A DNA stretch of 64,000 nucleotides from Nitrososphaeria archaeon (GTDB lineage: Archaea; Thermoproteota; Nitrososphaeria; Nitrososphaerales; JAAOZN01): the NCBI GenBank assembly GCA_029775855.1, contig JARVJZ010000003.1, positions 124,001-188,000 on the forward strand. Direction: 5' to 3'. The notes under the pieces are model-generated. The model was given only the letters and a program-made list of their open reading frames with translations. It did no database searches and was not told where the DNA came from. This document shows, one piece after another, positions 1 through 64,000 of this stretch. Every line of letters begins with the position of its first letter. Position 1 is the stretch's first letter. The translations under genes were made by a program, and so were the position numbers.

Positions 1-610
1 GATCAAGCAACAGATTGACTATCTGTGCTCTAACTGATACATCCAGCGACGATACTGGTTCATCTAACACTATAAACTTTGGGTTTACTGCTAGTGCTCT
101 TGCTATTCCAACACGCTGCTTCTGCCCTCCGCTAAGCGCCCTCGGATACCTATATTGATGCTCATACTCTAAACCAACACTAACAAGTAGCTCGCCGACC
201 ACTTTATCAGTGGCTTCCTTTCCGCCGACTCTCAAAGCCTCTTTTAACGTCGCCCCAACCGTAAGCCTCGGGTTAAGCGAAGACTCGGGATCTTGGAAGA
301 CTATTTGCGCTTTTCTTCTAAAAATCCTAAATTCTTCGCCTTTTAGACCAACAATATTTTGTCCTTCAAACAATATCTTACCCCTATCAGGAGTCAATAA
401 ACCTAAAACAAGCCTACCTAAGGTAGATTTACCACAACCAGATTCACCTACAAGACTAGTTATCACCTCTTTAGGTATCTGTAAATTTACGCCATCGACC
501 GCGTGAACAAAACCTTTAGTGCGCTTAAAGAAGCCTCCAGTTATAGGGAACCACTTAATCAAGTTCTCTGTCGCTACGAGCGCACCTTCAGTATAACCAG
601 CATCTGACAA
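1..610 (-). CDS. Peptide-type ABC importer, ATP-binding subunit OppF/DppF (partial, 3' end cut by window edge)
   Basis: ATPase subunit of an oligopeptide/dipeptide-family importer, working at the cytoplasmic face with the permeases encoded upstream on the same strand. About 203 residues remain. Walker A GESGCGKST lies near residue 55, followed by the Q-loop FQDPESSLNP, the signature LSGGQKQR and Walker B FIVLDEP; the H-loop is beyond the edge. The start is read as TTG at 610, which overlaps the end of the upstream ATPase gene by 23 bases; no start with a clear ribosome binding site is seen, so the exact start is uncertain. It is the last gene of a five-gene operon. Peptide, sugar-oligomer and nickel importers share this family, so the substrate cannot be told. 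Confidence 0.9.
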   Translation of the reverse strand, partial: MSDAGYTEGALVATENLIKWFPITGGFFKRTKGFVHAVDGVNLQIPKEVITSLVGESGCGKSTLGRLVLGLLTPDRGKILFEGQNIVGLKGEEFRIFRRKAQIVFQDPESSLNPRLTVGATLKEALRVGGKEATDKVVGELLVSVGLEYEHQYRYPRALSGGQKQRVGIARALAVNPKFIVLDEPVSSLDVSVRAQIVNLLLD

Positions 611-1553
611 AGTGGTTTGCCTCCACCTCCAAATCCAGAGGCTCTTCAGCAACACATCTCTCAAATACGTATTTACATCGAGGATGAAATTTGCAGCCAG
701 AGGGGTATTCTATCGGGTTAGGAATAGAGCCAGGTATTGGTTTTAACTTCTCCTCCTCTTTAGTAAGCTTAGGTAAGGAATCTAAAAGCCCTTGAGTATA
801 GGGGTGAAGAGGTTTATCTAGCAAATTCCTTAGCGGCGCTCTTTCCACAATTCTACCAGCATACTGTATAGCTACAGTATCACAAAGCTCTGCCACAACT
901 CCCAGATCGTGACTTATGAGTATCGTCGACGTATTAAGCTCCTTAATAAGCCTCTTAAACAAATCAAGTATCTGAGCTTGAACAGTAACATCTAGCGCGG
1001 TTGTGGGTTCATCTGCTATAAGCAACGTGGGTCTACACGCTAAAGCCATAGCTATCATAACTCTTTGCCTCATGCCTCCGCTAAACTGATGAGGATAGCG
1101 CTTCACGCTTTCAGACGGATCAGGCACTCTCACCATGTCCAGAAGTTCCACAGCTTTAGCTAATGCTTCTTTTTCGCCTAAACCTTTATGTATCTTAAAG
1201 ACCTCAGCTAACTGTTCACCTACTGTAAAGACTGGGTTTAAAGATGTCATAGGGTCTTGGAAGACCATCGCTATCTTGGATCCACGGAGTCTGCGTAACT
1301 CCTCTTTACTTTTTTTAGTTAGATCTTCACCTTCAAAGATGATTTTACCCGAAACTATCTTGGCGCCTATGGGTAGTAGACCTATTATCGACAGCGCAGC
1401 TACACTCTTTCCGCACCCTGACTCACCAACTAAACCAAGCGCTTCGCCTCTGTGCACAAGCAGATTCACACCATCAACCGCTTTTAACACTCCTTGTGAT
1501 AAGAAAAAGTATGTTCTCAGATCCTCAACATTCAAGAGGACATCTGATGACAT
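588..1553 (-). CDS. Peptide-type ABC importer, ATP-binding subunit OppD/DppD
   Basis: Second ATPase of the importer. Walker A GESGCGKS is near residue 43, Q-loop FQDPMTSLNP, signature FSGGMRQR and Walker B LLIADEP follow. The C-terminal oligopeptide-transporter extension is complete, including a CKFHPRCKYVFERC cysteine pattern that in this family can hold an Fe-S cluster. I place the start at ATG 1553 instead of the in-frame GTG at 1562, because a GGTG ribosome binding site sits 6 bases before it, a spacing seen repeatedly in this window. The gene follows oppC with almost no gap and overlaps the oppF start, so the pair is translated from one message. Confidence 0.93.
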   Translation of the reverse strand: MSSDVLLNVEDLRTYFFLSQGVLKAVDGVNLLVHRGEALGLVGESGCGKSVAALSIIGLLPIGAKIVSGKIIFEGEDLTKKSKEELRRLRGSKIAMVFQDPMTSLNPVFTVGEQLAEVFKIHKGLGEKEALAKAVELLDMVRVPDPSESVKRYPHQFSGGMRQRVMIAMALACRPTLLIADEPTTALDVTVQAQILDLFKRLIKELNTSTILISHDLGVVAELCDTVAIQYAGRIVERAPLRNLLDKPLHPYTQGLLDSLPKLTKEEEKLKPIPGSIPNPIEYPSGCKFHPRCKYVFERCVAEEPLDLEVEANHFVRCWLY

Positions 1554-1562
1554 TCTAAACAC

Positions 1563-2441
1563 CTATAGCGCAAGGGTAGGATCAAGCGCATCCCTTAACG
1601 CATCGCCAAGAAGATTGAACGCCAAGACAACCAAAAAGATCGCTAACCCAGGAAATGTGGCAACGTGAGGGCTAGACATTAAATATTCTCTGCCTGTGCC
1701 AAGCATGGTGCCCCATTCAGGTATTGTAGGCTCAACACCCAATCCTAAGAAACCTAATCCAGCTGCTGTAAGTATTGCTGTGCCAAGCTGAAGGGTTGAT
1801 TGAACTATTAACGGATCTACTGTGTTAAGAAAGATATGCTTAAACAAGATAGTGGGGCTACGTAATCCAAGAGCGCGGACAGCTTCGACATAACTTAACT
1901 CTCTGATATAAAGTGTCTGCCCTCTTGCCAACCTTATATAGACAGGTACAGAAGAGATGCCAACAGCGATTATCACGTTAGTCAAACCTACACCAAGTGT
2001 TGCAACTAAAACCAGAGCTAGCAGAATGCCAGGAAAAGCAAGCAATACATCAGTTAACCTCTGCAGCGCAAAGTCTATTGCGCCACCATAGTAGCCTGAG
2101 ATGATTCCTATAGGGGCTCCTATAGCTAGCCCTATAAGAACTGCTAGGAACCCTATGAACATCGAAATTCTGGCACCATACATTATTCGTGTAGCAATAT
2201 CTCTACCTAACTCATCGGTGCCCAATATGTGGTCAGATGAGGGCGGCCTTAAAGCTTCAGAAAGGTTAATCTTAATAGGATCATAAGGAGATAAAAACGG
2301 CGCTAACACACCTACAATAACAAAAAACAGAAGTATAGGCACCCCTAATCTTGCAGACCTATGTTTGCTTAGTCTTCGGATAACTTCCCTTCTCCAATAT
2401 TTATCAAGCGCGTCTTTTGAGGAGTTGGATGCAGTTTTCAT
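1563..2441 (-). CDS. Peptide-type ABC importer, permease OppC/DppC
   Basis: Inner permease subunit (292 residues) with the N-terminal OppC cytoplasmic segment, a first membrane helix near residues 32-52, then the BPD_transp_1 core of about five more helices. The GTDELGRDI stretch near residue 95 is typical of OppC/DppC, and the EAA-type cytoplasmic loop (EAVRALGLRSPTILFKHIF) that contacts the ATPases is visible near residue 185. The ATG at 2441 has a GGAG motif just before it. It sits between oppB and oppD with gaps of a few bases, as expected for a co-assembled transporter. Confidence 0.93.
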   Translation of the reverse strand: MKTASNSSKDALDKYWRREVIRRLSKHRSARLGVPILLFFVIVGVLAPFLSPYDPIKINLSEALRPPSSDHILGTDELGRDIATRIMYGARISMFIGFLAVLIGLAIGAPIGIISGYYGGAIDFALQRLTDVLLAFPGILLALVLVATLGVGLTNVIIAVGISSVPVYIRLARGQTLYIRELSYVEAVRALGLRSPTILFKHIFLNTVDPLIVQSTLQLGTAILTAAGLGFLGLGVEPTIPEWGTMLGTGREYLMSSPHVATFPGLAIFLVVLAFNLLGDALRDALDPTLAL

Positions 2442-2450
2442 AGCTCCTAT

Positions 2451-3383
2451 CTACTCGTATCTTATTCTAGGGTCTATGTATGCGTAAAGAATATCGACAA
2501 TAAGGTTAACAACGATAAAGATCAGAGAGAATAGAAGCACACCCCCTTGGATCAATGGGTAGTCACGATTTGAGATCGCATTAACCAAAAGGCGACCCAT
2601 ACCAGGCCAAGCAAAGACCGTCTCAGTAAGAACGGTTCCACTTAAAAGATAGCCAAAATACAATCCTGTGATCGTAGTCACAGGTAAAAGAGCATTCCTT
2701 AAAGCGTGTTTATAGTTGACTGTATACTCTGTCGCACCTTTAGACCGCGCTGTTCTAATATAATCCTGACCTAACACACTTAACATACTTGACCTGGTCA
2801 TCCTAGCTAAAACACCGATCAAATGAGCAGCCAAAGTCAAAGCAGGAAGTATAACATACCTTGGATCCCAATTTGGGATCCCTATACCGCCAGCAGGCAG
2901 AACTCTAAGCGTGACAGCGAACAATAAAATGAGCATAAGTCCAAGCCAGAATGCAGGCATAGACACACCAAAGAGAGAAGCAACAATAGCAACTTGATCT
3001 ATGGCTTTGCCCCTGTTTATAGCTGAAATTATACCTATAACTATCCCTACTGGAATCGCAATAGCCATGGCTGCAACGGCGAGAATGAATGTGTTTTGCA
3101 TTGTCTCCATTAGTTGAGGAAGAACAGGCTTACCAGTGAACATCGACTTCCCTAAATCTAGCCTAATCAGATTCCACATAAAAGAAGCATACTGCTCCCA
3201 GATGGGTCTATCTAAACCGAGTTGACGCCGTATCGTCTCAACTTCTTCTTCAGTAGCGGCAACACCAGCAATAACTCTCGCTGGATCGCCAGGTAGAAAC
3301 CTAACCATCGCAAATACTATTACAGTTACACCTATTATGACGGGGATGGCTAAAACAATTCTCCTTAATATATATCCAAGCAT
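2451..3383 (-). CDS. Peptide-type ABC importer, permease OppB/DppB
   Basis: First permease subunit. It has the conserved N-terminal helix (MLGYILRRIVLAIPVIIGV), the FLPGDPA motif of the OppB external loop, and a BPD_transp_1 core with the EAA loop around YIRTARSKGATEY. Length (about 310 residues) is normal. I choose ATG 3383 over the in-frame TTG at 3389 because GAGGT lies 6 bases upstream of the ATG. The gene is 29 bases after the solute-binding protein gene and 9 bases before oppC, in the order binding protein-B-C-D-F. Confidence 0.93.
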   Translation of the reverse strand: MLGYILRRIVLAIPVIIGVTVIVFAMVRFLPGDPARVIAGVAATEEEVETIRRQLGLDRPIWEQYASFMWNLIRLDLGKSMFTGKPVLPQLMETMQNTFILAVAAMAIAIPVGIVIGIISAINRGKAIDQVAIVASLFGVSMPAFWLGLMLILLFAVTLRVLPAGGIGIPNWDPRYVILPALTLAAHLIGVLARMTRSSMLSVLGQDYIRTARSKGATEYTVNYKHALRNALLPVTTITGLYFGYLLSGTVLTETVFAWPGMGRLLVNAISNRDYPLIQGGVLLFSLIFIVVNLIVDILYAYIDPRIRYE

Positions 3384-3412
3384 AATCAAACCTCACAAAA
3401 ATTAAGAGTAGG

Positions 3413-4996
3413 CTATCCGCCTACTCTATCAAGTCCTGTTATATCATATGTGTCCGCTATGTTGCTTGGCACTACACCCTTAACATTCTTAGAGTAGACT
3501 ACAACGTTCTTTTGGAAGTATAGAAGTGCTTGTGGTTGTTCCTTCCAGAGTATACGCATTATCTGGTCATACAGTTGAAGTCTAACTTTAGGATCAGGCT
3601 CTTCACGCGCCTTCTTTATCATCGCTTTGACTTCCTCATTACCATAGTATACGAGTGAATTACCCTGAGGAACCCAAGGTCCACCAAAGTATGAAGTTAA
3701 CACACCATCTGCATCCATGACCACTATACCATATCCAGTTAATGCCATCTGCATCTTAGTCTCGTTGATAGGTGCTGTTAGATGCTTCACAAATGTAGGC
3801 CAATCCTGAACAAGCAACTCAACATCGATGCCGACCTCCCTAAGATACGCTTGAATTGCTTGAGAAACCTGCAAATCAAAAAGGTATCTTCCTGAAGGTG
3901 TGGCGAAGGTCGCCTTGAATCCATTAGGGTAGCCAGCTTCAGCTAAGAGCTGCTTAGCCTTAGCCGGATCATAGGGCCACTTGCCTAAGCTTGTGTAACC
4001 AAAGACGTTAGGCGTAACCCAAGAATCAGTTGTATCAGCTAAACCTTGAAGCACATTCTTAACCAAAGCTTCTTTGTCAATAGCATAGTTCACAGCTTGC
4101 CTAACTCTCTCATCTTTGAACGGACCCCACTGATTGTTCATTATCACCATTACACCTCTAGTACTTGGAACATCAGCAACCACGAAATTTGGATTTTGCC
4201 TTAAGTTTGGCACCTCTACGGGTGGTGGTGCTAAGACTACATCTGCATCACCAGCAAGAAGCATCGATATTCTAGTTGTAGCTTCTGGGACAATGTTTAT
4301 GATAACCTTGGTTGCACCAGGTTTTTCACCCCAATAATCTTCATTGCGTTCTAAGACCACTCTCTCATTTAACTTCCACTCTACAAACTTGAATGGTCCT
4401 GTGCCTATAAGTGGAACATCAGCGTTTGGTCCCCCGGCTCTTATGTATGTAGATGGAGAGAATATCGCGATTCTATATGAAGCTAGGTTGGCTAACAGTG
4501 GCCCGTATGGGTACTTTAAGTTGAATTTAACGGTGTAGTCATCTACCGCTTCTACACTCTTAATGGGGTCAAATCTATTTGCGAATCCAGTGCCTTCTGG
4601 GAAGGGGACGTCTTTGTTTATGTATCTTTGCATGAAAGACCAGACTACTGCAGATGCATTAAATGGTGTTCCATCGTGGAACTTTACACCTTTCCTTAGC
4701 TTGAATGTGTATGTAAGCCCGTCTGGAGATACCTCATAACTTATCGCTAAAGACTTTGAAGGTATAATATTCCCTTCACTGTCTATTTTTAGAAGACTCT
4801 CCTGCACAGAGTTGAATAAGCTGGTCCAAGTGGCACTATGTGATTGTAGTGTGTCAAGTGTGCCTGGATCTGAGCCGTAAACGATTGTAACAACTTTTTC
4901 TGATATTGGTGTTTGTGTAAGGTATATTGCGCCAGCAGCAACAGCAGCGATAATTATTATGATTATTGTAGCTACTACTTTTATCTTCGATACCAA
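3413..4996 (-). CDS. Extracellular solute-binding protein of the ABC importer (SBP family 5)
   Basis: Captures the substrate outside the cell and hands it to the OppBC permease. The protein (527 residues) opens with a lysine-containing n-region and a very hydrophobic isoleucine/alanine stretch (residues about 7-25), a signal peptide or membrane anchor. The SBP_bac_5 body follows with the family signature around TYTFKLRKGVKFHDGTPFNA near residue 95 and the typical VRQAVNYAIDKEALV segment near residue 310. Start is TTG 4996. A TATA box at about 5022-5033 would begin the transcript only a few bases upstream, so this first operon gene is nearly leaderless. The bound ligand cannot be deduced. Confidence 0.93.
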   Translation of the reverse strand: MVSKIKVVATIIIIIIAAVAAGAIYLTQTPISEKVVTIVYGSDPGTLDTLQSHSATWTSLFNSVQESLLKIDSEGNIIPSKSLAISYEVSPDGLTYTFKLRKGVKFHDGTPFNASAVVWSFMQRYINKDVPFPEGTGFANRFDPIKSVEAVDDYTVKFNLKYPYGPLLANLASYRIAIFSPSTYIRAGGPNADVPLIGTGPFKFVEWKLNERVVLERNEDYWGEKPGATKVIINIVPEATTRISMLLAGDADVVLAPPPVEVPNLRQNPNFVVADVPSTRGVMVIMNNQWGPFKDERVRQAVNYAIDKEALVKNVLQGLADTTDSWVTPNVFGYTSLGKWPYDPAKAKQLLAEAGYPNGFKATFATPSGRYLFDLQVSQAIQAYLREVGIDVELLVQDWPTFVKHLTAPINETKMQMALTGYGIVVMDADGVLTSYFGGPWVPQGNSLVYYGNEEVKAMIKKAREEPDPKVRLQLYDQIMRILWKEQPQALLYFQKNVVVYSKNVKGVVPSNIADTYDITGLDRVGG

Positions 4997-5020
4997 TGCG
5001 CTCCATCTTAAGTACTTAAA

Positions 5021-5033
5021 CTCTATATTTAAG
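5021..5033 (-). promoter_or_regulatory. TATA box of the ABC importer operon
   Basis: On the minus strand the sequence reads gcttaaatatag. It is centred about 31 bases before the TTG start of the binding-protein gene, giving a predicted transcript start about 5 bases before it. Prediction by position and sequence only. Confidence 0.55.
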
Positions 5034-5149
5034 CCTTCTGCAATGCAATAATTTATACAATTTCTCTATTGTTTTTGTCTAATTTATTTTAAGCTTGGCA
5101 AATATGTTTGTTTAAATTGTTAGGTATTAAATCAAACAAATCAACTGGA

Positions 5150-5161
5150 TAATATTTAAAA
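5150..5161 (+). promoter_or_regulatory. TATA box of the nucleotidyltransferase gene
   Basis: The AT-rich box taatatttaaaa is centred near 5155, about 31 bases before ATG 5186. The predicted transcript start (about 5181) lies after the in-frame TTG at 5177, which is why the ATG at 5186 is preferred as the start. Confidence 0.6.
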
Positions 5162-5185
5162 CGGTTTGAGCATGGGTTGTATAGG

Positions 5186-6397
5186 ATGGATCTTAGTGAG
5201 GTTCGAGTGGTAATTCCAGTCGGTGGGCAAGCGACAAGGCTCCATCCGTTGACAGCTGAGGTTTCAAAAGCGTGCGTTCGTTTTCTTAATAGGCCGTTGA
5301 TAGAAATTGCTATCGCTGAGCTTGCTAAGCAAGGTGTTAAGCACTTTATCTTCGGCGTGAAGGGGTACATAAACTACCGAAGTCTACACGATTACTTTGA
5401 TGACGGCACATCCATATCAGCTAAATATAATATTAAGCCACGTATTCACATAAAGTATCAACCCCATATAGAGGACTTGGGCAGCGCAGATTCGTTAAGG
5501 ATAATACTTGACTACTATGAGATCCCTTCACTTATAGCTGTGGTGCAAGGAGATAACATCTTCAACCTAAATCTTGCAGACCTATTAGACTTCCACATAT
5601 CTCATGAAGCCTTTCTAACAATCTGCTTAACAAGAGTTGATGATGTTACTGGATATGGTGTAGCTGAAATAGAAGGAGATAGGATAGTTAGATTCGTTGA
5701 GAAACCAGATCCAAAGGAAGCGCCCTCAAACCTCGCTAACACAGGGATCTACATTTTAAGCCCAGAAGTTAAATCGGTTTACGCAGATCCTTTCATCAGA
5801 GACAAGATTCAGCGTAGAGAAAGGCTTGATTTCGGAAAAGACTTCATACCCTACCTAATTGAGCGTGGTTACCCTGTTTATGGCTATCTTCTTAAAGGGC
5901 AGTGGTATGACCTAGGCACGCCAGCCAACTACCTTACTACTATGACTGAGTTGCTTAGAAGTGGTTATGAACTTGAACCTAGCTGGAAGGTAGAGGGATA
6001 TAATATCTGGCTTCAGAGCAGAAGCAGCGAATCCCTTCGAAGAAGAAACGAGATTTTGAAGAAGATGCGAGAAGGTAAGATAAGGTTAGAGGGCTCTGTC
6101 TTGATAGGGAGGCACTGCCAGATAGGTGAAGGTTCTGTAATCAAGGACTCGGTCATAGATAATTTTACAATCATAGGTAGAAACGTCACTATAGAGGGCT
6201 CTGCTGTTCTTGACAGATGCATAATTTACGATAATACTACTATACGCAGAAGCATCATAGGTAGGCATGTAATAGTTAAGTCTTCACCAATAAAACCCAC
6301 GTTGATAGAGGATCTTTCGGTAATAGGTGACGACACAATCATAGAGGAAGGCTGCAAGCTAGCTTCAGCGAAAATCTACCCTCACAACAGAATATAG
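5186..6397 (+). CDS. Sugar-1-phosphate nucleotidyltransferase with left-handed beta-helix tail
   Basis: Makes an NDP-sugar from a sugar-1-phosphate and an NTP, for glycan or glycolipid synthesis. The N-terminal nucleotidyltransferase domain (about residues 5-240) has the phosphate-binding loop near residue 10, here VVIPVGGQATRLHPLT, and the metal-binding aspartate in VVQGDNIF near residue 120. After a linker, residues about 300-400 carry hexapeptide repeats of the beta-helix type (GSVLIGRHCQIGEGSV and following). The loop reads GGQATRL where the family usually has GGxGTRL. Which NTP and sugar it uses is not clear; glucose-1-phosphate thymidylyl- or mannose-1-phosphate guanylyltransferases are closest in layout. 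The start ATG 5186 follows from the TATA box at 5150-5161. It stands alone, divergent from the transporter operon. Confidence 0.85.
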   Translation: MDLSEVRVVIPVGGQATRLHPLTAEVSKACVRFLNRPLIEIAIAELAKQGVKHFIFGVKGYINYRSLHDYFDDGTSISAKYNIKPRIHIKYQPHIEDLGSADSLRIILDYYEIPSLIAVVQGDNIFNLNLADLLDFHISHEAFLTICLTRVDDVTGYGVAEIEGDRIVRFVEKPDPKEAPSNLANTGIYILSPEVKSVYADPFIRDKIQRRERLDFGKDFIPYLIERGYPVYGYLLKGQWYDLGTPANYLTTMTELLRSGYELEPSWKVEGYNIWLQSRSSESLRRRNEILKKMREGKIRLEGSVLIGRHCQIGEGSVIKDSVIDNFTIIGRNVTIEGSAVLDRCIIYDNTTIRRSIIGRHVIVKSSPIKPTLIEDLSVIGDDTIIEEGCKLASAKIYPHNRI

Positions 6398-6402
6398 CAA
6401 TC

Positions 6403-6843
6403 TTAAGCATGATATACCCACCTTGAGGCACCGTCAGCAAAGACCTCCTTCTTGAAGAGCGCGGGTTCACGCTTATATCTTTCAACCGCCTCCTCAAGTG
6501 CTGGAAAGACATTAGTTCGGCTCCTCCCAGAAACAAGCACGAGAACTAAGGGTTCTCCGACTTTGAATCTCCCCATAAGGTGGTAGATTAGGACGCGGCT
6601 TGCTTGGTGTTTTTCTTGAACTTCTCTACAGATCTTTTGGATGGTTGGCGTTGCATGCTCAACGTAAGCCTCGACTTCAACTGCAGAGACCTCTTTACCT
6701 AATTCGCTACTATTCTTCGCCACACCTATGAAGGTAGCTACTGCTCCGTCTTCAGGAGGGAGTTTAGTCATAAATTCGTTTAAGACGTTAAAAAGGTTGA
6801 AGCTCTCTTTAGAATACACACCAGCATCGAGCATTCTAATCAA
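6403..6843 (-). CDS. moaE: Molybdopterin synthase catalytic subunit MoaE
   Basis: Transfers sulfur from thiocarboxylated MoaD to precursor Z to form molybdopterin for Mo or W cofactors. The 146-residue length and motifs fit MoaE: GVAKNSSELGKEV near residue 40, the HLMGRFKVGEPLV segment near residue 90, and the C-terminal RTNVFPALEEAVERYK and FKKEVFADGASRWV parts containing the active-site lysines. The start is taken as TTG 6843; an in-frame ATG at 6834 is possible. Last gene of the nadK-DUF151-nob1 operon, 18 bases after nob1. No MoaD or Mo/W enzyme is in the window. Confidence 0.9.
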   Translation of the reverse strand: MIRMLDAGVYSKESFNLFNVLNEFMTKLPPEDGAVATFIGVAKNSSELGKEVSAVEVEAYVEHATPTIQKICREVQEKHQASRVLIYHLMGRFKVGEPLVLVLVSGRSRTNVFPALEEAVERYKREPALFKKEVFADGASRWVYHA

Positions 6844-6861
6844 TATAGGGTGTTATAGGAT

Positions 6862-7389
6862 TTAATAGTTTATCTCTTTACTGCTCTGAAACTTCCTCTT
6901 TAGCGTTGTACCACAAATAGGGCAGCTTCGAATATTGGTAGCATAGCTTTTGCCGCAGCCAGGACAGTATCTGATCCATTTTACCATCTTCTTTATTCCC
7001 TTACTCATAGTTGGTAAAAATGGTATATTGAGAGTTTGGGCTACATTCTGCACAGCATAGTCATCGCTAACTATCGTAGCATCACACTTTCTAGAATAAT
7101 GTAGAGCTAATGCAAGGATAGAAAGGTCGGCTTCAGATAAGTAAGGTAGGTCATTTGTCTTCAAGGCTACTTCCTTCACTTTCTGGTATACTTCTACAGG
7201 GGGCTCCTCTACCTCTAAACGCTTAGCCTCTAAAAGAGTGTTTATTATCGCTTGATATTTGATGCCGCGTGAAACTTCCTTTAGCACTTGCTTAGTGGTC
7301 TTATAGATCTCTAAACCAGCGTAAGGTAAGCCCGAGTAGAAGGCGGTTGCATCAAGGACAAGTACCTTGCTCTTAGCTTCAGTTGTCAA
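6862..7389 (-). CDS. nob1: Ribosome maturation endonuclease Nob1 (PIN domain plus zinc ribbon)
   Basis: Cleaves the 3' end of precursor 16S rRNA. The PIN domain (about residues 8-130) opens with VLVLDATAFYSG, has the acidic residues in LSEADLSILALA and the ATIVSDDYAVQ segment. The C-terminal zinc ribbon shows RYCPGCGKSY and RSCPICGTTL (two CxxC pairs, about residues 138-163), which is the Nob1 architecture. Start is TTG 7389, three bases beyond the upstream stop. It lies between a DUF151 gene and moaE in one operon, though nothing links these functions directly. Confidence 0.93.
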   Translation of the reverse strand: MTTEAKSKVLVLDATAFYSGLPYAGLEIYKTTKQVLKEVSRGIKYQAIINTLLEAKRLEVEEPPVEVYQKVKEVALKTNDLPYLSEADLSILALALHYSRKCDATIVSDDYAVQNVAQTLNIPFLPTMSKGIKKMVKWIRYCPGCGKSYATNIRSCPICGTTLKRKFQSSKEINY

Positions 7390-7391
7390 AG

Positions 7392-7817
7392 TTAAACTTG
7401 TGAAGCAAGCTTATCAAACAGTGCCTTCTTCATCTTTATGGGCACATCATAATATGTTGCGAGCGCTATGGAATCAGAGGCTCTATAATTTTTGAGCACG
7501 AAGCTATTATTTCTATGCCTAAAGTAGAGGTCTGCCCTTAGGACGTTTCCTCTCTCATAAACCTCGACCTCTGTTAGAAAGATTGATTGAATATCTGCTA
7601 TTTCGGCTATCATCTTGTAAATTGATGGGACTGATATTCTATCTCCTTTTTGAAATCTTGCTATGTAATCAGCAACTTCCCCTGAGAATGCGCTCATAGG
7701 GAAGCTTCTTCCATCATCCGCTGTTAGAACTAGTATACCTTGAGCCCCTTCAGGGTCTGCGAACCCGACCTTCGTCACTTTAACATATACATACTCGTTA
7801 TTCTTATCTTCACGCAT
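7392..7817 (-). CDS. DUF151 / bifunctional-nuclease-family protein
   Basis: A 141-residue single-domain protein of the DUF151 family, whose plant and bacterial members are reported to have nuclease activity. Visible family features are the GFADPEGAQGILVLTADDGRSFPMSAFSGEVA region (described here by its key residues, about 17-50) and the RASDSIALATYYDVPI motif near residue 110 with the conserved aspartate and alanine. ATG 7817 is a normal start. It follows nadK by 30 bases and precedes nob1 by 2. The archaeal substrate is not known. Confidence 0.85.
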   Translation of the reverse strand: MREDKNNEYVYVKVTKVGFADPEGAQGILVLTADDGRSFPMSAFSGEVADYIARFQKGDRISVPSIYKMIAEIADIQSIFLTEVEVYERGNVLRADLYFRHRNNSFVLKNYRASDSIALATYYDVPIKMKKALFDKLASQV

Positions 7818-7847
7818 CTTTTAGACGCCCATCATAAAAGTATATCA

Positions 7848-8684
7848 TTATGCTGATAAAGGTAGCGCTGGTTGGTTGATCATTCTAAATAGCTGCTTGA
7901 AGGTAAAGCTCTTGAACCTAACTAGGTTTGCAGCACATTCATACCTGCAGATTACCACTTCCCCTTCTTCTACAGGATAAACCTCTTGCCCATCTACTAC
8001 TATATCGGTATGCTGATCAGCCTTTATAGTAATCAGCTGAGGTTTTATAACTATCGGCGGCACGTTTAGAAGAGGAGAGACTGGGACTACAAGTATAGCT
8101 TCAAGATTCTCTTGCAGCACCGGCCCTTTTAATGAGTAGGCATGTCCAGTTGAACCTGTAGGTGTTGCAACTATTACCCCATCCATCCTTATGTTTAGAT
8201 GCGCTTCCCCTATCTTTATTGTAAAGCGTGGTGTGCCTACATGTGTTCTTCTGACCACATAGATTTCGTTTGTGGCTGGTGGTAGTTTGACATTGCTTTT
8301 TGCGGCAATTCTCATTCTTCGATCTAAGATGTATTCCCCCCTCTTTAGTTTTGTTATGGCTTCGTCAAGCTCCTCCGGCTTGATTTCCGAGAGTATTCCT
8401 CTATGTCCAACATTTATTGGTAAAACTGGTGTCTCATCGTGAAGTAATCTTAAGGCGCGTAAGAGTGTGCCATCCCCACCCACAGTAATAACGATATCAG
8501 TACCCATCTTCTTTAATTCGTTTACATTTTCTACTTTTAAAGCTCCTTCAGATCCAAAGTCCTCCAAAGTATATGTTTGTATTTCAGCTTTAACTAATTT
8601 ACTAACTATGTTTGCTTTAATCTTTCTATCTAAGCCTTCTTTTAAGATAACTCCTGCAACTTGAACGGGTTTTTGATATGCCAA
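7848..8684 (-). CDS. nadK: NAD kinase
   Basis: Phosphorylates NAD to NADP in the cytosol. The catalytic GGDGTLLRA motif (near residue 72), the NVGHRGILSEI loop, the ATNEIYVV asparagine-glutamate motif (near residue 140) and the glycine-rich TPTGSTGHAYSL motif (near residue 177) are all intact. Length (278 residues) is normal for archaea. The TTG start at 8684 is 26-27 bases from the centre of a palindromic TATA box (8706-8717), so the message is probably leaderless. First gene of a four-gene operon and divergent from eIF5A. Confidence 0.94.
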   Translation of the reverse strand: MAYQKPVQVAGVILKEGLDRKIKANIVSKLVKAEIQTYTLEDFGSEGALKVENVNELKKMGTDIVITVGGDGTLLRALRLLHDETPVLPINVGHRGILSEIKPEELDEAITKLKRGEYILDRRMRIAAKSNVKLPPATNEIYVVRRTHVGTPRFTIKIGEAHLNIRMDGVIVATPTGSTGHAYSLKGPVLQENLEAILVVPVSPLLNVPPIVIKPQLITIKADQHTDIVVDGQEVYPVEEGEVVICRYECAANLVRFKSFTFKQLFRMINQPALPLSA

Positions 8685-8705
8685 GGCAGTGTTTATTTGG
8701 GCAGT

Positions 8706-8717
8706 TTAATATATTAA
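8706..8717 (-). promoter_or_regulatory. TATA box of the nadK operon (palindromic ttaatatattaa)
   Basis: The 12-base perfect palindrome is centred at 8711.5, placing the minus-strand transcript start at about 8685, one base before the TTG of nadK. Its symmetry means it could also recruit TBP in the other direction, but the eIF5A gene has its own better-placed box at 8743-8753. Confidence 0.6.
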
Positions 8718-8742
8718 TATCTCTTTACTTCTAAAGAAAGAC

Positions 8743-8753
8743 AATTATATAAC
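8743..8753 (+). promoter_or_regulatory. TATA box of the eIF5A gene
   Basis: The box aattatataac is centred at about 8748; the predicted start of transcription is near 8774. This leaves a leader of about 20 bases holding a GGTG ribosome binding site (8785-8788) 6 bases before ATG 8795. Confidence 0.55.
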
Positions 8754-8794
8754 CAATTATTACCAAGTACTCAACAAGAGGATAGGTGCTTAGT

Positions 8795-9190
8795 ATGAGT
8801 AAACCTGTTGATTTAGGAAGTGTTAAAGAAGGTTCGTATATAATCATAGATGGCGAACCCTCAAAGATAGTTGAATACGATAAATCTAAGCCTGGTAAAC
8901 ACGGCGCTGCTAAGGCTCGTGTAGTGGCTATAGGGTTGTTTGATGGTGTTAAGAGGAGCTTCGTTTCACCAGTCTCTGCTAATGTTGAAGTTCCTATAAT
9001 TGAAAAAAGGTCGGCGCAGGTGATTTCAATCTCTGGTTCGAATGTTCAACTGATGGATCTTGAGACCTTTGAGTATTTTGATTTACAGATGCCGGTTGAG
9101 GAGGAGATAAAATCTAAGATTCAACCCGGTGTTGAAGTTGAATATTGGCGGACTATGGGTAGAAATAAGATTATGAGAGTTAAAGGTTAA
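8795..9190 (+). CDS. eif5a: Translation factor aIF5A (hypusine-containing)
   Basis: Binds the ribosome and helps form difficult peptide bonds. The modified lysine is Lys35 in the [10 protein letters not shown] loop, the site of deoxyhypusine/hypusine formation. The N-terminal KOW-like barrel and C-terminal OB fold together give 131 residues, the normal archaeal length. ATG 8795 is chosen over GTG 8786 because GGTG at 8785-8788 lies 6 bases before it. Deoxyhypusine synthase is not in this window. Confidence 0.95.
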
Positions 9191-9232
9191 AGAGGTCAGT
9201 AAACTCTATAGGTTAATGGTGTAAATTAAATT

Positions 9233-9301
9233 GAGGGCCTAGATGATCCTTGGAAGAGCCGTCTGAGCTGTGATGACGAATCAGAGTGGAGATGGGCCCT
9301 C
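9233..9301 (+). ncRNA. Candidate C/D-box sRNA (2'-O-methylation guide) with kink-turn terminal stem
   Basis: Seen in sequence: a 9-pair terminal stem (9233-9241 with 9293-9301, one G-U pair), a 3-base bulge (242-244), tandem sheared G-A pairs (9245-9246 with 9291-9292) and a further short stem (9247-9249 with 9288-9290): a complete kink-turn. Inside are a perfect D' box CTGA (9263-9266) and a perfect C' box GTGATGA (9270-9276), 3 bases apart. Guide lengths are 13 (9250-9262) and 12 (9277-9288), matching archaeal C/D sRNAs. The terminal C and D boxes depart from consensus, but the changed C-box/D-box pair is compensated (C248-G289). A weak TATA-like ctctatagg at about 9203-9212 would start transcription near 9233. 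Targets were not identified; both guides would place the methyl group on a C. Confidence 0.6.
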
Positions 9302-9318
9302 ATGTTGAGCGTATAGAT

Positions 9319-10026
9319 ATGAAGGTCGCAGTAGTGTATTCAGGTGGCAAAGACAGCACAAGAGCGGTCTATGAATGTTTAAAGGCTGGGTATACTGTTA
9401 GCTGTCTACTGACCATAATACCAGAAGCTTTTGGAAGCTACCTCTTTCACTACCCTAATGCTCGGTGGACTAAGCTGCAAGCTGAAGCGATGGATCTGCC
9501 CTTGTTGAGTAAAGAGGTGAGTGGCGCTGAGGATGATGAGTTGAATGCGCTCAAGTTTCTTTTGGCTGATGCTGTTTCTAAATATTCGGTTGATTGTTTG
9601 TGTAGCGGTGCTGTGGCTAGCGTGTATCAGAGAAGTAGGTTTGATAAAGTAGCGTCAAGTTTAGGTCTAAAGTGTGTTAACCCGCTCTGGGGATTAGATG
9701 ATGAACAGATTTTAAGAGACCTCATTGGGCTAGGCTTTAAGACAATTGTTGTAGGTGTTTCCGCAGCTGGTTTAGACTCAAGGTGGTTAGGAAGGGTTAT
9801 AGATGAAGATGCCATAGAAGAGCTAAAGAAAATTAAGAAGAAATATGGAGTAAACCTCTCCTTCGAAGGCGGAGAAGCTGAAACATTTGTGTTAGATGCA
9901 CCGATGTTCAAAAAACGAATAGAAATTGTATCCTCAGAGGTATCTTGGGATGGCTACATAGGTTTTCTGCTCATAAAAGATGCGAAGCTTGTAGAGAAGG
10001 AAAGCGTTAAAGTTGGGTCAACCTAA
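9319..10026 (+). CDS. Diphthine--ammonia ligase-like ATP pyrophosphatase (Dph6 family)
   Basis: Likely performs the last step of diphthamide synthesis on elongation factor 2, amidating diphthine with ATP. It begins directly with the PP-loop, MKVAVVYSGGKDSTRA, and has the family motifs SGAVASVYQRSR (near residue 103) and the C-terminal LSFEGGEAETFVLDAPMF segment with its conserved glutamates. I choose ATG 9319 because homologues begin about two residues before the PP-loop strand, and because the earlier in-frame GTG (9286) and ATG (9292) fall inside the candidate sRNA. The stop is followed after 11 bases by srp54. Confidence 0.87.
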   Translation: MKVAVVYSGGKDSTRAVYECLKAGYTVSCLLTIIPEAFGSYLFHYPNARWTKLQAEAMDLPLLSKEVSGAEDDELNALKFLLADAVSKYSVDCLCSGAVASVYQRSRFDKVASSLGLKCVNPLWGLDDEQILRDLIGLGFKTIVVGVSAAGLDSRWLGRVIDEDAIEELKKIKKKYGVNLSFEGGEAETFVLDAPMFKKRIEIVSSEVSWDGYIGFLLIKDAKLVEKESVKVGST

Positions 10027-10037
10027 GGTAGCAGGCG

Positions 10038-11360
10038 ATGTTAGAGAAGTTAAAAGAAGGTTTACAAGCAGCAATAAAAAAACTGATAGGAGCAACAACG
10101 GTAGACGAAGCGGCTGTAAAAGAATTCATTAGAGACCTCCAGCGAACTCTACTACAAGCAGATGTTAATGTAAAGCAAGTCTTAGAAATCACAACAAAGA
10201 TAGAGAAGAGGGCTCTACAAGAATCTCCACCTCCAGGTCTACCACGCAAAGATCACATCGTGAAGATACTGTATGAAGAGCTGTCATCTACATTAGGCGG
10301 GGAGGCTAAGCTCGAAATCCCTATGAACAAAACCTACACGATTATTCTACTCGGGATCCAAGGTTCGGGTAAAACTACTGTAGCCGCTAAATTAGCTAGG
10401 CATCTTCAAAAGAAAGGGTATAAGGTTGGTGTGGTCTGCGCTGACACATATAGACCGGGTGCGTTGACGCAGCTTCGTATGCTCGGTAAGCAGATTGGTG
10501 TTGAGGTTTACGGTGAAGAAGATTCTACAGACGCAGCCGCCATAGCTGAGAGGGGTCTAAAGTTCTTCGAAGGTAAAGATGTTGTGATAGTAGATACTGC
10601 TGGTAGGCATAAGGAGGAGAAGGGTCTTCTGGAGGAGATGAAGGAGATCTCATCTAAGATTACCCCAGACCTTACATTACTAGTTGTAGACGGCACAATA
10701 GGGCAGGCGTGCTACTCTCAATCAAAAGCATTCCACGAAGCTGTGCCTGTAGGAGGGATAATTATAACAAAGTTAGATGGCGCAGCTAAAGGAGGAGGAG
10801 CTCTGGCAGCCGCAGCGGCTACGGGTGCAAAGATCTTCTTTATAGGCACAGGTGAAAGAGTTGATGACTTAGAGCCATTCTCGCCAACTAGATTTGTCGG
10901 TAGGCTTCTTGGATTGGGTGATATTAAGGCTCTTTTGGAGAGGGCTAAGGAGCTTGAGATAGAGGCTGACGAGAAGAAGATGCAGCGTTTCATGTCGGGT
11001 AAGATGACAATAGATGACCTCTTGTATCAGCTAGAGCAGATGAAGAAGATGGGTTCTATCCGCCGGATACTTGAACTTATACCCGGTTTTTCCCAAACTC
11101 AGATACCCGAGGCTGAACTTGAAGGCTTAGATGAGAAGTTAGAAAAGTGGCGTAGCATTATACTTTCGATGACTAAAGAGGAGCGAACTAACCCAGAGAT
11201 AATGAACGCATCCAGAATAAGGAGAGTCGCAAGAGGCTCGGGCTCGGCTGAAAAGGATGTGAAGGATCTTCTAACAAGATATAAGCAGACTAAAGATATT
11301 ATGAAGGCTAGTAAAGGTAGGGCTCTAAGGCAGCTTCTGAGAAGGTTCCAGCAGACTTGA
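10038..11360 (+). CDS. srp54: Signal recognition particle GTPase SRP54
   Basis: Binds signal peptides and SRP RNA and targets ribosomes to the membrane. Order of domains: N helical bundle (about 1-85), G domain with GIQGSGKTT (P-loop, near 107), the DTYRPGA and DTAGRHKEE motifs, and TKLDGAAKGGG near 245, then the M domain (about 300-440) with a methionine-rich, basic stretch including SRIRRVARGSG, the RNA-binding helix. Length 440 is normal. Its last bases overlap the TTG start of pus10 by 4, so the two are probably translated together. Confidence 0.96.
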   Translation: MLEKLKEGLQAAIKKLIGATTVDEAAVKEFIRDLQRTLLQADVNVKQVLEITTKIEKRALQESPPPGLPRKDHIVKILYEELSSTLGGEAKLEIPMNKTYTIILLGIQGSGKTTVAAKLARHLQKKGYKVGVVCADTYRPGALTQLRMLGKQIGVEVYGEEDSTDAAAIAERGLKFFEGKDVVIVDTAGRHKEEKGLLEEMKEISSKITPDLTLLVVDGTIGQACYSQSKAFHEAVPVGGIIITKLDGAAKGGGALAAAAATGAKIFFIGTGERVDDLEPFSPTRFVGRLLGLGDIKALLERAKELEIEADEKKMQRFMSGKMTIDDLLYQLEQMKKMGSIRRILELIPGFSQTQIPEAELEGLDEKLEKWRSIILSMTKEERTNPEIMNASRIRRVARGSGSAEKDVKDLLTRYKQTKDIMKASKGRALRQLLRRFQQT

Positions 11361-12478
11361 GCAGCAAAGCAAAGGCTATTTTAAAGAAGTATCCGCTTTG
11401 CTCAAGGTGCCTAGAAAGGCAAGTGCGGTTGAAAGCTAAGTATCCGACCGATACTAAAGAATGCTTCATCTGCGGAAACTTCTTTGAACATATAAACGAT
11501 GTTGTGAAGACCGTAGCCACAGCCTTAAACGAGTATGAATTTCAAACCTTCAGCATAGGTCTATCCGCACCTAATGAATGGATCGAGAAAGAGGATATGA
11601 TTAGGTCAGAATTCAAGCTGCGAGGTGTACGCAACATAAAGTCCGAAGCTTCACATGCTCTTACACTTGAATTGAGTAGGGTCTTAAATAAGAGGCTCGA
11701 CCGCTTTGACCCCGATGTTGTCGCTATAGTGGATGTGGTAAGCAGAGACGTGAAGGTGCTGGCAAAGTCAGTTTACCTATTTGGAAGATACACTAAATCA
11801 AAGCGTGGTCTACCGCAGAAGCAACCAAGATGCAAAGTCTGCAGAGGACGAGGTTGCCCAGAATGCGGATACACAGGTAAAGAGAAGCAGATGAGCGTAG
11901 AGCAGCTTCTGAGCCAAAGGCTTCTAAACATATTCAAAGGCTCTAAAGTAACATTCAGCTGGTGTGGAAGCGAAGACGAACAAAGTCTAGTTTTAGGAGA
12001 AGGTAGACCGTTCTATGTCGAGGTGCATAACCCCAAAAAAAGAAATCTACCGAGTTTGAATTTACCATTCAAACTAGGCTTTGGGGTTAAGCTTAAACAA
12101 CTAACCTTACTTGCTGCTAAACCTGAGAAGATGCCTTCCTTTCGCAGCGAAGTGTTTGCTCGGGTGCTCTTTCAAAGTAAGCCTGATAAGAAGAAGTTAA
12201 AGGAGGCTTCAGCTCTTTTAGAGCGCTCAGAAATTTATCAAGCATCTTTAAGTAAGCGTAAGACATATGTGAAGAAGATCTACTTATTTAAAATTCGAGT
12301 AGTTGGTTGTAAGGGGTTCATCAGGTTCATATGTGATGGTGGATTAAGCATAAAACGCTTTCTCACTGGTGCAGGCGAACCTATAACTCCTAATCTACCC
12401 TCGCTTCTCGGTGTGAATATAGACCTTGATGAGCATAAACCCTTTGACATATTAGATGTAATGCTGGAAGGCTTTTAG
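11357..12478 (+). CDS. pus10: tRNA pseudouridine synthase Pus10
   Basis: Makes pseudouridine 54 and 55 in the tRNA T-arm. It has the N-terminal zinc-binding pairs CSRC (residues 15-18) and CFIC (36-39), a THUMP-like part, a second CxxC-type set at CKVCRGRGCPEC (159-170) and the C-terminal synthase domain. In the catalytic motif the usual GREDVDVRMLG is GSEDEQSLVLG (residues 204-214): the catalytic-type aspartate (Asp207) remains but the arginine is serine. The following GRPF and NPKKR parts are normal. Start TTG 11357 overlaps srp54 by 4 bases. Confidence 0.9.
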   Translation: MSSKAKAILKKYPLCSRCLERQVRLKAKYPTDTKECFICGNFFEHINDVVKTVATALNEYEFQTFSIGLSAPNEWIEKEDMIRSEFKLRGVRNIKSEASHALTLELSRVLNKRLDRFDPDVVAIVDVVSRDVKVLAKSVYLFGRYTKSKRGLPQKQPRCKVCRGRGCPECGYTGKEKQMSVEQLLSQRLLNIFKGSKVTFSWCGSEDEQSLVLGEGRPFYVEVHNPKKRNLPSLNLPFKLGFGVKLKQLTLLAAKPEKMPSFRSEVFARVLFQSKPDKKKLKEASALLERSEIYQASLSKRKTYVKKIYLFKIRVVGCKGFIRFICDGGLSIKRFLTGAGEPITPNLPSLLGVNIDLDEHKPFDILDVMLEGF

Positions 12479-12513
12479 AATAGCTCTAACACACCCCATT
12501 GGGTTGACGCTAG

Positions 12514-13644
12514 TTGGCTACATATAGAGTTGCTGTAATACCTGGAGATGGTGTAGGGCCAGAAGTTATACGCGAAGGCAAGAAGGTATTAGATGCGGTG
12601 AGTGAAGTAGACTCTTTTGAAATAGAGTGGGTAGAGTACCCTTTCGGCGCAGAGTATTACTTAAAGACAGGCAAGACGCTTGACGAAGATTCACTTAAAG
12701 AACTCAAGCGGTATAAGGCGATTTATCTCGGTGCCGTAGGAGATCCGAGGGTTCCTCCAGGGGTATTAGAGCTAGGGATTCTACTCAAGCTACGCTTCTA
12801 TATGGATGAATATGTGAACCTTAGACCAGTTAAGCTTTTTGAAGGCGTGGATACCCCTCTTAGAAATAAAAGTGAAAAGGATATCTGCTTTGATGTAGTT
12901 AGAGAGAACACCGAAGACTTTTACATCGGTGTAGGGGGAAGAGTAGCGAAGGTCCCTATCAGACAACAGCATAACCTTATGCGGGAGCTCTATAACCTTA
13001 AGTTCAATCTGGATATCGAGGGAGATGCGGATGAAATAGCCTATCAATTAGGCGTCATAAGTCGAAGGGGTGCTGAGCGTGTCATAAGATACGCTTTTGA
13101 GCTTGCTGAGAGAAAGAAGAAGCGAAAGGTATCTTCAGTTGATAAAGCGAATGTCTTGACAGAAGTGTATGGTCTTTGGCGAGAAGTCTTTGCTGAAGTC
13201 TCTAAATGTTATCCACATATTGAGACAGAGTATATGTTTGTAGACGCTGCTGCCATGTGGTTCGTCAAAAACCCAGAATGGTTCCAAGTAGTCGTTACCC
13301 CAAATCTCTTTGGAGACATCTTAACAGATCTAGGTGCGATGATACAAGGAGGCCTAGGTGTTGCACCGGGAGCAAATATAAACCCTTTCGGCACTTCAAC
13401 CTTTGAACCCATACACGGCTCAGCCCCAAAGTATAAGGGGCAGAACAAGATTAACCCTATTGCGACGATTCTCGCTGGCGCTCTTCTTCTTGAAAACCTT
13501 GGGTTATACAGCTCTGCGGCTAAAGTTGAGGATGCGGTTAGAGCGGTGCTGAGGGAGGGTAAGGTTCGCACCTACGATTTAGGCGGTTCTTCAACCACAG
13601 AAGAAGTAGGTGATGCGGTTGCAGAAAAGCTTAGGAGTTCTTAG
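12514..13644 (+). CDS. leuB: 3-Isopropylmalate dehydrogenase (LeuB-like beta-decarboxylating dehydrogenase)
   Basis: Oxidative decarboxylation of 3-isopropylmalate in leucine synthesis, probably also of methylmalate for isoleucine. Motifs: [10 protein letters not shown] at the N terminus, the substrate loop [19 protein letters not shown] (about 89-107), the [10 protein letters not shown] segment near 129, the metal-binding aspartates in [12 protein letters not shown] near 271-279, and [18 protein letters not shown] near 299-316. The PKY in the last motif resembles NADP-linked isocitrate dehydrogenase, and the substrate loop resembles the tartrate-dehydrogenase (TTUC) subgroup, so the assignment to isopropylmalate rests mainly on the neighbouring leu/ilv genes. 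TTG start. Its end overlaps the convergent membrane-protein gene by 14 bases. Confidence 0.8.
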
Positions 13645-14023
13645 GTCTCCAACCCAAAGCCAAGCTACCCCCTATAACTCCGAGTATCAACCCTAGCAGG
13701 AAGCCGCCGCCTCCAAATATGCTCAGTATAGATAAGACGAGGATAGCTGCTCCCCAACCACTACTCCCAGCGGGTCGATAATAGAGCATCAGTGCTGCAA
13801 ATATGGTGAGAGCGCCTAACACTAAGCCGACTACGCTCAACGCGAACATCAATCTTCCGAGGGCTAAAACGATACTACCAGATAAACCGCGTGGCGTCAT
13901 AACATAATCTAAGGTGTTAGTTAAAGCTTGGGTAGATAAACCAACTACTAACCCATTCGCGAAGATCAATGCACCAGCGGCTAGGGTGAGGATGAATGCG
14001 GTGTAGGGTTTTTCACCAGACAT
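13631..14023 (-). CDS. Small four-helix membrane protein, unknown function
   Basis: A 130-residue protein not recognised as a known family. Four hydrophobic segments are visible at about 9-30, 46-68, 73-93 and 97-122; the last is glycine-rich ([20 protein letters not shown]). The tail after it is short and basic, so N and C termini probably lie on the same side. It begins with ATG 14023, 28 bases before the leuA gene region ends on the same strand, and its 3' end overlaps the convergent leuB by 14 bases. No catalytic motif is seen. Confidence 0.7.
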
Positions 14024-14051
14024 ACTGTTTACCTTTCTTTATGAGATTATT

Positions 14052-15575
14052 TTAAGATATCTTAGTGTTGTTGTTCATCTTCTTTTGCTTGAGTAAAATT
14101 TTGTTCATCCCCTTTATAAGCGCTTCAACACTAGCCACAACGATGTCATCACCCATGCCTCTGGCTGAAGATATGTTGCCCATGCTGTCCCCAACTTTTA
14201 CTATAACCTCTGCCATAGCGTCTGAGCCGCCGCTTAAAGCCTCAAGCCTATACTCCTTCAAAAAGATCTTCGCAACCTTCTCAGTCACGCTTTGAATAGC
14301 CTTAACAGCTGCGTCAACAGGCCCTACTCCAGTAGCTGAAGCGACATAAATCCTACCATCAAGGTCGAGCTTAACCGAAGCAGTAGGCACTACATTAATA
14401 CCAGTCATAACAGCAAAATCGAGCAGCTTTAGAACCTTTTCATTCTCTTCAGGAACCTTAAGGACAGAACGCGCTATAGCTTCTACATCTGAGTCTGTTA
14501 GTGTTTTACCTTTATCCCCCAGCTCCTTAACTTTGCTGACTATTAACGCAAGCTGCTCATCGTTAGGTGATAACCCCATTTCTTGGAGCTGAGCCCTTAT
14601 GCCGTGGCTACCAGCGTGCTTGCCGGCTTGAAGCCACCTTGTTCTACCAACTACTTCTGGGTCTAGGGGTTCGTATGTAAAGGGTAGAGATAGTATGCCG
14701 TGTGTATGTATACCAGACTCATGTCCAAATGCGTTATCACCTACAATCGCCTTGTTAGGTTGCACAATTACCCCAGTTAGCTTAGAGACCAGTCTGCTCG
14801 TCTCGTAGATGAGTTTCGTGTTGATTTTAGTCTTCTTCATGTAAAGGTTGTGGAGAGCCATCACAACCTCCTCTAGCGAAGCGTTGCCGGCCCTTTCACC
14901 AAGTCCGTTTACAGTTACATGCACCTCTGATGCCCCAGCTTCAACAGCAGCGATGGAGTTTGCTACAGCCAGTCCAAAGTCGTTATGGCAGTGAACAGCG
15001 ATAGGTACATCAACAACGCTCTTCACCTCCCTAACTAACATAGCCATCCTAGACGGTGTTGAGACCCCAACAGTATCAGGAATATCGAGCCTATCAGCAC
15101 CAGCATCCACTACCGCCCTATAGAACTCCTTTAGAACTTGAGGCTCTGTTCTAGTAGCATCTTCAGCAGAAAACTCAACTTTAACGCCGTGCTTCTTCGC
15201 ATACTCAACACCTTGAATAGCCTTCTCAAGAGCTTGTTGTCTGCTCATCTTAAGTTTATAGTTGAGATGAATGTCTGAGGTTGCAATAAATAGATGAATG
15301 CAATTCACATCGGAGCTTAGTGCAGCATCTATATCGCTCTTCTCCACCCTAGCGAGTCCACAGACTTCAGCGGTCAACCCCTCTTTAGCAATCATTCTCA
15401 CAGCTTCAGCCTCGCCTTTTGATGCTACTGGAAAGCCTGCTTCAATGGTATCGACACCTAACTTATCTAGCTGCCTCGCAATTTCTAGTTTATCCTCTGA
15501 TGTCAATGTTACACCTGGTGTCTGTTCGCCGTCTCTGAGTGTGGTGTCAAATATCCTTATGTACTCATCTACCAA
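14052..15575 (-). CDS. leuA: 2-Isopropylmalate synthase
   Basis: Condenses acetyl-CoA with 2-oxoisovalerate, the first step of leucine synthesis. The catalytic TIM barrel shows [13 protein letters not shown] at residues about 8-20, the metal-binding [13 protein letters not shown] near 200, and the [15 protein letters not shown] segment near 228. The C-terminal LeuA regulatory domain (about 385-495) suggests leucine feedback inhibition. Start is TTG 15575, 14 bases after ilvN, so it is co-transcribed with ilvB and ilvN. A paralogue of citramalate-synthase type is encoded at 21.1-22.7 kb; the GEQTPG rather than GAQ reading supports LeuA here. Confidence 0.92.
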
Positions 15576-15589
15576 CCGCTAAACACCAT

Positions 15590-16081
15590 CTAGCCTCTTG
15601 CTATTGCTGTTATGCCCGTTCGTGAAATATCTCTGATTCCGAAGGATGTTAATATCTTTATGAAGGCATCTATCTTATCGGGGGCACCAGTAACTTCAAT
15701 CGTCATGGTTTCTTCACCTACATCAACAACTTTACCTCTAAAGATTTGGACATAATTCATTAAATCTGCACGAGCCTTCTGGTCGGATGCATTAACCTTA
15801 ATCAAAGCAAGTTCGCGCACAACCGAATTCTTAGCTTCAAGCCTCACTATCTTGATAACATCTATAAGCTTAGCCAACTGCTTCACAAGCTGCTCAACTG
15901 TCGATTCATCACCATTAACCACGATAGTCATCTTAGATAAGCCAGGCTGCTCAATCGGACCAACAGTTATACTTTCAATGTTAAAGCCTCTTCGTCTAAA
16001 CATGTTTGAAGCTTTAAAGAGTACTCCAGGCTTGTTCTCGACTATCGTTGATAATATGTAGCTTTCACTCAATTTTTTCAC
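15590..16081 (-). CDS. ilvN: Acetolactate synthase small (regulatory) subunit
   Basis: Regulatory partner of IlvB; usually confers valine feedback control. The N-terminal ACT domain (about 8-80) starts with YILSTIVENKPGVLFKAS and has the RRRGFNIESITVG signature; a second ALS_ss_C domain (about 85-160) follows with NKAR-like content and IRDISRTGITAIARG at the end. Length 163 is standard. Its ATG overlaps the ilvB stop by 4 bases, consistent with translational coupling. Confidence 0.94.
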   Translation of the reverse strand: MKKLSESYILSTIVENKPGVLFKASNMFRRRGFNIESITVGPIEQPGLSKMTIVVNGDESTVEQLVKQLAKLIDVIKIVRLEAKNSVVRELALIKVNASDQKARADLMNYVQIFRGKVVDVGEETMTIEVTGAPDKIDAFIKILTSFGIRDISRTGITAIARG

Positions 16082-17775
16082 CCATTCGGACCATAGAGTA
16101 TGTCCTTCAAACCTGCACCTGGTGGGACGAAGGGGTATACATCCTCTTCAGGATCTATTGGTACATCTATTACGGTTGCAACTTCGCTGAGTAGTGCATG
16201 GTTAAATGCCTTTTCGAATTCTTCAAGTGTATGCGCTCTTATACCTACTGCACCATATGATTCGGCTAATCTTACAAAGTCTGGGGTGCTTCCAAATTTC
16301 ACTGAAGAATATCTTCTGTTGTAGAAGATTCTTTGCCACTGCTCTACCATACCAAGAGACCTATTGTCCATTATCACAACTATAACAGGTATCCCCTCCT
16401 CCACACATACAGCCAGAGAGTTCTCAGTCATACAAAAGCTACCATCACCAGCCAAGTCGACCACAGGAACATCTGGTTTTGCAACTTTAGCGCCTATTGA
16501 GGCTGGGAAACCGAAGCCCATTGTGCCCAATCCTGTAGAAGTTATCCAAGTCCTAGGTCTCACTACTTTGTAATGTATCTCAGCGAACATTTGATGTTTT
16601 CCAACTTCAGTAGCAAGTATGCCTTCAGGAGGGAGCAGTTGCCTAATTTTCTTTATAATTTGAACGCTCATTAGTCTGTTTGAGCCGTCTAACTTAGCAT
16701 TCCTCCTAACCTCTTCCCTAACTTCTTCTACGCGCCTCAGCCAAGGTGAGTCGTTTCTCTGCTCGACTATCTTACTCTTAAGCCTCTCATATATCTGCTC
16801 TAGAGTTACCTTGGCATCTCCGACTATAGGAAGATGAACACGCTTATTCTTACCTATTTCAGAAGGATCAATATCTATATGTATGATCTTAGCATCTGGG
16901 CAAAAGGCGTCGAACCTGCCAGTAGAGCGGTCTGAGAAGCGAACCCCCACAGAGAGCAGACAGTCTGTCTCAAGCACAATCCTGTTAGCTTCAGCAGTTC
17001 CGTGCATACCAATCGGCCCAAGCGCAAGAGGATGATTCTCTGGAAAAGCACCCTTACCTATTAATGTTGTAACAACAGGAGCCATTAGAAGCTCAGCGAT
17101 CTTTCTGAACGGCTCGTGCGCATTCGAAAGATTTACTCCACCACCACCCCAAAGCACAGGCCTTTCAGCAGATAGAAGAAGGTCAACCGCTTTTTCCACC
17201 TGCAGGGGATGTGGTGTGACAACAGGCCTATATCCTCTTATCGTAACCTTATCTGGAAAGATCATATTTGCCTTCTCTTGCTGAACATCCTTTGGTATAT
17301 CAACGAGGACAGGGCCGGGTCTGCCGGTTGAAGCTATGTAGAATGCTTTCTTTATGTCAGAAGGTATCTCCTCTGCCCTCATTGGTTGAAATGTGTACTT
17401 TGTTATAGCTGTGGTTATCCCTATTATATCGACTTCTTGGAACGCATCTTTGCCTATCATGGCTCTTGGGACCTGACCTGTTATGGCTACTATGGGTGAA
17501 GAGTCCATGTAGGCTGTTGCTATTCCTGTCACCAAGTTGGTTGCACCTGGGCCAGAAGTTGCCATGCATACTCCGACTTTGCCGCTTGCTCTAGCGTATC
17601 CATCAGCCATATGTGCTGCTGACTGCTCGTGTCTGCATAAGATAGATCTTATGCCACTGCTGTAGAGAGCATCGTAGATAGGTAGGTTGGCTCCACCTGG
17701 TATACCAAACACAACAGAGACATTTTCTCGTTTAAGGGCTTCTATAACCGCTTCTGCACCGATCATCTCAACCAT
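16078..17775 (-). CDS. ilvB: Acetolactate synthase large (catalytic) subunit
   Basis: ThDP- and FAD-dependent enzyme that makes 2-acetolactate or 2-aceto-2-hydroxybutyrate, common to valine, leucine and isoleucine synthesis. The catalytic glutamate is Glu50 in CRHEQSAAHMADGYARA. Central FAD-binding and C-terminal ThDP domains are complete; the ThDP motif begins at GDGSFCMTENSL near residue 435. Length 565 is usual. The ATG at 17775 follows a TATA box at about 17811-17826. First gene of ilvB-ilvN-leuA; divergent from ilvD. Confidence 0.96.
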   Translation of the reverse strand: MVEMIGAEAVIEALKRENVSVVFGIPGGANLPIYDALYSSGIRSILCRHEQSAAHMADGYARASGKVGVCMATSGPGATNLVTGIATAYMDSSPIVAITGQVPRAMIGKDAFQEVDIIGITTAITKYTFQPMRAEEIPSDIKKAFYIASTGRPGPVLVDIPKDVQQEKANMIFPDKVTIRGYRPVVTPHPLQVEKAVDLLLSAERPVLWGGGGVNLSNAHEPFRKIAELLMAPVVTTLIGKGAFPENHPLALGPIGMHGTAEANRIVLETDCLLSVGVRFSDRSTGRFDAFCPDAKIIHIDIDPSEIGKNKRVHLPIVGDAKVTLEQIYERLKSKIVEQRNDSPWLRRVEEVREEVRRNAKLDGSNRLMSVQIIKKIRQLLPPEGILATEVGKHQMFAEIHYKVVRPRTWITSTGLGTMGFGFPASIGAKVAKPDVPVVDLAGDGSFCMTENSLAVCVEEGIPVIVVIMDNRSLGMVEQWQRIFYNRRYSSVKFGSTPDFVRLAESYGAVGIRAHTLEEFEKAFNHALLSEVATVIDVPIDPEEDVYPFVPPGAGLKDILYGPNG

Positions 17776-17810
17776 AATTCACACACTCCATATGCATACC
17801 AACCCACACC

Positions 17811-17826
17811 TTTGAATATTATAGAT
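17811..17826 (-). promoter_or_regulatory. TATA box of the ilvB-ilvN-leuA operon
   Basis: On the minus strand the region reads ctataatattcaaagg, centred about 43 bases before the ilvB ATG, giving a leader of roughly 15-20 bases. Positional prediction only. Confidence 0.45.
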
Positions 17827-17853
17827 GTGGGCTCTAAGATACAATCAACAATA

Positions 17854-17906
17854 CGAGCTGCACAGCTAATAATTTGCTACGCACTTCCTTCGAAGTTTGC
17901 AGCTCG
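17854..17906. promoter_or_regulatory. Long-arm inverted repeat between ilvB and ilvD
   Basis: The arms cgagctgca (17854-17862) and tgcagctcg (17898-17906) are perfect 9-base complements around a 35-base centre that itself holds the small palindrome cttcgaag. The element lies between the two divergent promoters of genes for the same pathway. It may be a pair of operator half-sites or a hairpin. No regulator is known for it. Confidence 0.45.
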
Positions 17907-17962
17907 CTTATCAAGCCCAGCAGTAGCTACCTTATACCTTGTTAATAAGTTTTCTCAAAAGC

Positions 17963-17975
17963 AAATATATTAAAG
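17963..17975 (+). promoter_or_regulatory. TATA box of ilvD
   Basis: The box aaatatattaaag is centred near 17969, so transcription should begin at about 17996, six bases before the TTG start of ilvD. This predicts a nearly leaderless message. Confidence 0.6.
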
Positions 17976-18001
17976 GTTGTGGAATATAGGTTAGGGTCTA
18001 T

Positions 18002-19669
18002 TTGAGAAGCAGTAAAATTAAGGATGGTGTTGATAGAGCGCCTCATAGAAGTCTTCTAAAGGCTGTGGGTGTCAAGGATGAAGACATGCAGAAGCCCTTC
18101 ATAGGAATAGCAAACTCGTATACGGACATTGTGCCTGGGCATATTCATTTAAACGAGTTAGCTAAAGTCGTTAAGCAAGCTGTAAGGGAGGCTGGCGGCG
18201 TTCCATTCGAATTTAACACCATAGCTGTGGATGACGGGATAGCTATGGGTCATCTTGGTATGAGATATTCTCTACCATCAAGAGAGTTGATAGCAGACTC
18301 TGTGGAGACGATGGTTCAAGCACACTGCTTTGACGCACTAATCTGCATAGCGAGCTGCGACAAAATAGTTCCAGGTATGCTCTTAGCCGCAGTCAGACTC
18401 AACATTCCCACAATCTTTCTTAGTGGCGGCCCTATGCCAGCAGGTAGGTTAAAAGATGGTAGGGCAATAGACTTCTCAACCGTCTACGAATCAGTAGGCG
18501 CATACTACAAAGGTCAAATCACACTAGAAGCGCTTAAGGAGATCGAGGGACTCGCGTGCCCAACTTGCGGCTCCTGCGCTGGACTATTCACAGCCAACTC
18601 AATGAACTGCGTCTGCGAAGCGTTAGGAATAGCACTACCGGGCAACGGCACCGCGCTAGCAACATCTCCAGAGCGGTTAGATCTAGCACGCAAAGTTGGG
18701 AGAAGCATCTTGAAGCTTTGGGAGTTAGATCTTAAGCCTCTTGATATAATAACTGATAAGTCGATTGATAACGCATTCGCCTTAGATCTAGCTATAGGCG
18801 GCTCGACAAATACTGTTTTGCATCTTCTTGCTTTAGCTAAAGAGGCTGGCATCGACTACTCCTTAAAAAGAGTTGATGAGCTTTCAAGTAAGGTTCCTCA
18901 TCTATGTAAGCTGAGCCCAGCATCAAACTTTCATCTTGAAGACTTTGCGGCTGCTGGAGGTGTGGGTGCGGTGCTTAAGGAGTTGAGTAAGCTCGATGAT
19001 GTAGTTGATCTGAAGCAGATTACAGTTACCACAAAGACTCTTGGAGAAAATATCCGTGACTCTATCATTCGTGATGCTCAAGTCATAAGAACTGTTGAGC
19101 AACCATACAGCAGAATTGGTGGAATAGCCGTCTTATTCGGAAATTTAGCGCCCGAAGGTTCTGTAGTTAAAGTTGGTGCGGTAGACCCAGCAATTAAACA
19201 GCATAGGGGTGAAGCGGTTGTGTTTAACTCAGAAGATGAAGCCCTTGAAGGTATCAAAGAAGGTAAAGTCGATAAAGGCGATGTGGTCGTGATTAGATAT
19301 GAGGGGCCTAAAGGTGGACCTGGTATGCCTGAAATGCTCGCACCTACATCTATGATTGTTGGCATGGGGTTAGGCAAGGATGTTGCCTTAATCACTGATG
19401 GGCGCTTCTCAGGAGCTACTAGAGGAATATGTGTGGGACATGTCTCACCAGAGGCTGCTGCTGGAGGACCAATAGCACTAATAGAAGACGGCGACACCAT
19501 AAAGATAGATTTAGAGAAGAAGTCTATCACAGTAGAGCTTTCAAATGAGGAAATGGACGAGCGTAGAGCAAATTGGAAACCTATTGAACCACGCTTTAAG
19601 TCAGGCTACTTAAGAAGATACTCTATGCTGGTAGGCTCAGCGAGTAGAGGCGCAACGCTTACCTCCTAA
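18002..19669 (+). CDS. ilvD: Dihydroxy-acid dehydratase
   Basis: Fe-S dehydratase that turns dihydroxyisovalerate and dihydroxymethylvalerate into the 2-oxo acids of valine and isoleucine. The Fe-S ligands are visible in [10 protein letters not shown] (near residue 120) and [18 protein letters not shown] (near 190), and the [11 protein letters not shown] and [10 protein letters not shown] motifs lie near 437 and 462. Length 555 is normal. TTG start at 18002 matches the promoter position. The next gene on the strand, a tenA-like gene, follows after 48 bases without a promoter-like box, so it may be in the same operon. Confidence 0.96.
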
Positions 19670-19717
19670 TTCAGAGAAAACCATAAGAAGACCAAGATTG
19701 AACAATATAGAAGAAAG

Positions 19718-20365
19718 ATGGATGCTGCAAGCTTCATTATCAAAGTGCGTAAAGAACTTAGCGAAGAGAACAAAAAGATACTAGAGCACCCTTTCATAAA
19801 AGATGCAGAAGCGGGGAAGCTTTGTGAAGACAAGATTAAGTGCTTCATTACACAACAAGACTATATCATATCCCACGACCTACGCTCTCTAGCATTAATG
19901 CTTACAAGAAGCAAACACCAAGATGAAACCGATTTCTTCCATCCTCTAATCCAAGGAGATATAGAGGCGTTAAAAAAGCTACATATTTTTGCCGAGGAGC
20001 TGGGTTTAAAGATAGAAGATTTTACCACACAACAACTAATACCTGAAGCAGTATCATACACACACTACCTTGCTTGGCTTGCCCTCTACGCTAATGCAGG
20101 TGAACAAGCCGCTGCCCTAATAGTCAACCTTCCAGTCTGGGGAGAAGCGTGCAGAAGATTTGGCTCAGCCTTAAAAGAGAAGTATGGATACAAGAAGCTT
20201 GACTTCTTTGAACTCTTCTTACAACCTTTTGACGCGGTAGAGGCTGCAGCATTCAAGGTCATAAATAGGTATATTGAAAGATTTAGTATAACGATGGAGC
20301 GGTGCGTGAAGATGATTCAACGCTACGAGCTGATGTTCTGGGATAGCATCTACAGACTTGTGTAA
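19718..20365 (+). CDS. TenA/PqqC-like protein lacking the catalytic cysteine
   Basis: All-helical TenA-family protein of 215 residues. Family landmarks: HPFIKDAEAGKL (near 24), the YTHYLAWLA segment (near 114) and the C-terminal YELMFWDSIY with its conserved glutamate (Glu204). The position of the catalytic cysteine of classic thiaminase II/TenA is not a cysteine (the segment reads LPVWGEACRR; the neighbour has LPCYWIY). TenA proteins hydrolyse aminopyrimidines in thiamine salvage; this copy may belong to the cysteine-less TenA_E type or do another reaction. ATG 19718; followed within 3 bases by the second copy. Confidence 0.75.
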   Translation: MDAASFIIKVRKELSEENKKILEHPFIKDAEAGKLCEDKIKCFITQQDYIISHDLRSLALMLTRSKHQDETDFFHPLIQGDIEALKKLHIFAEELGLKIEDFTTQQLIPEAVSYTHYLAWLALYANAGEQAAALIVNLPVWGEACRRFGSALKEKYGYKKLDFFELFLQPFDAVEAAAFKVINRYIERFSITMERCVKMIQRYELMFWDSIYRLV

Positions 20366-20370
20366 AATTG

Positions 20371-21039
20371 ATGCACAGAGCCTTTACCAATTACCTTTGG
20401 TCTTCAATAAAAAACATCTTCGACGCGATACTTAGACACCCCTTCATAAAAGGCCTTGTCAACGGCAACCTAGAGGAAGCACGATTCAAGTTCTATGTTA
20501 TACAAGACAGCCTATATTTAAGTGAATACGCCAGAGTCTTAAGCTTAGCTGCAGCTAAAGCGCCTTCAGACGATTGGTTTCTCGCCTTCAACGAGCACGC
20601 TAAATTAGCGCTTGTTGCTGAAAGATCTCTTCACGAAAGTTTCTTTAAAGAATGGGGTTTAAGCGAAGAGCAGATTAACGCTATACCAATGATGCCAACA
20701 AACCTAGCCTACACCTCATATCTTAGAGCCGTAGCCCTCTCAGCACCCTTCCACGATACATTAGCGGCGCTACTGCCATGCTACTGGATATACTGGGAAG
20801 TAGGTAAAGAATTGGAGAAGCAAGGCTCTAAGAACCCCATTTATCAGAGGTGGATAGAAACATATTCTTCAAAAGAGTTTGGCGGCATATGTGAAGTCGT
20901 TATAGAGATCGTTGAGCAAGCGTCAAAAAGCCTAACAGTAGAGCAGAAGGAAAACATGAAAAAGCACTTCACCACCACGAGTAGATACGAATACCTATTC
21001 TGGGATGCAAGCTACAATATGGAGCATTGGCCCCTCTAA
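20371..21039 (+). CDS. tenA: TenA-family aminopyrimidine aminohydrolase (thiaminase II type)
   Basis: Salvages thiamine pyrimidine by hydrolysing aminomethyl-aminopyrimidine. The catalytic cysteine is Cys137 in LLPCYWIYWEVG and the C-terminal glutamate is Glu207 in YEYLFWDASY, both at positions close to the characterised bacterial enzyme. HPFIKGLVNG near 23 and YTSYL near 114 are also typical. ATG 20371 is preferred to the TTG three bases earlier. Together with the upstream paralogue it sits between ilvD and cimA; acetolactate synthase needs thiamine diphosphate, so a cofactor-supply link is possible but is inference. Confidence 0.88.
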   Translation: MHRAFTNYLWSSIKNIFDAILRHPFIKGLVNGNLEEARFKFYVIQDSLYLSEYARVLSLAAAKAPSDDWFLAFNEHAKLALVAERSLHESFFKEWGLSEEQINAIPMMPTNLAYTSYLRAVALSAPFHDTLAALLPCYWIYWEVGKELEKQGSKNPIYQRWIETYSSKEFGGICEVVIEIVEQASKSLTVEQKENMKKHFTTTSRYEYLFWDASYNMEHWPL

Positions 21040-21065
21040 AACTCTATACATCAAATATAGCGTTA

Positions 21066-21076
21066 AACTTATATTA
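21066..21076 (+). promoter_or_regulatory. TATA box of the citramalate synthase gene
   Basis: The box aacttatatta is centred near 21071, predicting a transcript start near 21097. The transcript would then carry an AGAGGT motif (21103-21108) well before the first GTG, which bears on the choice of start codon. Confidence 0.5.
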
Positions 21077-21133
21077 GAAGTGTAGAGAGAGTAAGGCTCA
21101 ACAGAGGTAAACCAAATCGATTCAAAGATCGAT

Positions 21134-22711
21134 GTGCTCGACACAACGCTAAGGGACGGCGCTCAAACCTACGGTATATCATTCACCCTCCAAGATAAAC
21201 TAAGTATAACACAAAGGCTCGACGAGCTAGGTATAAAGTATATTGAAGGAGGCTGGCCTGCATCAAACCCAAAAGACTCAGAATTCTTCAACATAGCAAA
21301 GACACTCAAACTAAAACACTCGGAGATAGTCGCCTTCACCAGCACAAAAAAGAAGAACACACAACCAGACAAAGACTTAAACCTCAAGGCAGTCATATCC
21401 TCAGGCGTAAAGAGCGTTGTAGTCTTTGGAAAAGCTTGGAACCTACATGTTAACCACGTGCTGAAGATAAGCCTAGAAGATAACCTCGACATAATAAAAG
21501 AATCGATTCTCTTTCTTAAAAGTAAGGGGTTAAATGTTATCTTCGACGCTGAACACTACTTTGACGGATACAAAGCAGACCAAACTTATGCGCTTAAAGT
21601 CCTACAAGTAGCTGAAGAAGCTGGAGCAGACACGCTCGTTTTATGCGACACTAACGGAGGAACCCTACCACACGAAGTCCATACAATAGTGCTCAGAACG
21701 AAGGAGAAGGTAAGGAGCAAGCTAGGAATACACGCGCACAACGACGCAGGGTTGGCTGTAGCTAACACAATTATAGCTGTATCTGCTGGTGTAAGGCACA
21801 TACAAGGCACAATAAACGGATTAGGGGAAAGATGTGGTAATGCTGACCTATGCCAAATACTACCCACACTACATTTTAAAATGGGCTTCACCATCCTAGA
21901 ATCACATAAACCACGAGACCAGCAGCTAAAAGGGTTAACCGCCCTATCAGAATATGTATATGAACTACTCAACCTCCAAGGAGTAGCTAATCAACCCTAT
22001 GTAGGCAAAAACGCCTTCAAGCATAAAGCCGGTGTGCATATCGACGCCATAAAAAAAGTGTATAAAGCATACGAACATATCGACCCATCACTAATAGGCA
22101 ATGAAAGAGGAATCTCTATTTCCGAGCTCTCCGGCAGAGCAAGCATCGTAAGCTTGGCTTCTGAGCTCAACCTTGACCTAAGCAAAGACCATAGCTTAGT
22201 TAACGAAGTTCTAAAAGAAATTAAGGAGCTTGAAGCAAAAGGATACCACTTCGAAAACGCTAAGGCAAGTGCACACCTCATCCTACTTAAAAAAGCTGGG
22301 CTACTAGAAACCCCATTCAAATTGGTCTCTTGGAAAGCATCGTCTAAAATGGATGGTAAAAATCGATGCTCAGCCGAAGTAACAGTTGAATTTTCTGGTG
22401 AAATCCATAAAGAAAAGGCAACGGGCGTAGGTCCAGTCCACGCACTTGATGTAGCTTTTAGGCAAGCGATCCTACGCAAATATCCACAGCTTTCAAACAC
22501 TAAGCTCATCAACTACAAAGTTACGGTAGTCGACAGCATAAAAGCTACAGCATCTGTAGTAAGAGTCTTCATAGAGTTTGAAGACAATGGTAAAAGATGG
22601 GCAACAACTTCAGTCTCGTCAAATATAATCGAGGCGAGCATAAAAGCCTTAGCTGAAGGATACACCTACAAACTGCTACTAGACAAATCGCATAAGAAAC
22701 TAAACACATAG
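21134..22711 (+). CDS. cimA: (R)-Citramalate synthase
   Basis: Condenses acetyl-CoA with pyruvate to citramalate, the threonine-independent entry to isoleucine. The barrel begins LDTTLRDGAQTYGISFT; HAHNDAGLAVANT near residue 196 carries the metal-binding histidines, and the C-terminal LeuA-type regulatory domain (about 395-515) includes KATGVGPVHALD. GGWPASNPKD near 39 and the overall pattern match the CimA subgroup rather than LeuA. GTG 21134 leaves a very short N terminus and has no ribosome binding site. The frame is open back to 21095, and an ATC codon at 21116 lies 7 bases after AGAGGT, so a non-standard start adding about six residues is possible. Confidence 0.9.
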   Translation: MLDTTLRDGAQTYGISFTLQDKLSITQRLDELGIKYIEGGWPASNPKDSEFFNIAKTLKLKHSEIVAFTSTKKKNTQPDKDLNLKAVISSGVKSVVVFGKAWNLHVNHVLKISLEDNLDIIKESILFLKSKGLNVIFDAEHYFDGYKADQTYALKVLQVAEEAGADTLVLCDTNGGTLPHEVHTIVLRTKEKVRSKLGIHAHNDAGLAVANTIIAVSAGVRHIQGTINGLGERCGNADLCQILPTLHFKMGFTILESHKPRDQQLKGLTALSEYVYELLNLQGVANQPYVGKNAFKHKAGVHIDAIKKVYKAYEHIDPSLIGNERGISISELSGRASIVSLASELNLDLSKDHSLVNEVLKEIKELEAKGYHFENAKASAHLILLKKAGLLETPFKLVSWKASSKMDGKNRCSAEVTVEFSGEIHKEKATGVGPVHALDVAFRQAILRKYPQLSNTKLINYKVTVVDSIKATASVVRVFIEFEDNGKRWATTSVSSNIIEASIKALAEGYTYKLLLDKSHKKLNT

Positions 22712-22730
22712 ATTAACATATGACAGAAGG

Positions 22731-22741
22731 CTTTTAACCAA
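22731..22741 (+). promoter_or_regulatory. Probable TATA box of ilvC
   Basis: The weak box cttttaacca is centred near 22735, giving a transcript start near 22761. It is followed by a strong ribosome binding site AAGGAGGT (22765-22772) placed 6 bases before TTG 22779. Confidence 0.4.
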
Positions 22742-22778
22742 TCAACTAGTAGGCTATAGGCAACAAGGAGGTAGACAA

Positions 22779-23780
22779 TTGGCGAAAATATGGTATGATA
22801 AAGACACCACTCTAGACGCTCTAAAGCAAGAGGTAATAGCTGTAATCGGATACGGAAGCCAAGGCTCAGCACAAGCCTCCAACTTAAAAGATTCAGGATT
22901 AAATGTGATAGTGGGGCTAAGAGAAGAAGGCGCAAGCTGGAACAAAGCGATTAGAGACGGGCATAAAGTATCCAAAATCAAAAAAGCTGTAGAGGAAGCA
23001 GACATAATCCACATACTAGTCCCAGACATGATCCAACAAACACTCTACGAAAAGGAAATAGCACCAACCTTAAGAAAAGGACAAGCCCTAAGCTTCTCAC
23101 ACGGCGCAGCCATACATTGGGGCTGGATCAAACCACCAAACTGGGTAGATGTAATAATGCTAGCGCCGAAATCACCAGGGCAAAGAGTCAGAGAGCTCTA
23201 CCTCGAAGGATTCGGTACACCAGCACTAGTAGCTGTGCACCAAGACTACTCTAAAAAAGCTTGGCCTAGAATCCTAGGGTTAGCGAAGGGTGTTGGCTGC
23301 ACACGAGCCGGTGTAATTGAGACCACATTTAAAGAGGAGGTTGAAACCGATTGGTTCGGTGAGCAAGTGGATCTATGTGGAGGTGTTGATAGGCTTATCC
23401 GAACTGCCTTTGAGGTTTTGGTGGAGAACGGCTATCAGCCTGAAGTAGCCTACTTTGAATGCTTGCACGAGTTAAAGCTGATTGTAGATCTTATCCAAAG
23501 ATATGGGATAAGTGGTATGTATAAGAGGGTGAGTGAGACAGCACGCTACGGCGGATTGACTAGAGGCGGCTTAGTGATAGATCAGCAGACCAAACGCAAG
23601 ATGCAAACTATACTCGACGAAATACGCTCAGGCAAATTCGCAGAAGAGTGGTATAGAGTCTACGCGAAAGAAGGACCAGCATCATTCAACAAATATCTCG
23701 ATGAGCTTCAAAAGCATCCCATAGAGCAGGTTGGGCTTAAACTAAGACGAATGATGTGGGCAGAAGGCGAAGTCAGCTGA
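22779..23780 (+). CDS. ilvC: Ketol-acid reductoisomerase (class I)
   Basis: Isomerises and reduces acetolactate or acetohydroxybutyrate. The N-terminal Rossmann domain has AVIGYGSQGSAQASNL (residues 21-36); the beta2-alphaB cofactor loop reads GLREEGASW (46-54). The C-terminal knotted domain holds the acidic metal ligands around ETDWFGEQVDLCGG (near 190) and YFECLHELKLIVDL (near 226). Length 333 is class I. Glu49, Glu50 and Gly51 stand where NADPH enzymes usually have basic or serine residues, hinting at NADH use. TTG start with an AAGGAGGT site 6 bases upstream. Confidence 0.95.
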   Translation: MAKIWYDKDTTLDALKQEVIAVIGYGSQGSAQASNLKDSGLNVIVGLREEGASWNKAIRDGHKVSKIKKAVEEADIIHILVPDMIQQTLYEKEIAPTLRKGQALSFSHGAAIHWGWIKPPNWVDVIMLAPKSPGQRVRELYLEGFGTPALVAVHQDYSKKAWPRILGLAKGVGCTRAGVIETTFKEEVETDWFGEQVDLCGGVDRLIRTAFEVLVENGYQPEVAYFECLHELKLIVDLIQRYGISGMYKRVSETARYGGLTRGGLVIDQQTKRKMQTILDEIRSGKFAEEWYRVYAKEGPASFNKYLDELQKHPIEQVGLKLRRMMWAEGEVS

Positions 23781-23827
23781 CCCATAATCGTTAAATTTGA
23801 GCAAAAATCTGCTAGAGGTAGACTAAG

Positions 23828-24121
23828 TTGCCCAGATCACACGGATACAGAAGAAAGACAAGACGGCTCCTAAGAGTAGACGGCTCAAAGAATAGAGGCT
23901 TAACCCCTTTGTTGAGAGAATACAAAGTCTCCGAAAAGGTAGTTATAGACATAAACCCCTCACAGGTAAAAGGGATGCCCCATAGAAGGTTTCAAGGTAA
24001 GGTAGGAGTAGTGGAAGAAGTGGGGCGTAGAACCTTGACAATAAGAGTTCCAATAGGTGATAAGGTGAAGAAGGTTATTGCTCGTTTAGAGCACGTAAAA
24101 CCCCTTAAAGAGGTTGCTTAA
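23828..24121 (+). CDS. rpl21e: Ribosomal protein L21e (eL21)
   Basis: Component of the 50S subunit, 97 residues. The N terminus SHGYRRKTRRLL, the KVVIDINPSQVKGMPHRRF segment and the RFQGKVGVV motif are typical of archaeal L21e with its SH3-like fold. TTG start. A TATA-like gttaaattt near 23790 precedes it. The rpo4 gene follows after 2 bases, a common archaeal pairing that joins ribosome and RNA polymerase components in one operon. Confidence 0.95.
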   Translation: MPRSHGYRRKTRRLLRVDGSKNRGLTPLLREYKVSEKVVIDINPSQVKGMPHRRFQGKVGVVEEVGRRTLTIRVPIGDKVKKVIARLEHVKPLKEVA

Positions 24122-24123
24122 AG

Positions 24124-24447
24124 TTGTCTGAACAGAAGATAAAGAAGCAGCCCATAACTATACCTGAAGCAAAAAAGCTGTTAGAAAATCTCGACCTCGA
24201 CCAAGCGGACCAAATACAGAAAAGAACCCTAGACTACCTCACAAAGTTCTCGAAGACCACACCCGAAAAAGCCAGTAAGCTTGTTAAAACGCTTATTGAA
24301 AAAGGTTTAACGGAGGAAGAGGCGGTAGAATTGGTTAACAACATGCCTAGGAGCATCGAAGAGGTAAGGGTATTCACTTCAGGTTGGAAGAAATTCCTAC
24401 CAACAGCAACTCTCCAAGAAATACTTAGTATACTACAGCAAGAATAG
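24124..24447 (+). CDS. rpo4: RNA polymerase subunit Rpo4 (RpoF)
   Basis: Pairs with Rpo7 to form the stalk of archaeal RNA polymerase. The 107-residue protein has the Rpb4/HRDC-like helical fold; the segment ITIPEAKKLLENL, the LDYLTKFSKTTPEKASKLV stretch and the C-terminal LPTATLQEILSIL helix match family members. TTG start, 2 bases after L21e. A run of six T residues (24462-24467) lies just past the stop and may end the transcript. Confidence 0.92.
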   Translation: MSEQKIKKQPITIPEAKKLLENLDLDQADQIQKRTLDYLTKFSKTTPEKASKLVKTLIEKGLTEEEAVELVNNMPRSIEEVRVFTSGWKKFLPTATLQEILSILQQE

Positions 24448-24991
24448 GACATTTATAGATCTTTTTTACCTTAATTACCGCTTTTTAATATTCATCTCAT
24501 ACTTATCTGTGCTATTTCAGACACACTTAGGCATCACTTACACTCCTATAGGTCTCTTTGCAGTAGGGCTCTGTGCTTTTGTTGCAAGTTCTTTATAAAA
24601 GGTCTAATTTTTATACGATTAAGTTAGGTTGCAGGTCGACAAATACATTACCTTTGATGTTGTTTATAATAAGATTTAGTTTAGCTCTGCAATGTTTATT
24701 TCTAGGTTTAATATTTACATACTTTATATTATTTACGTTATCAATTTATACTTAAAGATAGAAAGTAAAAGTAGCGGTATGTGAATTGAGGTAGTTAGAA
24801 GATGTATAATTTGATCCCGTTTGCTCCCAGATTACATGGATGGTTGTGTTTGAATAAAAGCTTAAGTTTCCTTATCACAATCTCCGCAAATCTGCTATTA
24901 TTTTTCATCAAATTATTGAAAGATACAGCAGTACAGGCTTCGGGCTTTGTCAAGATTCTTGTTAACCAGCTGAGAGTAAAGGTGAGTGAGC
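24448..24991. other. AT-rich intergenic region before hdrA (about 540 bases)
   Basis: The only gap above 300 bases. It is AT-rich, with several short open frames (for example 24573-24755 and 24802-25002) that have hydrophobic or shapeless products, no ribosome binding site and no known motif, so I do not call genes. I find no tRNA, no C/D boxes and no clear repeat. TATA-like stretches occur at about 24607-24617 and 24852-24862; the latter could drive hdrA with a leader of about 110 bases. The last bases, GGTGAgtgagc before ATG 24992, form the hdrA ribosome binding site. Confidence 0.5.
24462..24467 (+). terminator. Oligo-T transcription terminator after L21e-rpo4
   Basis: A T6 run 15 bases past the rpo4 stop, with a second T5 run near 24483-24487. 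Archaeal RNA polymerase commonly terminates at such T-rich tracts. No strong hairpin precedes it. Confidence 0.4.
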
Positions 24992-27370
24992 ATGGTGAGT
25001 AGTGAAGAGCCTCGTATAGGGGTGTTTATCTGCCACTGTGGTGGCAACATATCTGATGTTGTAGATGTTGAGAAGGTTCGCGAAGCGGCTTCTAAGATGC
25101 CTGGTGTAGTAGTGGCTGAAACCAATAGATATATGTGCAGCAAGACTGGTTTAGACCTCATAAAAGATTCTATAAAAAAGTACGGTCTCAATAGGGTTGT
25201 TGAAGCCTCTTGCACACCTAGAATGCACCTTAACACCTTCAGAAGAGCTTTGGTCGATACTGGGTTGAATCCCTATTTACTTGACATGGTTAACATAAGA
25301 GAGCATTGTAGCTGGGTTCACACAGATAAAGATACTGCTACAGAGAAGGCCATAGCAATAGTCAGAGGCTCTGTGATGAGGGCTCATCATCTGGAGCCTC
25401 TTCAGCCAGAGTATCGGCCAGTTGAGCGTTCTGTTATGGTGGTTGGCGGTGGAGTGAGTGGCATCTTCGCATCCTTAGAGCTTGCGAACAAAGGCTACCA
25501 AGTCTACCTTGTTGATAGGAAGCCCAGTATAGGCGGGAGGATGATGCAGCTCAGCAAAACTTTCCCAACTCTAGACTGCTCAACTTGTATACTTGCTCCT
25601 AGGATGGTTGAAGTAGGGCAGCATCCGAATGTTAAGATAATAACGCTTGCTGAACCTGTGAAAGTAAGCGGCTCTCCAGGGAACTATGATGTAACTTTAA
25701 GGATCAAGCCAAGGTATGTTGATGTGTCTAACTGTGCGTCTTGTGGTGATTGCGCTAAAAAGTGTCCGATGAAGAGAGTGCCGAACGAGCATGAAGCGGG
25801 TTTAGCTTATAGGACGGCTATCTATCTACCATTCCCCCAAGCCATACCTCAAGCCTATGTTATAGATCCGGAGCACTGCCTATACTTCCAGAAGGGAACC
25901 TGCAAGGTCTGCGCCAAGGCTTGCACAAGGGGTGCGATAAACTTTGATGATAAAGAGCGGCTTGAAACCATACGCGTAGGCGCAATAGTATTGGCTACAG
26001 GCATAGACGTTATGGATCCCTCGCCGCTTAAAGAATACAGCTACGGTCAGCATCCTGATATAGTCACTAACTTACAGTTCGAAAGGCTGCTCTTACAAGG
26101 AATGCTAAGACCATCGGACAAGAATGTGCCGAAGAAGGTAGCTTTCATACTCTGCGTAGGGAGCAGAAGCCCAGAGCGAGCCCAAGCCTACTGCAGTAAA
26201 GTGTGCTGCATGATAGCTCTTAAACAAGCTTTCCTCCTAAAGGAGTTTCACGCAGAGTCTGAGCCGTGGGTCTTCTACACAGATATGAGGGCTGCGGGTA
26301 AATGGTATGAAGAATTCTATACTAGATGTAGAGAGCATGGTGTTAAGTTTGTTAGAGGTAGGGTGGCTGAAGTAAAACCTAATGGCAGCTCAATCACCCT
26401 AAGGGCTGAAGACACACTCTTAGGCGCACAAATCGAAGAAAACTTCGACCTAGTTGTGTTAAGCACCGCCCTACTACCAAGCATAGGAACAAAGGAGGTT
26501 GGTCAGCTCGTCGGGATGGATACTGGTCCAGACGGCTTCCTATTGGAAAAGCACTACAAGCTTGAGCCCGTAGATGGGGCTTGGACTGGCGTGTATGCTG
26601 CTGGCTGCGCCTTAGGACCTAAGGATGTTAGGGAGAGTGTTGTTGAAGCTATGAGCGCTGCGTCTAGAGCGTCAACCTTCTTAGGTGGAGGAAAGATAGA
26701 AGTAAGCCCTGAGAAGGCGTTCGTAATAGAAGATCTGTGCGATGGCTGCGGCGTGTGTCTACAGTATTGTCCAAAGAATGCTTTATCGATAAGCAATGGT
26801 AAGGCTACTATAAATCCAGTGAGCTGTATTGGTTGTGGTATATGTGTCCCAGTTTGCCCAAAGCAGGCTATAGATCTTAAGCATAATACAGAGAAGCAGC
26901 TTCTCGCATCTATCTACGGTGTCTCTCAAGGAAACCTCAAACCTCTTATTGTAGCGTTTACAGAGAAGGTTGTAGGTTATAGGGCTGCTGACATGTATGG
27001 GCTTGATAGAAGAAAATATCCTCCGAACATTGTGATAATTGAAGTCCCCACAACAAGGAGAGTTGGGTTAAAGCACGTGCTACATGCGTTTAATGCTGGT
27101 GCAGATGGCGTTGTGTTTGTAGAAGCTGAAGATAACTGGTATGGTCTAAGTAAAGAAGACGGCTTAAAGCAGTTCAGAGGACACGTAAGCCAGATACAGA
27201 GAGAGCTCAGAAAATTTGGTGTAGACGCAGCCAGAGTTATGGCTGTTGCAGTAACATTACCCCAATACTATAAGCTCGAAATATTCGATACTGTAGTAAA
27301 TAGGGTTAAAGGCGCCAAGCCGTTAACTGATGATGCAAAAGCAAAGATCAAGGGGGTGCTATCATCTTGA
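24992..27370 (+). CDS. hdrA: Heterodisulfide reductase-type subunit HdrA with a degenerate MvhD-like C-terminal domain
   Basis: Flavin- and Fe-S-containing electron hub of Hdr complexes. N-terminal cluster domain: cysteines at about 14, 16, 49, 74 and 106. FAD-binding MVVGGGVSGIFAS is near 149-161, followed by DCSTC near 186, an inserted ferredoxin-type CASCGDCAKKCP, a second cysteine set around CKVCAKAC, and two ferredoxin motifs CDGCGVCLQYCP and CIGCGICVPVCP near 580-625. Residues about 650-772 align with the MvhD/FlpD family (VGYRAAD, YPPNIVII, AFNAGADGVV), but all Fe-S cysteines of that family are replaced. ATG 24992 is chosen over GTG 24986 because GGTGA lies 6 bases upstream. HdrC follows with a 4-base overlap. 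Confidence 0.93.
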   Translation: MVSSEEPRIGVFICHCGGNISDVVDVEKVREAASKMPGVVVAETNRYMCSKTGLDLIKDSIKKYGLNRVVEASCTPRMHLNTFRRALVDTGLNPYLLDMVNIREHCSWVHTDKDTATEKAIAIVRGSVMRAHHLEPLQPEYRPVERSVMVVGGGVSGIFASLELANKGYQVYLVDRKPSIGGRMMQLSKTFPTLDCSTCILAPRMVEVGQHPNVKIITLAEPVKVSGSPGNYDVTLRIKPRYVDVSNCASCGDCAKKCPMKRVPNEHEAGLAYRTAIYLPFPQAIPQAYVIDPEHCLYFQKGTCKVCAKACTRGAINFDDKERLETIRVGAIVLATGIDVMDPSPLKEYSYGQHPDIVTNLQFERLLLQGMLRPSDKNVPKKVAFILCVGSRSPERAQAYCSKVCCMIALKQAFLLKEFHAESEPWVFYTDMRAAGKWYEEFYTRCREHGVKFVRGRVAEVKPNGSSITLRAEDTLLGAQIEENFDLVVLSTALLPSIGTKEVGQLVGMDTGPDGFLLEKHYKLEPVDGAWTGVYAAGCALGPKDVRESVVEAMSAASRASTFLGGGKIEVSPEKAFVIEDLCDGCGVCLQYCPKNALSISNGKATINPVSCIGCGICVPVCPKQAIDLKHNTEKQLLASIYGVSQGNLKPLIVAFTEKVVGYRAADMYGLDRRKYPPNIVIIEVPTTRRVGLKHVLHAFNAGADGVVFVEAEDNWYGLSKEDGLKQFRGHVSQIQRELRKFGVDAARVMAVAVTLPQYYKLEIFDTVVNRVKGAKPLTDDAKAKIKGVLSS

Positions 27371-27945
27371 ACACATGGTCTAGAAAGATAACACCAGATA
27401 TGATGGACCCTAACTTCGAGACCACACTCAGAAAGAAGCTCGGTGAGAAAGGTGAGAAGATACCGCTCTGCTTCCAATGCGGCGTGTGCAGCGGCTCCTG
27501 CCCAGTAGCTTTCGCAATGGACTTCACACCAAGGCAGATAATGGAGCTGATAAAACTTGGCGTTAAAGACCTTGTGTTGAACAGCTCAACAATATGGCTT
27601 TGCGCAGCTTGCTACAGCTGCTCTGTGCGCTGCCCACAAGGCGTGGACTTAAAGCAGGTGATGGATACCTTAAAGGAGATGGCGCTCGAGGATCCAAAGT
27701 ATAGCGTTGCTGAGAAAGCCTTCTACGAAAAGTTCATTGAAGTTGTAAGGAAGAATGGGAGAATGGATGAAGTAGCGCTCTACGTTAAACTAATGCCAAA
27801 ATCAACAATAATGAGAAACTTAGGATTCGGCCTTAAACTGTATCAGAAGGGAAAGATTCACCTCAGCCCAACAAAGTCAAACAGCGCAGACCAAGTCGCT
27901 AAGATATTTGAAAAGGTTCTGGCAAAGGAGGTGCAGCAGCAATGA
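27367..27945 (+). CDS. hdrC: Heterodisulfide reductase-type subunit HdrC
   Basis: Small Fe-S protein passing electrons between HdrA and HdrB. Two [4Fe-4S] motifs are intact: CFQCGVCSGSCP (about residues 35-46) and CAACYSCSVRCP (about 79-90). A helical C-terminal part of about 100 residues follows. The TTG start overlaps the hdrA stop by 4 bases and its stop overlaps the hdrB start by 4, so A-C-B are translationally coupled. Length 192 is usual. Confidence 0.93.
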   Translation: MNTWSRKITPDMMDPNFETTLRKKLGEKGEKIPLCFQCGVCSGSCPVAFAMDFTPRQIMELIKLGVKDLVLNSSTIWLCAACYSCSVRCPQGVDLKQVMDTLKEMALEDPKYSVAEKAFYEKFIEVVRKNGRMDEVALYVKLMPKSTIMRNLGFGLKLYQKGKIHLSPTKSNSADQVAKIFEKVLAKEVQQQ

Positions 27946-28826
27946 AGTACGCCTATTACCCAGGCTGCTCAGCAGACACCTCAGGTAAAGAATACGATAA
28001 ATCATTTAGGCTTGTAGCTGAAGCTTTAGGCGTGAAGCTGGTTGATGTTCCAGAGTGGAACTGTTGTGGTTCACACGTAACTTATGTCTTTAACCCAACA
28101 TTGGCTGCAGCCCTCTCAGCTAGAAACTTGGGTTTAGTAGAGAAGATAGGTGAAGAGATCGTCGTCACTACTTGCAGCGGCTGCTACCAGACGCTTAAGA
28201 GGTCAAATCAACTCTTAAAGCATGATGGTGAAGCACAGAATAGGGTTAAGAATGCGCTTGAGGCTGTGAATCTGAGTTATAGTGGTAATGTTAAGGTTAG
28301 GCATGCTTTAGAAGTCCTAACTACTGATGAGTCTTTAGCAACCCTATCTCAGAAGGTTTCTAAACCGTTAAAGGGTTTGAAGGTGGCACCATACTATGGC
28401 TGCGCATTAGTTAGACCCAAGTTTGAGGATAGCTTCGATGACCCAGAGAATCCTCAGTCTCTAGATCGGCTGATCAAGGTTTTGGGTGCTGAACCCGTGC
28501 CCTATAGTGATAAGGTTAGGTGCTGCGGCGGCGTGTTGATTATGAAGCGCGAAGATGTTGGCTTAGAGATGATTCGCAGGCTTCTTGTAGACGCTAAGCA
28601 AGCTGGCGCAGACTGCATAGTTACACCTTGCGCTCTCTGTCATCTTAACCTTGACATTATGCAGCCTAAAGTGGAGCAGAGCTTTAAGTTAAAGATAAAT
28701 ATGCCCATCTTCTTCTTTACGCAGCTCATAGGTCTAGCCTTAAGCTTAAAACCTTCTCAACTCGGGCTTGATAATCACATGGTGCCTCCAGTAACTCTAC
28801 TACAGAGTAAGGGCATTTTGATTTGA
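27942..28826 (+). CDS. hdrB: Heterodisulfide reductase-type subunit HdrB
   Basis: Catalytic subunit of Hdr-type complexes, carrying non-cubane [4Fe-4S] clusters in two CCG domains. The first shows the YYPGCSADTSG start, WNCCGSH near 41 and CSGCYQTL near 79; the second shows PYYGCALVRP near 150, RCCGGVLI near 184 and TPCALCHLN near 218. Both domains are complete, so disulfide- or thiol-type chemistry is expected. In methanogens the substrate is CoM-S-S-CoB; no methanogenesis gene is in this window, and the next gene encodes a lipoyl-carrier protein, so the real substrate is open. ATG 27942. Confidence 0.92.
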   Translation: MKYAYYPGCSADTSGKEYDKSFRLVAEALGVKLVDVPEWNCCGSHVTYVFNPTLAAALSARNLGLVEKIGEEIVVTTCSGCYQTLKRSNQLLKHDGEAQNRVKNALEAVNLSYSGNVKVRHALEVLTTDESLATLSQKVSKPLKGLKVAPYYGCALVRPKFEDSFDDPENPQSLDRLIKVLGAEPVPYSDKVRCCGGVLIMKREDVGLEMIRRLLVDAKQAGADCIVTPCALCHLNLDIMQPKVEQSFKLKINMPIFFFTQLIGLALSLKPSQLGLDNHMVPPVTLLQSKGILI

Positions 28827-28874
28827 TGGTAAATGTTAAATGCCAAATCCGTAGTTGATGGTGTGTGAGGGAAT

Positions 28875-29288
28875 ATGGTTAAAGTAGGTGAATACGAGGT
28901 TCGCGAAGGTCTGTACTATTCAAAAGACTTCTTTTGGGTCAAGGTTGAAGGCAACAAGGCTAGATGCGGGTTAACAGACTACGCCCAGAAGATGCTTAAA
29001 TCAATCGTCTACATAGATGCGCCTAAAGCTGGCACTGATGTGTCTCAAGGTGAAGTGTGTGGCTCAATCGAATCTATCAAGACTGTCTCAGACCTAATCA
29101 GCCCGCTCAACGGTAAAGTCGTTGATTATAATGTGGCCTTAGATAAGAACCCTGGGTTGATAAATTCAGACCCGTATGGGCAAGGATGGATATTCATAAT
29201 CGAATCGCCTTCTCTCCAATCAGATCTATCAAACCTAATGGATCTAAATAAAGCAGTTGAATGGCATAAGGAGCTTCTTAATAAGTAA
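28875..29288 (+). CDS. gcvH: Lipoyl-carrier protein of the glycine cleavage H-protein family
   Basis: A 137-residue H-protein-like domain with the lipoylated lysine at Lys69 in GSIESIKTVSDLISP. The fold signatures YSKDFFWVKVEG near the N terminus and GLTDYAQKML near 32 are normal, so it can carry a lipoate arm. It follows hdrACB by 48 bases; a gttaaatg TATA-like box (about 28834-28841) may give it its own transcript. In bacteria and archaea with sulfur-oxidising sHdr complexes, lipoate-binding H-like proteins are encoded beside hdr genes; the role could be that, or ordinary glycine cleavage. No gcvT, gcvP or lipoate ligase is nearby. Confidence 0.88.
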   Translation: MVKVGEYEVREGLYYSKDFFWVKVEGNKARCGLTDYAQKMLKSIVYIDAPKAGTDVSQGEVCGSIESIKTVSDLISPLNGKVVDYNVALDKNPGLINSDPYGQGWIFIIESPSLQSDLSNLMDLNKAVEWHKELLNK

Positions 29289-29303
29289 GCCCCTTTTTCT
29301 TAA

Positions 29304-29777
29304 TCAGCTTCGACAGAAGCGCCCCAGCTTTTTTACAGCTTCCTCAGCTTCTCTTGTTAATTCCTCTTTGAAGTCTATACATTTAGGTTGAATGCCAAGC
29401 AGCGCTATTTTCGCTGAGACGCTTTGACTTAAATATCTAGCCAAGGTATCTAAGCTGATTGAGTGTGTAGAAAGAGGGAGATCATCGATTTCATCCATAG
29501 AAATAAGCCTTGTGTAGCCTGGTTTCCTGTTGAGTTGAGCTGCATCTACAAAGAGTATATGTGTTGGCTTGAAACTTGATATTACATCCGTGTAGCTCTC
29601 AGGGGTTGTTTCGGCTTCTATTAGAAATATGTTATCTCCTACTCTTCCTTTGAGCGTGTCGATGAGTTCAAGTCCTATAGCGTCGTCTCCACGCAACCTA
29701 TTGCCTAAACCAACTATAACCAGTTTCTTCATTCCATAAAGCCAGTTGCTGAGATCTTTCTCTAACTTCAGAGCCAC
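29304..29777 (-). CDS. Hydrogenase-maturation-type protease (HycI/HyaD family)
   Basis: Endopeptidase family that clips the C-terminal tail of [NiFe]-hydrogenase large subunits after nickel insertion. Nickel-sensing residues are visible: VGLGNRLRGDDAIG (Asp/Glu region near 22-35), the FVDAAQL aspartate near 76, and STHSISLD histidine near 98. The family fold is complete over 157 residues. The start is read as GTG 29777, since the LEKDLSNWLYGMKKLV lead is typical of archaeal relatives; an ATG at 29732 is possible. It is convergent with the lipoyl-protein gene. No hydrogenase subunit gene occurs in the window. Confidence 0.85.
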   Translation of the reverse strand: MALKLEKDLSNWLYGMKKLVIVGLGNRLRGDDAIGLELIDTLKGRVGDNIFLIEAETTPESYTDVISSFKPTHILFVDAAQLNRKPGYTRLISMDEIDDLPLSTHSISLDTLARYLSQSVSAKIALLGIQPKCIDFKEELTREAEEAVKKLGRFCRS

Positions 29778-29875
29778 ATTAGTAAAATGCTCTATATGTG
29801 TCTTAAATGTCTATTGTTGAGTCCTCTTATGTTAGGGTAGCTACCTATTTGCTCAACAACAGGTTTGTATTGCAA

Positions 29876-29887
29876 AAGCTTTAAATG
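29876..29887 (+). promoter_or_regulatory. TATA box upstream of DUF655-ksgA-hemK
   Basis: The box aagctttaaatg is centred near 29882 and predicts transcription from about 29908. The resulting leader to the TTG at 30015 is about 107 bases, far longer than for other genes here. Confidence 0.5.
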
Positions 29888-29947
29888 TAGTTCAGCATGT
29901 ATCTACTTTAACTGTAGATTGGTGATGAGCACTCTGACCATAAAGCC

Positions 29948-29983
29948 CTACAACCATAGTCTTGCTCGAATTTACTGTTGTAG
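29948..29983 (+). other. Leader hairpin before DUF655 gene
   Basis: Perfect 7-base arms ctacaac (29948-29954) and gttgtag (29977-29983) enclose a 22-base loop within the long predicted leader. A GTGATGA (29922-29928) followed 5 bases later by CTGA also occurs in the leader, but does not fit a standard C/D sRNA. Function unknown. Confidence 0.3.
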
Positions 29984-30014
29984 TTGGTAGTGTAGAAACG
30001 CTGGGTGTTGCCAT

Positions 30015-30581
30015 TTGAGTTATTTGCCAACTGTGGGTAAGAAGTATGAAGAGTATGCTTATGTGCTTGATTTTCTGCGTAGAGGTCGTTCCTCAGTAAT
30101 AAAGGGTAGGGAAGGTCCGCTTGTGCAGGCTTTGGGTGAAGAGCGGCTTACTCTTCTGGAGATACTTGCTGTGGAAGGTGCTTCTTTTGAGGTAGGTGAG
30201 CGAATCTACATAGGGAAAGAAGGTAGGACGAAGGTGTTGAGCGTTTTAGGGCGCTTAAGCTATGATGATCTGACCTCAGACGCTAAAGCTGAGTTGCCTA
30301 GAGTTGTTGAGCAGCTCGTTTTAAATAATGAGAAGAGGTTTGTGGCTCTTTTTAATGAGCTTCAACCCGTAACTCCTAGATTGCACGCGCTTGAGCTTAT
30401 ACCCGGCATAGGTAAGACCTTTATGTTTCAGATACTTGAGCAGAGAAGCAAGAAACCTTTTGTCTCGTTTGAAGATGTTCAGAAGAGGGTTGGTTTAAGA
30501 GACCCAGCTAAGCTCATAGCGAAGCGGGTCATTGAGGAGCTTACTGGGAACTGTAGGATAAACTTGATTGTAAGGAAATGA
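30015..30581 (+). CDS. DUF655 family protein (helix-hairpin-helix)
   Basis: Archaeal protein of 188 residues with a DUF655 domain. Near residue 120 the sequence LHALELIPGIGKTFMFQIL resembles a helix-hairpin-helix nucleic-acid-binding motif; the N-terminal half (YAYVLDFLRRG, RTKVLSVLGRLSYDDLT) is the family core. Genes of this family commonly precede ksgA, as here (4-base overlap), which suggests a role in rRNA handling or ribosome assembly, but no reaction has been assigned. TTG start after a long leader. Confidence 0.85.
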   Translation: MSYLPTVGKKYEEYAYVLDFLRRGRSSVIKGREGPLVQALGEERLTLLEILAVEGASFEVGERIYIGKEGRTKVLSVLGRLSYDDLTSDAKAELPRVVEQLVLNNEKRFVALFNELQPVTPRLHALELIPGIGKTFMFQILEQRSKKPFVSFEDVQKRVGLRDPAKLIAKRVIEELTGNCRINLIVRK

Positions 30582-31336
30582 GAAGGCGGAGGCTCTTAGG
30601 GCAGCATACACTTGTGGATTCAAATGTAGTTGAAGCTATGGTTGAAGCTGCTGAACTAGAGGGTTGTGAGGTTGTGTATGAGATAGGAACTGGAAGCGGC
30701 GTGTTGACGCGAAGGCTTTGTAGCCTCGCTGGTAAAGTGGTATCTTGTGAGGTTGATGAAGCGTTATATCGTGTAGCGCTAAGTAAGTTAGATGCAAAGA
30801 ATCTAAAGCTGATTAGAGGAGATGGTTTTGACGCTGATGTTAAGTTTGATGTCTTTATCTCAAGCCTACCCTACTACTGCTCATCAAGGTTCGTAAAGTG
30901 GCTTATCGGTAAGAAGTTTAATAGGGCTGTGGTGCTCCTTCAGAAAGAATTTGTTCAGAAGCTGCTAGCTGAAGTTGGGGGAAAGTATTATAGGGCTATA
31001 TCAGTGTTAGCTCAATACGCCTTTAACATCACACCTATTAGAGATGTGCCTCCTGATGCCTTCACACCTAAACCAAAGGTTCAATCTACGCTCGTGTTGA
31101 TAACGCCGAAGCCGAATAGAAGCCTTAGCAAAGAGATTACACAAACCATATACAAACTATTTGCTTTGAGAAAGAAAAAGGTCTCGACAGCCTTCAAGAT
31201 GTTGGTAAAGAATTCTAAGATATGTGCTTTACCAATACATCCAACTCTTTTAGCTAAGCGTGTAGCATCTTTAACACCTGAAGAAGCCGTTGAGTTGGCT
31301 AAGCTGTTGGTCGACTGCTTTGACGGAAGCTTATAG
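30578..31336 (+). CDS. ksgA: 16S rRNA adenine dimethyltransferase KsgA/Dim1
   Basis: Dimethylates the two adenosines near the 3' end of 16S rRNA. The RLLGQHTLVDSNVV N terminus, SAM-binding EIGTGSGVLTRRL (near residue 36), and the motif IV region SSLPYYCSS (near 92, in the place of the usual NLPY) are visible, followed by the FVQKL and FTPKPKVQSTLV segments of the family. Length 252 is slightly short but complete. ATG overlaps the DUF655 stop by 4 bases; the methylase gene that follows overlaps its end. Confidence 0.92.
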   Translation: MRRRRLLGQHTLVDSNVVEAMVEAAELEGCEVVYEIGTGSGVLTRRLCSLAGKVVSCEVDEALYRVALSKLDAKNLKLIRGDGFDADVKFDVFISSLPYYCSSRFVKWLIGKKFNRAVVLLQKEFVQKLLAEVGGKYYRAISVLAQYAFNITPIRDVPPDAFTPKPKVQSTLVLITPKPNRSLSKEITQTIYKLFALRKKKVSTAFKMLVKNSKICALPIHPTLLAKRVASLTPEEAVELAKLLVDCFDGSL

Positions 31337-31862
31337 ACCTAGAGAAGATAGTCTACTTCTTGCAAATGTTGTAGAATCTATATCAGCCAATTTAGCCTTG
31401 GAGATAGGGTGTGGAGTTGGGTTTGTGTTAGAGTCGCTGGCTCAGCGCTGTGTCTTTGTGGTTGGTATTGATTTGGATAAAGATTCTTTGAGCCAAGCAA
31501 AGATTCGCTTGAAAGAAAAGGGGTTGACTAACTTTGAAGTGATCTGCGGTTCATCAGCAGAACCATTTATAGGTGAAGTCTTTGACTTGATTGTGTTTAA
31601 TCCACCCTACTTACCCTCGTTAACTATCGAAGATAGGGCTGTGGATGGAGGATATAGAGGTGTAGAGGTATCATTAGAGTGGCTTAAAGAATGTAAAAGA
31701 GTTGTTAAGGCTGGTGGTAAAGTGCTCCTTATCTCCTCAAGCCTAGCCTCACAGAACGACTTGATTCAAGGTGCACAAGCCTTAGGTTTCAAGATGAAAC
31801 TCCTCGCCTCGAAGCATCTCTTCTACGAAGATCTTTATGCTTATGAGTTCACCTTCGGCTAA
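31320..31862 (+). CDS. HemK/PrmC-like glutamine N5-methyltransferase
   Basis: SAM-dependent methylase likely acting on the GGQ glutamine of release factor aRF1 (Mtq2-type short form lacking the bacterial N-terminal domain). Motifs: YRPREDSLLLA at the N terminus, SAM loop LEIGCGVGFVLESL, and the catalytic NPPYLPS. I place the start at TTG 31320 (MTEAYRPRED), because archaeal homologues start just before this PxED segment; the longer frame from 31290 would run far into ksgA. It overlaps ksgA by 17 bases, and its stop interlocks with the convergent gene in the tetramer CTAA. Confidence 0.87.
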   Translation: MTEAYRPREDSLLLANVVESISANLALEIGCGVGFVLESLAQRCVFVVGIDLDKDSLSQAKIRLKEKGLTNFEVICGSSAEPFIGEVFDLIVFNPPYLPSLTIEDRAVDGGYRGVEVSLEWLKECKRVVKAGGKVLLISSSLASQNDLIQGAQALGFKMKLLASKHLFYEDLYAYEFTFG

Positions 31863-32956
31863 GATGTGTGAAGCTCAACGACATCCCCATCCTTTAACTT
31901 GAAGTTTCTACCCACCTTCACGCCCTCTGGTAAACCTCTACGCCAAACCCTAGCGTAGCTGAAGAACTTCAGAAAATCCTTATGTATCTCAGCAGCCAAA
32001 TCTAAGACTGTAGCTCCTTCATTAAGAAGAATCGGCTTATCCGCTGGCTGAGAATTTGGCGCCTTCGTATAGACCCTAATCTTGCTCAACTTGGCTAGGA
32101 TCTGGTTTACAAGTTCATCTTGCTTGAGTGTTGTGAGAGGTATGATGTTGCTTAACCCAATTCTATCAAGCATATCTGTAGCCTCTGGCGTTAGTGGTAT
32201 GAACTGTAGGTTTCTAGCCTCTCTGCCGAAGACCGCTGCCTCAAGGTCGTCTAAAGTGGCTGTCTTTGAGACCTCCACTATAGCGTTTCTAATCGTGTAT
32301 GATCTTAGAAAGTTAACAACTTCTCTTTCACTCAGATGGTTTGAGCTGCCTACTACTCTTATGCCGCCTGAGGGGGTATGTTTTATTTCTACATCTAGGT
32401 TAGGTTTTTTAACCTCAATATTATGTTCTTCAAACCACTTTATTAGAGCGTTAAGATATTCTTCACCTTCATATCTTATTGGTGTTAGGATGATGTCGCT
32501 GTTTCTGGCTATGCCAAGGAACCGCTCTAGCTTCTCATCCCCTATCTGCCTATCAAACGGCGTTAAAATCAATTGTATAGTTAAGCCCAAGCCTTTAAGC
32601 GCACCAACTATAGGTGAAGCCAGCGCCTCATGCGCTGCGACATCTTTTGAGGCCATTGTGTTAAAGAATATAAGCGATGTCTCTACGCTGCTCATTACCG
32701 CTGCTTGAAGTGCCCCCTCCTTCTTAACGACCCACTCGCTTCTTACTGATGCTTTGCGGCGAAGCTTCGCTCTCTCAATCTCTTCTTCGAGGGATGCTAT
32801 CTGCCTCTTTATCGACATCTCAAGTTTTTCTGTCCCCTTATGCTTAGGGAAGCTTGAGTAGAACTCTTTGAGCAGCCGTAGTTTCTGCACTGGATCTTTA
32901 GCGGCTATGGCTTCAGCCCACTTTGCTTTTGCTTGCTCAGGTAGGTTGGTCGGCAT
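31859..32956 (-). CDS. DRG/Rbg-derived TGS-domain protein with a degenerate GTPase domain
   Basis: Related to the ribosome-associated DRG GTPases. The N-terminal helical part (residues 1-64, MPTNLPEQAKAKW and KHKGTEKLEMSIKRQIASL) is nearly canonical DRG, and a TGS domain fills about 285-365. The GTPase core between has lost its motifs: at the P-loop position (87-95) the sequence is VMSSVETSL instead of GxxxxGKS, the DTPG switch is LTPF (131-134), and no NKxD is seen. It therefore probably does not bind GTP in the normal way and may act as a structural ribosome factor. The stop interlocks with the convergent hemK-like gene. Confidence 0.85.
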   Translation of the reverse strand: MPTNLPEQAKAKWAEAIAAKDPVQKLRLLKEFYSSFPKHKGTEKLEMSIKRQIASLEEEIERAKLRRKASVRSEWVVKKEGALQAAVMSSVETSLIFFNTMASKDVAAHEALASPIVGALKGLGLTIQLILTPFDRQIGDEKLERFLGIARNSDIILTPIRYEGEEYLNALIKWFEEHNIEVKKPNLDVEIKHTPSGGIRVVGSSNHLSEREVVNFLRSYTIRNAIVEVSKTATLDDLEAAVFGREARNLQFIPLTPEATDMLDRIGLSNIIPLTTLKQDELVNQILAKLSKIRVYTKAPNSQPADKPILLNEGATVLDLAAEIHKDFLKFFSYARVWRRGLPEGVKVGRNFKLKDGDVVELHTS

Positions 32957-33027
32957 CTACCATCTTACGCACCATAAAAGTAGATAGTAAGGTTAGATAA
33001 GATCTTTGAGGGAAGGTTCCATCGGGC

Positions 33028-33729
33028 ATGTTGAGGAAACTTTCACTCGCCGTTGTTGAACCTACCTACCCAGTTAACATAGGTCACCTCGCTAGGTTGG
33101 CCAAGAACTTTGGGCTTCACTCATTAATCCTTATAGAGCCTTCATTTAAAATAGAGGAAGCCTTACCCTACGCTTCACACGGCGCCGATATTTTAAGAAA
33201 CGCAAAAGCTATGTCTCTAAAAGAGGTCTTCGAGCGTTTTGAATTAGTTATAGGCACAACATCTATACCAGGTGGTTCAAGAAACATCAAGCGCGATGTG
33301 ATATCGCCGGAAGATGCTGGAAAACGCATCTCAGAAACTAGTGGAAGCGTATGCATTCTATTAGGTAGAGAAACAACAGGTTTAACAAATAAGGAGCTCG
33401 AGCTATGTGACTTAGTAATCTCAATACCAACTGGCACGACATATAGAACTCTGAATATATCACACGCAGCAGCTATAATATTATACATAATCTATAAGTC
33501 AAGCAGCAGAAAGGTGAAAAAAGCAGAGGTGCCAAGAACTATGAAGGCACTGTTATTAGATTCTGCGGTTGAATTGGCGGAGCTATCTGGTTTTCCTAAA
33601 TATAAGGTAGGGATGCTGCGCGACTCCTTAAAGATGCTTGTAGGCAGAGGCAACCCCACGCATAGAGAACTCTCCTTAATCTTAGGATTGTTAAGAAAAG
33701 CTATCTTAGCTTTGAAGAGGCGGGGTTAG
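33028..33729 (+). CDS. trmJ: TrmJ-type SPOUT RNA methyltransferase
   Basis: 2'-O-methylates a tRNA nucleotide (position 32 in known TrmJ). Motif 1 VVEPTYPVNIGHLARLAKNF (near residue 10), motif 2 LLGRETTGLTNKEL (near 110) and motif 3 IPTGTTYRTLNISHAAAI (near 132) form the knotted SpoU fold. A C-terminal helical extension (about 165-233) matches archaeal TrmJ. ATG 33028. Divergent from the DRG-like gene; its stop interlocks with the convergent methyltransferase gene in TTAG. Confidence 0.9.
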   Translation: MLRKLSLAVVEPTYPVNIGHLARLAKNFGLHSLILIEPSFKIEEALPYASHGADILRNAKAMSLKEVFERFELVIGTTSIPGGSRNIKRDVISPEDAGKRISETSGSVCILLGRETTGLTNKELELCDLVISIPTGTTYRTLNISHAAAIILYIIYKSSSRKVKKAEVPRTMKALLLDSAVELAELSGFPKYKVGMLRDSLKMLVGRGNPTHRELSLILGLLRKAILALKRRG

Positions 33730-34934
33730 CCTCCTACTTTCTCGAATATGTAAACACCTCTCATTACCATTTGACTTGGGTCTCCAACTAACAGTGGATA
33801 CTTTTTGACTGAATCCATTGAGTATAACCTCAAGCCCGCCTTACTTGCTTCTCTGCTTATGTCGAATGAGAGTATGCGTCTGCTTTTAGTCTTAACGCAA
33901 GGTAAAACAATAGCTAATCTACCCTTAGGTTTTAGGTGCTTGCTTATTGAAGGTAAGCTCCTACAGTAGATTCTGCTTGAACGCTCCAGCATTCTTTTGG
34001 CTTCTTCGTCTGTTGGCGGATGCTTTAGTGGCGGTAGAAGAATAGGCTCTGTAGCTACACCGTCAACCAACCTCCCCTTCAATATTCTACTTAGATTCTC
34101 AGCGTATCCTTGGAACAACTCAACCTTACTTCGAATACCGTATTTCTTCAAGAGCCAAGTTAGGTTTTTACGCGCCCCTTCTACTCTGCTAGATTTAGCG
34201 TCAACACCAACAATATCTAACCCTCTAATAATCGCCTCACCAAGAATGGTGCCTAAGCCACAAAAAGGATCAAGAAGTGTCTCCCCTTTACTGCAAGCGG
34301 TAAGGTTAACCAAGATCCGAGCCAACTTAGGTGGCATAGTTATCGTAGGGTCTTGCACCGGCCTACCTAGGTCTCGCTCCCTGTAGCCTATGTGATCTAC
34401 AACCGCTATGCTCTTACCTATCAACCAATCCTTTAGTTTTACTGCTACAGCTTCAAACCCTTCCTCTACAACGCGCTCCCCTTGAATCAGCTGTGAAGAT
34501 ACTTCATACTCCCAGCCAGAATCAACCTTATGTATCTTTCCTCTAAGCAACTTGGTCTTGACTACACCCTTACTCTTAAGAGCTTCTTTAATACATCCTT
34601 GTAAATCTTCGGAAAACTTTAGCGCTGAGGCTTCGCTCTCCGAGTATGTGCTTACAGCCCACTTCATTTTATCTTTCGCTGACGCTATTAATTCATCTAG
34701 ATTTAGTTTATGCACTTCATCCTCCTTTACCTCAGCGAATACTTCAGCAACCTTATGTAGCCCACCTAAACCTAACCAGAAATCTGAACTCAGATTCTCC
34801 CCTTTAAGAATGCAGCACCTACCTACCTTACCTACCACCTTAAAATTCAAGTTGGAAAGCGTAAAATATGATTCTAACTCCGCCTCTGAAAGAGCGCCGT
34901 ACGCTAGCGTAACGATATATTTTCTCTCAACCAT
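33726..34934 (-). CDS. THUMP-domain RNA methyltransferase, Trm11/TrmG10 type
   Basis: Likely methylates N2 of guanosine 10 in tRNA. A THUMP region fills about 1-160; the Rossmann domain has LLDPFCGLGTILGEAIIRG (near 218) and VGVDAKSSRVEGARKN (near 240). The motif IV normally reading DPPY is TEPILLPP (near 292), a clear departure, though the TEP form may be a clade variant. C-terminal LKPKGRLAIVLPC is typical. ATG 34934, three bases after the valS stop, suggests co-transcription with valS. Confidence 0.82.
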   Translation of the reverse strand: MVERKYIVTLAYGALSEAELESYFTLSNLNFKVVGKVGRCCILKGENLSSDFWLGLGGLHKVAEVFAEVKEDEVHKLNLDELIASAKDKMKWAVSTYSESEASALKFSEDLQGCIKEALKSKGVVKTKLLRGKIHKVDSGWEYEVSSQLIQGERVVEEGFEAVAVKLKDWLIGKSIAVVDHIGYRERDLGRPVQDPTITMPPKLARILVNLTACSKGETLLDPFCGLGTILGEAIIRGLDIVGVDAKSSRVEGARKNLTWLLKKYGIRSKVELFQGYAENLSRILKGRLVDGVATEPILLPPLKHPPTDEEAKRMLERSSRIYCRSLPSISKHLKPKGRLAIVLPCVKTKSRRILSFDISREASKAGLRLYSMDSVKKYPLLVGDPSQMVMRGVYIFEKVGG

Positions 34935-34936
34935 AC

Positions 34937-37264
34937 CTACTGAATAATGTTATGCATCAAGATGAGATCTGAAGAGAAGAGGGTAAGAGATGAAGGTATC
35001 TCAACCTTAATCGGATCCTTAAGCGACTTCCCCAAGCTCTTTTTCATATTCCAGACCCGCGAGTTAAACTCTATTATCTCATTAGTCTTCGATGTCAAGG
35101 CTCTATCCCAAACCGCCTCAGGAAACCTCTGCTTATGTATACTCTCTTCACCATACAATCTACACCAAAAGTAGTCTGTTATGAAAGGCGTTATCGGCGC
35201 TTGAAGAAGGAGAATGCTCTTCATACAAGTATGTAAAGTCGACCAAGCAGCCCTCTGCCCAGCTGGGTCATCAGCCTTATATGCCCTAGGCTTAACCATC
35301 TCAACATAATGTGATGCAAAGATGTTCCAAACGAACTCACGAAGCCGATTAGCGGGTATAAAGAAGTTAAAATCTCGATAACCCTCCATGCAAGCATCCA
35401 CCAGATTCGACAGCTCAGCCAAGATCCACATATCCGTAGGTTTAAGCTCGCATTCCTCCACAACAGGGAAACTCGAAATAAATCTAAATAAATTCCAAAG
35501 CTTCGTCATATACTTCTGCATAGAAGCTATCTTTGCCTCAGAGCATCTGAAATCAGATCCTAAGCTCGCCTCTGAAGCAGACCACATCCTAAACGAATCA
35601 GCACCATACTTTTTAAGAATAGGGATAGGATCTAAGACATTTCCTTTGCTCTTACTCATCCTCTCCCCCTTCTCATCAACCCCATACCCCATTATCCAAG
35701 CGTGTTTAAACGGCGCTTTGCCAGTTAGCTGATAACACCTAAGTACAGTGTAGTGAAGCCAAGTTCTAATGATATCTTTACCCTGAGGCCTTAGTGTTGC
35801 TGGGTAAGCCTTCTTGAAGAGTTCATTATTATACCTGTAGCCTGAGATGAAGAGCGGTGAGATGCTGGAATCCATCCAAGTGTCAAATGTTCGAGTATCA
35901 CCTATAAACTCCTTTCCGCCACAACGCTTACATGAGTCAAATGGGCTCTTATCGCACCAAGGACGATAGTAGTTCCCCACTTCAGGCACATGAGGCTCAC
36001 CGCACACTTTACAGTACCAAACTGGGATTTCCGTAGCATAAACTCTTCTTCTTGAAATCGGCCAATCTATGTTAAGCGAAGCAAGCCAGTTTAGGTATAG
36101 CTGCCTATGCTCCTCTGGATGGAAGATGAGCTGCTCAGCTATCTTTTTTAACTCTGGAACATATTCAAGCTGCTTCAAGTAGAACTCCATCATAGGTATT
36201 ATCTCAATTGGTGTTTTACTACGCTCACATATAGGTGTTCTATGCATTATCAACTCTTCCCTCACAAGTAGCCCTCTTGAAGAAAGGTCTTCAGTGATCT
36301 TTGATCTTGCCTCACTTACGGTAAGACCGGCATAGGCTCCAGCGCTACTTGTCATCTTACCGCTCTCATCTATAGCTATAATCTCCTTCAACCCAAGTTC
36401 CCTAAAGATGAGCACATCCGTATAATCACCGTAGCTGCAGACCATCACCACACCTGTGCCGAACTCAGGCTTAACGGAAGGATGAGGCCTAATCTCAACT
36501 TCACGCCCAAAGATCGGTACTATCGCGTGTTTCCACCACAACTTCTTATATCTCTCATCAAGCGGATGCACCACCACCAATCCGCATGAGCAGAGAAGTT
36601 CTGGGCGTGTAGTAGCTATTATTAGGTCTTCTCCGCTCTCCTTGACTTTGAATTTAATGTAAAGGAGCTTAGTTGGGCGCTCCTCGTAAACCACTTCAGC
36701 ATCGGCTATCGTCGTTTTACAGTCTACACAATAGTTGTTGGGTCTGGTAGCCATATAGATGAGCCCCCGCTTCCAGAGTTCTATGAATGTCTCTTGAGTC
36801 AACCTCCTGTATTCAATAGAGTCTGTCCTATAGTAATGTTCAAAGTCTCCACTCATGCCCATACTCTTCATAACCTCAAGCATCTCAGCTTCCAGATCAT
36901 CAAGCGCGTGCCTACAGAGCTCTATGAATTTCTCGCGAGGTAGATCATGCATCTTAACCTTATACTTCCGCTCAGTATAGATCTCCACGGGCAAGCCATT
37001 ACGGTCTATTCCTATCGGGAAGTATGTCTCATAGCCCATCATACGAGCCGTTCTAGCTATCATATCTATCTGAGCATAGTGAGATGCTGCACCTATGTGC
37101 CAAGGTCTACCAGAGGGGTAGGGTGGAGGTGTATCTATAACAAAGATCTCCTTCCCGCTATTAGGGTTGAAAGTATAAACTCTCTTAGCTACCCAGCTTT
37201 CAGCGACCTCCTTCTCTAGTGCATGGTCCCAGCGCTTCTCCTCAATCTTCGGCTTTAGCTCCAT
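34937..37264 (-). CDS. valS: Valyl-tRNA synthetase (archaeal type)
   Basis: Charges tRNA-Val. The HIGH-type motif is in SGRPWHIGAASHY near residue 53, the editing (CP1) domain follows with ATTRPELLCSCGLVVVHP, the KMSKS-type loop is ERMSKSKGNVLDP near 525, and TWMDSSISPLFISGY and the C-terminal anticodon-binding domain are present. These match the archaeal ValS form. I choose ATG 37264: a TATA box at about 37293-37303 starts transcription some 8 bases upstream, and GGTGGAGG lies just before it; the longer open frame to 37330 precedes the promoter. Length 775. Confidence 0.94.
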   Translation of the reverse strand: MELKPKIEEKRWDHALEKEVAESWVAKRVYTFNPNSGKEIFVIDTPPPYPSGRPWHIGAASHYAQIDMIARTARMMGYETYFPIGIDRNGLPVEIYTERKYKVKMHDLPREKFIELCRHALDDLEAEMLEVMKSMGMSGDFEHYYRTDSIEYRRLTQETFIELWKRGLIYMATRPNNYCVDCKTTIADAEVVYEERPTKLLYIKFKVKESGEDLIIATTRPELLCSCGLVVVHPLDERYKKLWWKHAIVPIFGREVEIRPHPSVKPEFGTGVVMVCSYGDYTDVLIFRELGLKEIIAIDESGKMTSSAGAYAGLTVSEARSKITEDLSSRGLLVREELIMHRTPICERSKTPIEIIPMMEFYLKQLEYVPELKKIAEQLIFHPEEHRQLYLNWLASLNIDWPISRRRVYATEIPVWYCKVCGEPHVPEVGNYYRPWCDKSPFDSCKRCGGKEFIGDTRTFDTWMDSSISPLFISGYRYNNELFKKAYPATLRPQGKDIIRTWLHYTVLRCYQLTGKAPFKHAWIMGYGVDEKGERMSKSKGNVLDPIPILKKYGADSFRMWSASEASLGSDFRCSEAKIASMQKYMTKLWNLFRFISSFPVVEECELKPTDMWILAELSNLVDACMEGYRDFNFFIPANRLREFVWNIFASHYVEMVKPRAYKADDPAGQRAAWSTLHTCMKSILLLQAPITPFITDYFWCRLYGEESIHKQRFPEAVWDRALTSKTNEIIEFNSRVWNMKKSLGKSLKDPIKVEIPSSLTLFSSDLILMHNIIQ

Positions 37265-37292
37265 CGCCCTCCACCGCACTGCGCAATGCAGA

Positions 37293-37303
37293 GTTAAATA
37301 AAC
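37293..37303 (-). promoter_or_regulatory. TATA box of valS
   Basis: On the minus strand it reads gtttatttaac, centred near 37298. The predicted transcript start (about 37272) is 8 bases before ATG 37264, which decides the start against longer frames. Confidence 0.55.
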
Positions 37304-37401
37304 TCTTTTCAAACCAAGATAATAGTACATAAATACACTTCAAAAGAAGAGAAAACAGTTATCTTTACATACAGCGCATTATAGGGTGCAGATGAACCAC
37401 C

Positions 37402-38655
37402 TTGGGCAAAACAATAGCTGAAAAGATAATAAGCGAACACGCAGAAAGAAATGTCTCCGCTGGTGAAACAGCTATAGTGAAAGTTGACTACACCTTCACA
37501 CACGACGCCAGCGGCCCCCTATTTATAAAGCAGCTAAAGGAACTAGGTACAACAAAGCTGCATAATCCTAAACACACAATAATCTTTATAGACCATGCTG
37601 TCCCCAGCCCAAGAAAAGAAATCTCAAACGAACAAAACCTCTTAAGAAAGTTTGCAGCCGAAGCAGGATGCATATTCCACGAAGCAGGTTCAGGCATATG
37701 CCACCAACTTATAGCAGAATACTATGCTTCACCAGGACAAATTATAGTTGGCACAGATTCGCACACAGTTACAGCGGGTGCGCTAACAGCTTTCGCTACA
37801 GGAATGGGTGCAACAGATGTTGCCGTTGCTGCTGCGTTAGGTAAAACTTGGTTCCGTGTTCCAGAAACCTTCGCTATTCAAGTAGATGGTAAGCTTCAAA
37901 AGGGGGTATATGGGAAGGATATTATACTTCACCTTATCGGCGTGTTAGGTGCTGACGGCGCAACATACAAAGCTCTTGAGTTCATTGGTAGCACCATAGA
38001 TACACTACCTATGTCTGAAAGGCTAGTGTTATGCAACATGGTCGTTGAAGCTGGTGCTAAAGCGGGTTTTATTCCATCTGATGAAGTTACTAGAAGATAC
38101 TTGGCGGAGCGAGGTAGAGCCAAAGAGTTTAGAGAGATTAGGAGTGATAGCGATGCAAATTACGAGCGCGTGATAAAGATAGATGCCTCAATCCTTGAAC
38201 CGCAAGTAGCGTGCCCTCACTCTGTTGATAACGTTAAGCCGATAAGCAAAGTTGAGCCAGTCAAAGTTGACATAGTATTCATAGGAAGCTGCACAAACGC
38301 TAGACTAGAAGACCTACATATCGCAGCAGCCATATTGAATGGTAAAAAGATACACCCAGAAACTAGGTTGATAGTCACACCAGCCTCAAAAGAAATTTAC
38401 AGTAAAGCCATGGCTGATGGCACATTAAACACATTGATGGATGCAGGCGCGTTGATAACACCTCCTGGCTGTGGTCTGTGCTTCGGTGCACTAGGAGGCA
38501 TTCCAGCAGACGCCGAAGTTGTATTTACAACAACGAACCGCAACTTCGTAGGTAGAACCGGTAATCCTAATGCATTTACCTATCTAGGCTCACCGGCTAC
38601 AGCAGCAGCAACCGCTTTAAAAGGCAGAATAACAGACCCCAGAGAAGTGATGTAG
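37402..38655 (+). CDS. leuC: 3-Isopropylmalate/methylmalate dehydratase large subunit
   Basis: Aconitase-family isomerase of leucine (and citramalate-route isoleucine) synthesis. The Fe-S cysteines are in FIGSCTNARLEDL (near residue 297) and PPGCGLCFGALGG (near 355); the HTVTAGALTAFATGMGATDVA stretch around 120-140 holds active-site residues (key: H, T, G, A, D). Length 417 is the archaeal LeuC/HacA form. TTG start. It is followed directly by leuD, so the pair forms the heterodimer. Confidence 0.93.
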   Translation: MGKTIAEKIISEHAERNVSAGETAIVKVDYTFTHDASGPLFIKQLKELGTTKLHNPKHTIIFIDHAVPSPRKEISNEQNLLRKFAAEAGCIFHEAGSGICHQLIAEYYASPGQIIVGTDSHTVTAGALTAFATGMGATDVAVAAALGKTWFRVPETFAIQVDGKLQKGVYGKDIILHLIGVLGADGATYKALEFIGSTIDTLPMSERLVLCNMVVEAGAKAGFIPSDEVTRRYLAERGRAKEFREIRSDSDANYERVIKIDASILEPQVACPHSVDNVKPISKVEPVKVDIVFIGSCTNARLEDLHIAAAILNGKKIHPETRLIVTPASKEIYSKAMADGTLNTLMDAGALITPPGCGLCFGALGGIPADAEVVFTTTNRNFVGRTGNPNAFTYLGSPATAAATALKGRITDPREVM

Positions 38656-39147
38656 TTGGCTGGTAGAGCGTGGAAGTTTGGGGATAACATAAGCACAGAT
38701 CACATAGCCCCAGGAAGGTACTTTCATTTAAGATCTAATCTCGATGAGTTGGCTAGGCACGTGCTTGAAGATGCTAGACCGGATTTCCCTACGAATGTTA
38801 AGAAGGGGGATTTTGTAGTTGCTGGTGTTAACTTCGGGTTGGGTTCTAGTAGAGAGCACGCGCCGACTATAATAAAGTTGGTTGGGGTTGAGGCGGTTTT
38901 AGCTAAATCGTTCGCAAGAATCTTTTACAGAAACGCTGTAAACATAGGTCTACCTGTCGTGATCTGTGATACCTCTCTGATAGATGACGGCGACCTACTT
39001 ACCATCGACCTATCCTCTGGTGTAGTGTTTAACCACACGAAGAACTTGAAGATACGCTTCCCACCCTTACCAGCTGCTATGAAGAAAATACTCGATGAAG
39101 GCGGGCTTATACCGTATGTCAAACGCTTTGGAGACCTTCCGCTCTAA
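38656..39147 (+). CDS. leuD: 3-Isopropylmalate/methylmalate dehydratase small subunit
   Basis: Swivelling domain of the isomerase, partner of LeuC. GDNISTDHIAPGRYF (near residue 8), the NFGLGSSREHAP substrate loop (near 60) and KSFARIFYRNAVNIGLP (near 84) are canonical. 163 residues. The TTG start follows the leuC stop with no gap. Its TAA stop interlocks with the stop of the convergent TFS gene in CTAA. Confidence 0.94.
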   Translation: MAGRAWKFGDNISTDHIAPGRYFHLRSNLDELARHVLEDARPDFPTNVKKGDFVVAGVNFGLGSSREHAPTIIKLVGVEAVLAKSFARIFYRNAVNIGLPVVICDTSLIDDGDLLTIDLSSGVVFNHTKNLKIRFPPLPAAMKKILDEGGLIPYVKRFGDLPL

Positions 39148-39488
39148 GCGTAGAGCCTCCACGTATATTCACATTTAGTGCAGCGGTAAAACTGTGTAGT
39201 AGGCTCATCCCCACCTCTAGTCTGGAGGAACCACCAGTAAGCTTCATTATTATGACACTTTGGGCATTCTATATTAGTTGTAGGCATAGGCTTTATTTCG
39301 AGCTCCTTATCTCCAACCACTTTAATCGGCGTACTTTGTTCGGTTTCCTTAACTATGGCTTTTGTAGCGCTTTTAGCTACTGGCTCCCAGTAGCCGCACT
39401 TATCGCAGGCTAAAGCTAGTTCACTTTTAGCCTCCATCTTCACATGTCTATATCGGAGCTTTGTTCCACATTTAGGGCAGAACTTCAT
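39144..39488 (-). CDS. tfs: Transcription elongation factor TFS
   Basis: Stimulates RNA cleavage by stalled RNA polymerase (TFIIS/Rpb9-like). Two zinc ribbons: FCPKCGTKL with CDKCGYWEP in the N-terminal half, and ECPKCHNNEAYWW with CTKCEYTWR at the C terminus. The catalytic acidic pair lies in RGGDEPTTQFYRC (near residue 92). Length 114. It overlaps the rpo11 end by 4 bases, so the two RNA polymerase genes are coupled. Confidence 0.93.
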   Translation of the reverse strand: MKFCPKCGTKLRYRHVKMEAKSELALACDKCGYWEPVAKSATKAIVKETEQSTPIKVVGDKELEIKPMPTTNIECPKCHNNEAYWWFLQTRGGDEPTTQFYRCTKCEYTWRLYA

Positions 39489-39772
39489 TGTAATCCGCCT
39501 TTCTTTAATGTATCTTCTGTCTTATTAAGCAGCTCTTTTATCGTCTCAGAGGCTTTCTTTACAGTCTTTGCTAAAATTTTAGTAGGCTCGGTTTTACTTC
39601 GTATAGTTAGTGTGGTTTCAGCCAACAGAGGGTGGGTTGGGGCTACTGCTGCGAAGACTATGCCGCTTTCTTTAAGAAGTTCATGGTGAAGTATGTCAGC
39701 TAACGCTACATCTTCGTCTACGAACCTTACTTCCAAAATGTTGTCTTTCTTAGAGAGGTGAGTAGGCATCAT
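39485..39772 (-). CDS. rpo11: RNA polymerase subunit Rpo11 (RpoL)
   Basis: Forms the assembly platform of RNA polymerase with Rpo3. The 95-residue sequence shows the RpoL core: VALADILHHELLKESGIVFAAV (key residues D, L, H, L; about 22-43), HPLLAETTLTIRSK and a helical tail. Start ATG 39772 or 39769. Divergent from nuoA, possibly using the same AT-rich box at 39823-39833 in the other direction. Confidence 0.88.
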   Translation of the reverse strand: MMPTHLSKKDNILEVRFVDEDVALADILHHELLKESGIVFAAVAPTHPLLAETTLTIRSKTEPTKILAKTVKKASETIKELLNKTEDTLKKGGLQ

Positions 39773-39822
39773 GAGTGCCTCTGCTCTGCCTTAGATAAAA
39801 CCCTTTCTACTCTCCGTATAAG

Positions 39823-39833
39823 CTTTAAATATG
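39823..39833 (+). promoter_or_regulatory. TATA box of the complex I membrane-arm operon
   Basis: The box ctttaaatatg is centred near 39828, so transcription should begin near 39854, just before ATG 39858. An in-frame TTG at 39849 would lie upstream of the transcript. Confidence 0.55.
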
Positions 39834-39857
39834 GTATGATAAGAGCATTTGAGGGGT

Positions 39858-40217
39858 ATGGGCTCAGACCTACTACTTATTTTATTTACCGCCGCATTTG
39901 CTGCCGCAGCTTCTGTGCCTATGATTATTATACCACTAATAATTTCACCTAAAAAACCTACAAAACCAAAGGAAATGCAATATGAATGTGGGCAGATCCC
40001 AAGCGGCGCTGGCAAGATGTCGTTGATGATGCAGTACTACGCATATCTTCTTATGTTCGTCGCTTTCGACGTTATGTCTATGTTCCTTTTCGCCTGGGGT
40101 CTATCTATTCAAACAGTTGGCTTAAACGGCTTCTTTGTCGTGGTCTTGTTTATCGGCTTGTTGCTGGTTCCGTTAGGTTTTACGCTTTATCATGCTGGGA
40201 GGCGTGAAATATGGTGA
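39858..40217 (+). CDS. nuoA: Complex I subunit NuoA
   Basis: Membrane subunit near the quinone site. Three membrane helices are visible (about 5-28, 58-80, 86-110); the conserved loop MQYECGQIPSGAGKM near residue 40 is the NuoA signature. ATG 39858 agrees with the promoter. It is the first gene of the membrane-arm cluster, yet it is followed after 66 bases by nuoH, without the nuoB, nuoC and nuoD genes that normally come next. Confidence 0.93.
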   Translation: MGSDLLLILFTAAFAAAASVPMIIIPLIISPKKPTKPKEMQYECGQIPSGAGKMSLMMQYYAYLLMFVAFDVMSMFLFAWGLSIQTVGLNGFFVVVLFIGLLLVPLGFTLYHAGRREIW

Positions 40218-40283
40218 ATACACTATTCGTATTCAACGCTCATTTTACCCTCTTGCCTTTAGATTAAAGAGGACGATGACACT

Positions 40284-41432
40284 ATGGCTTTAATTAGAAA
40301 TCTCCTAGAATTCTTAATTAGGATAGCAATTTTGGTCGTGATTATAATCATTTTAATACCTATTCTTCTTTTGGCAGCGTATCATCTGCTTGGACCCACT
40401 TTCCCTATAGAGCCCTCGATGCTACTTGATCCTTCCGAGACTTTAGCGTTCACCTTAAAACTTATGGATACAGACCTCTTTAGGATTACCGTCTTCCCAG
40501 GCTTTACGTTTGTTGCGTTGTATGCAGCTATTGCTGGGTTATGGGAGCGGAAGCTTCTTGCTAAGATGCAGCTTCGTGTGGGTCCTCTGTATGCGGGTAG
40601 ATTTGAAGGGATTCTTCAACCGATTGCTGATGTTTTAAAGCTGCTCTCTAAGGAGTTGGTTATTCCAAAAGTCGTTGATAGGTTCTTCTATATTCTTGCT
40701 CCTCTCCTTACGGTAATCATAGCTACTGCTGCTGTTGCTGTTATACCAGTCACTGATAAGTGGGTCATCGCAAGGTCTGATGTTGGTGTGCTAGTCATAT
40801 TTGCTGTGCTCGGATTCTTTCCAATAACTGCTTTGATGGCTGCTTGGTCTTCTAACAGCAGATACCCTTTGCTCGGCGGTCTTAGGGCACTGCATCAGAT
40901 GGTGTCTTACGAGATTCCACTCATACTTTCGGCGCTTGCACCTGTTGTTTACGCCGGCTCGTTGAACCTAATAGATATTGTGAGGGTGCAGTCAAGCGTC
41001 TGGTTTATACTGTTGGCTCCGGTCTCAGCTATCGTCTTCTTAGTCTGCGCCTTAGCGGAGCTTGAGAGGATCCCCTTTGATCTCCCTGAAGCTGAGCCCG
41101 AGTTGGTTTCAGGTTGGTTGACTGAATATGGTGGGATGAACTTTGGCTTGATCTTGGGTATCGCTGTTTACATCAAGTTGTATGTGCTTTCAGCCCTCTT
41201 TACGCTTCTTTTCTTAGGTGGTTGGCTTGGGCCTGCGTTTCTACCACCAGAGTTCTGGTTCATATTGAAGAGCTTTATCGTAACAACGCTTCTACTAATT
41301 CCTCGAGGAGTTTTCCCACGGCTTAGGATAGATCTGCTTCTTAAGCAGAGTTGGGCACGCTACCTTATACTCGCGCTCTTGAATCTTTTAGTGGCTGCTT
41401 TGGTGGTCTTAAGTGGGTTTAGCTTAAGATAG
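40284..41432 (+). CDS. nuoH: Complex I subunit NuoH
   Basis: Forms most of the quinone chamber and the start of the proton path. About eight membrane helices. Family signatures: ERKLLAKMQLRVGP (near residue 90), ADVLKLLSKELVIP (near 115), and the acidic loop LPEAEPELVSGWLTEYGG (near 275) thought to link quinone reduction to proton movement. Length 382 is slightly long because of an N-terminal helix plus loop of about 60 residues. ATG 40284. Confidence 0.94.
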   Translation: MALIRNLLEFLIRIAILVVIIIILIPILLLAAYHLLGPTFPIEPSMLLDPSETLAFTLKLMDTDLFRITVFPGFTFVALYAAIAGLWERKLLAKMQLRVGPLYAGRFEGILQPIADVLKLLSKELVIPKVVDRFFYILAPLLTVIIATAAVAVIPVTDKWVIARSDVGVLVIFAVLGFFPITALMAAWSSNSRYPLLGGLRALHQMVSYEIPLILSALAPVVYAGSLNLIDIVRVQSSVWFILLAPVSAIVFLVCALAELERIPFDLPEAEPELVSGWLTEYGGMNFGLILGIAVYIKLYVLSALFTLLFLGGWLGPAFLPPEFWFILKSFIVTTLLLIPRGVFPRLRIDLLLKQSWARYLILALLNLLVAALVVLSGFSLR

Positions 41433-41443
41433 AGGTGTTCCAG

Positions 41444-41932
41444 TTGGTTGATTTTGTGTTTGCTGCTCTTGCTATAATAACTATTGTTTCGGCTATTTTG
41501 GCTTTGGAGGCTAAGGAGGTTGTTTACGGCGCTGTAGCGTTGGCTCTATCATTTGTTGGAATAGCTGGCTTCTTTGCGTTGTTAGATGCGGTCTTCCTCG
41601 CGATGTTTCAACTTACCGTATATGTGGGTGCAATAGCTGTACTCATACTCTTCACTGTTATGCTTGTAAGGAGAGAGCAGTGGTTGAAGATAAAGGAGGG
41701 TGTCTATAGGACTGCTGGTGTAGTAGCGGCCGTAATAATAGCGTTAGGTTTAGGATACCTAGTTTACGCATCCGCATTTACTCACGCTACGCCTACGCTT
41801 GAGCAAGCGCCTTTTACTTTGCTCGGTCCTTTGATTCTTTCAGATTATTGGGCTGCTTTGGTTGCTTTATCGCTCGTGCTGGCTTCAGCTGTTATCGGCG
41901 CTGTGGTTTTGGCTAAGTTGGAGAGGGATTGA
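41444..41932 (+). CDS. nuoJ: Complex I subunit NuoJ
   Basis: Five-helix membrane subunit (about 162 residues) with the broken-helix glycines in the LTVYVGAIAVLILFTVML region near residue 58, the NuoJ signature. TTG 41444 is chosen over GTG 41435 because GAGGTG (41432-41437) lies 6 bases before it and would overlap the GTG. It follows nuoH directly; nuoI, usually between H and J, is absent. Confidence 0.9.
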   Translation: MVDFVFAALAIITIVSAILALEAKEVVYGAVALALSFVGIAGFFALLDAVFLAMFQLTVYVGAIAVLILFTVMLVRREQWLKIKEGVYRTAGVVAAVIIALGLGYLVYASAFTHATPTLEQAPFTLLGPLILSDYWAALVALSLVLASAVIGAVVLAKLERD

Positions 41933-41934
41933 TC

Positions 41935-42243
41935 TTGGAGCCGCTTGTAAACTACTTGTTCGTCTCTGTTGTTCTCTTCGCTATAGGTGTTTATGGCTTG
42001 GTAACTAAGAAGAATGCCCTTAGAATGCTCTTTGCTGTTGAAATATTGATTAACTCCGCGAACTTGAATTTTGTGGCTTTTACCCGTTATCTACATCCAA
42101 CATCGGTAACTGGGCAAGCGCTGGCTATGTTCTCCATATCCTTGGCTGCGGCTGAAGCCGCTGTTGGGTTGGCTATCATCTTGGCTGTGTTTAGGTTGAG
42201 GAAGGATGTTGATGTTTCTGAGATCAAGGGGTTGAGAGGTTAG
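41935..42243 (+). CDS. nuoK: Complex I subunit NuoK
   Basis: Three-helix subunit with the two membrane glutamates typical of NuoK: one in FAVEILINSANLNFVAF near residue 34 and one in AAAEAAVGLAIILAVFR near 72. About 102 residues. TTG 41935 gives better spacing from the GAGAGGG motif (41921-41927) than TTG 41929. It adjoins the nuoJ stop. Confidence 0.92.
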   Translation: MEPLVNYLFVSVVLFAIGVYGLVTKKNALRMLFAVEILINSANLNFVAFTRYLHPTSVTGQALAMFSISLAAAEAAVGLAIILAVFRLRKDVDVSEIKGLRG

Positions 42244-42248
42244 GGTCT

Positions 42249-43796
42249 ATGATGATCAATCCCTTACTCCAAGCAGTCTTCTTACCTATAATCCTTTCAC
42301 CTATTGTGTATCTAATTGGTAGGCGAATAGGCAGTAAAGTTGGATGGCTCTCGTTTATTGTATTGGCGTATTCAACTCTGCTCATAATCTACGCAGCGTC
42401 AACAAAACCAGATTACTTTGAATTCTACTCTTGGCAACCCTTTGGAGTCTTTGGGTTGAGGCTTGATGGTCTTAGCCTACCCTTCGCAATAACGATATAC
42501 CTTCTTTCAACAGTTTTAGCTGTCTACTCTATACCCTACATGACGCATCGAATCGAAGAGGAGTTTGAAGAGCAACACTTAGTCTACTCAAAACACGGTT
42601 TATACCAAGCACTATACCTCACTTATGCATCAGGCATGTTAGGCACAGTTTTGGCTACTAACCTAATACAGTTCTACATATTCTTCGAGATTATGTTAAT
42701 TCCATCTTACTTTCTTATCGCTGAATTCGGCTATGGTGATAGGGCTAGAATATCACTTATGTACTTTTTATGGACGCATATTGGCGCCCTACTGCTTTTA
42801 GCCGGGATATTGACTACCGTGTTTCTTTCTACACTGTATGGTGGTGTTGTTCTCACCTTCGATATGGTTCACCTCCAACCTTCAGGAGAATTGGTCAAGA
42901 GTTTTGACACTTCTTCTATTCCCATAACCTATATTCAAGCTATAGCGGTTCTCATAACGGTTGGGCTTTTTGTCAAACTTGCCTCATTCGGTTTGCATAT
43001 ATGGCTTCCTTATGCGCACGCTGAAGCGCCTACACCTATAAGCGCTCTGCTTTCACCAGCCATGATCGGTATAGGTGGTTATGCTTATCTTAGGATTCTA
43101 CTCTATCTTCTACCTTTAGCGTATGAATATGTTTTATTCGCTATAAGCATCTGGGGCCTAGTAACCATAATCTACGGCGGGCTTATGGCTTTTATGCAAG
43201 ATGATGTAAAGCGCCTTTTAGCGTACTCGAGTGTAAGCCAGATGGGCTACATAATCTTCGGAATCGCATCAACCTTTTACATAGGTATATCAGGCTCTGT
43301 GCTGCATTATGTGAGCCACGGCACAGGCAAAGCAATCCTCTTTATGGTAGCAGGCGCGATAATTCTTCAAGCACATGGTTTAAGGAGCATAAGCAAGATG
43401 GGTGGTTTAGCTAAGAAGCTTCCTATAACCGCAACAGCCGCCTTAATTGGCTTCCTAACGATAATGGGAATACCACCTACCAACGGCTTTCAATCTGAAT
43501 GGATGATCTTCTACGGCTCATTTGCTGGTGCAATAGAGCGTGGTGACTTCGCTAAAACTATCGTAAGCGGGATAGCGCTTTTCGCTACTCCTCTAACCGC
43601 AGGCTACTCATTATGGTTAATGAAGCGTGTCTTTTTCGGCAAACTTCCAGAGAGTCTCAAAGATGTTAAAGAGGCGCCTCTAACGGTCACTGTTCCGCTA
43701 CTAGTTTTAGCTGTAACTGGGCTGCTTATAGGTGTGTATCCGACTATTTTTACTGAAAGGCTTTTCCCAGCTGTGCAGATGCTTCTAGGAGGTTGA
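42249..43796 (+). CDS. nuoM: Antiporter-like complex I subunit, NuoM family (first copy)
   Basis: Proton-pumping-type subunit of 515 residues with about 14 helices. The TM5 glutamate is Glu147 in FFEIMLIPSYF and the TM7 lysine is Lys243 in FVKLASFGLHIWLP. At the TM8 position where NuoM normally has lysine (LLLKMGGYG in the second copy) this protein reads AMIGIGGYA, with Gly274 in place of lysine. Its N-terminal helices and the AEAPTPISALLSPAM segment are like those of the NuoM/MrpD group. ATG 42249. A second, canonical NuoM is encoded after nuoL. Confidence 0.88.
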   Translation: MMINPLLQAVFLPIILSPIVYLIGRRIGSKVGWLSFIVLAYSTLLIIYAASTKPDYFEFYSWQPFGVFGLRLDGLSLPFAITIYLLSTVLAVYSIPYMTHRIEEEFEEQHLVYSKHGLYQALYLTYASGMLGTVLATNLIQFYIFFEIMLIPSYFLIAEFGYGDRARISLMYFLWTHIGALLLLAGILTTVFLSTLYGGVVLTFDMVHLQPSGELVKSFDTSSIPITYIQAIAVLITVGLFVKLASFGLHIWLPYAHAEAPTPISALLSPAMIGIGGYAYLRILLYLLPLAYEYVLFAISIWGLVTIIYGGLMAFMQDDVKRLLAYSSVSQMGYIIFGIASTFYIGISGSVLHYVSHGTGKAILFMVAGAIILQAHGLRSISKMGGLAKKLPITATAALIGFLTIMGIPPTNGFQSEWMIFYGSFAGAIERGDFAKTIVSGIALFATPLTAGYSLWLMKRVFFGKLPESLKDVKEAPLTVTVPLLVLAVTGLLIGVYPTIFTERLFPAVQMLLGG

Positions 43797-45935
43797 TTGT
43801 TCTTGAATGAAGCGCTACCTTGGCTCGTCTGGCTTCTACCCATAATAGGCGCATTACTCACACCAATCTTCGCAAAGATAGGGGACAAAGTAAGAGACTA
43901 CCTTGCGGTATTATTCTCACTGGCTTCAGCGGTTTCAGCAGCCCTTCTGCTACTATCAAACGAAGTTATACATAGCACCGTAGAATGGATACCCTCAATA
44001 GGTCTTCAAGCCGGTGTATTAGCAGATCAACTCAGCATAATAATGGCTAACATAGTCGCTTGGATCAGTTTCCTAATCATGGTATACAGCCTAGGATACA
44101 TGAAAGGTGAACCGAACCTAACAAGATACTGGTTCTTCATGAACTTCTTCATAGGTAACATGCAGCTCATCGTATTATCAGACAACCTACTTCAACTATT
44201 CTTCGGCTGGGAAGGTGTCGGTCTATGCTCCTATGCTCTAATAGGTTTCTGGCATACCGATGAAAAGAAGTATTGGGTTGGAACACCAGTCGAAGAAGGA
44301 GGAAGAAGGGCTTGGGGGCGTGAACAAGCCTATTCACCTAGCCACGCTGGAATGAAGGCCTTCATAACAACTAGAGTTGGAGACTCAGCATTCCTCATAG
44401 GGCTACTAATACTCTACACCCACTCAAAGACCTTCAGCTTCACACAACTAGCTGAACACACAGAGTGGGCAAGCAGCCTCGCATCAGCCGGACTACTAAT
44501 CCCAGTAACAATATTGATCTTCGGCGGAGCCATCGGTAAATCAGCACAGTTTCCGCTGCAAGAATGGCTTCCAGACGCCATGGCTGGCCCAACAGCGGTT
44601 TCAGCACTAATACACGCAGCTACTATGGTGAAGGCTGGCGTCTTTCTAGTGGCGAGAATTGGCCCCATCTTTTACACAGCGGCTCAAGCGGTTAATGCGG
44701 CGCCGTTGTTCTTTGAGGCTGTCGCTTGGGTTGGTGCGTTCACCGCCTTTTTAGCTGCTACGCAAGCTGTTGTTGGCAGAGAGATAAAGAAGGTGTTAGC
44801 GTACTCGACTGTCTCACAGATAGGGTATATGATGCTCGCGTTAGGAGCAGCTGGCTTAGTTGCTGAGGAGACCGCGTTTGCTAGCGGTTTCACAGCAGGT
44901 TTCTTCCATCTGATGAGCCACGCTGTGTTTAAGGCTTCTCTATTCATGGCTGCTGGTGCGCTTATACACGCTTGTGGAAGCAAGTACCTTTCTGACATGG
45001 GTGGGTTAAGAAAGGTTATGCCTATAACCTTCTTCTCTATGCTCTTGGCTTCGGCTTCTCTCGCTGGTGTGCCTCCATTAAGCGGCTTTTGGAGTAAAGA
45101 CGCGGTTTTGGCTTCGGTGCTTGAAGCCCATACCCCATATGCTCCTATCTTGTTCGCTTTGTCTGTTGCTACAGCTATGCTCACAGTCTTCTACACCTTT
45201 AGGATGCTTGGCTTGGTCTTCTTTGGGGAGAAGGGTAAGCTTGGATTAGAGCATAAGCACGGTTTACACGAGGAAGCTGAGCATCACCTTGGAGAAGCCC
45301 CGAAGGTTATGTGGCTGCCCTACACCATTCTAGCCGTTGCCTCCTTGGTCATCGGTTTAGCGGGTCCTTTTGTTGAAACATCCCTCCATAACTCACTTGA
45401 GCACTACTTGCACGAATATGGATTTGAAGCTGCCCATAAAGGTTTTGAGCTTAACCTCGCAGCAGTAGGCGGATCCTTAGCAGCGTTGGCTGTAGGTCTT
45501 CCCTTAAGCTACTCCATCTACATAGCTAGGCGTTTAGACGCTGCTAAGATTGTAAATTCAAGTAAACTTCTTAGAGCAATATACATCTTCTTGGAGAATA
45601 GATGGTATCTTAACACACTATACTATGCGATCTTCGTGGATGGTTTGCTTAGCTTCGCACGGATTATATGGCGGGGATTAGAGGTATCTGTGATAGACCG
45701 ATTGGGTGATGCGACTGCCTCAGCATCAATCATCTTCTCAAAGGCTGGAAACTGGTTTGACAGATACATTGTAGACGGCTTCATAAACGGCTTAGCCTAC
45801 ATTAATGTGCGCTTCTCTAGACTCGCTAGAATTCTCCAGACAGGCGTATCACAAAATTATCTCCTCGTTTTTGCGGTAGGTGTCATTGTGGTGCTGATAA
45901 TCTTGGTTCTAAACCCTTCACTACTTTTGAGGTGA
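43797..45935 (+). CDS. nuoL: Complex I subunit NuoL
   Basis: Distal antiporter-like subunit with the long lateral helix. Length 712. Visible: GWEGVGLCSYALIGFW near residue 137 (TM5 glutamate), IGKSAQFPLQEWLPDAMAGP near 245 (TM7 lysine), HAATMVKAGVFLVAR near 275 (TM8 lysine), and the extended C-terminal part (about 540-712) that forms the traverse helix, ending in a membrane anchor. TTG 43797 follows GGAGG; TTG 43803 is an alternative. Coding-strand composition changes abruptly near 44640. Confidence 0.94.
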   Translation: MFLNEALPWLVWLLPIIGALLTPIFAKIGDKVRDYLAVLFSLASAVSAALLLLSNEVIHSTVEWIPSIGLQAGVLADQLSIIMANIVAWISFLIMVYSLGYMKGEPNLTRYWFFMNFFIGNMQLIVLSDNLLQLFFGWEGVGLCSYALIGFWHTDEKKYWVGTPVEEGGRRAWGREQAYSPSHAGMKAFITTRVGDSAFLIGLLILYTHSKTFSFTQLAEHTEWASSLASAGLLIPVTILIFGGAIGKSAQFPLQEWLPDAMAGPTAVSALIHAATMVKAGVFLVARIGPIFYTAAQAVNAAPLFFEAVAWVGAFTAFLAATQAVVGREIKKVLAYSTVSQIGYMMLALGAAGLVAEETAFASGFTAGFFHLMSHAVFKASLFMAAGALIHACGSKYLSDMGGLRKVMPITFFSMLLASASLAGVPPLSGFWSKDAVLASVLEAHTPYAPILFALSVATAMLTVFYTFRMLGLVFFGEKGKLGLEHKHGLHEEAEHHLGEAPKVMWLPYTILAVASLVIGLAGPFVETSLHNSLEHYLHEYGFEAAHKGFELNLAAVGGSLAALAVGLPLSYSIYIARRLDAAKIVNSSKLLRAIYIFLENRWYLNTLYYAIFVDGLLSFARIIWRGLEVSVIDRLGDATASASIIFSKAGNWFDRYIVDGFINGLAYINVRFSRLARILQTGVSQNYLLVFAVGVIVVLIILVLNPSLLLR

Positions 45936-45941
45936 ACAAAG

Positions 45942-47438
45942 TTGGATACACCAATACTCAGCTTGCTTATCTTCATACCAATCGTGGGAGCCGTAGTTGT
46001 ATATCTCTTAGGGAGGCTTAGAGAAAGACTCTGTGAAGTAGCTTCACTTACGCTTACGGTTGTGGTTCTTGCACTATCACTCTACTTATACAGCTCCATC
46101 TTTACCTCAAACCAAGGCGCCTCATTCACCTTCATTGAAGGCCCATATCATTGGTTAGGCGGCTTCGGGGTGGACTACTACCTCGGTGTGGACGGTTTAA
46201 GTGCCTCTCTCATACTGATCTCAGCCTTCCTATCGGTCCTTGTAGTCCTAGGCTCATGGGACCTTATTACAGAGAAGAAGCCGATCTACTACTTCCTCAT
46301 ACTCTTATTCGAAGGCAGTATTATTGGTGTGTTCTGCTCACTTAACCTCATACTCTTCTATGTCTTCTGGGAGATCGTCTTGATCCCCATGTTCTTCTTC
46401 ATCGGAGTCTGGGGTGGACCTAGACGCAAATACGCTGCAATGAAGTTCTTAATCTTCACATATGTTGGTAGTGTTATTATGCTCCTAGGCTTTATCCTCA
46501 TATACCTATTTACCGCGCCAAACACATTCAACATACCTGAGCTGGTTGGTAAGATCCCCTTCTGGGTTCAACTCTTAGCAACAGTCGCCACATTTGTAGG
46601 CTTTGGGGTTAAGCTGCCTGTTGTGCCTTTCCACACTTGGCTTCCAGATGCGCACGTCGAAGCACCAGCGCCGATAAGCGTTTTCTTAGCCGGTCTTCTT
46701 CTGAAGATGGGTGGGTATGGTTTCATAAGGGTAAACTTAGGTCTATTGGCAGACGCTTCACGCCAGTATGCTTGGGTCTTCATAATATTCGGTATCCTAA
46801 CTATGTTCTACGGTGCGCTCGTAGCCATGATTCAAAGAGATCTAAAGAGGATGATAGCTTTAACGAGCATAAACCATATGGGTTTCGTCCTCTTAGGTAG
46901 CTTCGCGGGGATATCAGCTTCAACAGCGCAAGGTGCTATCTACGGGATCTCTGGGGCGATATTCCAGATGTTCAACCACGCAGCCGCTATAGGAATCCTC
47001 TTTATGCTCTCAGGATACATACACGAGCAAGCGGGGACAAGAAACATCGATGAGTTAAAGGGTCTGCGGAGCGGTATGCCTAAGACAGCTCTAACCTTAA
47101 TCTTAGGCTCTCTGGCTGGTATGAGTGTGCCGATGTATAGCAGTTTCCTCAGCGAGTGGATGGTGATTCTAAGCGCCATTTCGGTCAACACTTGGTACGC
47201 TTTGGCGGTCTTAATACCTCTGCTTACTGTAGCATACTTTCTATGGATGATAAAGAGGACGGTTCTTAGCCCTCTTCCTCAGCATACACATTATCACGAT
47301 CTACCTAATAGAGCAATGTTCGCGCTCCTACTCTACTTGGTCCCATTATTCCTACTTTTGGTCTTTCCATCTCTCATACTTGGGGTTGTAGACCCGCTTT
47401 CATCAGCGCTCTTTCAAGCCGTAGGTGGTGGTGGATGA
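45942..47438 (+). CDS. nuoM: Complex I subunit NuoM (second copy, canonical)
   Basis: Antiporter-like subunit of 498 residues. The pumping residues are in place: VFWEIVLIPMFFFIGVWGG (TM5 glutamate near 145), VKLPVVPFHTWLPDAH (TM7 lysine near 225), and GLLLKMGGYGFIRV (TM8 lysine near 256). It is more standard than the NuoM-family gene before nuoL. TTG start 45942, six bases after the nuoL stop; nuoN overlaps its end by 4 bases. Confidence 0.94.
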   Translation: MDTPILSLLIFIPIVGAVVVYLLGRLRERLCEVASLTLTVVVLALSLYLYSSIFTSNQGASFTFIEGPYHWLGGFGVDYYLGVDGLSASLILISAFLSVLVVLGSWDLITEKKPIYYFLILLFEGSIIGVFCSLNLILFYVFWEIVLIPMFFFIGVWGGPRRKYAAMKFLIFTYVGSVIMLLGFILIYLFTAPNTFNIPELVGKIPFWVQLLATVATFVGFGVKLPVVPFHTWLPDAHVEAPAPISVFLAGLLLKMGGYGFIRVNLGLLADASRQYAWVFIIFGILTMFYGALVAMIQRDLKRMIALTSINHMGFVLLGSFAGISASTAQGAIYGISGAIFQMFNHAAAIGILFMLSGYIHEQAGTRNIDELKGLRSGMPKTALTLILGSLAGMSVPMYSSFLSEWMVILSAISVNTWYALAVLIPLLTVAYFLWMIKRTVLSPLPQHTHYHDLPNRAMFALLLYLVPLFLLLVFPSLILGVVDPLSSALFQAVGGGG

Positions 47439-48892
47439 GCACAGTCTTCTACTACGCAGCCATCTTTACAGTAAGCAGCATGCTTGTCTCAATGTTAAGC
47501 CTATCTAGGAGTTCTTCGGTGCGGCAGAGCATCCCCTTCTTTGTCTCTTTGGCGGCTCTGCTACTTTCACTTACTTTAACTCTATTCAAGATGTTAAACT
47601 ACTTGTCTGCACCCTCACCGATCTACACAAATCTTTTCCACGAAGACTTCTTGGCATACTTCTTCGCCTTAACTGTGCTGCTAGTCTCTCTGTTTGTCGT
47701 TCTTTCGTCGAGAAACTATATGTGGGGTGAAAGAAATCTTGCTGTCTACTTCTCTCTCCTCCTCTTTTCTACTCTCGGTATGGTTCTCCTCTCGTTCGCA
47801 GCTGATCTGCTTATGATAGTGGTTGCTTGGGAGCTTATGAGTATACCAACCTATGTGCTCGCTGGGCTAAGGAAGAGTGACCCATTCTCAAACGAAGCGT
47901 CTGTAAAATACTTCCTGCTTGGCGCCTTCTCTTCCGGCATACTCCTCTACGCAATCTCACTCACCTACGGTTTAACGGGCACAACCAACCTAAACGCTGT
48001 ACTACAAAACCTACAACAATTACCTAACCCGCTAGATCCAATAGCCATACTTATGTTAGCGCTCTACATTGCTGGATTCGGATTAAAGATGTCAGTAGTT
48101 CCATTTCATATGTGGATACCAGATGCATATGAAGGCGCACCGACAACGATTAGCGCCTTCCTTTCAGCTGGAACAAAGAAAGCGGGTTTCGTCGTAGCCA
48201 TAAGGGTCTTTGTAGTAGCACTCCCCTTCTTAAGCGTAAACTGGACAACAGCCTTCGCCATACTTGCATTAGCCACTATGACTTTAGGAAATATAGCAGC
48301 CCTCACACAAAGATCAGTAAGCAGAATGCTCGCATACTCAAGCATAGCCCAAGCAGGCTACCTCCTGATAGGATTCGCTGTAGCATCAGGCCCCGCTAAG
48401 ACGCTAGGTCTTATCGGCGTCTTGTTCCATGTGTTTAATCATGCGGTTATGCAGTCAGCAGCCTTTTTGGCTGTTGCTGCGGTAGATCGGGCTATTGGTA
48501 AGGTTGGTTTAGACTCTTTTGCTTCGCTTTGGCGTCGGATGCCTATAACGGCTCTCTCACTGGCTGTTGCTCTGCTAGCGTTGGCTGGAATACCGCCTTT
48601 GAATGGGTTCTGGAGTAAACTTGTGCTCTTTACAGCAGCTATCCAAGGCGATATGGCTTGGCTAGCTGTTGCGGCTGTGCTGAACAGTGCGCTTTCACTT
48701 GGCTACTATGCTTGGGTCATTAAGCGGATGTATATCGATGAGCCTACTGGTCTTGGAGCGCAAAGTAAGATTAGAGAACCTACATTAATATCTGCTGTTC
48801 TTCTAATCGCCACTGCTATAACAATAGTTGTAGGTATTTACCCTTCGTTGATCTATGATCTTGCCAAAGCTGCTGTGTTAGCATATCAGTGA
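47435..48892 (+). CDS. nuoN: Complex I subunit NuoN
   Basis: Third type of antiporter-like subunit, 485 residues, about 14 helices. AWELMSIPTYVLAGLRK (near residue 132) gives the TM5 glutamate, GFGLKMSVVPFHMWIPDAYEG the TM7 lysine (near 214), and SAGTKKAGFVVAIRV the TM8 lysine pair (near 247). Last gene of the operon; the convergent prenyl synthase ends 3 bases beyond its stop. Composition of the coding strand switches near 48395. Confidence 0.94.
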   Translation: MSTVFYYAAIFTVSSMLVSMLSLSRSSSVRQSIPFFVSLAALLLSLTLTLFKMLNYLSAPSPIYTNLFHEDFLAYFFALTVLLVSLFVVLSSRNYMWGERNLAVYFSLLLFSTLGMVLLSFAADLLMIVVAWELMSIPTYVLAGLRKSDPFSNEASVKYFLLGAFSSGILLYAISLTYGLTGTTNLNAVLQNLQQLPNPLDPIAILMLALYIAGFGLKMSVVPFHMWIPDAYEGAPTTISAFLSAGTKKAGFVVAIRVFVVALPFLSVNWTTAFAILALATMTLGNIAALTQRSVSRMLAYSSIAQAGYLLIGFAVASGPAKTLGLIGVLFHVFNHAVMQSAAFLAVAAVDRAIGKVGLDSFASLWRRMPITALSLAVALLALAGIPPLNGFWSKLVLFTAAIQGDMAWLAVAAVLNSALSLGYYAWVIKRMYIDEPTGLGAQSKIREPTLISAVLLIATAITIVVGIYPSLIYDLAKAAVLAYQ

Positions 48893-48895
48893 ATC

Positions 48896-49741
48896 TTAAC
48901 TTAATCGGTTAACCGCGAACTCAGCTATCTCGCATAAGATCTGCTTCGCTTCTGAATCAGGCAGATCACTGAGACTCATTTTGGCTTCTAAAGCATATTT
49001 TACAGCGATTTCCGCTAGCTTCTTCTTTGGGTCACCTTCTTTAAACTTTATTCGTCTTGCTATTTTAGAGCCATCGTTCCAGTCTAAGATGTCATCTTGA
49101 ATCTGGTAGGCTATTCCTATGTTATATCCGTATTTCGATAACGCTTCAACTGTCTTCTCATGCGCTGTAGCGAGTTTTGCTCCTATGGTTGATGCTGTTT
49201 GGAAGAGGCTTGCGGTCTTCTTCTCTATTATTAGAATGTATTTGTCAAGGGGTACTTCGCGGTCCTCAGCTTCGGCTTTCATTTCGATTATTTCGCCTTC
49301 ACACATTTGCAGCGCTGCTTTAGAGAGGTCTTCACCCACTACCTTTTTTGACTTCGACATTATATCTAATATTATTCCAAATACGAAGTCTGCTGTAAGT
49401 AGGGCTGCGTTAAAACCATACTCTAGGTGGAAAACTGGTCTGTTTCTCCTTACAGTTTCGTCATCGATGATGTCGTCGTGTATTATTGACTCTGTATGTA
49501 AGAGTTCTACTGCCACAGCTTCTCTTAGCGCGTCTTCCTCTCTCCCCCCAGCAGCCTTAGTGGATAGAAGTAGTATTATGGGTCTTATTCGCTTCCCGCC
49601 TTCTAACGCATACTTCAAAGGCTTATAGAAGTTTGAATCTGAGTATCTTAGAAGCTCAGCATCGATAGCCTCATCGATCATCTTAGCATAAACAGATATC
49701 TTGTTTAGTAAGTCTACTGCTGTTTTGTTGACGCTTTGCAT
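48896..49741 (-). CDS. Polyprenyl diphosphate synthase (probably geranylgeranyl diphosphate synthase)
   Basis: Makes the C20 or longer isoprenoid chain for archaeal lipids. The first aspartate-rich motif is IIHDDIIDDETVRRNRP (near residue 88) and the second is YQIQDDILDWNDG (near 215). GGKRIRPIILLLS near 49 is the substrate-binding KxRP segment. Length 281 is short for the family but all helices are covered. ATG 49741. It precedes a small unknown gene's end by 9 bases and is convergent with nuoN. Chain length cannot be read with certainty. Confidence 0.9.
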   Translation of the reverse strand: MQSVNKTAVDLLNKISVYAKMIDEAIDAELLRYSDSNFYKPLKYALEGGKRIRPIILLLSTKAAGGREEDALREAVAVELLHTESIIHDDIIDDETVRRNRPVFHLEYGFNAALLTADFVFGIILDIMSKSKKVVGEDLSKAALQMCEGEIIEMKAEAEDREVPLDKYILIIEKKTASLFQTASTIGAKLATAHEKTVEALSKYGYNIGIAYQIQDDILDWNDGSKIARRIKFKEGDPKKKLAEIAVKYALEAKMSLSDLPDSEAKQILCEIAEFAVNRLS

Positions 49742-49749
49742 TTTTCGCC

Positions 49750-50082
49750 TTACCTACCATCAGAAGATATCCTTTTTATTCTTGCTTCTCTTAAGAGCCA
49801 TCGCGGTTTAAGCCACCGCTCTTCAACACCATCCTTTGTTTCCACAACTATCTCGTCTTCGTCCTCCATCAGCACCTTTTTAATAGGGTGCTTAAGTCTA
49901 TGAGCGAAGTATTCTTTGTCAGTTATAGCTCTAGATACACTCTTCTTCTTTTCTATCTTCCCGAACCACTGTATATTTCCGCTGTCAAATGAGAGGTAGA
50001 GCCTAGCATACCCCATTTCAGCATAAACCCTAAGATAGCTTAACTTATGGGGAAGCGCGTGATCCAAGACTATCTTGAACAT
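49750..50082 (-). CDS. Conserved-looking small protein, function unknown
   Basis: A 110-residue soluble protein, rich in charged residues, that I do not recognise. The first half reads as alternating strands (LRVYAEMGYARLYLSFDSG), the second half is basic and acidic with EDEDEIVVETKDGVEERW and a C-terminal helix RWLLREARIKRI. No cysteine, no catalytic motif, no signal. It lies 9 bases before the prenyl synthase gene on the same strand, so the two are likely co-transcribed, and is divergent from the DUF998 gene. Its length, start (ATG 50082) and position argue for a real gene. Confidence 0.65.
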   Translation of the reverse strand: MFKIVLDHALPHKLSYLRVYAEMGYARLYLSFDSGNIQWFGKIEKKKSVSRAITDKEYFAHRLKHPIKKVLMEDEDEIVVETKDGVEERWLKPRWLLREARIKRISSDGR

Positions 50083-50145
50083 TTCTCCTAATACAACAAG
50101 CGCGACATATTGATATATAGATTTTGCAGATATAGGAGAGCTACA

Positions 50146-50706
50146 ATGGGCAGAAAAAAATTGGTTAGAGCTGCTGGGTTATGCGGCATACTCGGTGTAG
50201 CTATAGTATACCCTCTTATACTGCTAGCAATATTCTACTACCCTAGCTTTAGCTGGTTCAATAATGCGCTCAGCGACCTAGGTGTAGGTGTCTCAGCACC
50301 CATCTTTAACACAGCACTACTTATAGGCGGCGCATTGCTTCTCATCTTCTCACTCGGATTACTAAACTACACCTCAGGATATATAGCAAAACTAGGTTCC
50401 CTTCTCCTAATCGCTGCATCTATATTTCTCGCAGCTATAGGGTTGTTCCCCGAAAACTATGGTAAACTACACTTTTACGTTTCAGTTGCTTTCTTTGTGT
50501 TAATCGTGTTTTCTTTGCTGACTCTAGGTTTGTCTCTCATACTACAATCATCAAGAGCATCAGGCTTCCTAACGGTAGTTGGCGCTATCATCGCAGCCTT
50601 GATATGGATATTCCCTTGGACTGGTGTTGCTATCCCTGAAACCATCGCTTCAATAATACTTTCGGCGCGTGTGGTATCCTTTGCCTATAAGATGCTGGTT
50701 AAATGA
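50146..50706 (+). CDS. DUF998 family membrane protein
   Basis: A 186-residue membrane protein with six predicted helices. The DUF998 signatures are the NNALSDLGVG segment after the first helix (about residue 44), AAIGLFPENYGKLHF near 106, and FPWTGVAIPE near 158. The family has no assigned role; members are seven- or six-helix proteins of archaeal membranes. ATG 50146 is preferred because a gatatatag box (about 50111-50120) would start transcription near 50141, and TAGGAGAG precedes it; the longer frame from 50110 lies at the promoter. Confidence 0.8.
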   Translation: MGRKKLVRAAGLCGILGVAIVYPLILLAIFYYPSFSWFNNALSDLGVGVSAPIFNTALLIGGALLLIFSLGLLNYTSGYIAKLGSLLLIAASIFLAAIGLFPENYGKLHFYVSVAFFVLIVFSLLTLGLSLILQSSRASGFLTVVGAIIAALIWIFPWTGVAIPETIASIILSARVVSFAYKMLVK

Positions 50707-50714
50707 TAGATTTG

Positions 50715-51014
50715 CTACACTATGTCGCCTTCTAGCTTCCTAGCAAGCTTACCCTTCAACTTTATATTGAGGTTAAAGTCTTCAGGCTTCACCACGTCAG
50801 ATGTTATTCTTTTTATCACCAGACCGCATCTGTTATCTGGCAGAAGCTTGTTCCTTACGCACTGAGCATATGAGCAAGAAGGGCCTACACATACATCATT
50901 CAACCAGCTGCACCAAATCGTATGCCCACGTATTAACATAGCTCTCTTAGCGCATTTGAAGGATATGCATCTTGGCCAGCATCTACCATTGCTGTCGGGT
51001 CCCTCATGGGGCAA
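50715..51014 (-). CDS. Small protein with eight cysteines, function unknown
   Basis: A 99-residue protein not assigned to a family. Eight cysteines fall in the first two thirds: positions 12, 16, 21, 35, 42, 47, 52 and 63. The first half therefore could bind two Fe-S clusters or several zinc ions. The C-terminal third is basic and cysteine-free. No signal peptide, so it is probably cytosolic. TTG 51014 is the start; it has no close partner gene on the same strand (glutamate dehydrogenase ends 65 bases upstream). It ends 8 bases from the convergent DUF998 gene. Confidence 0.65.
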   Translation of the reverse strand: MPHEGPDSNGRCWPRCISFKCAKRAMLIRGHTIWCSWLNDVCVGPSCSYAQCVRNKLLPDNRCGLVIKRITSDVVKPEDFNLNIKLKGKLARKLEGDIV

Positions 51015-51079
51015 TCCTTAACAACCCTTCGTCACATAACCTTTTGAAGCTCAACAATATATTTTTTATTAGTCTGTGC

Positions 51080-52330
51080 TTAGGGCCATATTCCGAGCGT
51101 TTTGATGGCTTCGGCCACTCGTCCCACTCCAACCATTAAGGCTGCTGCCCTCATGTCGATGTTGTATTTAACCGAAGTCTCATAGACAGATTTGAAGGCT
51201 GATATCATCTTTTCTTCTAGCTTCCTTTTAACTTCAGCGAGATTCCAGTGATCTCGATTAAGATTCTGAACCCACTCAAAATAACTTACAGTAACGCCGC
51301 CTGCGTTTGCAAGTATATCAGGCACTACAAAGACCTTGTTGCTATAAAGTATTTTATCTGCTTCTGGTGTTGTGGGTCCATTAGCCCCTTCGACTACGAT
51401 TCGAGCTTTGACTCTACTAGCGTTTTCTTGTGTGATAACATTTTCTAACGCTGCGGGTAGTAGGATATCACACTCAAGCTCTAAAAGTTCCTCGTTAGTG
51501 ATTTCATCGCATCCAGCCATACCGACAACACTTCCGGTCTTCTCTTTATATCTTAGAGCAGCGAGTGGGTTAATTCCTTTAGGTGAAAATATGCCGCCCC
51601 GTGAGTCACTTAATGCAATTATCTTGCAACCCATTTCAGCCAAAAAGAGTGCAGCATTAGAGCCAACATTACCAAACCCTTGAATCGCTACCGTAGCATC
51701 TTTAAGATTTAAGCCTATAGCATTTGCCGCTTCACTTGCACATATGGCAGCACCTAAACCTGTAGCCTCAGCCCTACCTTCTGAACCACCTAAGCTGACG
51801 GGTTTTCCAGTTACGCATTCTGGCACTCTGTAGCCTGTAAGTTGGCTGTATGTGTCCATTATCCAAGCCATAGTTTGAGCGTCTGTGTAGACATCTGGTG
51901 CAGGTATGTCTATGTATGGCCCCATGAGTGGTGCGATCATGCTGGTGTATCTTCTTGTTAACCGTTCTTTTTCGCTTCGAGACATTTCCTTAGGGTTGCA
52001 GATTACACCGCCTTTTGCGCCGCCAAACGGTATGTCTACTACACCACATTTCCATGTCATCCAGAAGGCTAAAGCTTTTACTTCATCTAAAGAAACATCT
52101 GGGTGATATCTGATACCGCCTTTATAAGGTCCTCTAGCGTCATTATGTTGTATTCTGTAGCCTAAGTATGTAATAACTTCGCCGCTATCCATTCTGACAG
52201 GGACCGCTACTGTAACAACTCTTTTAGGTTCTTTAAGCATCTGGTATATGTCTGGGTCCATCTTTAAGAGCTCAGCGGCTATGTCTAGCTGTTTTAATGC
52301 GTTCTGAAAAGGGTTAGGTTTTGTCGTCAT
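51080..52330 (-). CDS. gdhA: Glutamate dehydrogenase
   Basis: Interconverts glutamate and 2-oxoglutarate plus ammonia. The substrate-binding GGIRYHPDVSLDEVKALA (near residue 77), the catalytic lysine in DIPFGGAKGGV (near 110), the APDVYTDAQTM region and the NAD(P)-binding QGFGNVGSNAALFLAE (near 218) are canonical. The residue after the second strand is aspartate (ALSDSRGG). Length 416 is the archaeal hexameric type. ATG 52330 lies about 8 bases from the start predicted by the TATA box at 52360-52370. Confidence 0.96.
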   Translation of the reverse strand: MTTKPNPFQNALKQLDIAAELLKMDPDIYQMLKEPKRVVTVAVPVRMDSGEVITYLGYRIQHNDARGPYKGGIRYHPDVSLDEVKALAFWMTWKCGVVDIPFGGAKGGVICNPKEMSRSEKERLTRRYTSMIAPLMGPYIDIPAPDVYTDAQTMAWIMDTYSQLTGYRVPECVTGKPVSLGGSEGRAEATGLGAAICASEAANAIGLNLKDATVAIQGFGNVGSNAALFLAEMGCKIIALSDSRGGIFSPKGINPLAALRYKEKTGSVVGMAGCDEITNEELLELECDILLPAALENVITQENASRVKARIVVEGANGPTTPEADKILYSNKVFVVPDILANAGGVTVSYFEWVQNLNRDHWNLAEVKRKLEEKMISAFKSVYETSVKYNIDMRAAALMVGVGRVAEAIKTLGIWP

Positions 52331-52359
52331 CTTCTCGCTTGTAAATGTTGTTTAATGGG

Positions 52360-52370
52360 TTATATAAATT
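52360..52370 (-). promoter_or_regulatory. TATA box of the glutamate dehydrogenase gene
   Basis: On the minus strand it reads aatttatataa, centred near 52364-52365, about 34 bases before ATG 52330. This predicts a very short leader. Confidence 0.6.
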
Positions 52371-52455
52371 TTGCAGTAATATGCACATATTTCTTTATTT
52401 TTCTTGGTATTACTTATTGATATTATAAGTAAAATATGGTGTAGTTTAATGATTA

Positions 52456-53136
52456 TTACTGAAGCGCTTTACTCATTTCCAAGATCTTGCTCCTCCAGTC
52501 AGCAGCTTTGACTATTCCGCTAGCAACTAGCACGCCACATACACCTAAATTAAGAGCTGCTTCTACATCACTACCATCCACTATACCAGCGCCACAGATG
52601 ACACCAACATCTGGATTTGATATGGCTGCTGCTTTAACAGACTCGGTTATAACCTCTGGCTTAGCTTTCGACACAGCCACACCAGAGCCTATAAGCTCAG
52701 GAGGCTCTATAGCAATGTAGTCTGGTGAAAATTCAGCATACACTGATACCTCAGACGGTTCTCTTGCACATACCACTGAAACCAAGTCAGATTCATGCAG
52801 TCTCTTTATTGTAGCCTTGATCTTATCCTGCTCTATCCTTCTTTCGCTGTGATTCAAGATAGAGCCTTTGGCGCCGGCTACCTTAATCACTTCTGCGACG
52901 ATAGCTCCTGTGCTACTTCCCACCTTTTCTGGATCTGTGTGTTGTGCGAAGACTGGGATCTTTGTGGCGCTACATATCTGCGACAAGTAGGGTAAAGGTG
53001 GGCATACCACTATAGATGTGTTGGTTTGTTGCGAGACTTCTTCAGCCACCTTTGCGAGTCTGAGGGCGCCTTCACCAGATGCTTCAAGATAGTTTTTGAA
53101 GTTTATTATTAGCATAGGTGTTCTGATTTTAGGCAT
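52456..53136 (-). CDS. tpiA: Triosephosphate isomerase (archaeal type)
   Basis: Interconverts dihydroxyacetone phosphate and glyceraldehyde 3-phosphate. The short 226-residue archaeal form: NFKNYLEASGEGAL with the substrate asparagine and lysine near residue 12, the histidine-serine LNHSERR near 94, the catalytic glutamate in YIAIEPPELIGSG near 143, and the phosphate-binding CGAGIVDGSD near 182. ATG 53136 is standard. It is a monocistronic gene between glutamate dehydrogenase and hemerythrin, all on the minus strand. Confidence 0.95.
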   Translation of the reverse strand: MPKIRTPMLIINFKNYLEASGEGALRLAKVAEEVSQQTNTSIVVCPPLPYLSQICSATKIPVFAQHTDPEKVGSSTGAIVAEVIKVAGAKGSILNHSERRIEQDKIKATIKRLHESDLVSVVCAREPSEVSVYAEFSPDYIAIEPPELIGSGVAVSKAKPEVITESVKAAAISNPDVGVICGAGIVDGSDVEAALNLGVCGVLVASGIVKAADWRSKILEMSKALQ

Positions 53137-53168
53137 ATTATGACGCTATTCTAGTGGTGGATTAAAAG

Positions 53169-53753
53169 TTAGCTGCTCCAGAGGATTTTGTCCTCAAGTT
53201 CCTCTATTAAACGGATGTATTTTTCGTGCACTCCTTCGCCCATCTCCTCTCTCTCAACTTTTTCAAATCTCCTCACAAGATCCTCTTTCTCTTCTTTAGA
53301 TAACAGTCTACCACCCATAGGGTAGAGTATGTTATCCTCTTTGTATATGTGCTGAGTTAAAAGTTGTGAATACCCTTTTGCGTTGCTTGAGAATAGATGT
53401 GTTTGTCTCCAGTCTCCTTCTTTTATCTTCAAAGCTGCTTCAGCCATAGCTTTAACCGCTTTTCTACCTTCTTCATGCTCAAAGAGCATAACCCCAATTG
53501 GCCCACCTTCAACAGGTATGCCGTGTTCACTGAAGGTTTGAAAGAGGATCTTTTCTTCTTTACCGTGGTGGCATCTGTCAGCGAAGTTGCGGATAAAGTC
53601 AAGTAGGTTGATAAGTATTGTAGGTTCAACTTGTTTTCCTGCGTCAAGTCTTGCGGCTACTTCCTCTAATAGCCTTATGGCTCTTTCTATTACTCTATGC
53701 TCTTCCATTAGTATAGTGATTGGGTCTTGTTCGTGGTGATGTATATGTGTCAT
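53169..53753 (-). CDS. Hemerythrin-like HHE-domain protein
   Basis: Four-helix di-iron protein, 194 residues. Likely metal ligands: EEHRVIERA (near residue 19), ADRCHHGKEEKILF (near 62), LFEHEEGRKAV (near 90) and LTQHIYKEDNILYP (near 134), the pattern of HHE-family O2-, NO- or iron-binding proteins. The N terminus is histidine-rich (THIHHHEQD), perhaps an added metal site. ATG 53753. Its promoter region is shared with the divergent Bat-type regulator gene, which suggests redox- or gas-dependent control. Confidence 0.88.
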   Translation of the reverse strand: MTHIHHHEQDPITILMEEHRVIERAIRLLEEVAARLDAGKQVEPTILINLLDFIRNFADRCHHGKEEKILFQTFSEHGIPVEGGPIGVMLFEHEEGRKAVKAMAEAALKIKEGDWRQTHLFSSNAKGYSQLLTQHIYKEDNILYPMGGRLLSKEEKEDLVRRFEKVEREEMGEGVHEKYIRLIEELEDKILWSS

Positions 53754-53800
53754 TTTTTCATCGATTGTTTTTAGGGTTTTATCTTTTAGTAAAGTGTTTT

Positions 53801-53816
53801 ACCTAAATCTTTAGGT
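53801..53816. promoter_or_regulatory. Palindrome acctaaa-tc-tttaggt between hemerythrin and regulator genes
   Basis: A perfect inverted repeat of 7-base arms around 2 bases. It lies about 20 bases upstream of the TATA box at 53831-53840 of the plus-strand regulator and also just upstream of the likely minus-strand box (taaaagataaaac, about 53775-53788). A dimeric regulator bound here could control both genes. Confidence 0.5.
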
Positions 53817-53830
53817 GTGGCTCGTAAACA

Positions 53831-53841
53831 CAAATATATTA
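53831..53841 (+). promoter_or_regulatory. TATA box of the HTH_10 regulator gene
   Basis: caaatatatta is centred near 53836; transcription should begin near 53862, seven bases before ATG 53869. Confidence 0.55.
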
Positions 53842-53868
53842 CCGTGTATCCTAATATAGTAGGTATTA

Positions 53869-54504
53869 ATGCTCGAAGTCGAGGTTTCTATAACGCCTAA
53901 TAGGACTTGGATACATAACATATCTTCGAACCATAGCGCCGTAGTTAAGATCTTAGATTGTAAGCCCGTTAAGAGTAGTGGCGCGGTTCAAGAACTCTTC
54001 GAAATACTTGTAGGTGAAGAGTGTGTTGCTGATGTTTTGAAGGTGTTGAAGTCTGATCCTAACATCTCTAGGCTTGAGGTTATTAGTGTAAAGGGTGGGC
54101 GTATCAAAGGCTCGCTTATATCGCATACTTGCTCAGCATGTAGAATCTTAGCCTCATCCCAGTGTTTTATGGTTTCATCGACGCTTAACCAAGATGGCAC
54201 GATAAGCTGGGTGATGCTTGGGAATAAATTTGCTATTAGAAGCCTTTTGGATAATTTGGAAAAAGAGGGTGTAAAATTCGATTTAAAAAGAATAGAGCGA
54301 GCTAAAAAGCTTGATGTATTAACTAAGAGACAGGAAGAGGTTCTGAGGTTGGCGTTTGACTTAGGCTACTTCGACTACCCGCGGAGGATAGATCTGCGTT
54401 CATTAGCTAACATACTGGACCTCTCCCCGCCTACTCTCTCTGAGATGCTTAGGCGTGCCCAGAAGAAAGTGATAACCGAATATCTTAGAAGCAAGGCGAG
54501 CTGA
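53869..54504 (+). CDS. Bat-type HTH_10 transcription regulator
   Basis: A 211-residue protein with a bacterio-opsin-activator-type HTH at the C terminus (about 148-206): LTKRQEEVLRLAFDLGYFDY followed by ANILDLSPPTLSEMLRRAQKK is the HTH_10 pattern. The N-terminal sensor-like region (about 1-145) is of the type seen in such archaeal proteins, with cysteines in SHTCSACRILASSQC (about 86-100), a possible metal or redox site. Divergent from the hemerythrin gene, with a palindrome between them, so it may control that gene and itself. Confidence 0.85.
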   Translation: MLEVEVSITPNRTWIHNISSNHSAVVKILDCKPVKSSGAVQELFEILVGEECVADVLKVLKSDPNISRLEVISVKGGRIKGSLISHTCSACRILASSQCFMVSSTLNQDGTISWVMLGNKFAIRSLLDNLEKEGVKFDLKRIERAKKLDVLTKRQEEVLRLAFDLGYFDYPRRIDLRSLANILDLSPPTLSEMLRRAQKKVITEYLRSKAS

Positions 54505-54520
54505 CACTAATTTAATTAAA

Positions 54521-54531
54521 AATTTATATGC
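54521..54531 (+). promoter_or_regulatory. TATA box of the nitroreductase gene
   Basis: aatttatatgc is centred near 54525, about 30 bases before GTG 54555. It predicts a leaderless or nearly leaderless transcript. Confidence 0.5.
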
Positions 54532-54554
54532 AAACCTAAGCATATATTGAAATA

Positions 54555-55133
54555 GTGGTTTCCTTGGATGTGTTAGAGGCTATAAAGACGAGGCGAAGTA
54601 TAAGTAAGTTCAAGCCAGATGAGCCGCCTAAAGAGTTAATTGAAAAGATACTTGACGCTGGAACTTGGGCTCCCACCCACCACCTAACCGAGCCTTGGAA
54701 ATTCTTCGTGTTAACCGGCAAGGCAAGAGAGAAGCTAGGTGAGGCTATGGCGCAAGCGTTAGCTGAAGAGCTTACAGACCTAGATTCGCAAGAGAGTAAA
54801 GTAAAGCTCGACTCAGAGAGGCAGCGTCCACTGAGAGCACCCGTAATAATCGCAGTCGCAGCCTCCCCAAAGCAAGACCCGAATGTAGTTGAGTTAGAGG
54901 AGATAGTAGCAACCGCCTCAGCTATGCAGAATATGCTTCTAGCAGCACATGCTCTAGGGTTAGGCGCTATTTTGAGGACTGGAAAAGCCGCGTATAGAAA
55001 GAAGGTTAAAGAATTCTTCGGCTTAAGTGATAAAGAGTATCTTCTTGGATTTATCTACTTAGGTTACCCAGATATGCAGCCTCAGAAGGCTACACGCACA
55101 CCTTTCTCAAGCAAAACTGTGTGGCTCAACTAA
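54555..55133 (+). CDS. Nitroreductase-family FMN oxidoreductase
   Basis: FMN-dependent NAD(P)H oxidoreductase of 192 residues. AIKTRRSISKFKPDEPP near the N terminus holds the FMN phosphate-binding RRS motif, followed by AGTWAPTHHLTEPWKFFVL (near 37-55) and the C-terminal FIYLGYPDMQPQK typical of the YdjA/NfnB group. Substrate (quinones, nitro compounds or flavin recycling) is not known. Start GTG 54555, with TTG 54564 as an alternative. It is convergent with the thermosome genes. Confidence 0.88.
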   Translation: MVSLDVLEAIKTRRSISKFKPDEPPKELIEKILDAGTWAPTHHLTEPWKFFVLTGKAREKLGEAMAQALAEELTDLDSQESKVKLDSERQRPLRAPVIIAVAASPKQDPNVVELEEIVATASAMQNMLLAAHALGLGAILRTGKAAYRKKVKEFFGLSDKEYLLGFIYLGYPDMQPQKATRTPFSSKTVWLN

Positions 55134-55164
55134 ATAAACTAAAAATAAGAGATGGGGCGTGCTT

Positions 55165-56796
55165 TTAGAACTCGCCGCCTCCCTCTTCTTCACCTGGCTT
55201 AGGTGGCTTTGTCTCCTTCATCTTGCCAGCAGCGATAACATCGTCGATGCGTAGTATCATGCTCGCAGCGTCGGTAGCAGACTTGATGATCTGCTCCTTG
55301 ACCTTTACTGGCTCAAATATCCCTTTTTCATAGATGTCTGCTACACCACCGTCCATAACGCTGATTCCATACCAGATCTTACCTTCGCCGTGCTTAGCCC
55401 TTAGCTCTACTTGTGTATCTATCGTATCCATTCCCGCGTTCTCAGCTAATGTTAAGGGTATGCTCTCTAATGCTTCGGCGAACTTCTGCGCAGCGAGCTG
55501 CTCTCTACCAGAGAGCTTATTCGCCCACTCTCTGATCTCGTAGGCTAATTGTGCTTCAGGTGCTCCGCCTCCAGCAACCAGCGCTGGCTTTTCTATGACA
55601 TCTTTGGTTACCATTAGCGCGTCGTGTATAGATCTCTCAGCTTCGTCAACGACCCTCTGAGAGCCTCCCCGTATCAATATGCTCACCGCCTTAGGGTTCT
55701 TACAGCCCTCAACGAAGACCCACTTATCCTCCTCAACCTTCCTCTCCTCAACAAGCTCAGCAAACCCTAGATCCTTATCAGTCAAGTCGTCAAAGTTCGT
55801 TACTACTCTGCCCCCTGTGGCTTTGGCGAGCTTCGTCATATCACTCTCCTTCACACGCCGCACCGCAAGCACACCAGCCTTAGCAAGGAAGTGCTGAGCA
55901 ACATCATCAATACCCTTCTGACAGATAACCACATTAGCACCAGTAGCCCTGATCTTATCGACCATCCCCTTCAGAATCGCTGTCTCCTCATCCAAGAACT
56001 TCTTGATCTGCGCTGGGTCATTTATCCTGATTTCTGCACTAAACTCAGGCTTCTCGATTTCAAGGGGTGCGTTTATTAGGGCTATCTTAGCGTTTTCGAC
56101 ACGCTTAGGCATCCCCGCGTGAACAACCTCCTTATCCAACACAACACCCTTGATCAAGCGAGTGTCGCTGAGAGTACCGCCAGGCTTCTTTTCAACTTTG
56201 ATGTTGTCAATATCAACCTTGTAGCCTGTTGGAGTCTTTTCAACTACTGTAAGTATGGCGTCTACTACAAGGTTCGCCAAGTATTTGCTCTCCTCTGAAA
56301 CCAGCTTTGTAAGCATGCTCGTCACAGCGATCTTTTCAAGCCACTCTTTGTCTGTCGGCTCAACCTTAATTGCGAGCTTATCAAGTATCTCTAACGCCTT
56401 CTCTGCAGCCGCTTTATATCCGTCTACGATGAGTGTTGGGTGGACATCTTTGGCTATCAGCTCCTCAGCCTTCTCGAGCAGCGCTCCGGCTAAAACAACC
56501 GCCGAGGTTGTGCCGTCTCCAACCTCGTTATCAGTAGCCTTAGCAACCTCAACCAACATCTTAGCAGCAGGATGCTGAACATCGATCTCCTTCAGTATAG
56601 TTGCTCCGTCGTTGGTTATCGTGACATCTCCAAGAGAGTCAACGAGCATCTTATCCATACCACGAGGACCAAGAGAGCTCCTAACGATCTCAGCTATCAA
56701 CTTAGCAGCCAAAATGTTATTACGCTGCGCTTCTCTGCCCTTGGCTTCGCTGCTTCCCTCTTTTAATATTAGTATGGGTTGACCAGCTGCCGCCAT
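55165..56796 (-). CDS. Thermosome subunit (group II chaperonin), downstream copy
   Basis: ATP-driven protein-folding chamber subunit, about 543 residues. [20 protein letters not shown] (near residue 43), the [15 protein letters not shown]-binding motif (near 94) and the [11 protein letters not shown]-type GGG motif (reads [13 protein letters not shown] near 408) are intact; the C-terminal tail is [15 protein letters not shown] 56796 is chosen over 56802 because GGTGA lies 7 bases before it. It follows the first copy by 17 bases. Long stretches are nearly identical at DNA level to the first copy, separated by divergent parts. Confidence 0.96.
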
Positions 56797-56813
56797 ATAC
56801 ATTTCACCTCCTA

Positions 56814-58469
56814 TTATTCCTCGCCGCCTCCTTCTTCTCCACCTGGCTTAGGTGGCTTTGTCTCCTTCATCTTGCCAGCAGCGATAACATCGTCAACCCT
56901 CAGTATCATGCTCGCAGCGTCGGTAGCAGACTTGATGATCTGCTCCTTGACTACAAGTGGGTCAAATATCTCCTTGCTGTAAATATCGGCTACTTTACCT
57001 TCCCTAACATCAACACCGAACCACTTCTGCCCCTCAGCGTGCTTAGCCCTTAATTCGACTTGCACATCTATAGGATCTAATCCAGCATTTTCCGCTAAGG
57101 TTATCGCTATACCCTCTAATGCTTCGGCGAACTTCTGCGCAGCGAGCTGCTCTCTACCAGAGAGCTTCTCAGCCCACTTCAACACTTGGTGTGCAGCTTC
57201 AGCCTCACTCGCTCCTCCACCAACAACTACTGCTGGCTTTTCTATGACATCTTTGGTTACCATTAGCGCGTCGTGTATAGATCTCTCAGCTTCGTCAACG
57301 ACCCTCTGAGAGCCTCCCCGTATCAATATGCTCACAGCCTTAGGGTTCTTACAGCCCTCAACGAAGACCCACTTATCCTCCTCAACCTTCCTCTCCTCAA
57401 CAAGCTCAGCAAACCCTAAGTCGTTTGGTGTAAGGTCATCGAAGTTCGTCACTACTCTGCCCCCTGTGGCTTTGGCGAGCTTCGTCATATCACTCTCCTT
57501 CACACGCCGCACCGCAAGCACACCAGCCTTAGCAAGGAAGTGCTGAGCAACATCATCAATACCCTTCTGACAGATAACCACATTAGCGCCAGTCGCGACA
57601 ACCTTGTCAACCATGCTCTTAAGCAGCGCGTTCTCCTCATCCAAGAACTTCTTCATCATAGTTGGATCTGTTATGTTCAGCTTTGCGTCGAACTCCGTCT
57701 TCTCGATCTCGAAAGGTGCGTTTATTAGGGCTATCTTAGCGTTTTCGACACGCTTAGGCATCCCCGCGTGAACAACCTCCTTATCCAACACAACACCCTT
57801 GATCAAGCGAGTGTCTTTAAGCGAGCCGCCAGCCTTTTTATCCACCTTGATGTTGTCAATATCGACCTTGTACCCAGAATCCTTCTTCTCAGCGACAGCT
57901 AGAACAGCGTCTACCACCAGATTAGCCAAGTCAACCGCTTCTTTAGAGACAAGTTTGCTTTGCATGCTCGTCTTCGCAACTTTGATTAACCAGCTCCTAT
58001 CCTCAGGTGATATCTTTATGCTGATGTTCTGAAGCGCTTCTAACGCCTTCGCAGCAGCCTTCCTGTAGCCATCTACGATGAGTGTTGGGTGGACATCTTT
58101 GGCTATCAGCTCCTCAGCCTTCTCGAGCAGCGCTCCGGCTAAAACAACCGCCGAGGTTGTGCCGTCTCCAACCTCGTTATCAGTAGCCTTAGCAACCTCA
58201 ACCAACATCTTAGCAGCAGGATGCTGAACATCTATTTCTTTGAGCATCGTTGCTCCGTCGTTGGTTATCGTGACATCTCCAAGAGAGTCAACGAGCATCT
58301 TATCCATACCACGAGGACCAAGAGAGCTCCTAACGATCTCAGCGATCAACTTAGCAGCCAAAATGTTATTACGCTGCGCCGCCTTTCCTCTTGTTTCGGT
58401 GCTTCCCTCTTTTAGTATGAGTACTGGTTGACCTGTTTGTGTTACAGCTGGTATAGCTGTTGCAGCCAT
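56814..58469 (-). CDS. Thermosome subunit (group II chaperonin), upstream copy
   Basis: Paralogue of the downstream subunit, 551 residues; the two probably form a mixed ring. Same motifs: [12 protein letters not shown] near 101 and [13 protein letters not shown] near 415; the glycine-glutamate C-terminal tail ends GGEEGGGEE. It differs mainly in the apical domain and in residues near 140-210 and 440-520. ATG 58469 has AGGTGA just upstream. First gene of the pair; its promoter TATA box (58504-58513) is palindromic and shared with the divergent HTH gene. Confidence 0.96.
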
Positions 58470-58503
58470 ATAATCACCTAGTATACAACCTTAGGTAGTA
58501 AAC

Positions 58504-58513
58504 TATTTAAATA
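58504..58513. promoter_or_regulatory. Shared bidirectional TATA box (palindrome tatttaaata)
   Basis: The perfect palindrome is centred at 58508.5. Plus-strand initiation about 26 bases away falls next to ATG 58536 of the regulator gene (leaderless). Minus-strand initiation falls near 58483, giving the thermosome message a leader of about 14 bases with an AGGTGA ribosome binding site. No other TATA-like box fits either gene so well. Confidence 0.6.
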
Positions 58514-58535
58514 TTGCTGTCATATATCATGCACG

Positions 58536-59207
58536 ATGACCCAACCAGTGTTAGATCAAGTCCTTAATGTGGTTGAGAATCCTATCAGGAGGAAGATAAT
58601 AAGAAGACTTGCTCATGAACCTAGCTACCCCCTAGAGATTTCAAGTGACTTGGGTGTAAACCAGCAGCTTGTCACAAAGCATCTTAAGGTTATGGAGGCT
58701 GCTGAGATCGTGGAGGCAACAAGGGCGTCGAGCCCTTATGGTCCTGATAGAAGAATATATGAGTTAGCCAAGAGCGTCTCCCTCACTATAGAATTCTCTC
58801 CAGACCTTTATGCAGAGCAGATTACAACATTCCAGAACATCCAGTATCCTAGAAAGAATGAGCAGCTTGAAGAATTTGAGCAGCGCTTCGACACACTCCT
58901 AAGCAAGAGAAGCTATAGAAGCGAGCTTAACGACTACGCTAAACTAATCGCAGATATAGACCGAAGGTTAAATGAGTTAGACAAAGAGAAGGCAGCGCTT
59001 CTGCAGCTAAGGTGTAGCGTTATAAGAGTGGCAAAAGAGATTATACAAGGTACCCCACTCTCTCTTAAAGAAAGGATAGTCGCATACCACATTCTTAACA
59101 GCAACATCTGGGCCGCAAAGGTTTTGTCGGAGCGGTTGAACCTACGCGAAGAAACTGTGCAACAGATACTTCAACGCCTTAAAGAAATCAATCTGATAAA
59201 GATGTGA
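58536..59207 (+). CDS. ArsR-type winged-helix transcription regulator
   Basis: A 223-residue regulator. Residues about 10-75 form a winged helix of the ArsR/HTH_20 kind: VVENPIRRKIIRRLAHEPSY, then DLGVNQQLVTKHLKVMEAAE, then the wing ARASSPYGPDRRIYEL. Residues about 105-165 form a charged coiled coil, and the C-terminal part (LKERIVAYHILNSN, LREETVQQILQRLKE) may be a second HTH. It is divergent from the thermosome genes and shares their TATA box, which suggests it may control chaperonin expression; this is inference. Confidence 0.85.
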   Translation: MTQPVLDQVLNVVENPIRRKIIRRLAHEPSYPLEISSDLGVNQQLVTKHLKVMEAAEIVEATRASSPYGPDRRIYELAKSVSLTIEFSPDLYAEQITTFQNIQYPRKNEQLEEFEQRFDTLLSKRSYRSELNDYAKLIADIDRRLNELDKEKAALLQLRCSVIRVAKEIIQGTPLSLKERIVAYHILNSNIWAAKVLSERLNLREETVQQILQRLKEINLIKM

Positions 59208-59236
59208 ATGTAGAGGTAAACAACTAAGACAGAAGC

Positions 59237-60415
59237 CTAACTCTTCCTAAACATAAGATAGATGAACAGCGATGTTGTTAGGCTTATTCCAGCAATAGGG
59301 TAAAACACATACCCTAAAGGGATATAATCTATCAGTATGCCTGAAAACATCGGTCCAATTATAAGCCCTATGTCAGAGAAGATCCTATAGATCCCCATCG
59401 ATAGCCCTCTATGCTTAGGGTCAGAAGATTCTACTGCTAAGCTCACTTGAGCCGGCATAGTAAGGCTGGTAGAGACGCCGAATGCCAATGCTACACTAAC
59501 TAGAATCGCTATGTTAAATGAGAGCGCATATAGGGCTGTTGTTAAACCAGTAAGTGTAAAGCCATATATCATCGCTACTGTGGCTCCAAGTCTGTCCGTA
59601 AGCGCACCAGCCCACCTCATCATAAAGAAGTTTACTAATGCTATTAGACTTAAAACCAACCCTACTTCAGACTCGCTTAAGTTAAGAACCTTTTCGCAGT
59701 ATATGGGTAAGACTGTGAACCTAACGCCAGTGGTTAAAATGAAGGTTGAAGCAGCAGCAACGCAAGATACTATCATAGGTTTACTTCGAAGTTTTTCAGC
59801 TATCATCGACTTAATATAAACCCTCTCAGATACAATCTTCTTCTCATCTCTAGACCTTGAAAAACCCATGTATGTAGCTAAAGCGCTTACTAAAGAGAGG
59901 AGTGATAAAGTAAGAAAAGGGAGTCTAAGCCCACCTAAACCCGTCAAAAACCCTCCAATCGATGGCCCGAAAGCTGAACCTAAAAAGAAACTGCTTTGAT
60001 AGTATCCTAGATACCTCCCTTTTTTGGCTTCGGGTAAGATGTCTGCTATATATGCTAAGGCTGAAGTTGTAAAGACAGCAGCCCCTACCCCTTGAATAAA
60101 CCTTGCTACTATAAGCTGCAGTATGTTTGTCGAATATGCTGCAAGTATACCTGTGCCGACAAACAAAAGTGTGCCCAACAGTATGCTCTTCCTTCTACCT
60201 ACTTTATCGGAGAGCCTGCCTGAAGGTATATCTGTAATTATCCTTGCTATACCAAAAGCTGAAATCGTAAAACCAACATAAGTATACGATGCGCCAAAGC
60301 TCTCAGCATATTTTGGTAAGATGGGAACTACTATACCGGCGCCGAGCATAATAATGAATGTGGCTGATGATATCATTACTAGTTTCTTTTCTACTGACCT
60401 CTCTCCGGCGACCAT
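59237..60415 (-). CDS. MFS transporter (drug/metabolite efflux type)
   Basis: Twelve-helix major facilitator, 392 residues. The motif A loop after TM2 reads DIPSGRLSDKVGRRKS (near residue 59), the classic GxLaDrxGrr pattern, with a weaker copy in the second half (MRWAGALTDRLGATVAM near 268). The motif C-like segment GSAFGPSIGGFL near 150 is typical of efflux antiporters. Substrate unknown. ATG 60415. The convergent regulator gene ends 29 bases away; a small zinc-ribbon gene lies upstream on the same strand. Confidence 0.88.
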   Translation of the reverse strand: MVAGERSVEKKLVMISSATFIIMLGAGIVVPILPKYAESFGASYTYVGFTISAFGIARIITDIPSGRLSDKVGRRKSILLGTLLFVGTGILAAYSTNILQLIVARFIQGVGAAVFTTSALAYIADILPEAKKGRYLGYYQSSFFLGSAFGPSIGGFLTGLGGLRLPFLTLSLLSLVSALATYMGFSRSRDEKKIVSERVYIKSMIAEKLRSKPMIVSCVAAASTFILTTGVRFTVLPIYCEKVLNLSESEVGLVLSLIALVNFFMMRWAGALTDRLGATVAMIYGFTLTGLTTALYALSFNIAILVSVALAFGVSTSLTMPAQVSLAVESSDPKHRGLSMGIYRIFSDIGLIIGPMFSGILIDYIPLGYVFYPIAGISLTTSLFIYLMFRKS

Positions 60416-60443
60416 TTTTTGGTCTCTTACTATGCAACGAAGC

Positions 60444-60653
60444 TTACTTCTTTTTCGACAACCACCATTCTAAATATTCATTCCTTTCTTGCTTCTTCTT
60501 CCTCTTCTCATCAAGCTCTGCCCGCCGCTTATCCTTCAAATCCAAAAGTTCATCCTTCGTTAGGTAGAGCCCACAGCTTGTGCAGATATACCGCTTGGTG
60601 GATGTCTCATATGTCATAGCTCCGCCGCATTCGGGACAGAAGTTTTGTGACAT
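60444..60653 (-). CDS. Small zinc-ribbon protein with charged helical tail
   Basis: A 69-residue protein. The N-terminal ribbon has CPEC (residues 6-9) and CTSC (24-27) and probably binds one zinc. The rest is a highly charged helix (about 33-65, many K, R and E), as in nucleic-acid- or ribosome-associated proteins. ATG 60653 is a plain start. It lies 28 bases upstream of the MFS gene on the same strand. No family was recognised with confidence. Confidence 0.7.
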   Translation of the reverse strand: MSQNFCPECGGAMTYETSTKRYICTSCGLYLTKDELLDLKDKRRAELDEKRKKKQERNEYLEWWLSKKK

Positions 60654-60871
60654 TTAACAACTGTTGCCAAAGCATAAGATTAAAACCTTACTCTGAGAAT
60701 TATTACAGAAAGAAGTGTTCAATTTGCAGCTAAACTTGTCTAAAAAAGTTTGCTTCCTAAAATTAGCAACTACTACTTAATCAAATATTAACTTTATTAA
60801 TCGTCTAGGGTTTTGAAACGCGTATCCTAAAAGTATATCTACACCTGATTAGAATGGTGAACGAAATAGCT

Positions 60872-61048
60872 ATGTCCCAAATACAACTACCTACATGCAC
60901 ATCCTGCAACAAACCTATAACACCTGGAGAAGAGGCGGTAAAGTTCTACTGCCCAGAGTGCGGCGCTGTCTTAATCTGGCGATGTGAAAAATGTAGAATC
61001 TTCTTTAGACCATATAAATGTGTGAACTGCGGCTTCGAAGGACCTTAG
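60872..61048 (+). CDS. Zinc-ribbon protein, HVO_2753-like (DUF1610)
   Basis: A 58-residue protein with four CxxC-type pairs: CTSC, CPEC, CEKC and CVNC, matching the two-zinc small archaeal protein family exemplified by haloarchaeal HVO_2753. Archaeal genomes often place this gene before eEF1B-beta, as here (15 bases). Homologues start about eight residues before the first cysteine, so ATG 60872 is chosen over ATG 60854. A TATA-like aaaagtatatc lies at about 60828-60838. Confidence 0.82.
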   Translation: MSQIQLPTCTSCNKPITPGEEAVKFYCPECGAVLIWRCEKCRIFFRPYKCVNCGFEGP

Positions 61049-61063
61049 CGGGGTGTGAATTAG

Positions 61064-61342
61064 TTGGGTGATGTGCTCGTCAGAGTAAAAGTGCTTCCAG
61101 ATGATATCACAGTATCTTTGGATGAATTAACTGAGAAGATAATAAATAAACTTCCAGCCGGCTCCTCACTCTTAAAGAAGGTTCAAGAACCTATAGCATT
61201 TGGGCTATCAGCGCTCATCTTAGATATTAAAATAAAAGAATCTGAAGGAGTTCTGGATACACTTGAGGCTTCAATTAAAGATGTGGAGCACGTAAGTCAA
61301 GTAGATGTTGTGGGTGTGAGCCGTTTATCTACTTCACTTTAA
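61064..61342 (+). CDS. Translation elongation factor aEF1B (beta)
   Basis: Guanine nucleotide exchange factor for aEF1A. The 92-residue ferredoxin-like domain shows VRVKVLPDDITVSLDELTEK near the start, the PIAFGLSALILDIKI segment near 47 and the terminal VEHVSQVDVVGVSRL strand, all typical of EF1B-beta. TTG 61064 starts 15 bases after the zinc-ribbon gene, in one operon with it. Confidence 0.93.
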   Translation: MGDVLVRVKVLPDDITVSLDELTEKIINKLPAGSSLLKKVQEPIAFGLSALILDIKIKESEGVLDTLEASIKDVEHVSQVDVVGVSRLSTSL

Positions 61343-61349
61343 CCCAATA

Positions 61350-61361
61350 AACTTTATTTTA
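61350..61361 (+). promoter_or_regulatory. Probable TATA box of cdc48
   Basis: aactttatttta is centred near 61356; the transcript would begin near 61382, 16 bases before TTG 61398, leaving room for an AGGTAT motif. Confidence 0.45.
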
Positions 61362-61397
61362 GGTAATGCGTGCTAGCAGTTCAGAAAGGTATCTAAG

Positions 61398-63590
61398 TTG
61401 GGTAAGGTAAGCCGCCTAGCTGCTGTTAGGCTTAAGGTTAGAGAAGCTAAACATAGAGATGTAGCAAAATATCGAGCTAGAATCCCACCCAAAGTTATGA
61501 AACGGCTTAACATAAGAGATGGCGACATAGTGGAGATAGTAGGCAAGCAGAGCACAGCAGCAATCGCATGGCCTCTTGACGAAGATGAGCAGAATAGCCA
61601 AATAATTAGGCTCGACTGGTTGACAAGAAAAAACGCAGGACTCGCATTAAACGATTATGCTGTAGTAAGAAAGGCGCAGACTAAGGTAGCTAGAACTATT
61701 AGGATTATGCCTACTGGGGCCAAACTTATGGTTGATGAAGCGTTCTCTGAATTTGTAAAGAATAGGCTTAACGGCATACCCGTGCTGGAAGGGCAGAGTT
61801 TAACCGTTATGATATTAGGAAATTCGGTTAACTTCAAGGTTGTAGAAACTAATCCAAAGGGGTTTGTAGTAATTGATGAAACATCTGAACTTATGATTAG
61901 CCCAGATGCAGAGAAGACGACAAGTGGATTATCTATTGTAACATTTGATGATGTGGGTGGGTTAAGTATGGAGATCAAACGATTAAGGGAAATGATAGAG
62001 ATTCCGCTTAAACATCCAGAAGTCTTTCGGCGTTTAGGCATCGAACCCCCTTCAGGTGTGCTGCTTTATGGTCCACCTGGCTGTGGTAAGACGCTATTAG
62101 CTAGAGCCTTGGCTAATGAATGTGATGCTTGCTTTTTCAGTATAAGTGGGCCGGAGATCATGAATAAATATTATGGTGAGAGTGAAGCTAAGCTTCGCGA
62201 GATCTTTAAAGAGGCTTCTGAAAATGCGCCGAGCATAATCTTCATAGACGAAATAGATGCCATAGCACCCAAAAGAGAAGAGGTTATAGGTGATGTTGAG
62301 AAGCGTGTAGTTGCACAGCTCTTAGCCCTCATGGACGGCATCTCAGAGAGGCGTTCAGTTATCGTAGTAGGTGCAACTAATAGGCCAGAATCACTAGATC
62401 CAGCGCTCCGTAGACCAGGTAGATTTGACAGAGAGATTGAAATCGGGGTACCAAATCAAAGATCTAGGCTAGAAATACTACAGATACACACTCGAGGTAT
62501 GCCTTTAGACGAAGATGTAGACTTAGAATCTTTAGCTTCTTCTCTACACGGGTATACTGGCGCAGATATCCGCGCGTTATGTCAAGAAGCTGCGCTTATT
62601 GCGTTGCGTAGGTATATTCCAGATATTGATCTTGAGGACAGTAGGGTTCCTCCGGAGATTCTTGAAAAGATGGTTGTGCGGCTATCAGATTTTCAGGAAG
62701 CTATGAAGCAGATCGTTCCAACCGCTATGAGGGAGTTCTATGTTGAATCACCTAAGGTAAGGTGGAGCGACATAGGCGGTTTAGCTAAGGTGAAAGAGAC
62801 TTTGATAGAGAATGTAATATGGGCTTTGAAGTATCCCGAAAGGTTTAGACGATTAGGGATATCCGCGGCTTCAGGTGTTCTACTCTATGGGCCATCTGGC
62901 TGTGGGAAGACGATGCTCGCGCACGCATTAGCGTGTGAGAGTGGTGCAAACCTCATTAAAGTGCATGGTCCTGAGATTCTATCAAAATGGGTTGGTGAAT
63001 CTGAAAAAGCTATTCGCGATATTTTTCGAAAAGCCAAGTTTTCCTCGCCTTGCATCCTCTTCTTCGATGAAATCGACTCAATAGCAAGGTCTCGTTCATC
63101 TCTAGATGAATACCAAGCCTCAGAAAAGATCTTAAGCCAGCTTCTAACAGAGATCGACAATATAAAAAATACTTCAGGCACCTTTGTAGTAGCCGCAACT
63201 AATAGACCAGATCTAATAGATCCAGCGCTTCTAAGACCTGGTAGGCTTGACCTCTTGGTATATGTTCCTCCGCCTGATGAAGCCGGTAGGCTAGAGGTGC
63301 TGCGAATACTTACATCAAGGATGCCTTTGTCGCAAGATGTTAAGTTAGAGGATCTTGCTAAACAGACCCAAGGATATTCAGGTGCGGATCTGCAGGCGCT
63401 TGTTAGGGAGGCTGGTTTATCCGCTTTACGCGCTTTTGGTGATTCTCCTGTTGTTAAGTTAGCTGATTTTCAAAGTGCTTTAAATAGGGTTAGACCATCT
63501 ATAACTAAGGATGTTGAGTCTTGGTATAATTTGTGGAGTCAGCAGCTCAGCAGTAGGGTTGGTGGTGCTCAGAAGACCTTTTACACTTAA
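61398..63590 (+). CDS. cdc48: Cdc48/VCP-type AAA ATPase
   Basis: Hexameric unfoldase with an N domain and two AAA modules, 730 residues. N domain: the double-psi barrel ([20 protein letters not shown], key residues 30-50) and the second subdomain to about 180. D1: Walker [13 protein letters not shown] near 223, Walker [10 protein letters not shown] near 282, and [20 protein letters not shown] with its arginine fingers near 330. D2: [12 protein letters not shown] near 495, ILFFDEIDS near 555, and [17 protein letters not shown]. The last three residues are FYT, a hydrophobic-tyrosine-X pattern used by proteasome-docking ATPases. TTG start. Confidence 0.95.
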
Positions 63591-63640
63591 ATAGGATCTA
63601 GATATCAATTATTTTAATGTATGTTTAGAGGAGTCGGTGT

Positions 63641-63871
63641 TTGAGGTTTCTGCTTAAGAACTATGTCTATGAGAAAATCAAGCAAGCTAGAAGTATTACT
63701 GATGTTGATCTGCTGAATGAGTTAGTGAAGAACGGTTTTGATGTGAATATGTCGATGCTTAACAAGGTTCTGCTTAAGCTTGAAATCCTTGGTTTAATAA
63801 GCGTAAGTTGGGTTGGAAAAGATAAGAGAAGGATAGAGTTTATCGAGCCGCCTCAACAGCAGCCAACCTAA
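63641..63871 (+). CDS. Small winged-helix-like protein
   Basis: A 76-residue protein. Helices LLKNYVYEKIKQARS, ITDVDLLNELVKNG and MSMLNKVLLKLEILGLISVSW followed by a basic wing DKRRIEFIEPP look like a winged helix-turn-helix. It may bind nucleic acid or act as a small regulator. TTG start after GAGGAG (about 63629-63634). It follows cdc48 by 50 bases and ends interlocked with the partial gene at the window edge. I do not recognise a named family. Confidence 0.7.
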   Translation: MRFLLKNYVYEKIKQARSITDVDLLNELVKNGFDVNMSMLNKVLLKLEILGLISVSWVGKDKRRIEFIEPPQQQPT

Positions 63872-64000
63872 CCTTCCGCTGCTTTTATGAGTTCGCGTAG
63901 CTTAGTAGTGCTTACGCCGAGCAGCTGCCTTATCTTTGAATTTTTTTCAACTACTACTACTGCGCCTCCGAGAACTGCTAGGGCTGATTCGTATTCTTTG
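63868..64000 (-). CDS. Unknown protein, C-terminal fragment (cut by window edge)
   Basis: The open frame on the minus strand runs off the right edge and ends TAG at 63868-63870. The 43 visible residues are KEYESALAVLGGAVVVVEKN followed by SKIRQLLGVSTTKLRELIKA and AEG. Their helical pattern with LLGVSTTKLRELI resembles the recognition part of a small HTH, but this is weak. It shares the tetramer CTAA with the convergent winged-helix gene. Confidence 0.55.
   Translation of the reverse strand, partial: KEYESALAVLGGAVVVVEKNSKIRQLLGVSTTKLRELIKAAEG

Follow-up and report, generated by a model that had tools for sequence, protein, structure and literature searches.

Archaeal C/D-box sRNAs are short RNAs in which a terminal stem closes a kink-turn with a 3-nt bulge and tandem G·A pairs, consensus D' and C' boxes lie 3 bases apart, and guides of about 12 nt place a target C at the fifth pair from the box. 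We analysed a window of 64,000 nucleotides (G000:C3:124001-188000 of a 1.5 Mb archaeal genome) in which an element at positions 9233-9301 has the same length, terminal stem, kink-turn and internal organisation, but differs in its terminal boxes, which read AUGAUCC for C and GAGA for D, and in its kink-turn, where U·U is replaced by U-A and G-C by C-G. Judged from comparative sequence evidence, this element is very probably an archaeal C/D-box sRNA, with a D' guide directed at helix 90 of 23S rRNA and a kink-turn kept by compensatory changes. A search of Rfam with the element reported nothing at family cut-offs, in keeping with an earlier sequence-only reading which held that consensus searches would miss the terminal boxes, and a search of open papers with exact terms found none on C/D sRNAs of this order.

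Three described RNAs come closest. SNORD49 (RF00277; Plasmodium snoR28, RF01604), which targets 28S C4456 in helix 90 (PMC12288042), shares the guide letters GGAAG-GCCGUC with a D' box directly after them; one base separates its guide letters, GGAAGUGCCGUC, from the D' guide, and its 4-box geometry differs from that of the archaeal sRNA. The orthologue L117 scored 22.1 bits against the SNORD49 model, which does not reach the gathering cut-off of 37. Below the Rfam cut-offs, Pyrococcus sR41 (RF01126) is the best match to the orthologues in families f8 and f10 (E 4.5e-5), although this match rests on the boxes and the D-side guide and not on the D' guide. Lastly, sR49 guides tRNA-Met Cm34 (PMC2584109), and the D guides of f7, f8, f10 and f13 likewise match tRNA-Met C34, whereas the D guide of the window has lost this match.

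Architecture and conservation of the element

The main features of the element are readily located in the window (Table 1). The D' box CTGA and C' box GTGATGA noticed from the letters alone are present 3 bases apart and match the consensus, and the two guide regions have the proposed lengths of 13 nt (9250-9262) and 12 nt (9277-9288); the terminal boxes of the genus fail the RUGAUGA and CUGA consensus. The full kink-turn is also found: the bulge GAU (9242-9244) is followed by G9245·A9292, A9246·G9291, U9247-A9290, C9248-G9289 and C9249-G9288, and G9288 may pair with C9249 instead of guiding. The 9-pair terminal stem proposed alongside it forms in this genome, with one U-G pair, but its outer two pairs are lost in both congeners, which retain only 7 pairs (9235-9241/9293-9299); across the genus the stem has 7-10 pairs.

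Table 1 Coordinates of the predicted sRNA, its parts and adjoining features in the window
Feature	Position	Strand	Size	Basis or remark
C/D-box sRNA gene (predicted)	9233..9301	+	~65-71 nt	Genus core identity 97-98%; order-wide orthologues
Terminal stem, 5' arm	9233..9241	+		Pairs with 9293-9301; covaries across families
Box C position, AUGAUCC (consensus RUGAUGA)	9243..9249	+		Sequence; invariant in genus
D' guide, GGAAGAGCCGU	9252..9262	+		Ten contiguous pairs; guide-target co-change
Box D', CUGA (consensus)	9263..9266	+		Sequence; order-wide occurrence
Box C', GUGAUGA (consensus)	9270..9276	+		Sequence; C/D boxes at orthologous loci
D guide, CGAAUCAGAGUG	9277..9288	+		Genus-invariant; orphan, without significant target
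Box D position, GAGA (consensus CUGA)	9289..9292	+		Sequence; kink-turn register
Terminal stem, 3' arm	9293..9301	+		Covaries across families
Conserved upstream block, AGTAAACTCTATAGGTTAAT	9198..9217	+		Kept in three genomes; possible promoter
Dph6-like diphthamide synthase gene, favoured start	9319..10026	+		Pfam PF01902 from residue 1; homologue starts

The core of the element (9236-9299) is markedly better conserved than its surroundings. The two congeners retain 63/64 and 62/64 of its bases (97-98%), compared with 63% and 45% identity at third codon positions of dph6 and 45-71% at those of the neighbouring genes; the 15 bases directly upstream of the element are 67% and 43% identical. Only two core positions vary among the three genomes, 9250 in the linker and 9267 in the D'-C' spacer, and both guides, all boxes including the atypical C and D, and the kink-turn-proximal stem are invariant. 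Around the D' core, the highest-scoring terminal kink-turn outscored those in 300/300 dinucleotide shuffles of the flanks. The conserved upstream block contains CTATAG about 26 bases before 9233, at the distance expected for an archaeal TATA box, and is a possible promoter.

Scanned with a loose C-D'-C' pattern, the window gave two matches, one of them this element, compared with 0.21 expected; at least two matches arose in 2/100 shuffles. The sole other match lies on the minus strand at 50779-50818.

The D' guide, its predicted target and its distribution

The sequence-only reading anticipated an rRNA or tRNA complement in which the fifth pair from the box holds a C, and the D' guide does match the organism's own 23S rRNA, with guide and target changing together across genomes. 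Ten contiguous Watson-Crick pairs join 9252-9261 to 23S positions 2623-2632, with C2626 at the fifth position opposite G9258, and the box-adjacent U9262 opposes a U. C2626 aligns with position 2512 of the annotated 2906-nt E. coli 23S, which we take to be C2510 in standard numbering since GATGT occupies 2502-2506 there. Methylation is predicted at 23S C2510 (E. coli numbering), in helix 90 near the ribosome's catalytic centre. Guides have been called where nine or more consecutive Watson-Crick pairs extend across the fifth position (PMC4644070); the D' guide has ten and the D guide falls short of nine. Helices 90-93 are a hotspot of predicted archaeal methylation (PMC4644070).

By shuffling alone this match is suggestive (p 0.07), and the deciding evidence, which gives the target direct comparative support, is the joint change of guide and site. 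In most families the guide GGAAGAGCC faces 23S CGGCTCTTCC, and CGGCTCTTCC is the site in the organism's own genome and in the genomes read from f2, f3, f4, f5, f7, f8, f9 and f11. In the f10 (Nitrosopumilaceae-like) genomes tested the site is CGGCTTTTCC (5/5) and the guide GGAAAAGCC, the f10 sRNAs carrying GGAAAAGCCG in place of GGAAGAGCCG, such that a guide G to A is matched by a target C to T in 5/5 genomes, although these genomes are related and the co-change may represent one event. The sole exception is locus L121 of G020 (f3), which has the f10-type guide GGAAAAGCC with the common target CGGCTCTTCC; this genome has an estimated contamination of 5%, and the combination may reflect either contamination or a tolerated A·C mismatch. 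No 23S match was found in the congeners G001 and G002, so the target reading covers the organism's own genome and the other families.

We take 28S C4456 to be the same nucleotide as E. coli C2510, and the predicted site is then apparently that of eukaryotic SNORD49. The shared guide letters do not prove common descent, however, because the target itself is conserved. One may postulate a single ancestral guide RNA, older than the split of archaea and eukaryotes, that methylated this peptidyl-transferase-proximal cytidine and gave rise to both the D' half and SNORD49, the other half of the RNA being free to change its guide and even its boxes; we regard this scenario as improbable.

A 15-mer spanning the D' guide and D' box, GGAARAGCCGTCTGA, occurs in 83/151 genomes of the order, once in each, whereas the reversed pattern used as a control gave zero matches in the same 151 genomes. 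In most of the 66 loci read the 15-mer lies inside a C/D-like RNA, and guide matches outside the order, in a sample of the phylum, were sporadic and lacked C/D boxes. L116 in G023 was set aside as a chance match, the genuine sRNA of that genome being L219. The order appears to include ammonia oxidisers, judged by sister families. The element would add to the known set a guide RNA that is kept across an order of archaea and unreported by Rfam at its cut-offs, with one predicted methylation beside the peptidyl transferase centre.

The terminal kink-turn across the order

Covariation of the stem in relatives had been named as support for the structure, and it was found in a hand alignment of 58 orthologues together with a MAFFT alignment of 13. 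The whole structure scored 0.806, compared with 0.295 for shuffled alignments (0/500) and at most 0.145 when the structure was slid along the alignment; 98.7% of stem cells are paired, and all six stem pairs have changed on both sides. The kink-turn alignment omitted L072-L077, L102, L106-L108 and L116, in which the simple search placed the kink-turn unreliably, and the constancy of the tandem G·A pairs arises partly by construction, since the search demands G-A on both strands.

The pairs beyond the G·A tandem are variable. At 3b.3n the commonest state is U·U; this genus has U-A, some members of f8 and f11 have G-C, and much of f11 is mismatched; at 4b.4n G-C is commonest, and C-G is found in this genus only. 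The flipped C-G and the U-A in place of U-U singled out by the sequence-only reading are thus matched changes that keep the kink-turn and are fixed in the genus; its term "compensated" fits this genus, as one of several departures in a family whose other members have also drifted at these positions. The orthologues of f2 and f4 combine D CUGA with C AUGAUGU, and these consensus-like boxes indicate that the departure arose inside the family. We consequently claim membership among the sRNAs from orthology and the kink-turn and not from the letters of the terminal boxes. The same D' guide is accompanied by the terminal D boxes CUGA, CAGA, CCGA, AUGA, GAGA and UCGA; this series provides natural material for asking which letters L7Ae and Nop5 need, and the family shows that searches for consensus boxes undercount such RNAs.

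Ordinary box C/D kink-turns need protein to fold. A Watson-Crick pair at 3b.3n prevents folding by metal ions alone (McPhee et al., PMC4382518), and with U-A at this position the kink-turn described here should need L7Ae to fold. L7Ae requires tandem sheared G·A pairs and a 3-nt bulge that holds the box C uridine (PMC7994747), and the corresponding sequence features are present, with U9244 in the bulge beside the two G·A pairs. L7Ae would bind and fold both the terminal kink-turn and the D'/C' k-loop, on which Nop5 and fibrillarin would assemble, and fibrillarin would 2'-O-methylate the C2510 equivalent during large-subunit assembly. In this genus the terminal motif may serve mainly as an assembly anchor, with the rRNA guide carried by the consensus D'/C' half.

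The second guide, the neighbouring gene and alternative explanations

The D guide reads CGAATCAGAGTG in the genus (complement ACTCTGATTC) and is invariant in three species, and no target above chance was found for it in the organism's own 23S, 16S and 30 tRNA loci. It appears to be a constrained orphan; orphan guides are ordinary (PMC7994747). The complement of the D guide reads ACUCUGA, which made tRNA-Gln(CUG) a candidate, but the loop of the organism's tRNA-Gln was read as CUCUGGA and does not match. When one mismatch was allowed, the matches within the genus lay in other places, such as an L44e-like ribosomal protein gene. Introns interrupt many tRNA genes of this genome (L050, L053, L061-L064, L066-L071); 31 tRNA matches were found, and several were probably missed on account of introns.

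In f7, f8, f10 and f13 the second guide is GATTATGAGT, which matches the anticodon arm of tRNA-Met(CAU) with C34 at the fifth pair (p 0.005 with the organism's own tRNA-Met as proxy) and also matches the tRNA-Met arms of G027 and G008, which carry introns. tRNA-Met C34 is a known archaeal target (PMC2584109); no second sRNA with a tRNA-Met guide was found in the organism's own genome, G001 or G002, nor was one with strict C-D'-C' boxes in the organism's own genome. At L033, L117 and other f8 and f10 loci a single sRNA seems to serve as guide for 23S C2510 as well as tRNA-Met C34; among Pyrobaculum tRNA-targeting sRNAs, the other guide has been reported without a target (PMC7994747). At L085-L099 (f11) the D-guide region GCCAAACC complements the linker GGTTT after box C, so that an internal stem seems to have taken the place of the second guide; the terminal D box there has degenerated strongly (UCGA, AAGA). 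At L104 and L105 (f4) the D guides ATATCGAGGA and AAATCGAGGA are partly complementary to LSU 2613-2622 of the window's organism, ACCTCGATGT, just 5' of the D' target, suggesting two adjacent 23S sites, although this match is not significant alone (p 0.39).

An alternative for the window's own D guide is that it methylates helix 69 of 23S at the equivalent of E. coli 1916, which would make the element an ordinary double-guide rRNA sRNA. This is its best rRNA match, with 9/11 pairs to 23S AACTCTGACTC and seven contiguous across the fifth position, in another hotspot of predicted methylation (PMC4644070), and the guide is invariant within the genus. We nevertheless consider it unlikely, as shuffled guides reach the same score half the time (p 0.52), the pairing falls below the usual nine contiguous pairs (PMC4644070), and in other families the D guide points to tRNA-Met.

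Other alternatives concern the neighbouring gene. Along the window aIF5A (8786-9190) precedes the element, which is followed by the Dph6-like diphthamide synthase gene, SRP54 and Pus10. The Dph6-like protein is 83% identical to that of an uncultured Nitrososphaerales archaeon, the closest relative with a name. If the dph6 frame started at GTG 9286 or ATG 9292, the conservation would be partly protein coding, and indeed no stop interrupts this frame in the three genomes of the genus (VEMGP[HQ]VE...), start codons inside C/D sRNAs occur, 5' overlaps affect 7% of genes surveyed, and sRNA overlaps with neighbouring genes are ordinary (PMC7994747). Differences at 9302-9318 among the three genomes change amino acids, however, and homologues start at an ATG equivalent to 9319, many with in-frame stops upstream; an upstream start would also leave the conservation of 9236-9285 unexplained. 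The proposed move of the gene start to 9319 is favoured, although the open frame in 3/3 genus genomes leaves a small chance of an overlapping start. Conserved coding through 9286-9318, named beforehand as refuting the sRNA, is absent outside the genus (in-frame stops or unrelated sequence), and within it the frame is open. We conclude that the gene most likely starts at 9319 and view an upstream start as very unlikely. The element ends 17 bases before this start, and it could instead act in cis, as a kink-turn of the dph6 mRNA 5' leader bound by L7Ae for translation control, and not as a trans guide; L7Ae leader kink-turns exist in archaea, and such control is reported for L7Ae mRNA itself (PMC5539422, PMC6298567). 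This we hold to be extremely improbable, given that conservation is highest in the guide with its D' box, which co-varies with 23S, and given where the orthologues lie.

The predicted sRNA is directly upstream of dph6 in f1, f4, f5, f7 and f10. It lies about 730 bases upstream in G003 (f2), downstream in f11 (about 60 bases in G012 and 1.3 kb in G043), and about 3 kb away on the opposite strand in f9. The neighbourhood varies while the guide stays constant, which points to a trans-acting RNA. The f9 loci L074-L077 are unusually long members of the family, with hairpin-like inserts at two places, one between box C and the D' guide and the other separating D' from C'.

What the first reader, a model, noticed from the sequence alone, without database searches (positions are those of the whole stretch)
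32537..32704. DRG-family protein with an erased GTPase core
The flanking N-terminal DRG helices and C-terminal TGS domain are well kept, yet the P-loop, DTPG switch and NKxD motifs are gone (VMSSVETSL and LTPF in their places). This is selective loss, as in pseudo-GTPases, of a factor otherwise tied to the ribosome.
Basis: partly seen in the sequence, partly recalled or inferred. Interest (0 to 1): 0.55.

Follow-up and report, generated by a model that had tools for sequence, protein, structure and literature searches.

The report
Ribosome-factor relative without its GTPase site
This archaeal gene encodes a relative of DRG, an ancient ribosome-helper protein normally driven by GTP, that has kept its predicted ribosome-contacting parts but lost every part needed to bind or burn GTP, and it stands where its relatives carry the normal GTP-using version, which suggests that the GTP engine may be dispensable.

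Summary
Confirmed and enlarged. The minus-strand gene 31859-32956 (365 aa) is a DRG homologue (best PDB hits Rbg2/Rbg1; AlphaFold model's top Foldseek hits Rbg1/Rbg2) lacking the G1, G3 and G4 motifs and any Pfam GTPase match. It is no frameshift: two congeneric genomes encode it full length at 78-83% identity, dN/dS about 0.06-0.15. It belongs to a Thermoproteota DRG type ('MPTNLP' N-terminus). Of 195 members, 3 keep G1+G3+G4, against 16 of 16 canonical DRGs; the switch-II DxxG is lost almost throughout, the P-loop in Nitrososphaeria, Sulfolobaceae and one further family. In 150 Nitrososphaeria genomes, 33 carry this form, 106 canonical DRG, none both, 11 neither; an operon tree needs at least 4 switches. 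Six canonical-DRG genomes have an empty slot where the window gene sits; another keeps a gene fossil there. Best reading: a DRG that works without GTP as a ribosome A-site clamp, functionally exchangeable with the GTPase form. Fold, selection and replacement pattern are shown computationally; ribosome binding and mechanism are inferred. One versus several origins of P-loop loss is unresolved (AU p 0.515 and 0.791). I found no description in the papers searched.

The parts
31859..32956 (-). GTPase-less DRG homologue (MPTNLP type), 365 aa, whole CDS with stop
   Evidence: ORF; relatives; PDB hits Rbg2/Rbg1; model pLDDT 86.6
32729..32956 (-). residues 1-76: N-terminal extension (1-22) plus HTH/coiled segment, the most conserved part
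   Evidence: 80% and 78% mean pairwise identity for residues 1-22 and 23-60 in the window's order; helices 7-18, 22-35, 43-75
32828..32848 (-). PKHKGTE (residues 37-43), aligned with the NKAT loop of canonical DRGs
   Evidence: alignments; Lys22 of human DRG1 lies in the N-terminal region of its HTH and is hydroxylated by JMJD7 (PMC11400632); that K40 corresponds to Lys22 rests on my recall of the human sequence
32414..32719 (-). first segment of the G-domain remnant (residues 80-181)
   Evidence: Rossmann-like strands and helices in model; no Pfam GTPase match
32672..32692 (-). former P-loop (G1), now SSVETSL (residues 89-95), one residue deleted
   Evidence: alignment columns
32555..32566 (-). 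former G3/switch II DxxG, now LTPF (131-134)
   Evidence: alignment columns
32261..32413 (-). S5D2L-like insert (residues 182-232)
   Evidence: alignment to Rbg1/Rbg2, MMR_HSR1_Xtn sub-threshold hit residues 197-245, model
32084..32260 (-). second G-domain segment (residues 233-291), most relaxed part; G4 and G5 gone
   Evidence: dN/dS 0.14-0.37 for residues 241-290 in six of seven pairs, 0.88 in the closest pair with little change
32186..32191 (-). former G4 NKxD, only TP left (256-257)
   Evidence: alignment columns
31865..32080 (-). TGS domain (residues 293-364)
   Evidence: Pfam PF02824, 50 bits, cut-off 22.2
30015..30581 (+). neighbour: DUF655 protein
   Evidence: Pfam PF04919 194 bits; conserved neighbourhood
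30578..31336 (+). neighbour: KsgA-type rRNA adenine dimethylase
   Evidence: Pfam PF00398 161.8 bits
31290..31862 (+). neighbour: small methyltransferase (called PrmC-like here)
   Evidence: Pfam methyltransferase families only; the name PrmC is my label
33028..33729 (+). neighbour: SpoU-family methyltransferase (called TrmJ-like here)
   Evidence: Pfam PF00588 88.2 bits; the name TrmJ is my label

Best explanation
A DRG descendant that has lost nucleotide binding and hydrolysis but still does DRG's job. Shown computationally: homology to DRG, absence of all GTPase motifs, purifying selection, retained HTH/G-fold/S5D2L/TGS architecture, and replacement by (never coexistence with) canonical DRG. 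Inferred: by analogy with yeast Rbg2 on a stalled ribosome (TGS on the small subunit, HTH and G domain on the stalk base and sarcin-ricin loop, S5D2L on the A-site tRNA) the protein docks in the factor site of slow or stalled ribosomes, steadies the A-site tRNA so that the peptide bond forms, and leaves without hydrolysis, for example by competition with elongation factor 2. The G-domain remnant is a structural spacer. Nucleotide control was probably lost in steps: switch II first, then in several lineages the P-loop lysine or the whole pocket.
For: DRG homology: phmmer to Rbg2 7nrc E 4.8e-17 over residues 24-362 and Rbg1 E 8.8e-10; top four Foldseek hits are Rbg1/Rbg2 chains, E 6e-22 to 1e-16; VIA Z 18.8, 17.6, 15.7 against 13.9 for the next entry. 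Loss. Selection. Replacement: 0 of 41, 0 of 150 and 0 of the 46 canonical-DRG genomes among 300 hold both forms; operon tree needs 6 switches, at least 4 on starred branches, shuffled mean 13.4; empty PrmC-TrmJ slot in 6 canonical-DRG loci; fossil of the lost gene in that slot of G029. Ribosome contacts by domain: Rbg2 cryo-EM (PMC8040806 passages).
Against: No experiment, no evidence of ribosome binding in any archaeon. In yeast a GTPase-inactive Rbg1 did not rescue growth and a GTPase-domain mutant bound ribosomes less (PMC8629797 passage), so a dead G domain should cost function unless compensated. Model pTM is only 0.65 and Foldseek rmsd to Rbg1 is 16 A, so the arrangement of domains is uncertain. 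Complementary distribution could also come from sorting of two paralogues; 11 of 150 genomes have neither form at these cut-offs. One family with a shortened form (f74, about 322 aa) has lost even more, which suggests drift in function.
Confidence: 0.55

Rival explanations
1. Neofunctionalised scaffold: the DRG descendant has left translation elongation and now serves rRNA/tRNA modification or ribosome assembly with its neighbours (KsgA, PrmC-like and TrmJ-like methyltransferases, DUF655).
For: The neighbourhood is kept in most Nitrososphaeria carriers examined and in f22.
Against: 0 of 71 named non-Nitrososphaeria loci have any of six window neighbours although the same type of DRG is there; the gene is antisense to its neighbours; canonical-DRG genomes keep the methyltransferases without it, and it alternates with canonical DRG, which a new job would not predict.
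Confidence: 0.2
2. Cryptic nucleotide binder: the remnant fold binds GTP or another ligand through residues that moved, so that a switch persists.
For: The Rossmann core is predicted to persist and the segment is under selection.
Against: P-loop shortened and without lysine or glycines, switch I shortened, G3 and G4 gone; I saw no conserved replacement motif in the clade alignment; second G segment is the least conserved part.
Confidence: 0.15
3. Decaying gene on its way out, without function of its own.
For: Canonical-DRG genomes have lost it, one with a fossil left; lengths shrink to 321 aa.
Against: dN/dS 0.06-0.15; present in 15 of the 16 order-level genomes that lack canonical DRG, one of them split over two contigs; N-terminus as conserved as in canonical DRGs or more.
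Confidence: 0.04
4. Assembly or frameshift artefact.
For: None found.
Against: Same open frame in independent genomes, two of the same genus among them.
Confidence: 0.01

Closest known systems
DRG1/DRG2 (Rbg1, Rbg2), OBG family
   Same: HTH, interrupted G-domain fold with S5D2L insert, TGS; best sequence and structure matches
   Different: No G1, G3, G4; shorter G span (median 212 against 230 residues in the aligned 80-291 span, window's order against canonical archaeal DRGs); extra N-terminal segment; no known DFRP partner
Canonical archaeal DRG of Nitrososphaerales relatives (for example L020)
   Same: End-to-end homology; alternates with it between genomes
   Different: Canonical form has all motifs in 16 of 16, lacks the N-extension, lies at another locus (0 of 17 canonical loci have a window neighbour within 1.5 kb)
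P-loop-bearing MPTNLP-type DRG of Thermoproteia and Bathyarchaeia (for example L087, L079)
   Same: Same N-terminus and architecture, mostly 33-39% identity; same family in the tree
   Different: Keep P-loop (or a K-to-R P-loop) and mostly G4, but nearly always without the DxxG glycine
YchF/OLA1 and Ygr210-like TGS GTPases
   Same: G domain plus TGS
   Different: Intact P-loop and no HTH/S5D2L arrangement (recalled); lower structural match (Z 13.9 or less); two such proteins present separately in the own genome
Eukaryotic pseudo-GTPases (for example in p190RhoGAP, CENP-M; recalled)
   Same: GTPase fold kept as scaffold after loss of the motifs
   Different: Different family; here a translation-linked factor, with graded loss and alternation with the live form

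Membership tests
DRG GTPase | End-to-end homology with DRG as best match | tested here: met
   DRG outgroup tree
DRG GTPase | GTPase motifs G1, G3, G4 | tested here: not met
DRG GTPase | C-terminal TGS domain | tested here: met
   Pfam 50 bits, cut-off 22.2
DRG GTPase | S5D2L insert (Pfam MMR_HSR1_Xtn) | tested here: inconclusive
   24.5 bits, below the cut-off 35.2; present in alignment and model
DRG GTPase | HTH with conserved lysine loop | tested here: met
   PKHKGTE aligned with NKAT
DRG GTPase | Ribosome binding, DFRP partner | not testable with these tools
   needs experiment
YchF/OLA1 | Scores over the YchF family cut-offs | tested here: not met
   15 bits against cut-off 27 for PF06071; 20.9 against 387 for the YchF-related NCBIfam model
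Pseudo-GTPase (descriptive class) | GTPase fold kept, catalytic and binding motifs absent | tested here: met
   model and Foldseek with motif loss; lack of binding itself not tested

The most novel reading that the evidence does not exclude
A whole archaeal lineage runs DRG's ribosome function without GTP: the ancestor of Nitrososphaeria already had a P-loop-less DRG, and lineages such as the ammonia oxidisers exchanged it for a canonical GTPase DRG, with at least four switches on the operon tree. GTP hydrolysis would then be an optional control layer on DRG, not its engine.
Probability: 0.4. Interest if true: 0.78.

Novelty: new variant of a known kind. Interest (0 to 1): 0.62.

Why it matters
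DRG proteins are kept from archaea to humans, yet what their GTPase does on the ribosome is not settled. A natural series from live through switch-II-dead to pocket-less forms, exchanged with live DRG in related organisms, is a ready-made experiment on which part of DRG carries the function. It also means that annotation by GTPase motif misses the DRG of part of the Thermoproteota (Sulfolobaceae, most Nitrososphaeria orders sampled).

Tried and rejected
Relatives in viral contigs: 81 stretches matched a pattern, none encoded a relative. Own-genome second copy: none. Independent origin of P-loop loss in Sulfolobaceae and Nitrososphaeria: two quick trees separate them, Sulfolobaceae flanks are 60-65% identical to their nearest P-loop-bearing rows and at most 50% to any P-loop-less row outside the family, and they belong to different classes, but the AU test does not reject one clade (p 0.515; 0.791); so I do not claim independence as shown. 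A relic of the lost gene was tested for in the PrmC-TrmJ gap of seven canonical loci: clear in L284 only (0 of 200 shuffles for both ends); not significant in the other six (L251, L247, L254, L258, L260, L263). Of the 18 KsgA loci (19 genomes searched), 17 are from canonical-DRG genomes and one (L249, G035) from a carrier; six of the canonical ones show PrmC and TrmJ side by side; in the others TrmJ or PrmC was not in the piece fetched or not found. Two outliers treated as probable contamination: L237 (G362, P-loop-bearing, nearest Ignisphaera, 7.4-kb contig) and L223 (G316, second DRG of 308 bits on a 3.7-kb contig). Rows left out: L018 (partial) from the trees; near-identical rows from trees by an identity cut-off or by my choice of rows; L281 from the operon tree for too few columns; L001 and L223 from the family set. 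L055 carries a stop in the matched stretch and my first script mis-read it. Absence from print: nine paper searches listed no paper whose title or abstract describes a GTPase-less DRG; most subscription papers are not held, so this is weak evidence. Papers: passages only of PMC8629797, PMC3510508, PMC8040806, PMC8481954, PMC11400632; others seen as listings.

Full report
What is there. The gene at 31859-32956 on the minus strand encodes 365 aa beginning MPTNLPEQAKAKW. phmmer against the PDB finds yeast Rbg2 (E 4.8e-17) and Rbg1 (E 8.8e-10 and 1.3e-9) along almost the whole length, and the TGS domain of human DRG1. Pfam sees TGS and a weak MMR_HSR1_Xtn, no GTPase domain. The P-loop site reads SSVETSL with one residue deleted, switch I is shortened, the G3 site reads LTPF and the G4 site is deleted. 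An AlphaFold2 model from 80 sequences (pLDDT 86.6, pTM 0.65) has N-terminal helices, a Rossmann-like core, the insert and TGS; Foldseek ranks four Rbg1/Rbg2 chains first, and VIA-align gives Z 18.8, 17.6 and 15.7 for them (rmsd 5.1-5.5 A over 278-283 residues), 13.9 for the next entry. A P-loop-bearing relative (L087) gives Z 23.7 with Rbg1.

Not an artefact. The congeners G001 and G002 have the same open frame at 83% and 78% identity. Over seven pairs dN/dS for the whole gene is 0.06 to 0.15; dS is saturated in several sub-regions, so region values are rough, but the first G segment stays at 0.07-0.14 where it can be computed (five of seven pairs), and the second G segment is the most relaxed in most pairs.

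The family. A search of the GTDB contigs found 455 stretches encoding relatives; the best 80, all that were kept, are from records named as Thermoproteota, Nitrososphaeria, Bathyarchaeota and their subgroups, or as unnamed archaea. The 54 without P-loop are 18 of the window's order, 18 of other Nitrososphaeria orders, 13 Sulfolobaceae-type and 5 others (three of family f22, one partial, one near-copy). MMR_HSR1 scores fall along this series: 93.5 (canonical), 71.2 and 74.2 (P-loop kept), 55.0 (K to R), no hit in the one Sulfolobaceae and two Nitrososphaeria members scanned. In the tree the MPTNLP type is one group against canonical DRG (support 100). Two quick trees put Sulfolobaceae among P-loop-bearing Thermoproteia, apart from Nitrososphaeria, but AU tests do not reject a single P-loop-less group (p 0.515 and 0.791). 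Long branches are in play, so I leave the number of losses open.

Selective loss. Mean pairwise identity in the window's order is 80 and 78% for the extension and HTH, 44% for the first G segment, 48% for the insert, 38% for the second G segment and 55% for TGS; in canonical DRGs HTH is 74, first G segment 73, insert 56, second G segment 54, TGS 63. The strongest drop is in the G domain, chiefly its first segment.

Alternation with canonical DRG. In 41 genomes (own plus 40 relatives) 25 have a canonical DRG (550 bits or more), 15 the MPTNLP type, 1 (G016, 82% complete) neither, none both. In 150 genomes of the class 106 have canonical (E 1e-100 or better), 33 MPTNLP type (E 1e-30 or better), 11 neither at these cut-offs, none both. 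In 300 genomes of the phylum canonical DRG (E below 1e-150) is in 46, all in the window's order; the other 4 of the 50 same-order genomes carry the MPTNLP type; of the remaining 250, 236 have a match to the window protein at E 0.001 or better, a few of them weak (for example G213, G280, G297, G302) and possibly other TGS proteins. The three samples overlap. One genome outside the order, G316, shows a second DRG of 307 bits on a 3.7-kb contig, probably contamination.

The slot. In the window the gene lies between a PrmC-like and a TrmJ-like methyltransferase gene, antisense to both, after DUF655 and KsgA. Among the nine named Nitrososphaeria loci 8 have the PrmC-like and 8 the TrmJ-like neighbour; among the 71 other named loci none has any of six window neighbours. 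The slot is kept, at least on one side, in f1, f2, f6, f7, f13, f16, f70 and f73 (PrmC side), in f71 (DUF655-DRG-TrmJ, 3 of 4 loci) and in f22 outside the class, but not in the three f74 loci, nor f76, nor G035; in f75 the genes are about 1 kb away. In canonical-DRG genomes no DRG lies there: 0 of 17 canonical-DRG loci have a window neighbour within 1.5 kb, and six KsgA loci of canonical-DRG genomes have PrmC and TrmJ side by side with gaps of 32-163 nt. In G029, which has a canonical DRG of 651 bits, the 219-nt gap still holds the start of the lost gene with in-frame stops (alignment score 112; best of 200 shuffles 44) and its last codons (54; best 45), in the window's orientation. A tree of the four neighbour genes (42 rows; 10 with under half the columns; it is not a species tree) needs 6 switches between the two DRG types, at least 4 forced by well-supported branches, 5-7 in bootstraps, 13.4 expected if shuffled. 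So the MPTNLP type was there first at least in the G029 lineage, and was lost where canonical DRG is found; elsewhere the direction is inferred.

How it probably works. Yeast Rbg2 sits in the A-site factor region: TGS on the small subunit, G and HTH on stalk base, sarcin-ricin loop and H89, S5D2L on the A-site tRNA (PMC8040806, passages). The parts kept here are these contact parts, the HTH loop above all, whose equivalent in human DRG1 carries the hydroxylated Lys22 (PMC11400632, passages; the residue match is from recall). I infer a nucleotide-free A-site clamp, with the G-domain fold as spacer and release by competition. Against it stands that a GTPase-inactive Rbg1 did not rescue yeast (PMC8629797, passage) and that TGS recruits Rbg1 to polysomes through its partner Tma46 (PMC3510508, passages), while it is not clear whether archaea have such partners (PMC8629797).

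Membership and novelty. By descent it is a DRG; by the motifs that make a DRG GTPase it is not one. I file it as a DRG-derived pseudo-GTPase, a new variant of a known kind. The review I read passages of says that archaea may have one DRG copy, fairly well distributed through the group (PMC8629797); nine paper searches gave no account of a GTPase-less DRG in titles or abstracts.

Noticed in passing
L284:1988-2206 (G029): Fossil of the lost MPTNLP-type DRG gene, both ends recognisable, in a genome that has canonical DRG.
   Followed up: yes
L236, L241, L242, L243 (family f74): Still shorter forms of about 321-324 aa with the G domain cut further and the TGS altered; three loci examined are not in the usual slot.
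   Followed up: partly
Bathyarchaeia rows such as L078, L092, L127: P-loop lysine replaced by arginine (GxxxxGRS) in many lineages, with G4 usually kept: a possible nucleotide-binding but hydrolysis-dead state.
   Followed up: partly
L164-L166, L283 (family f22, another class): A P-loop-less DRG with a different replacement sequence sits in the same TrmJ-DRG-PrmC-DUF655 neighbourhood.
   Followed up: partly
G035 against G012 and G026 (family f11): Within one family one genus has the GTPase-less and another the canonical DRG; in G035 the gene is not at the KsgA locus.
   Followed up: partly
L223 (G316) and L237 (G362): Out-of-place DRG types on short contigs, probably contamination.
   Followed up: no
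window 29304-29777 (-): Hydrogenase maturation protease (HycI, Pfam 48.8 bits) next to the DUF655 operon.
   Followed up: no
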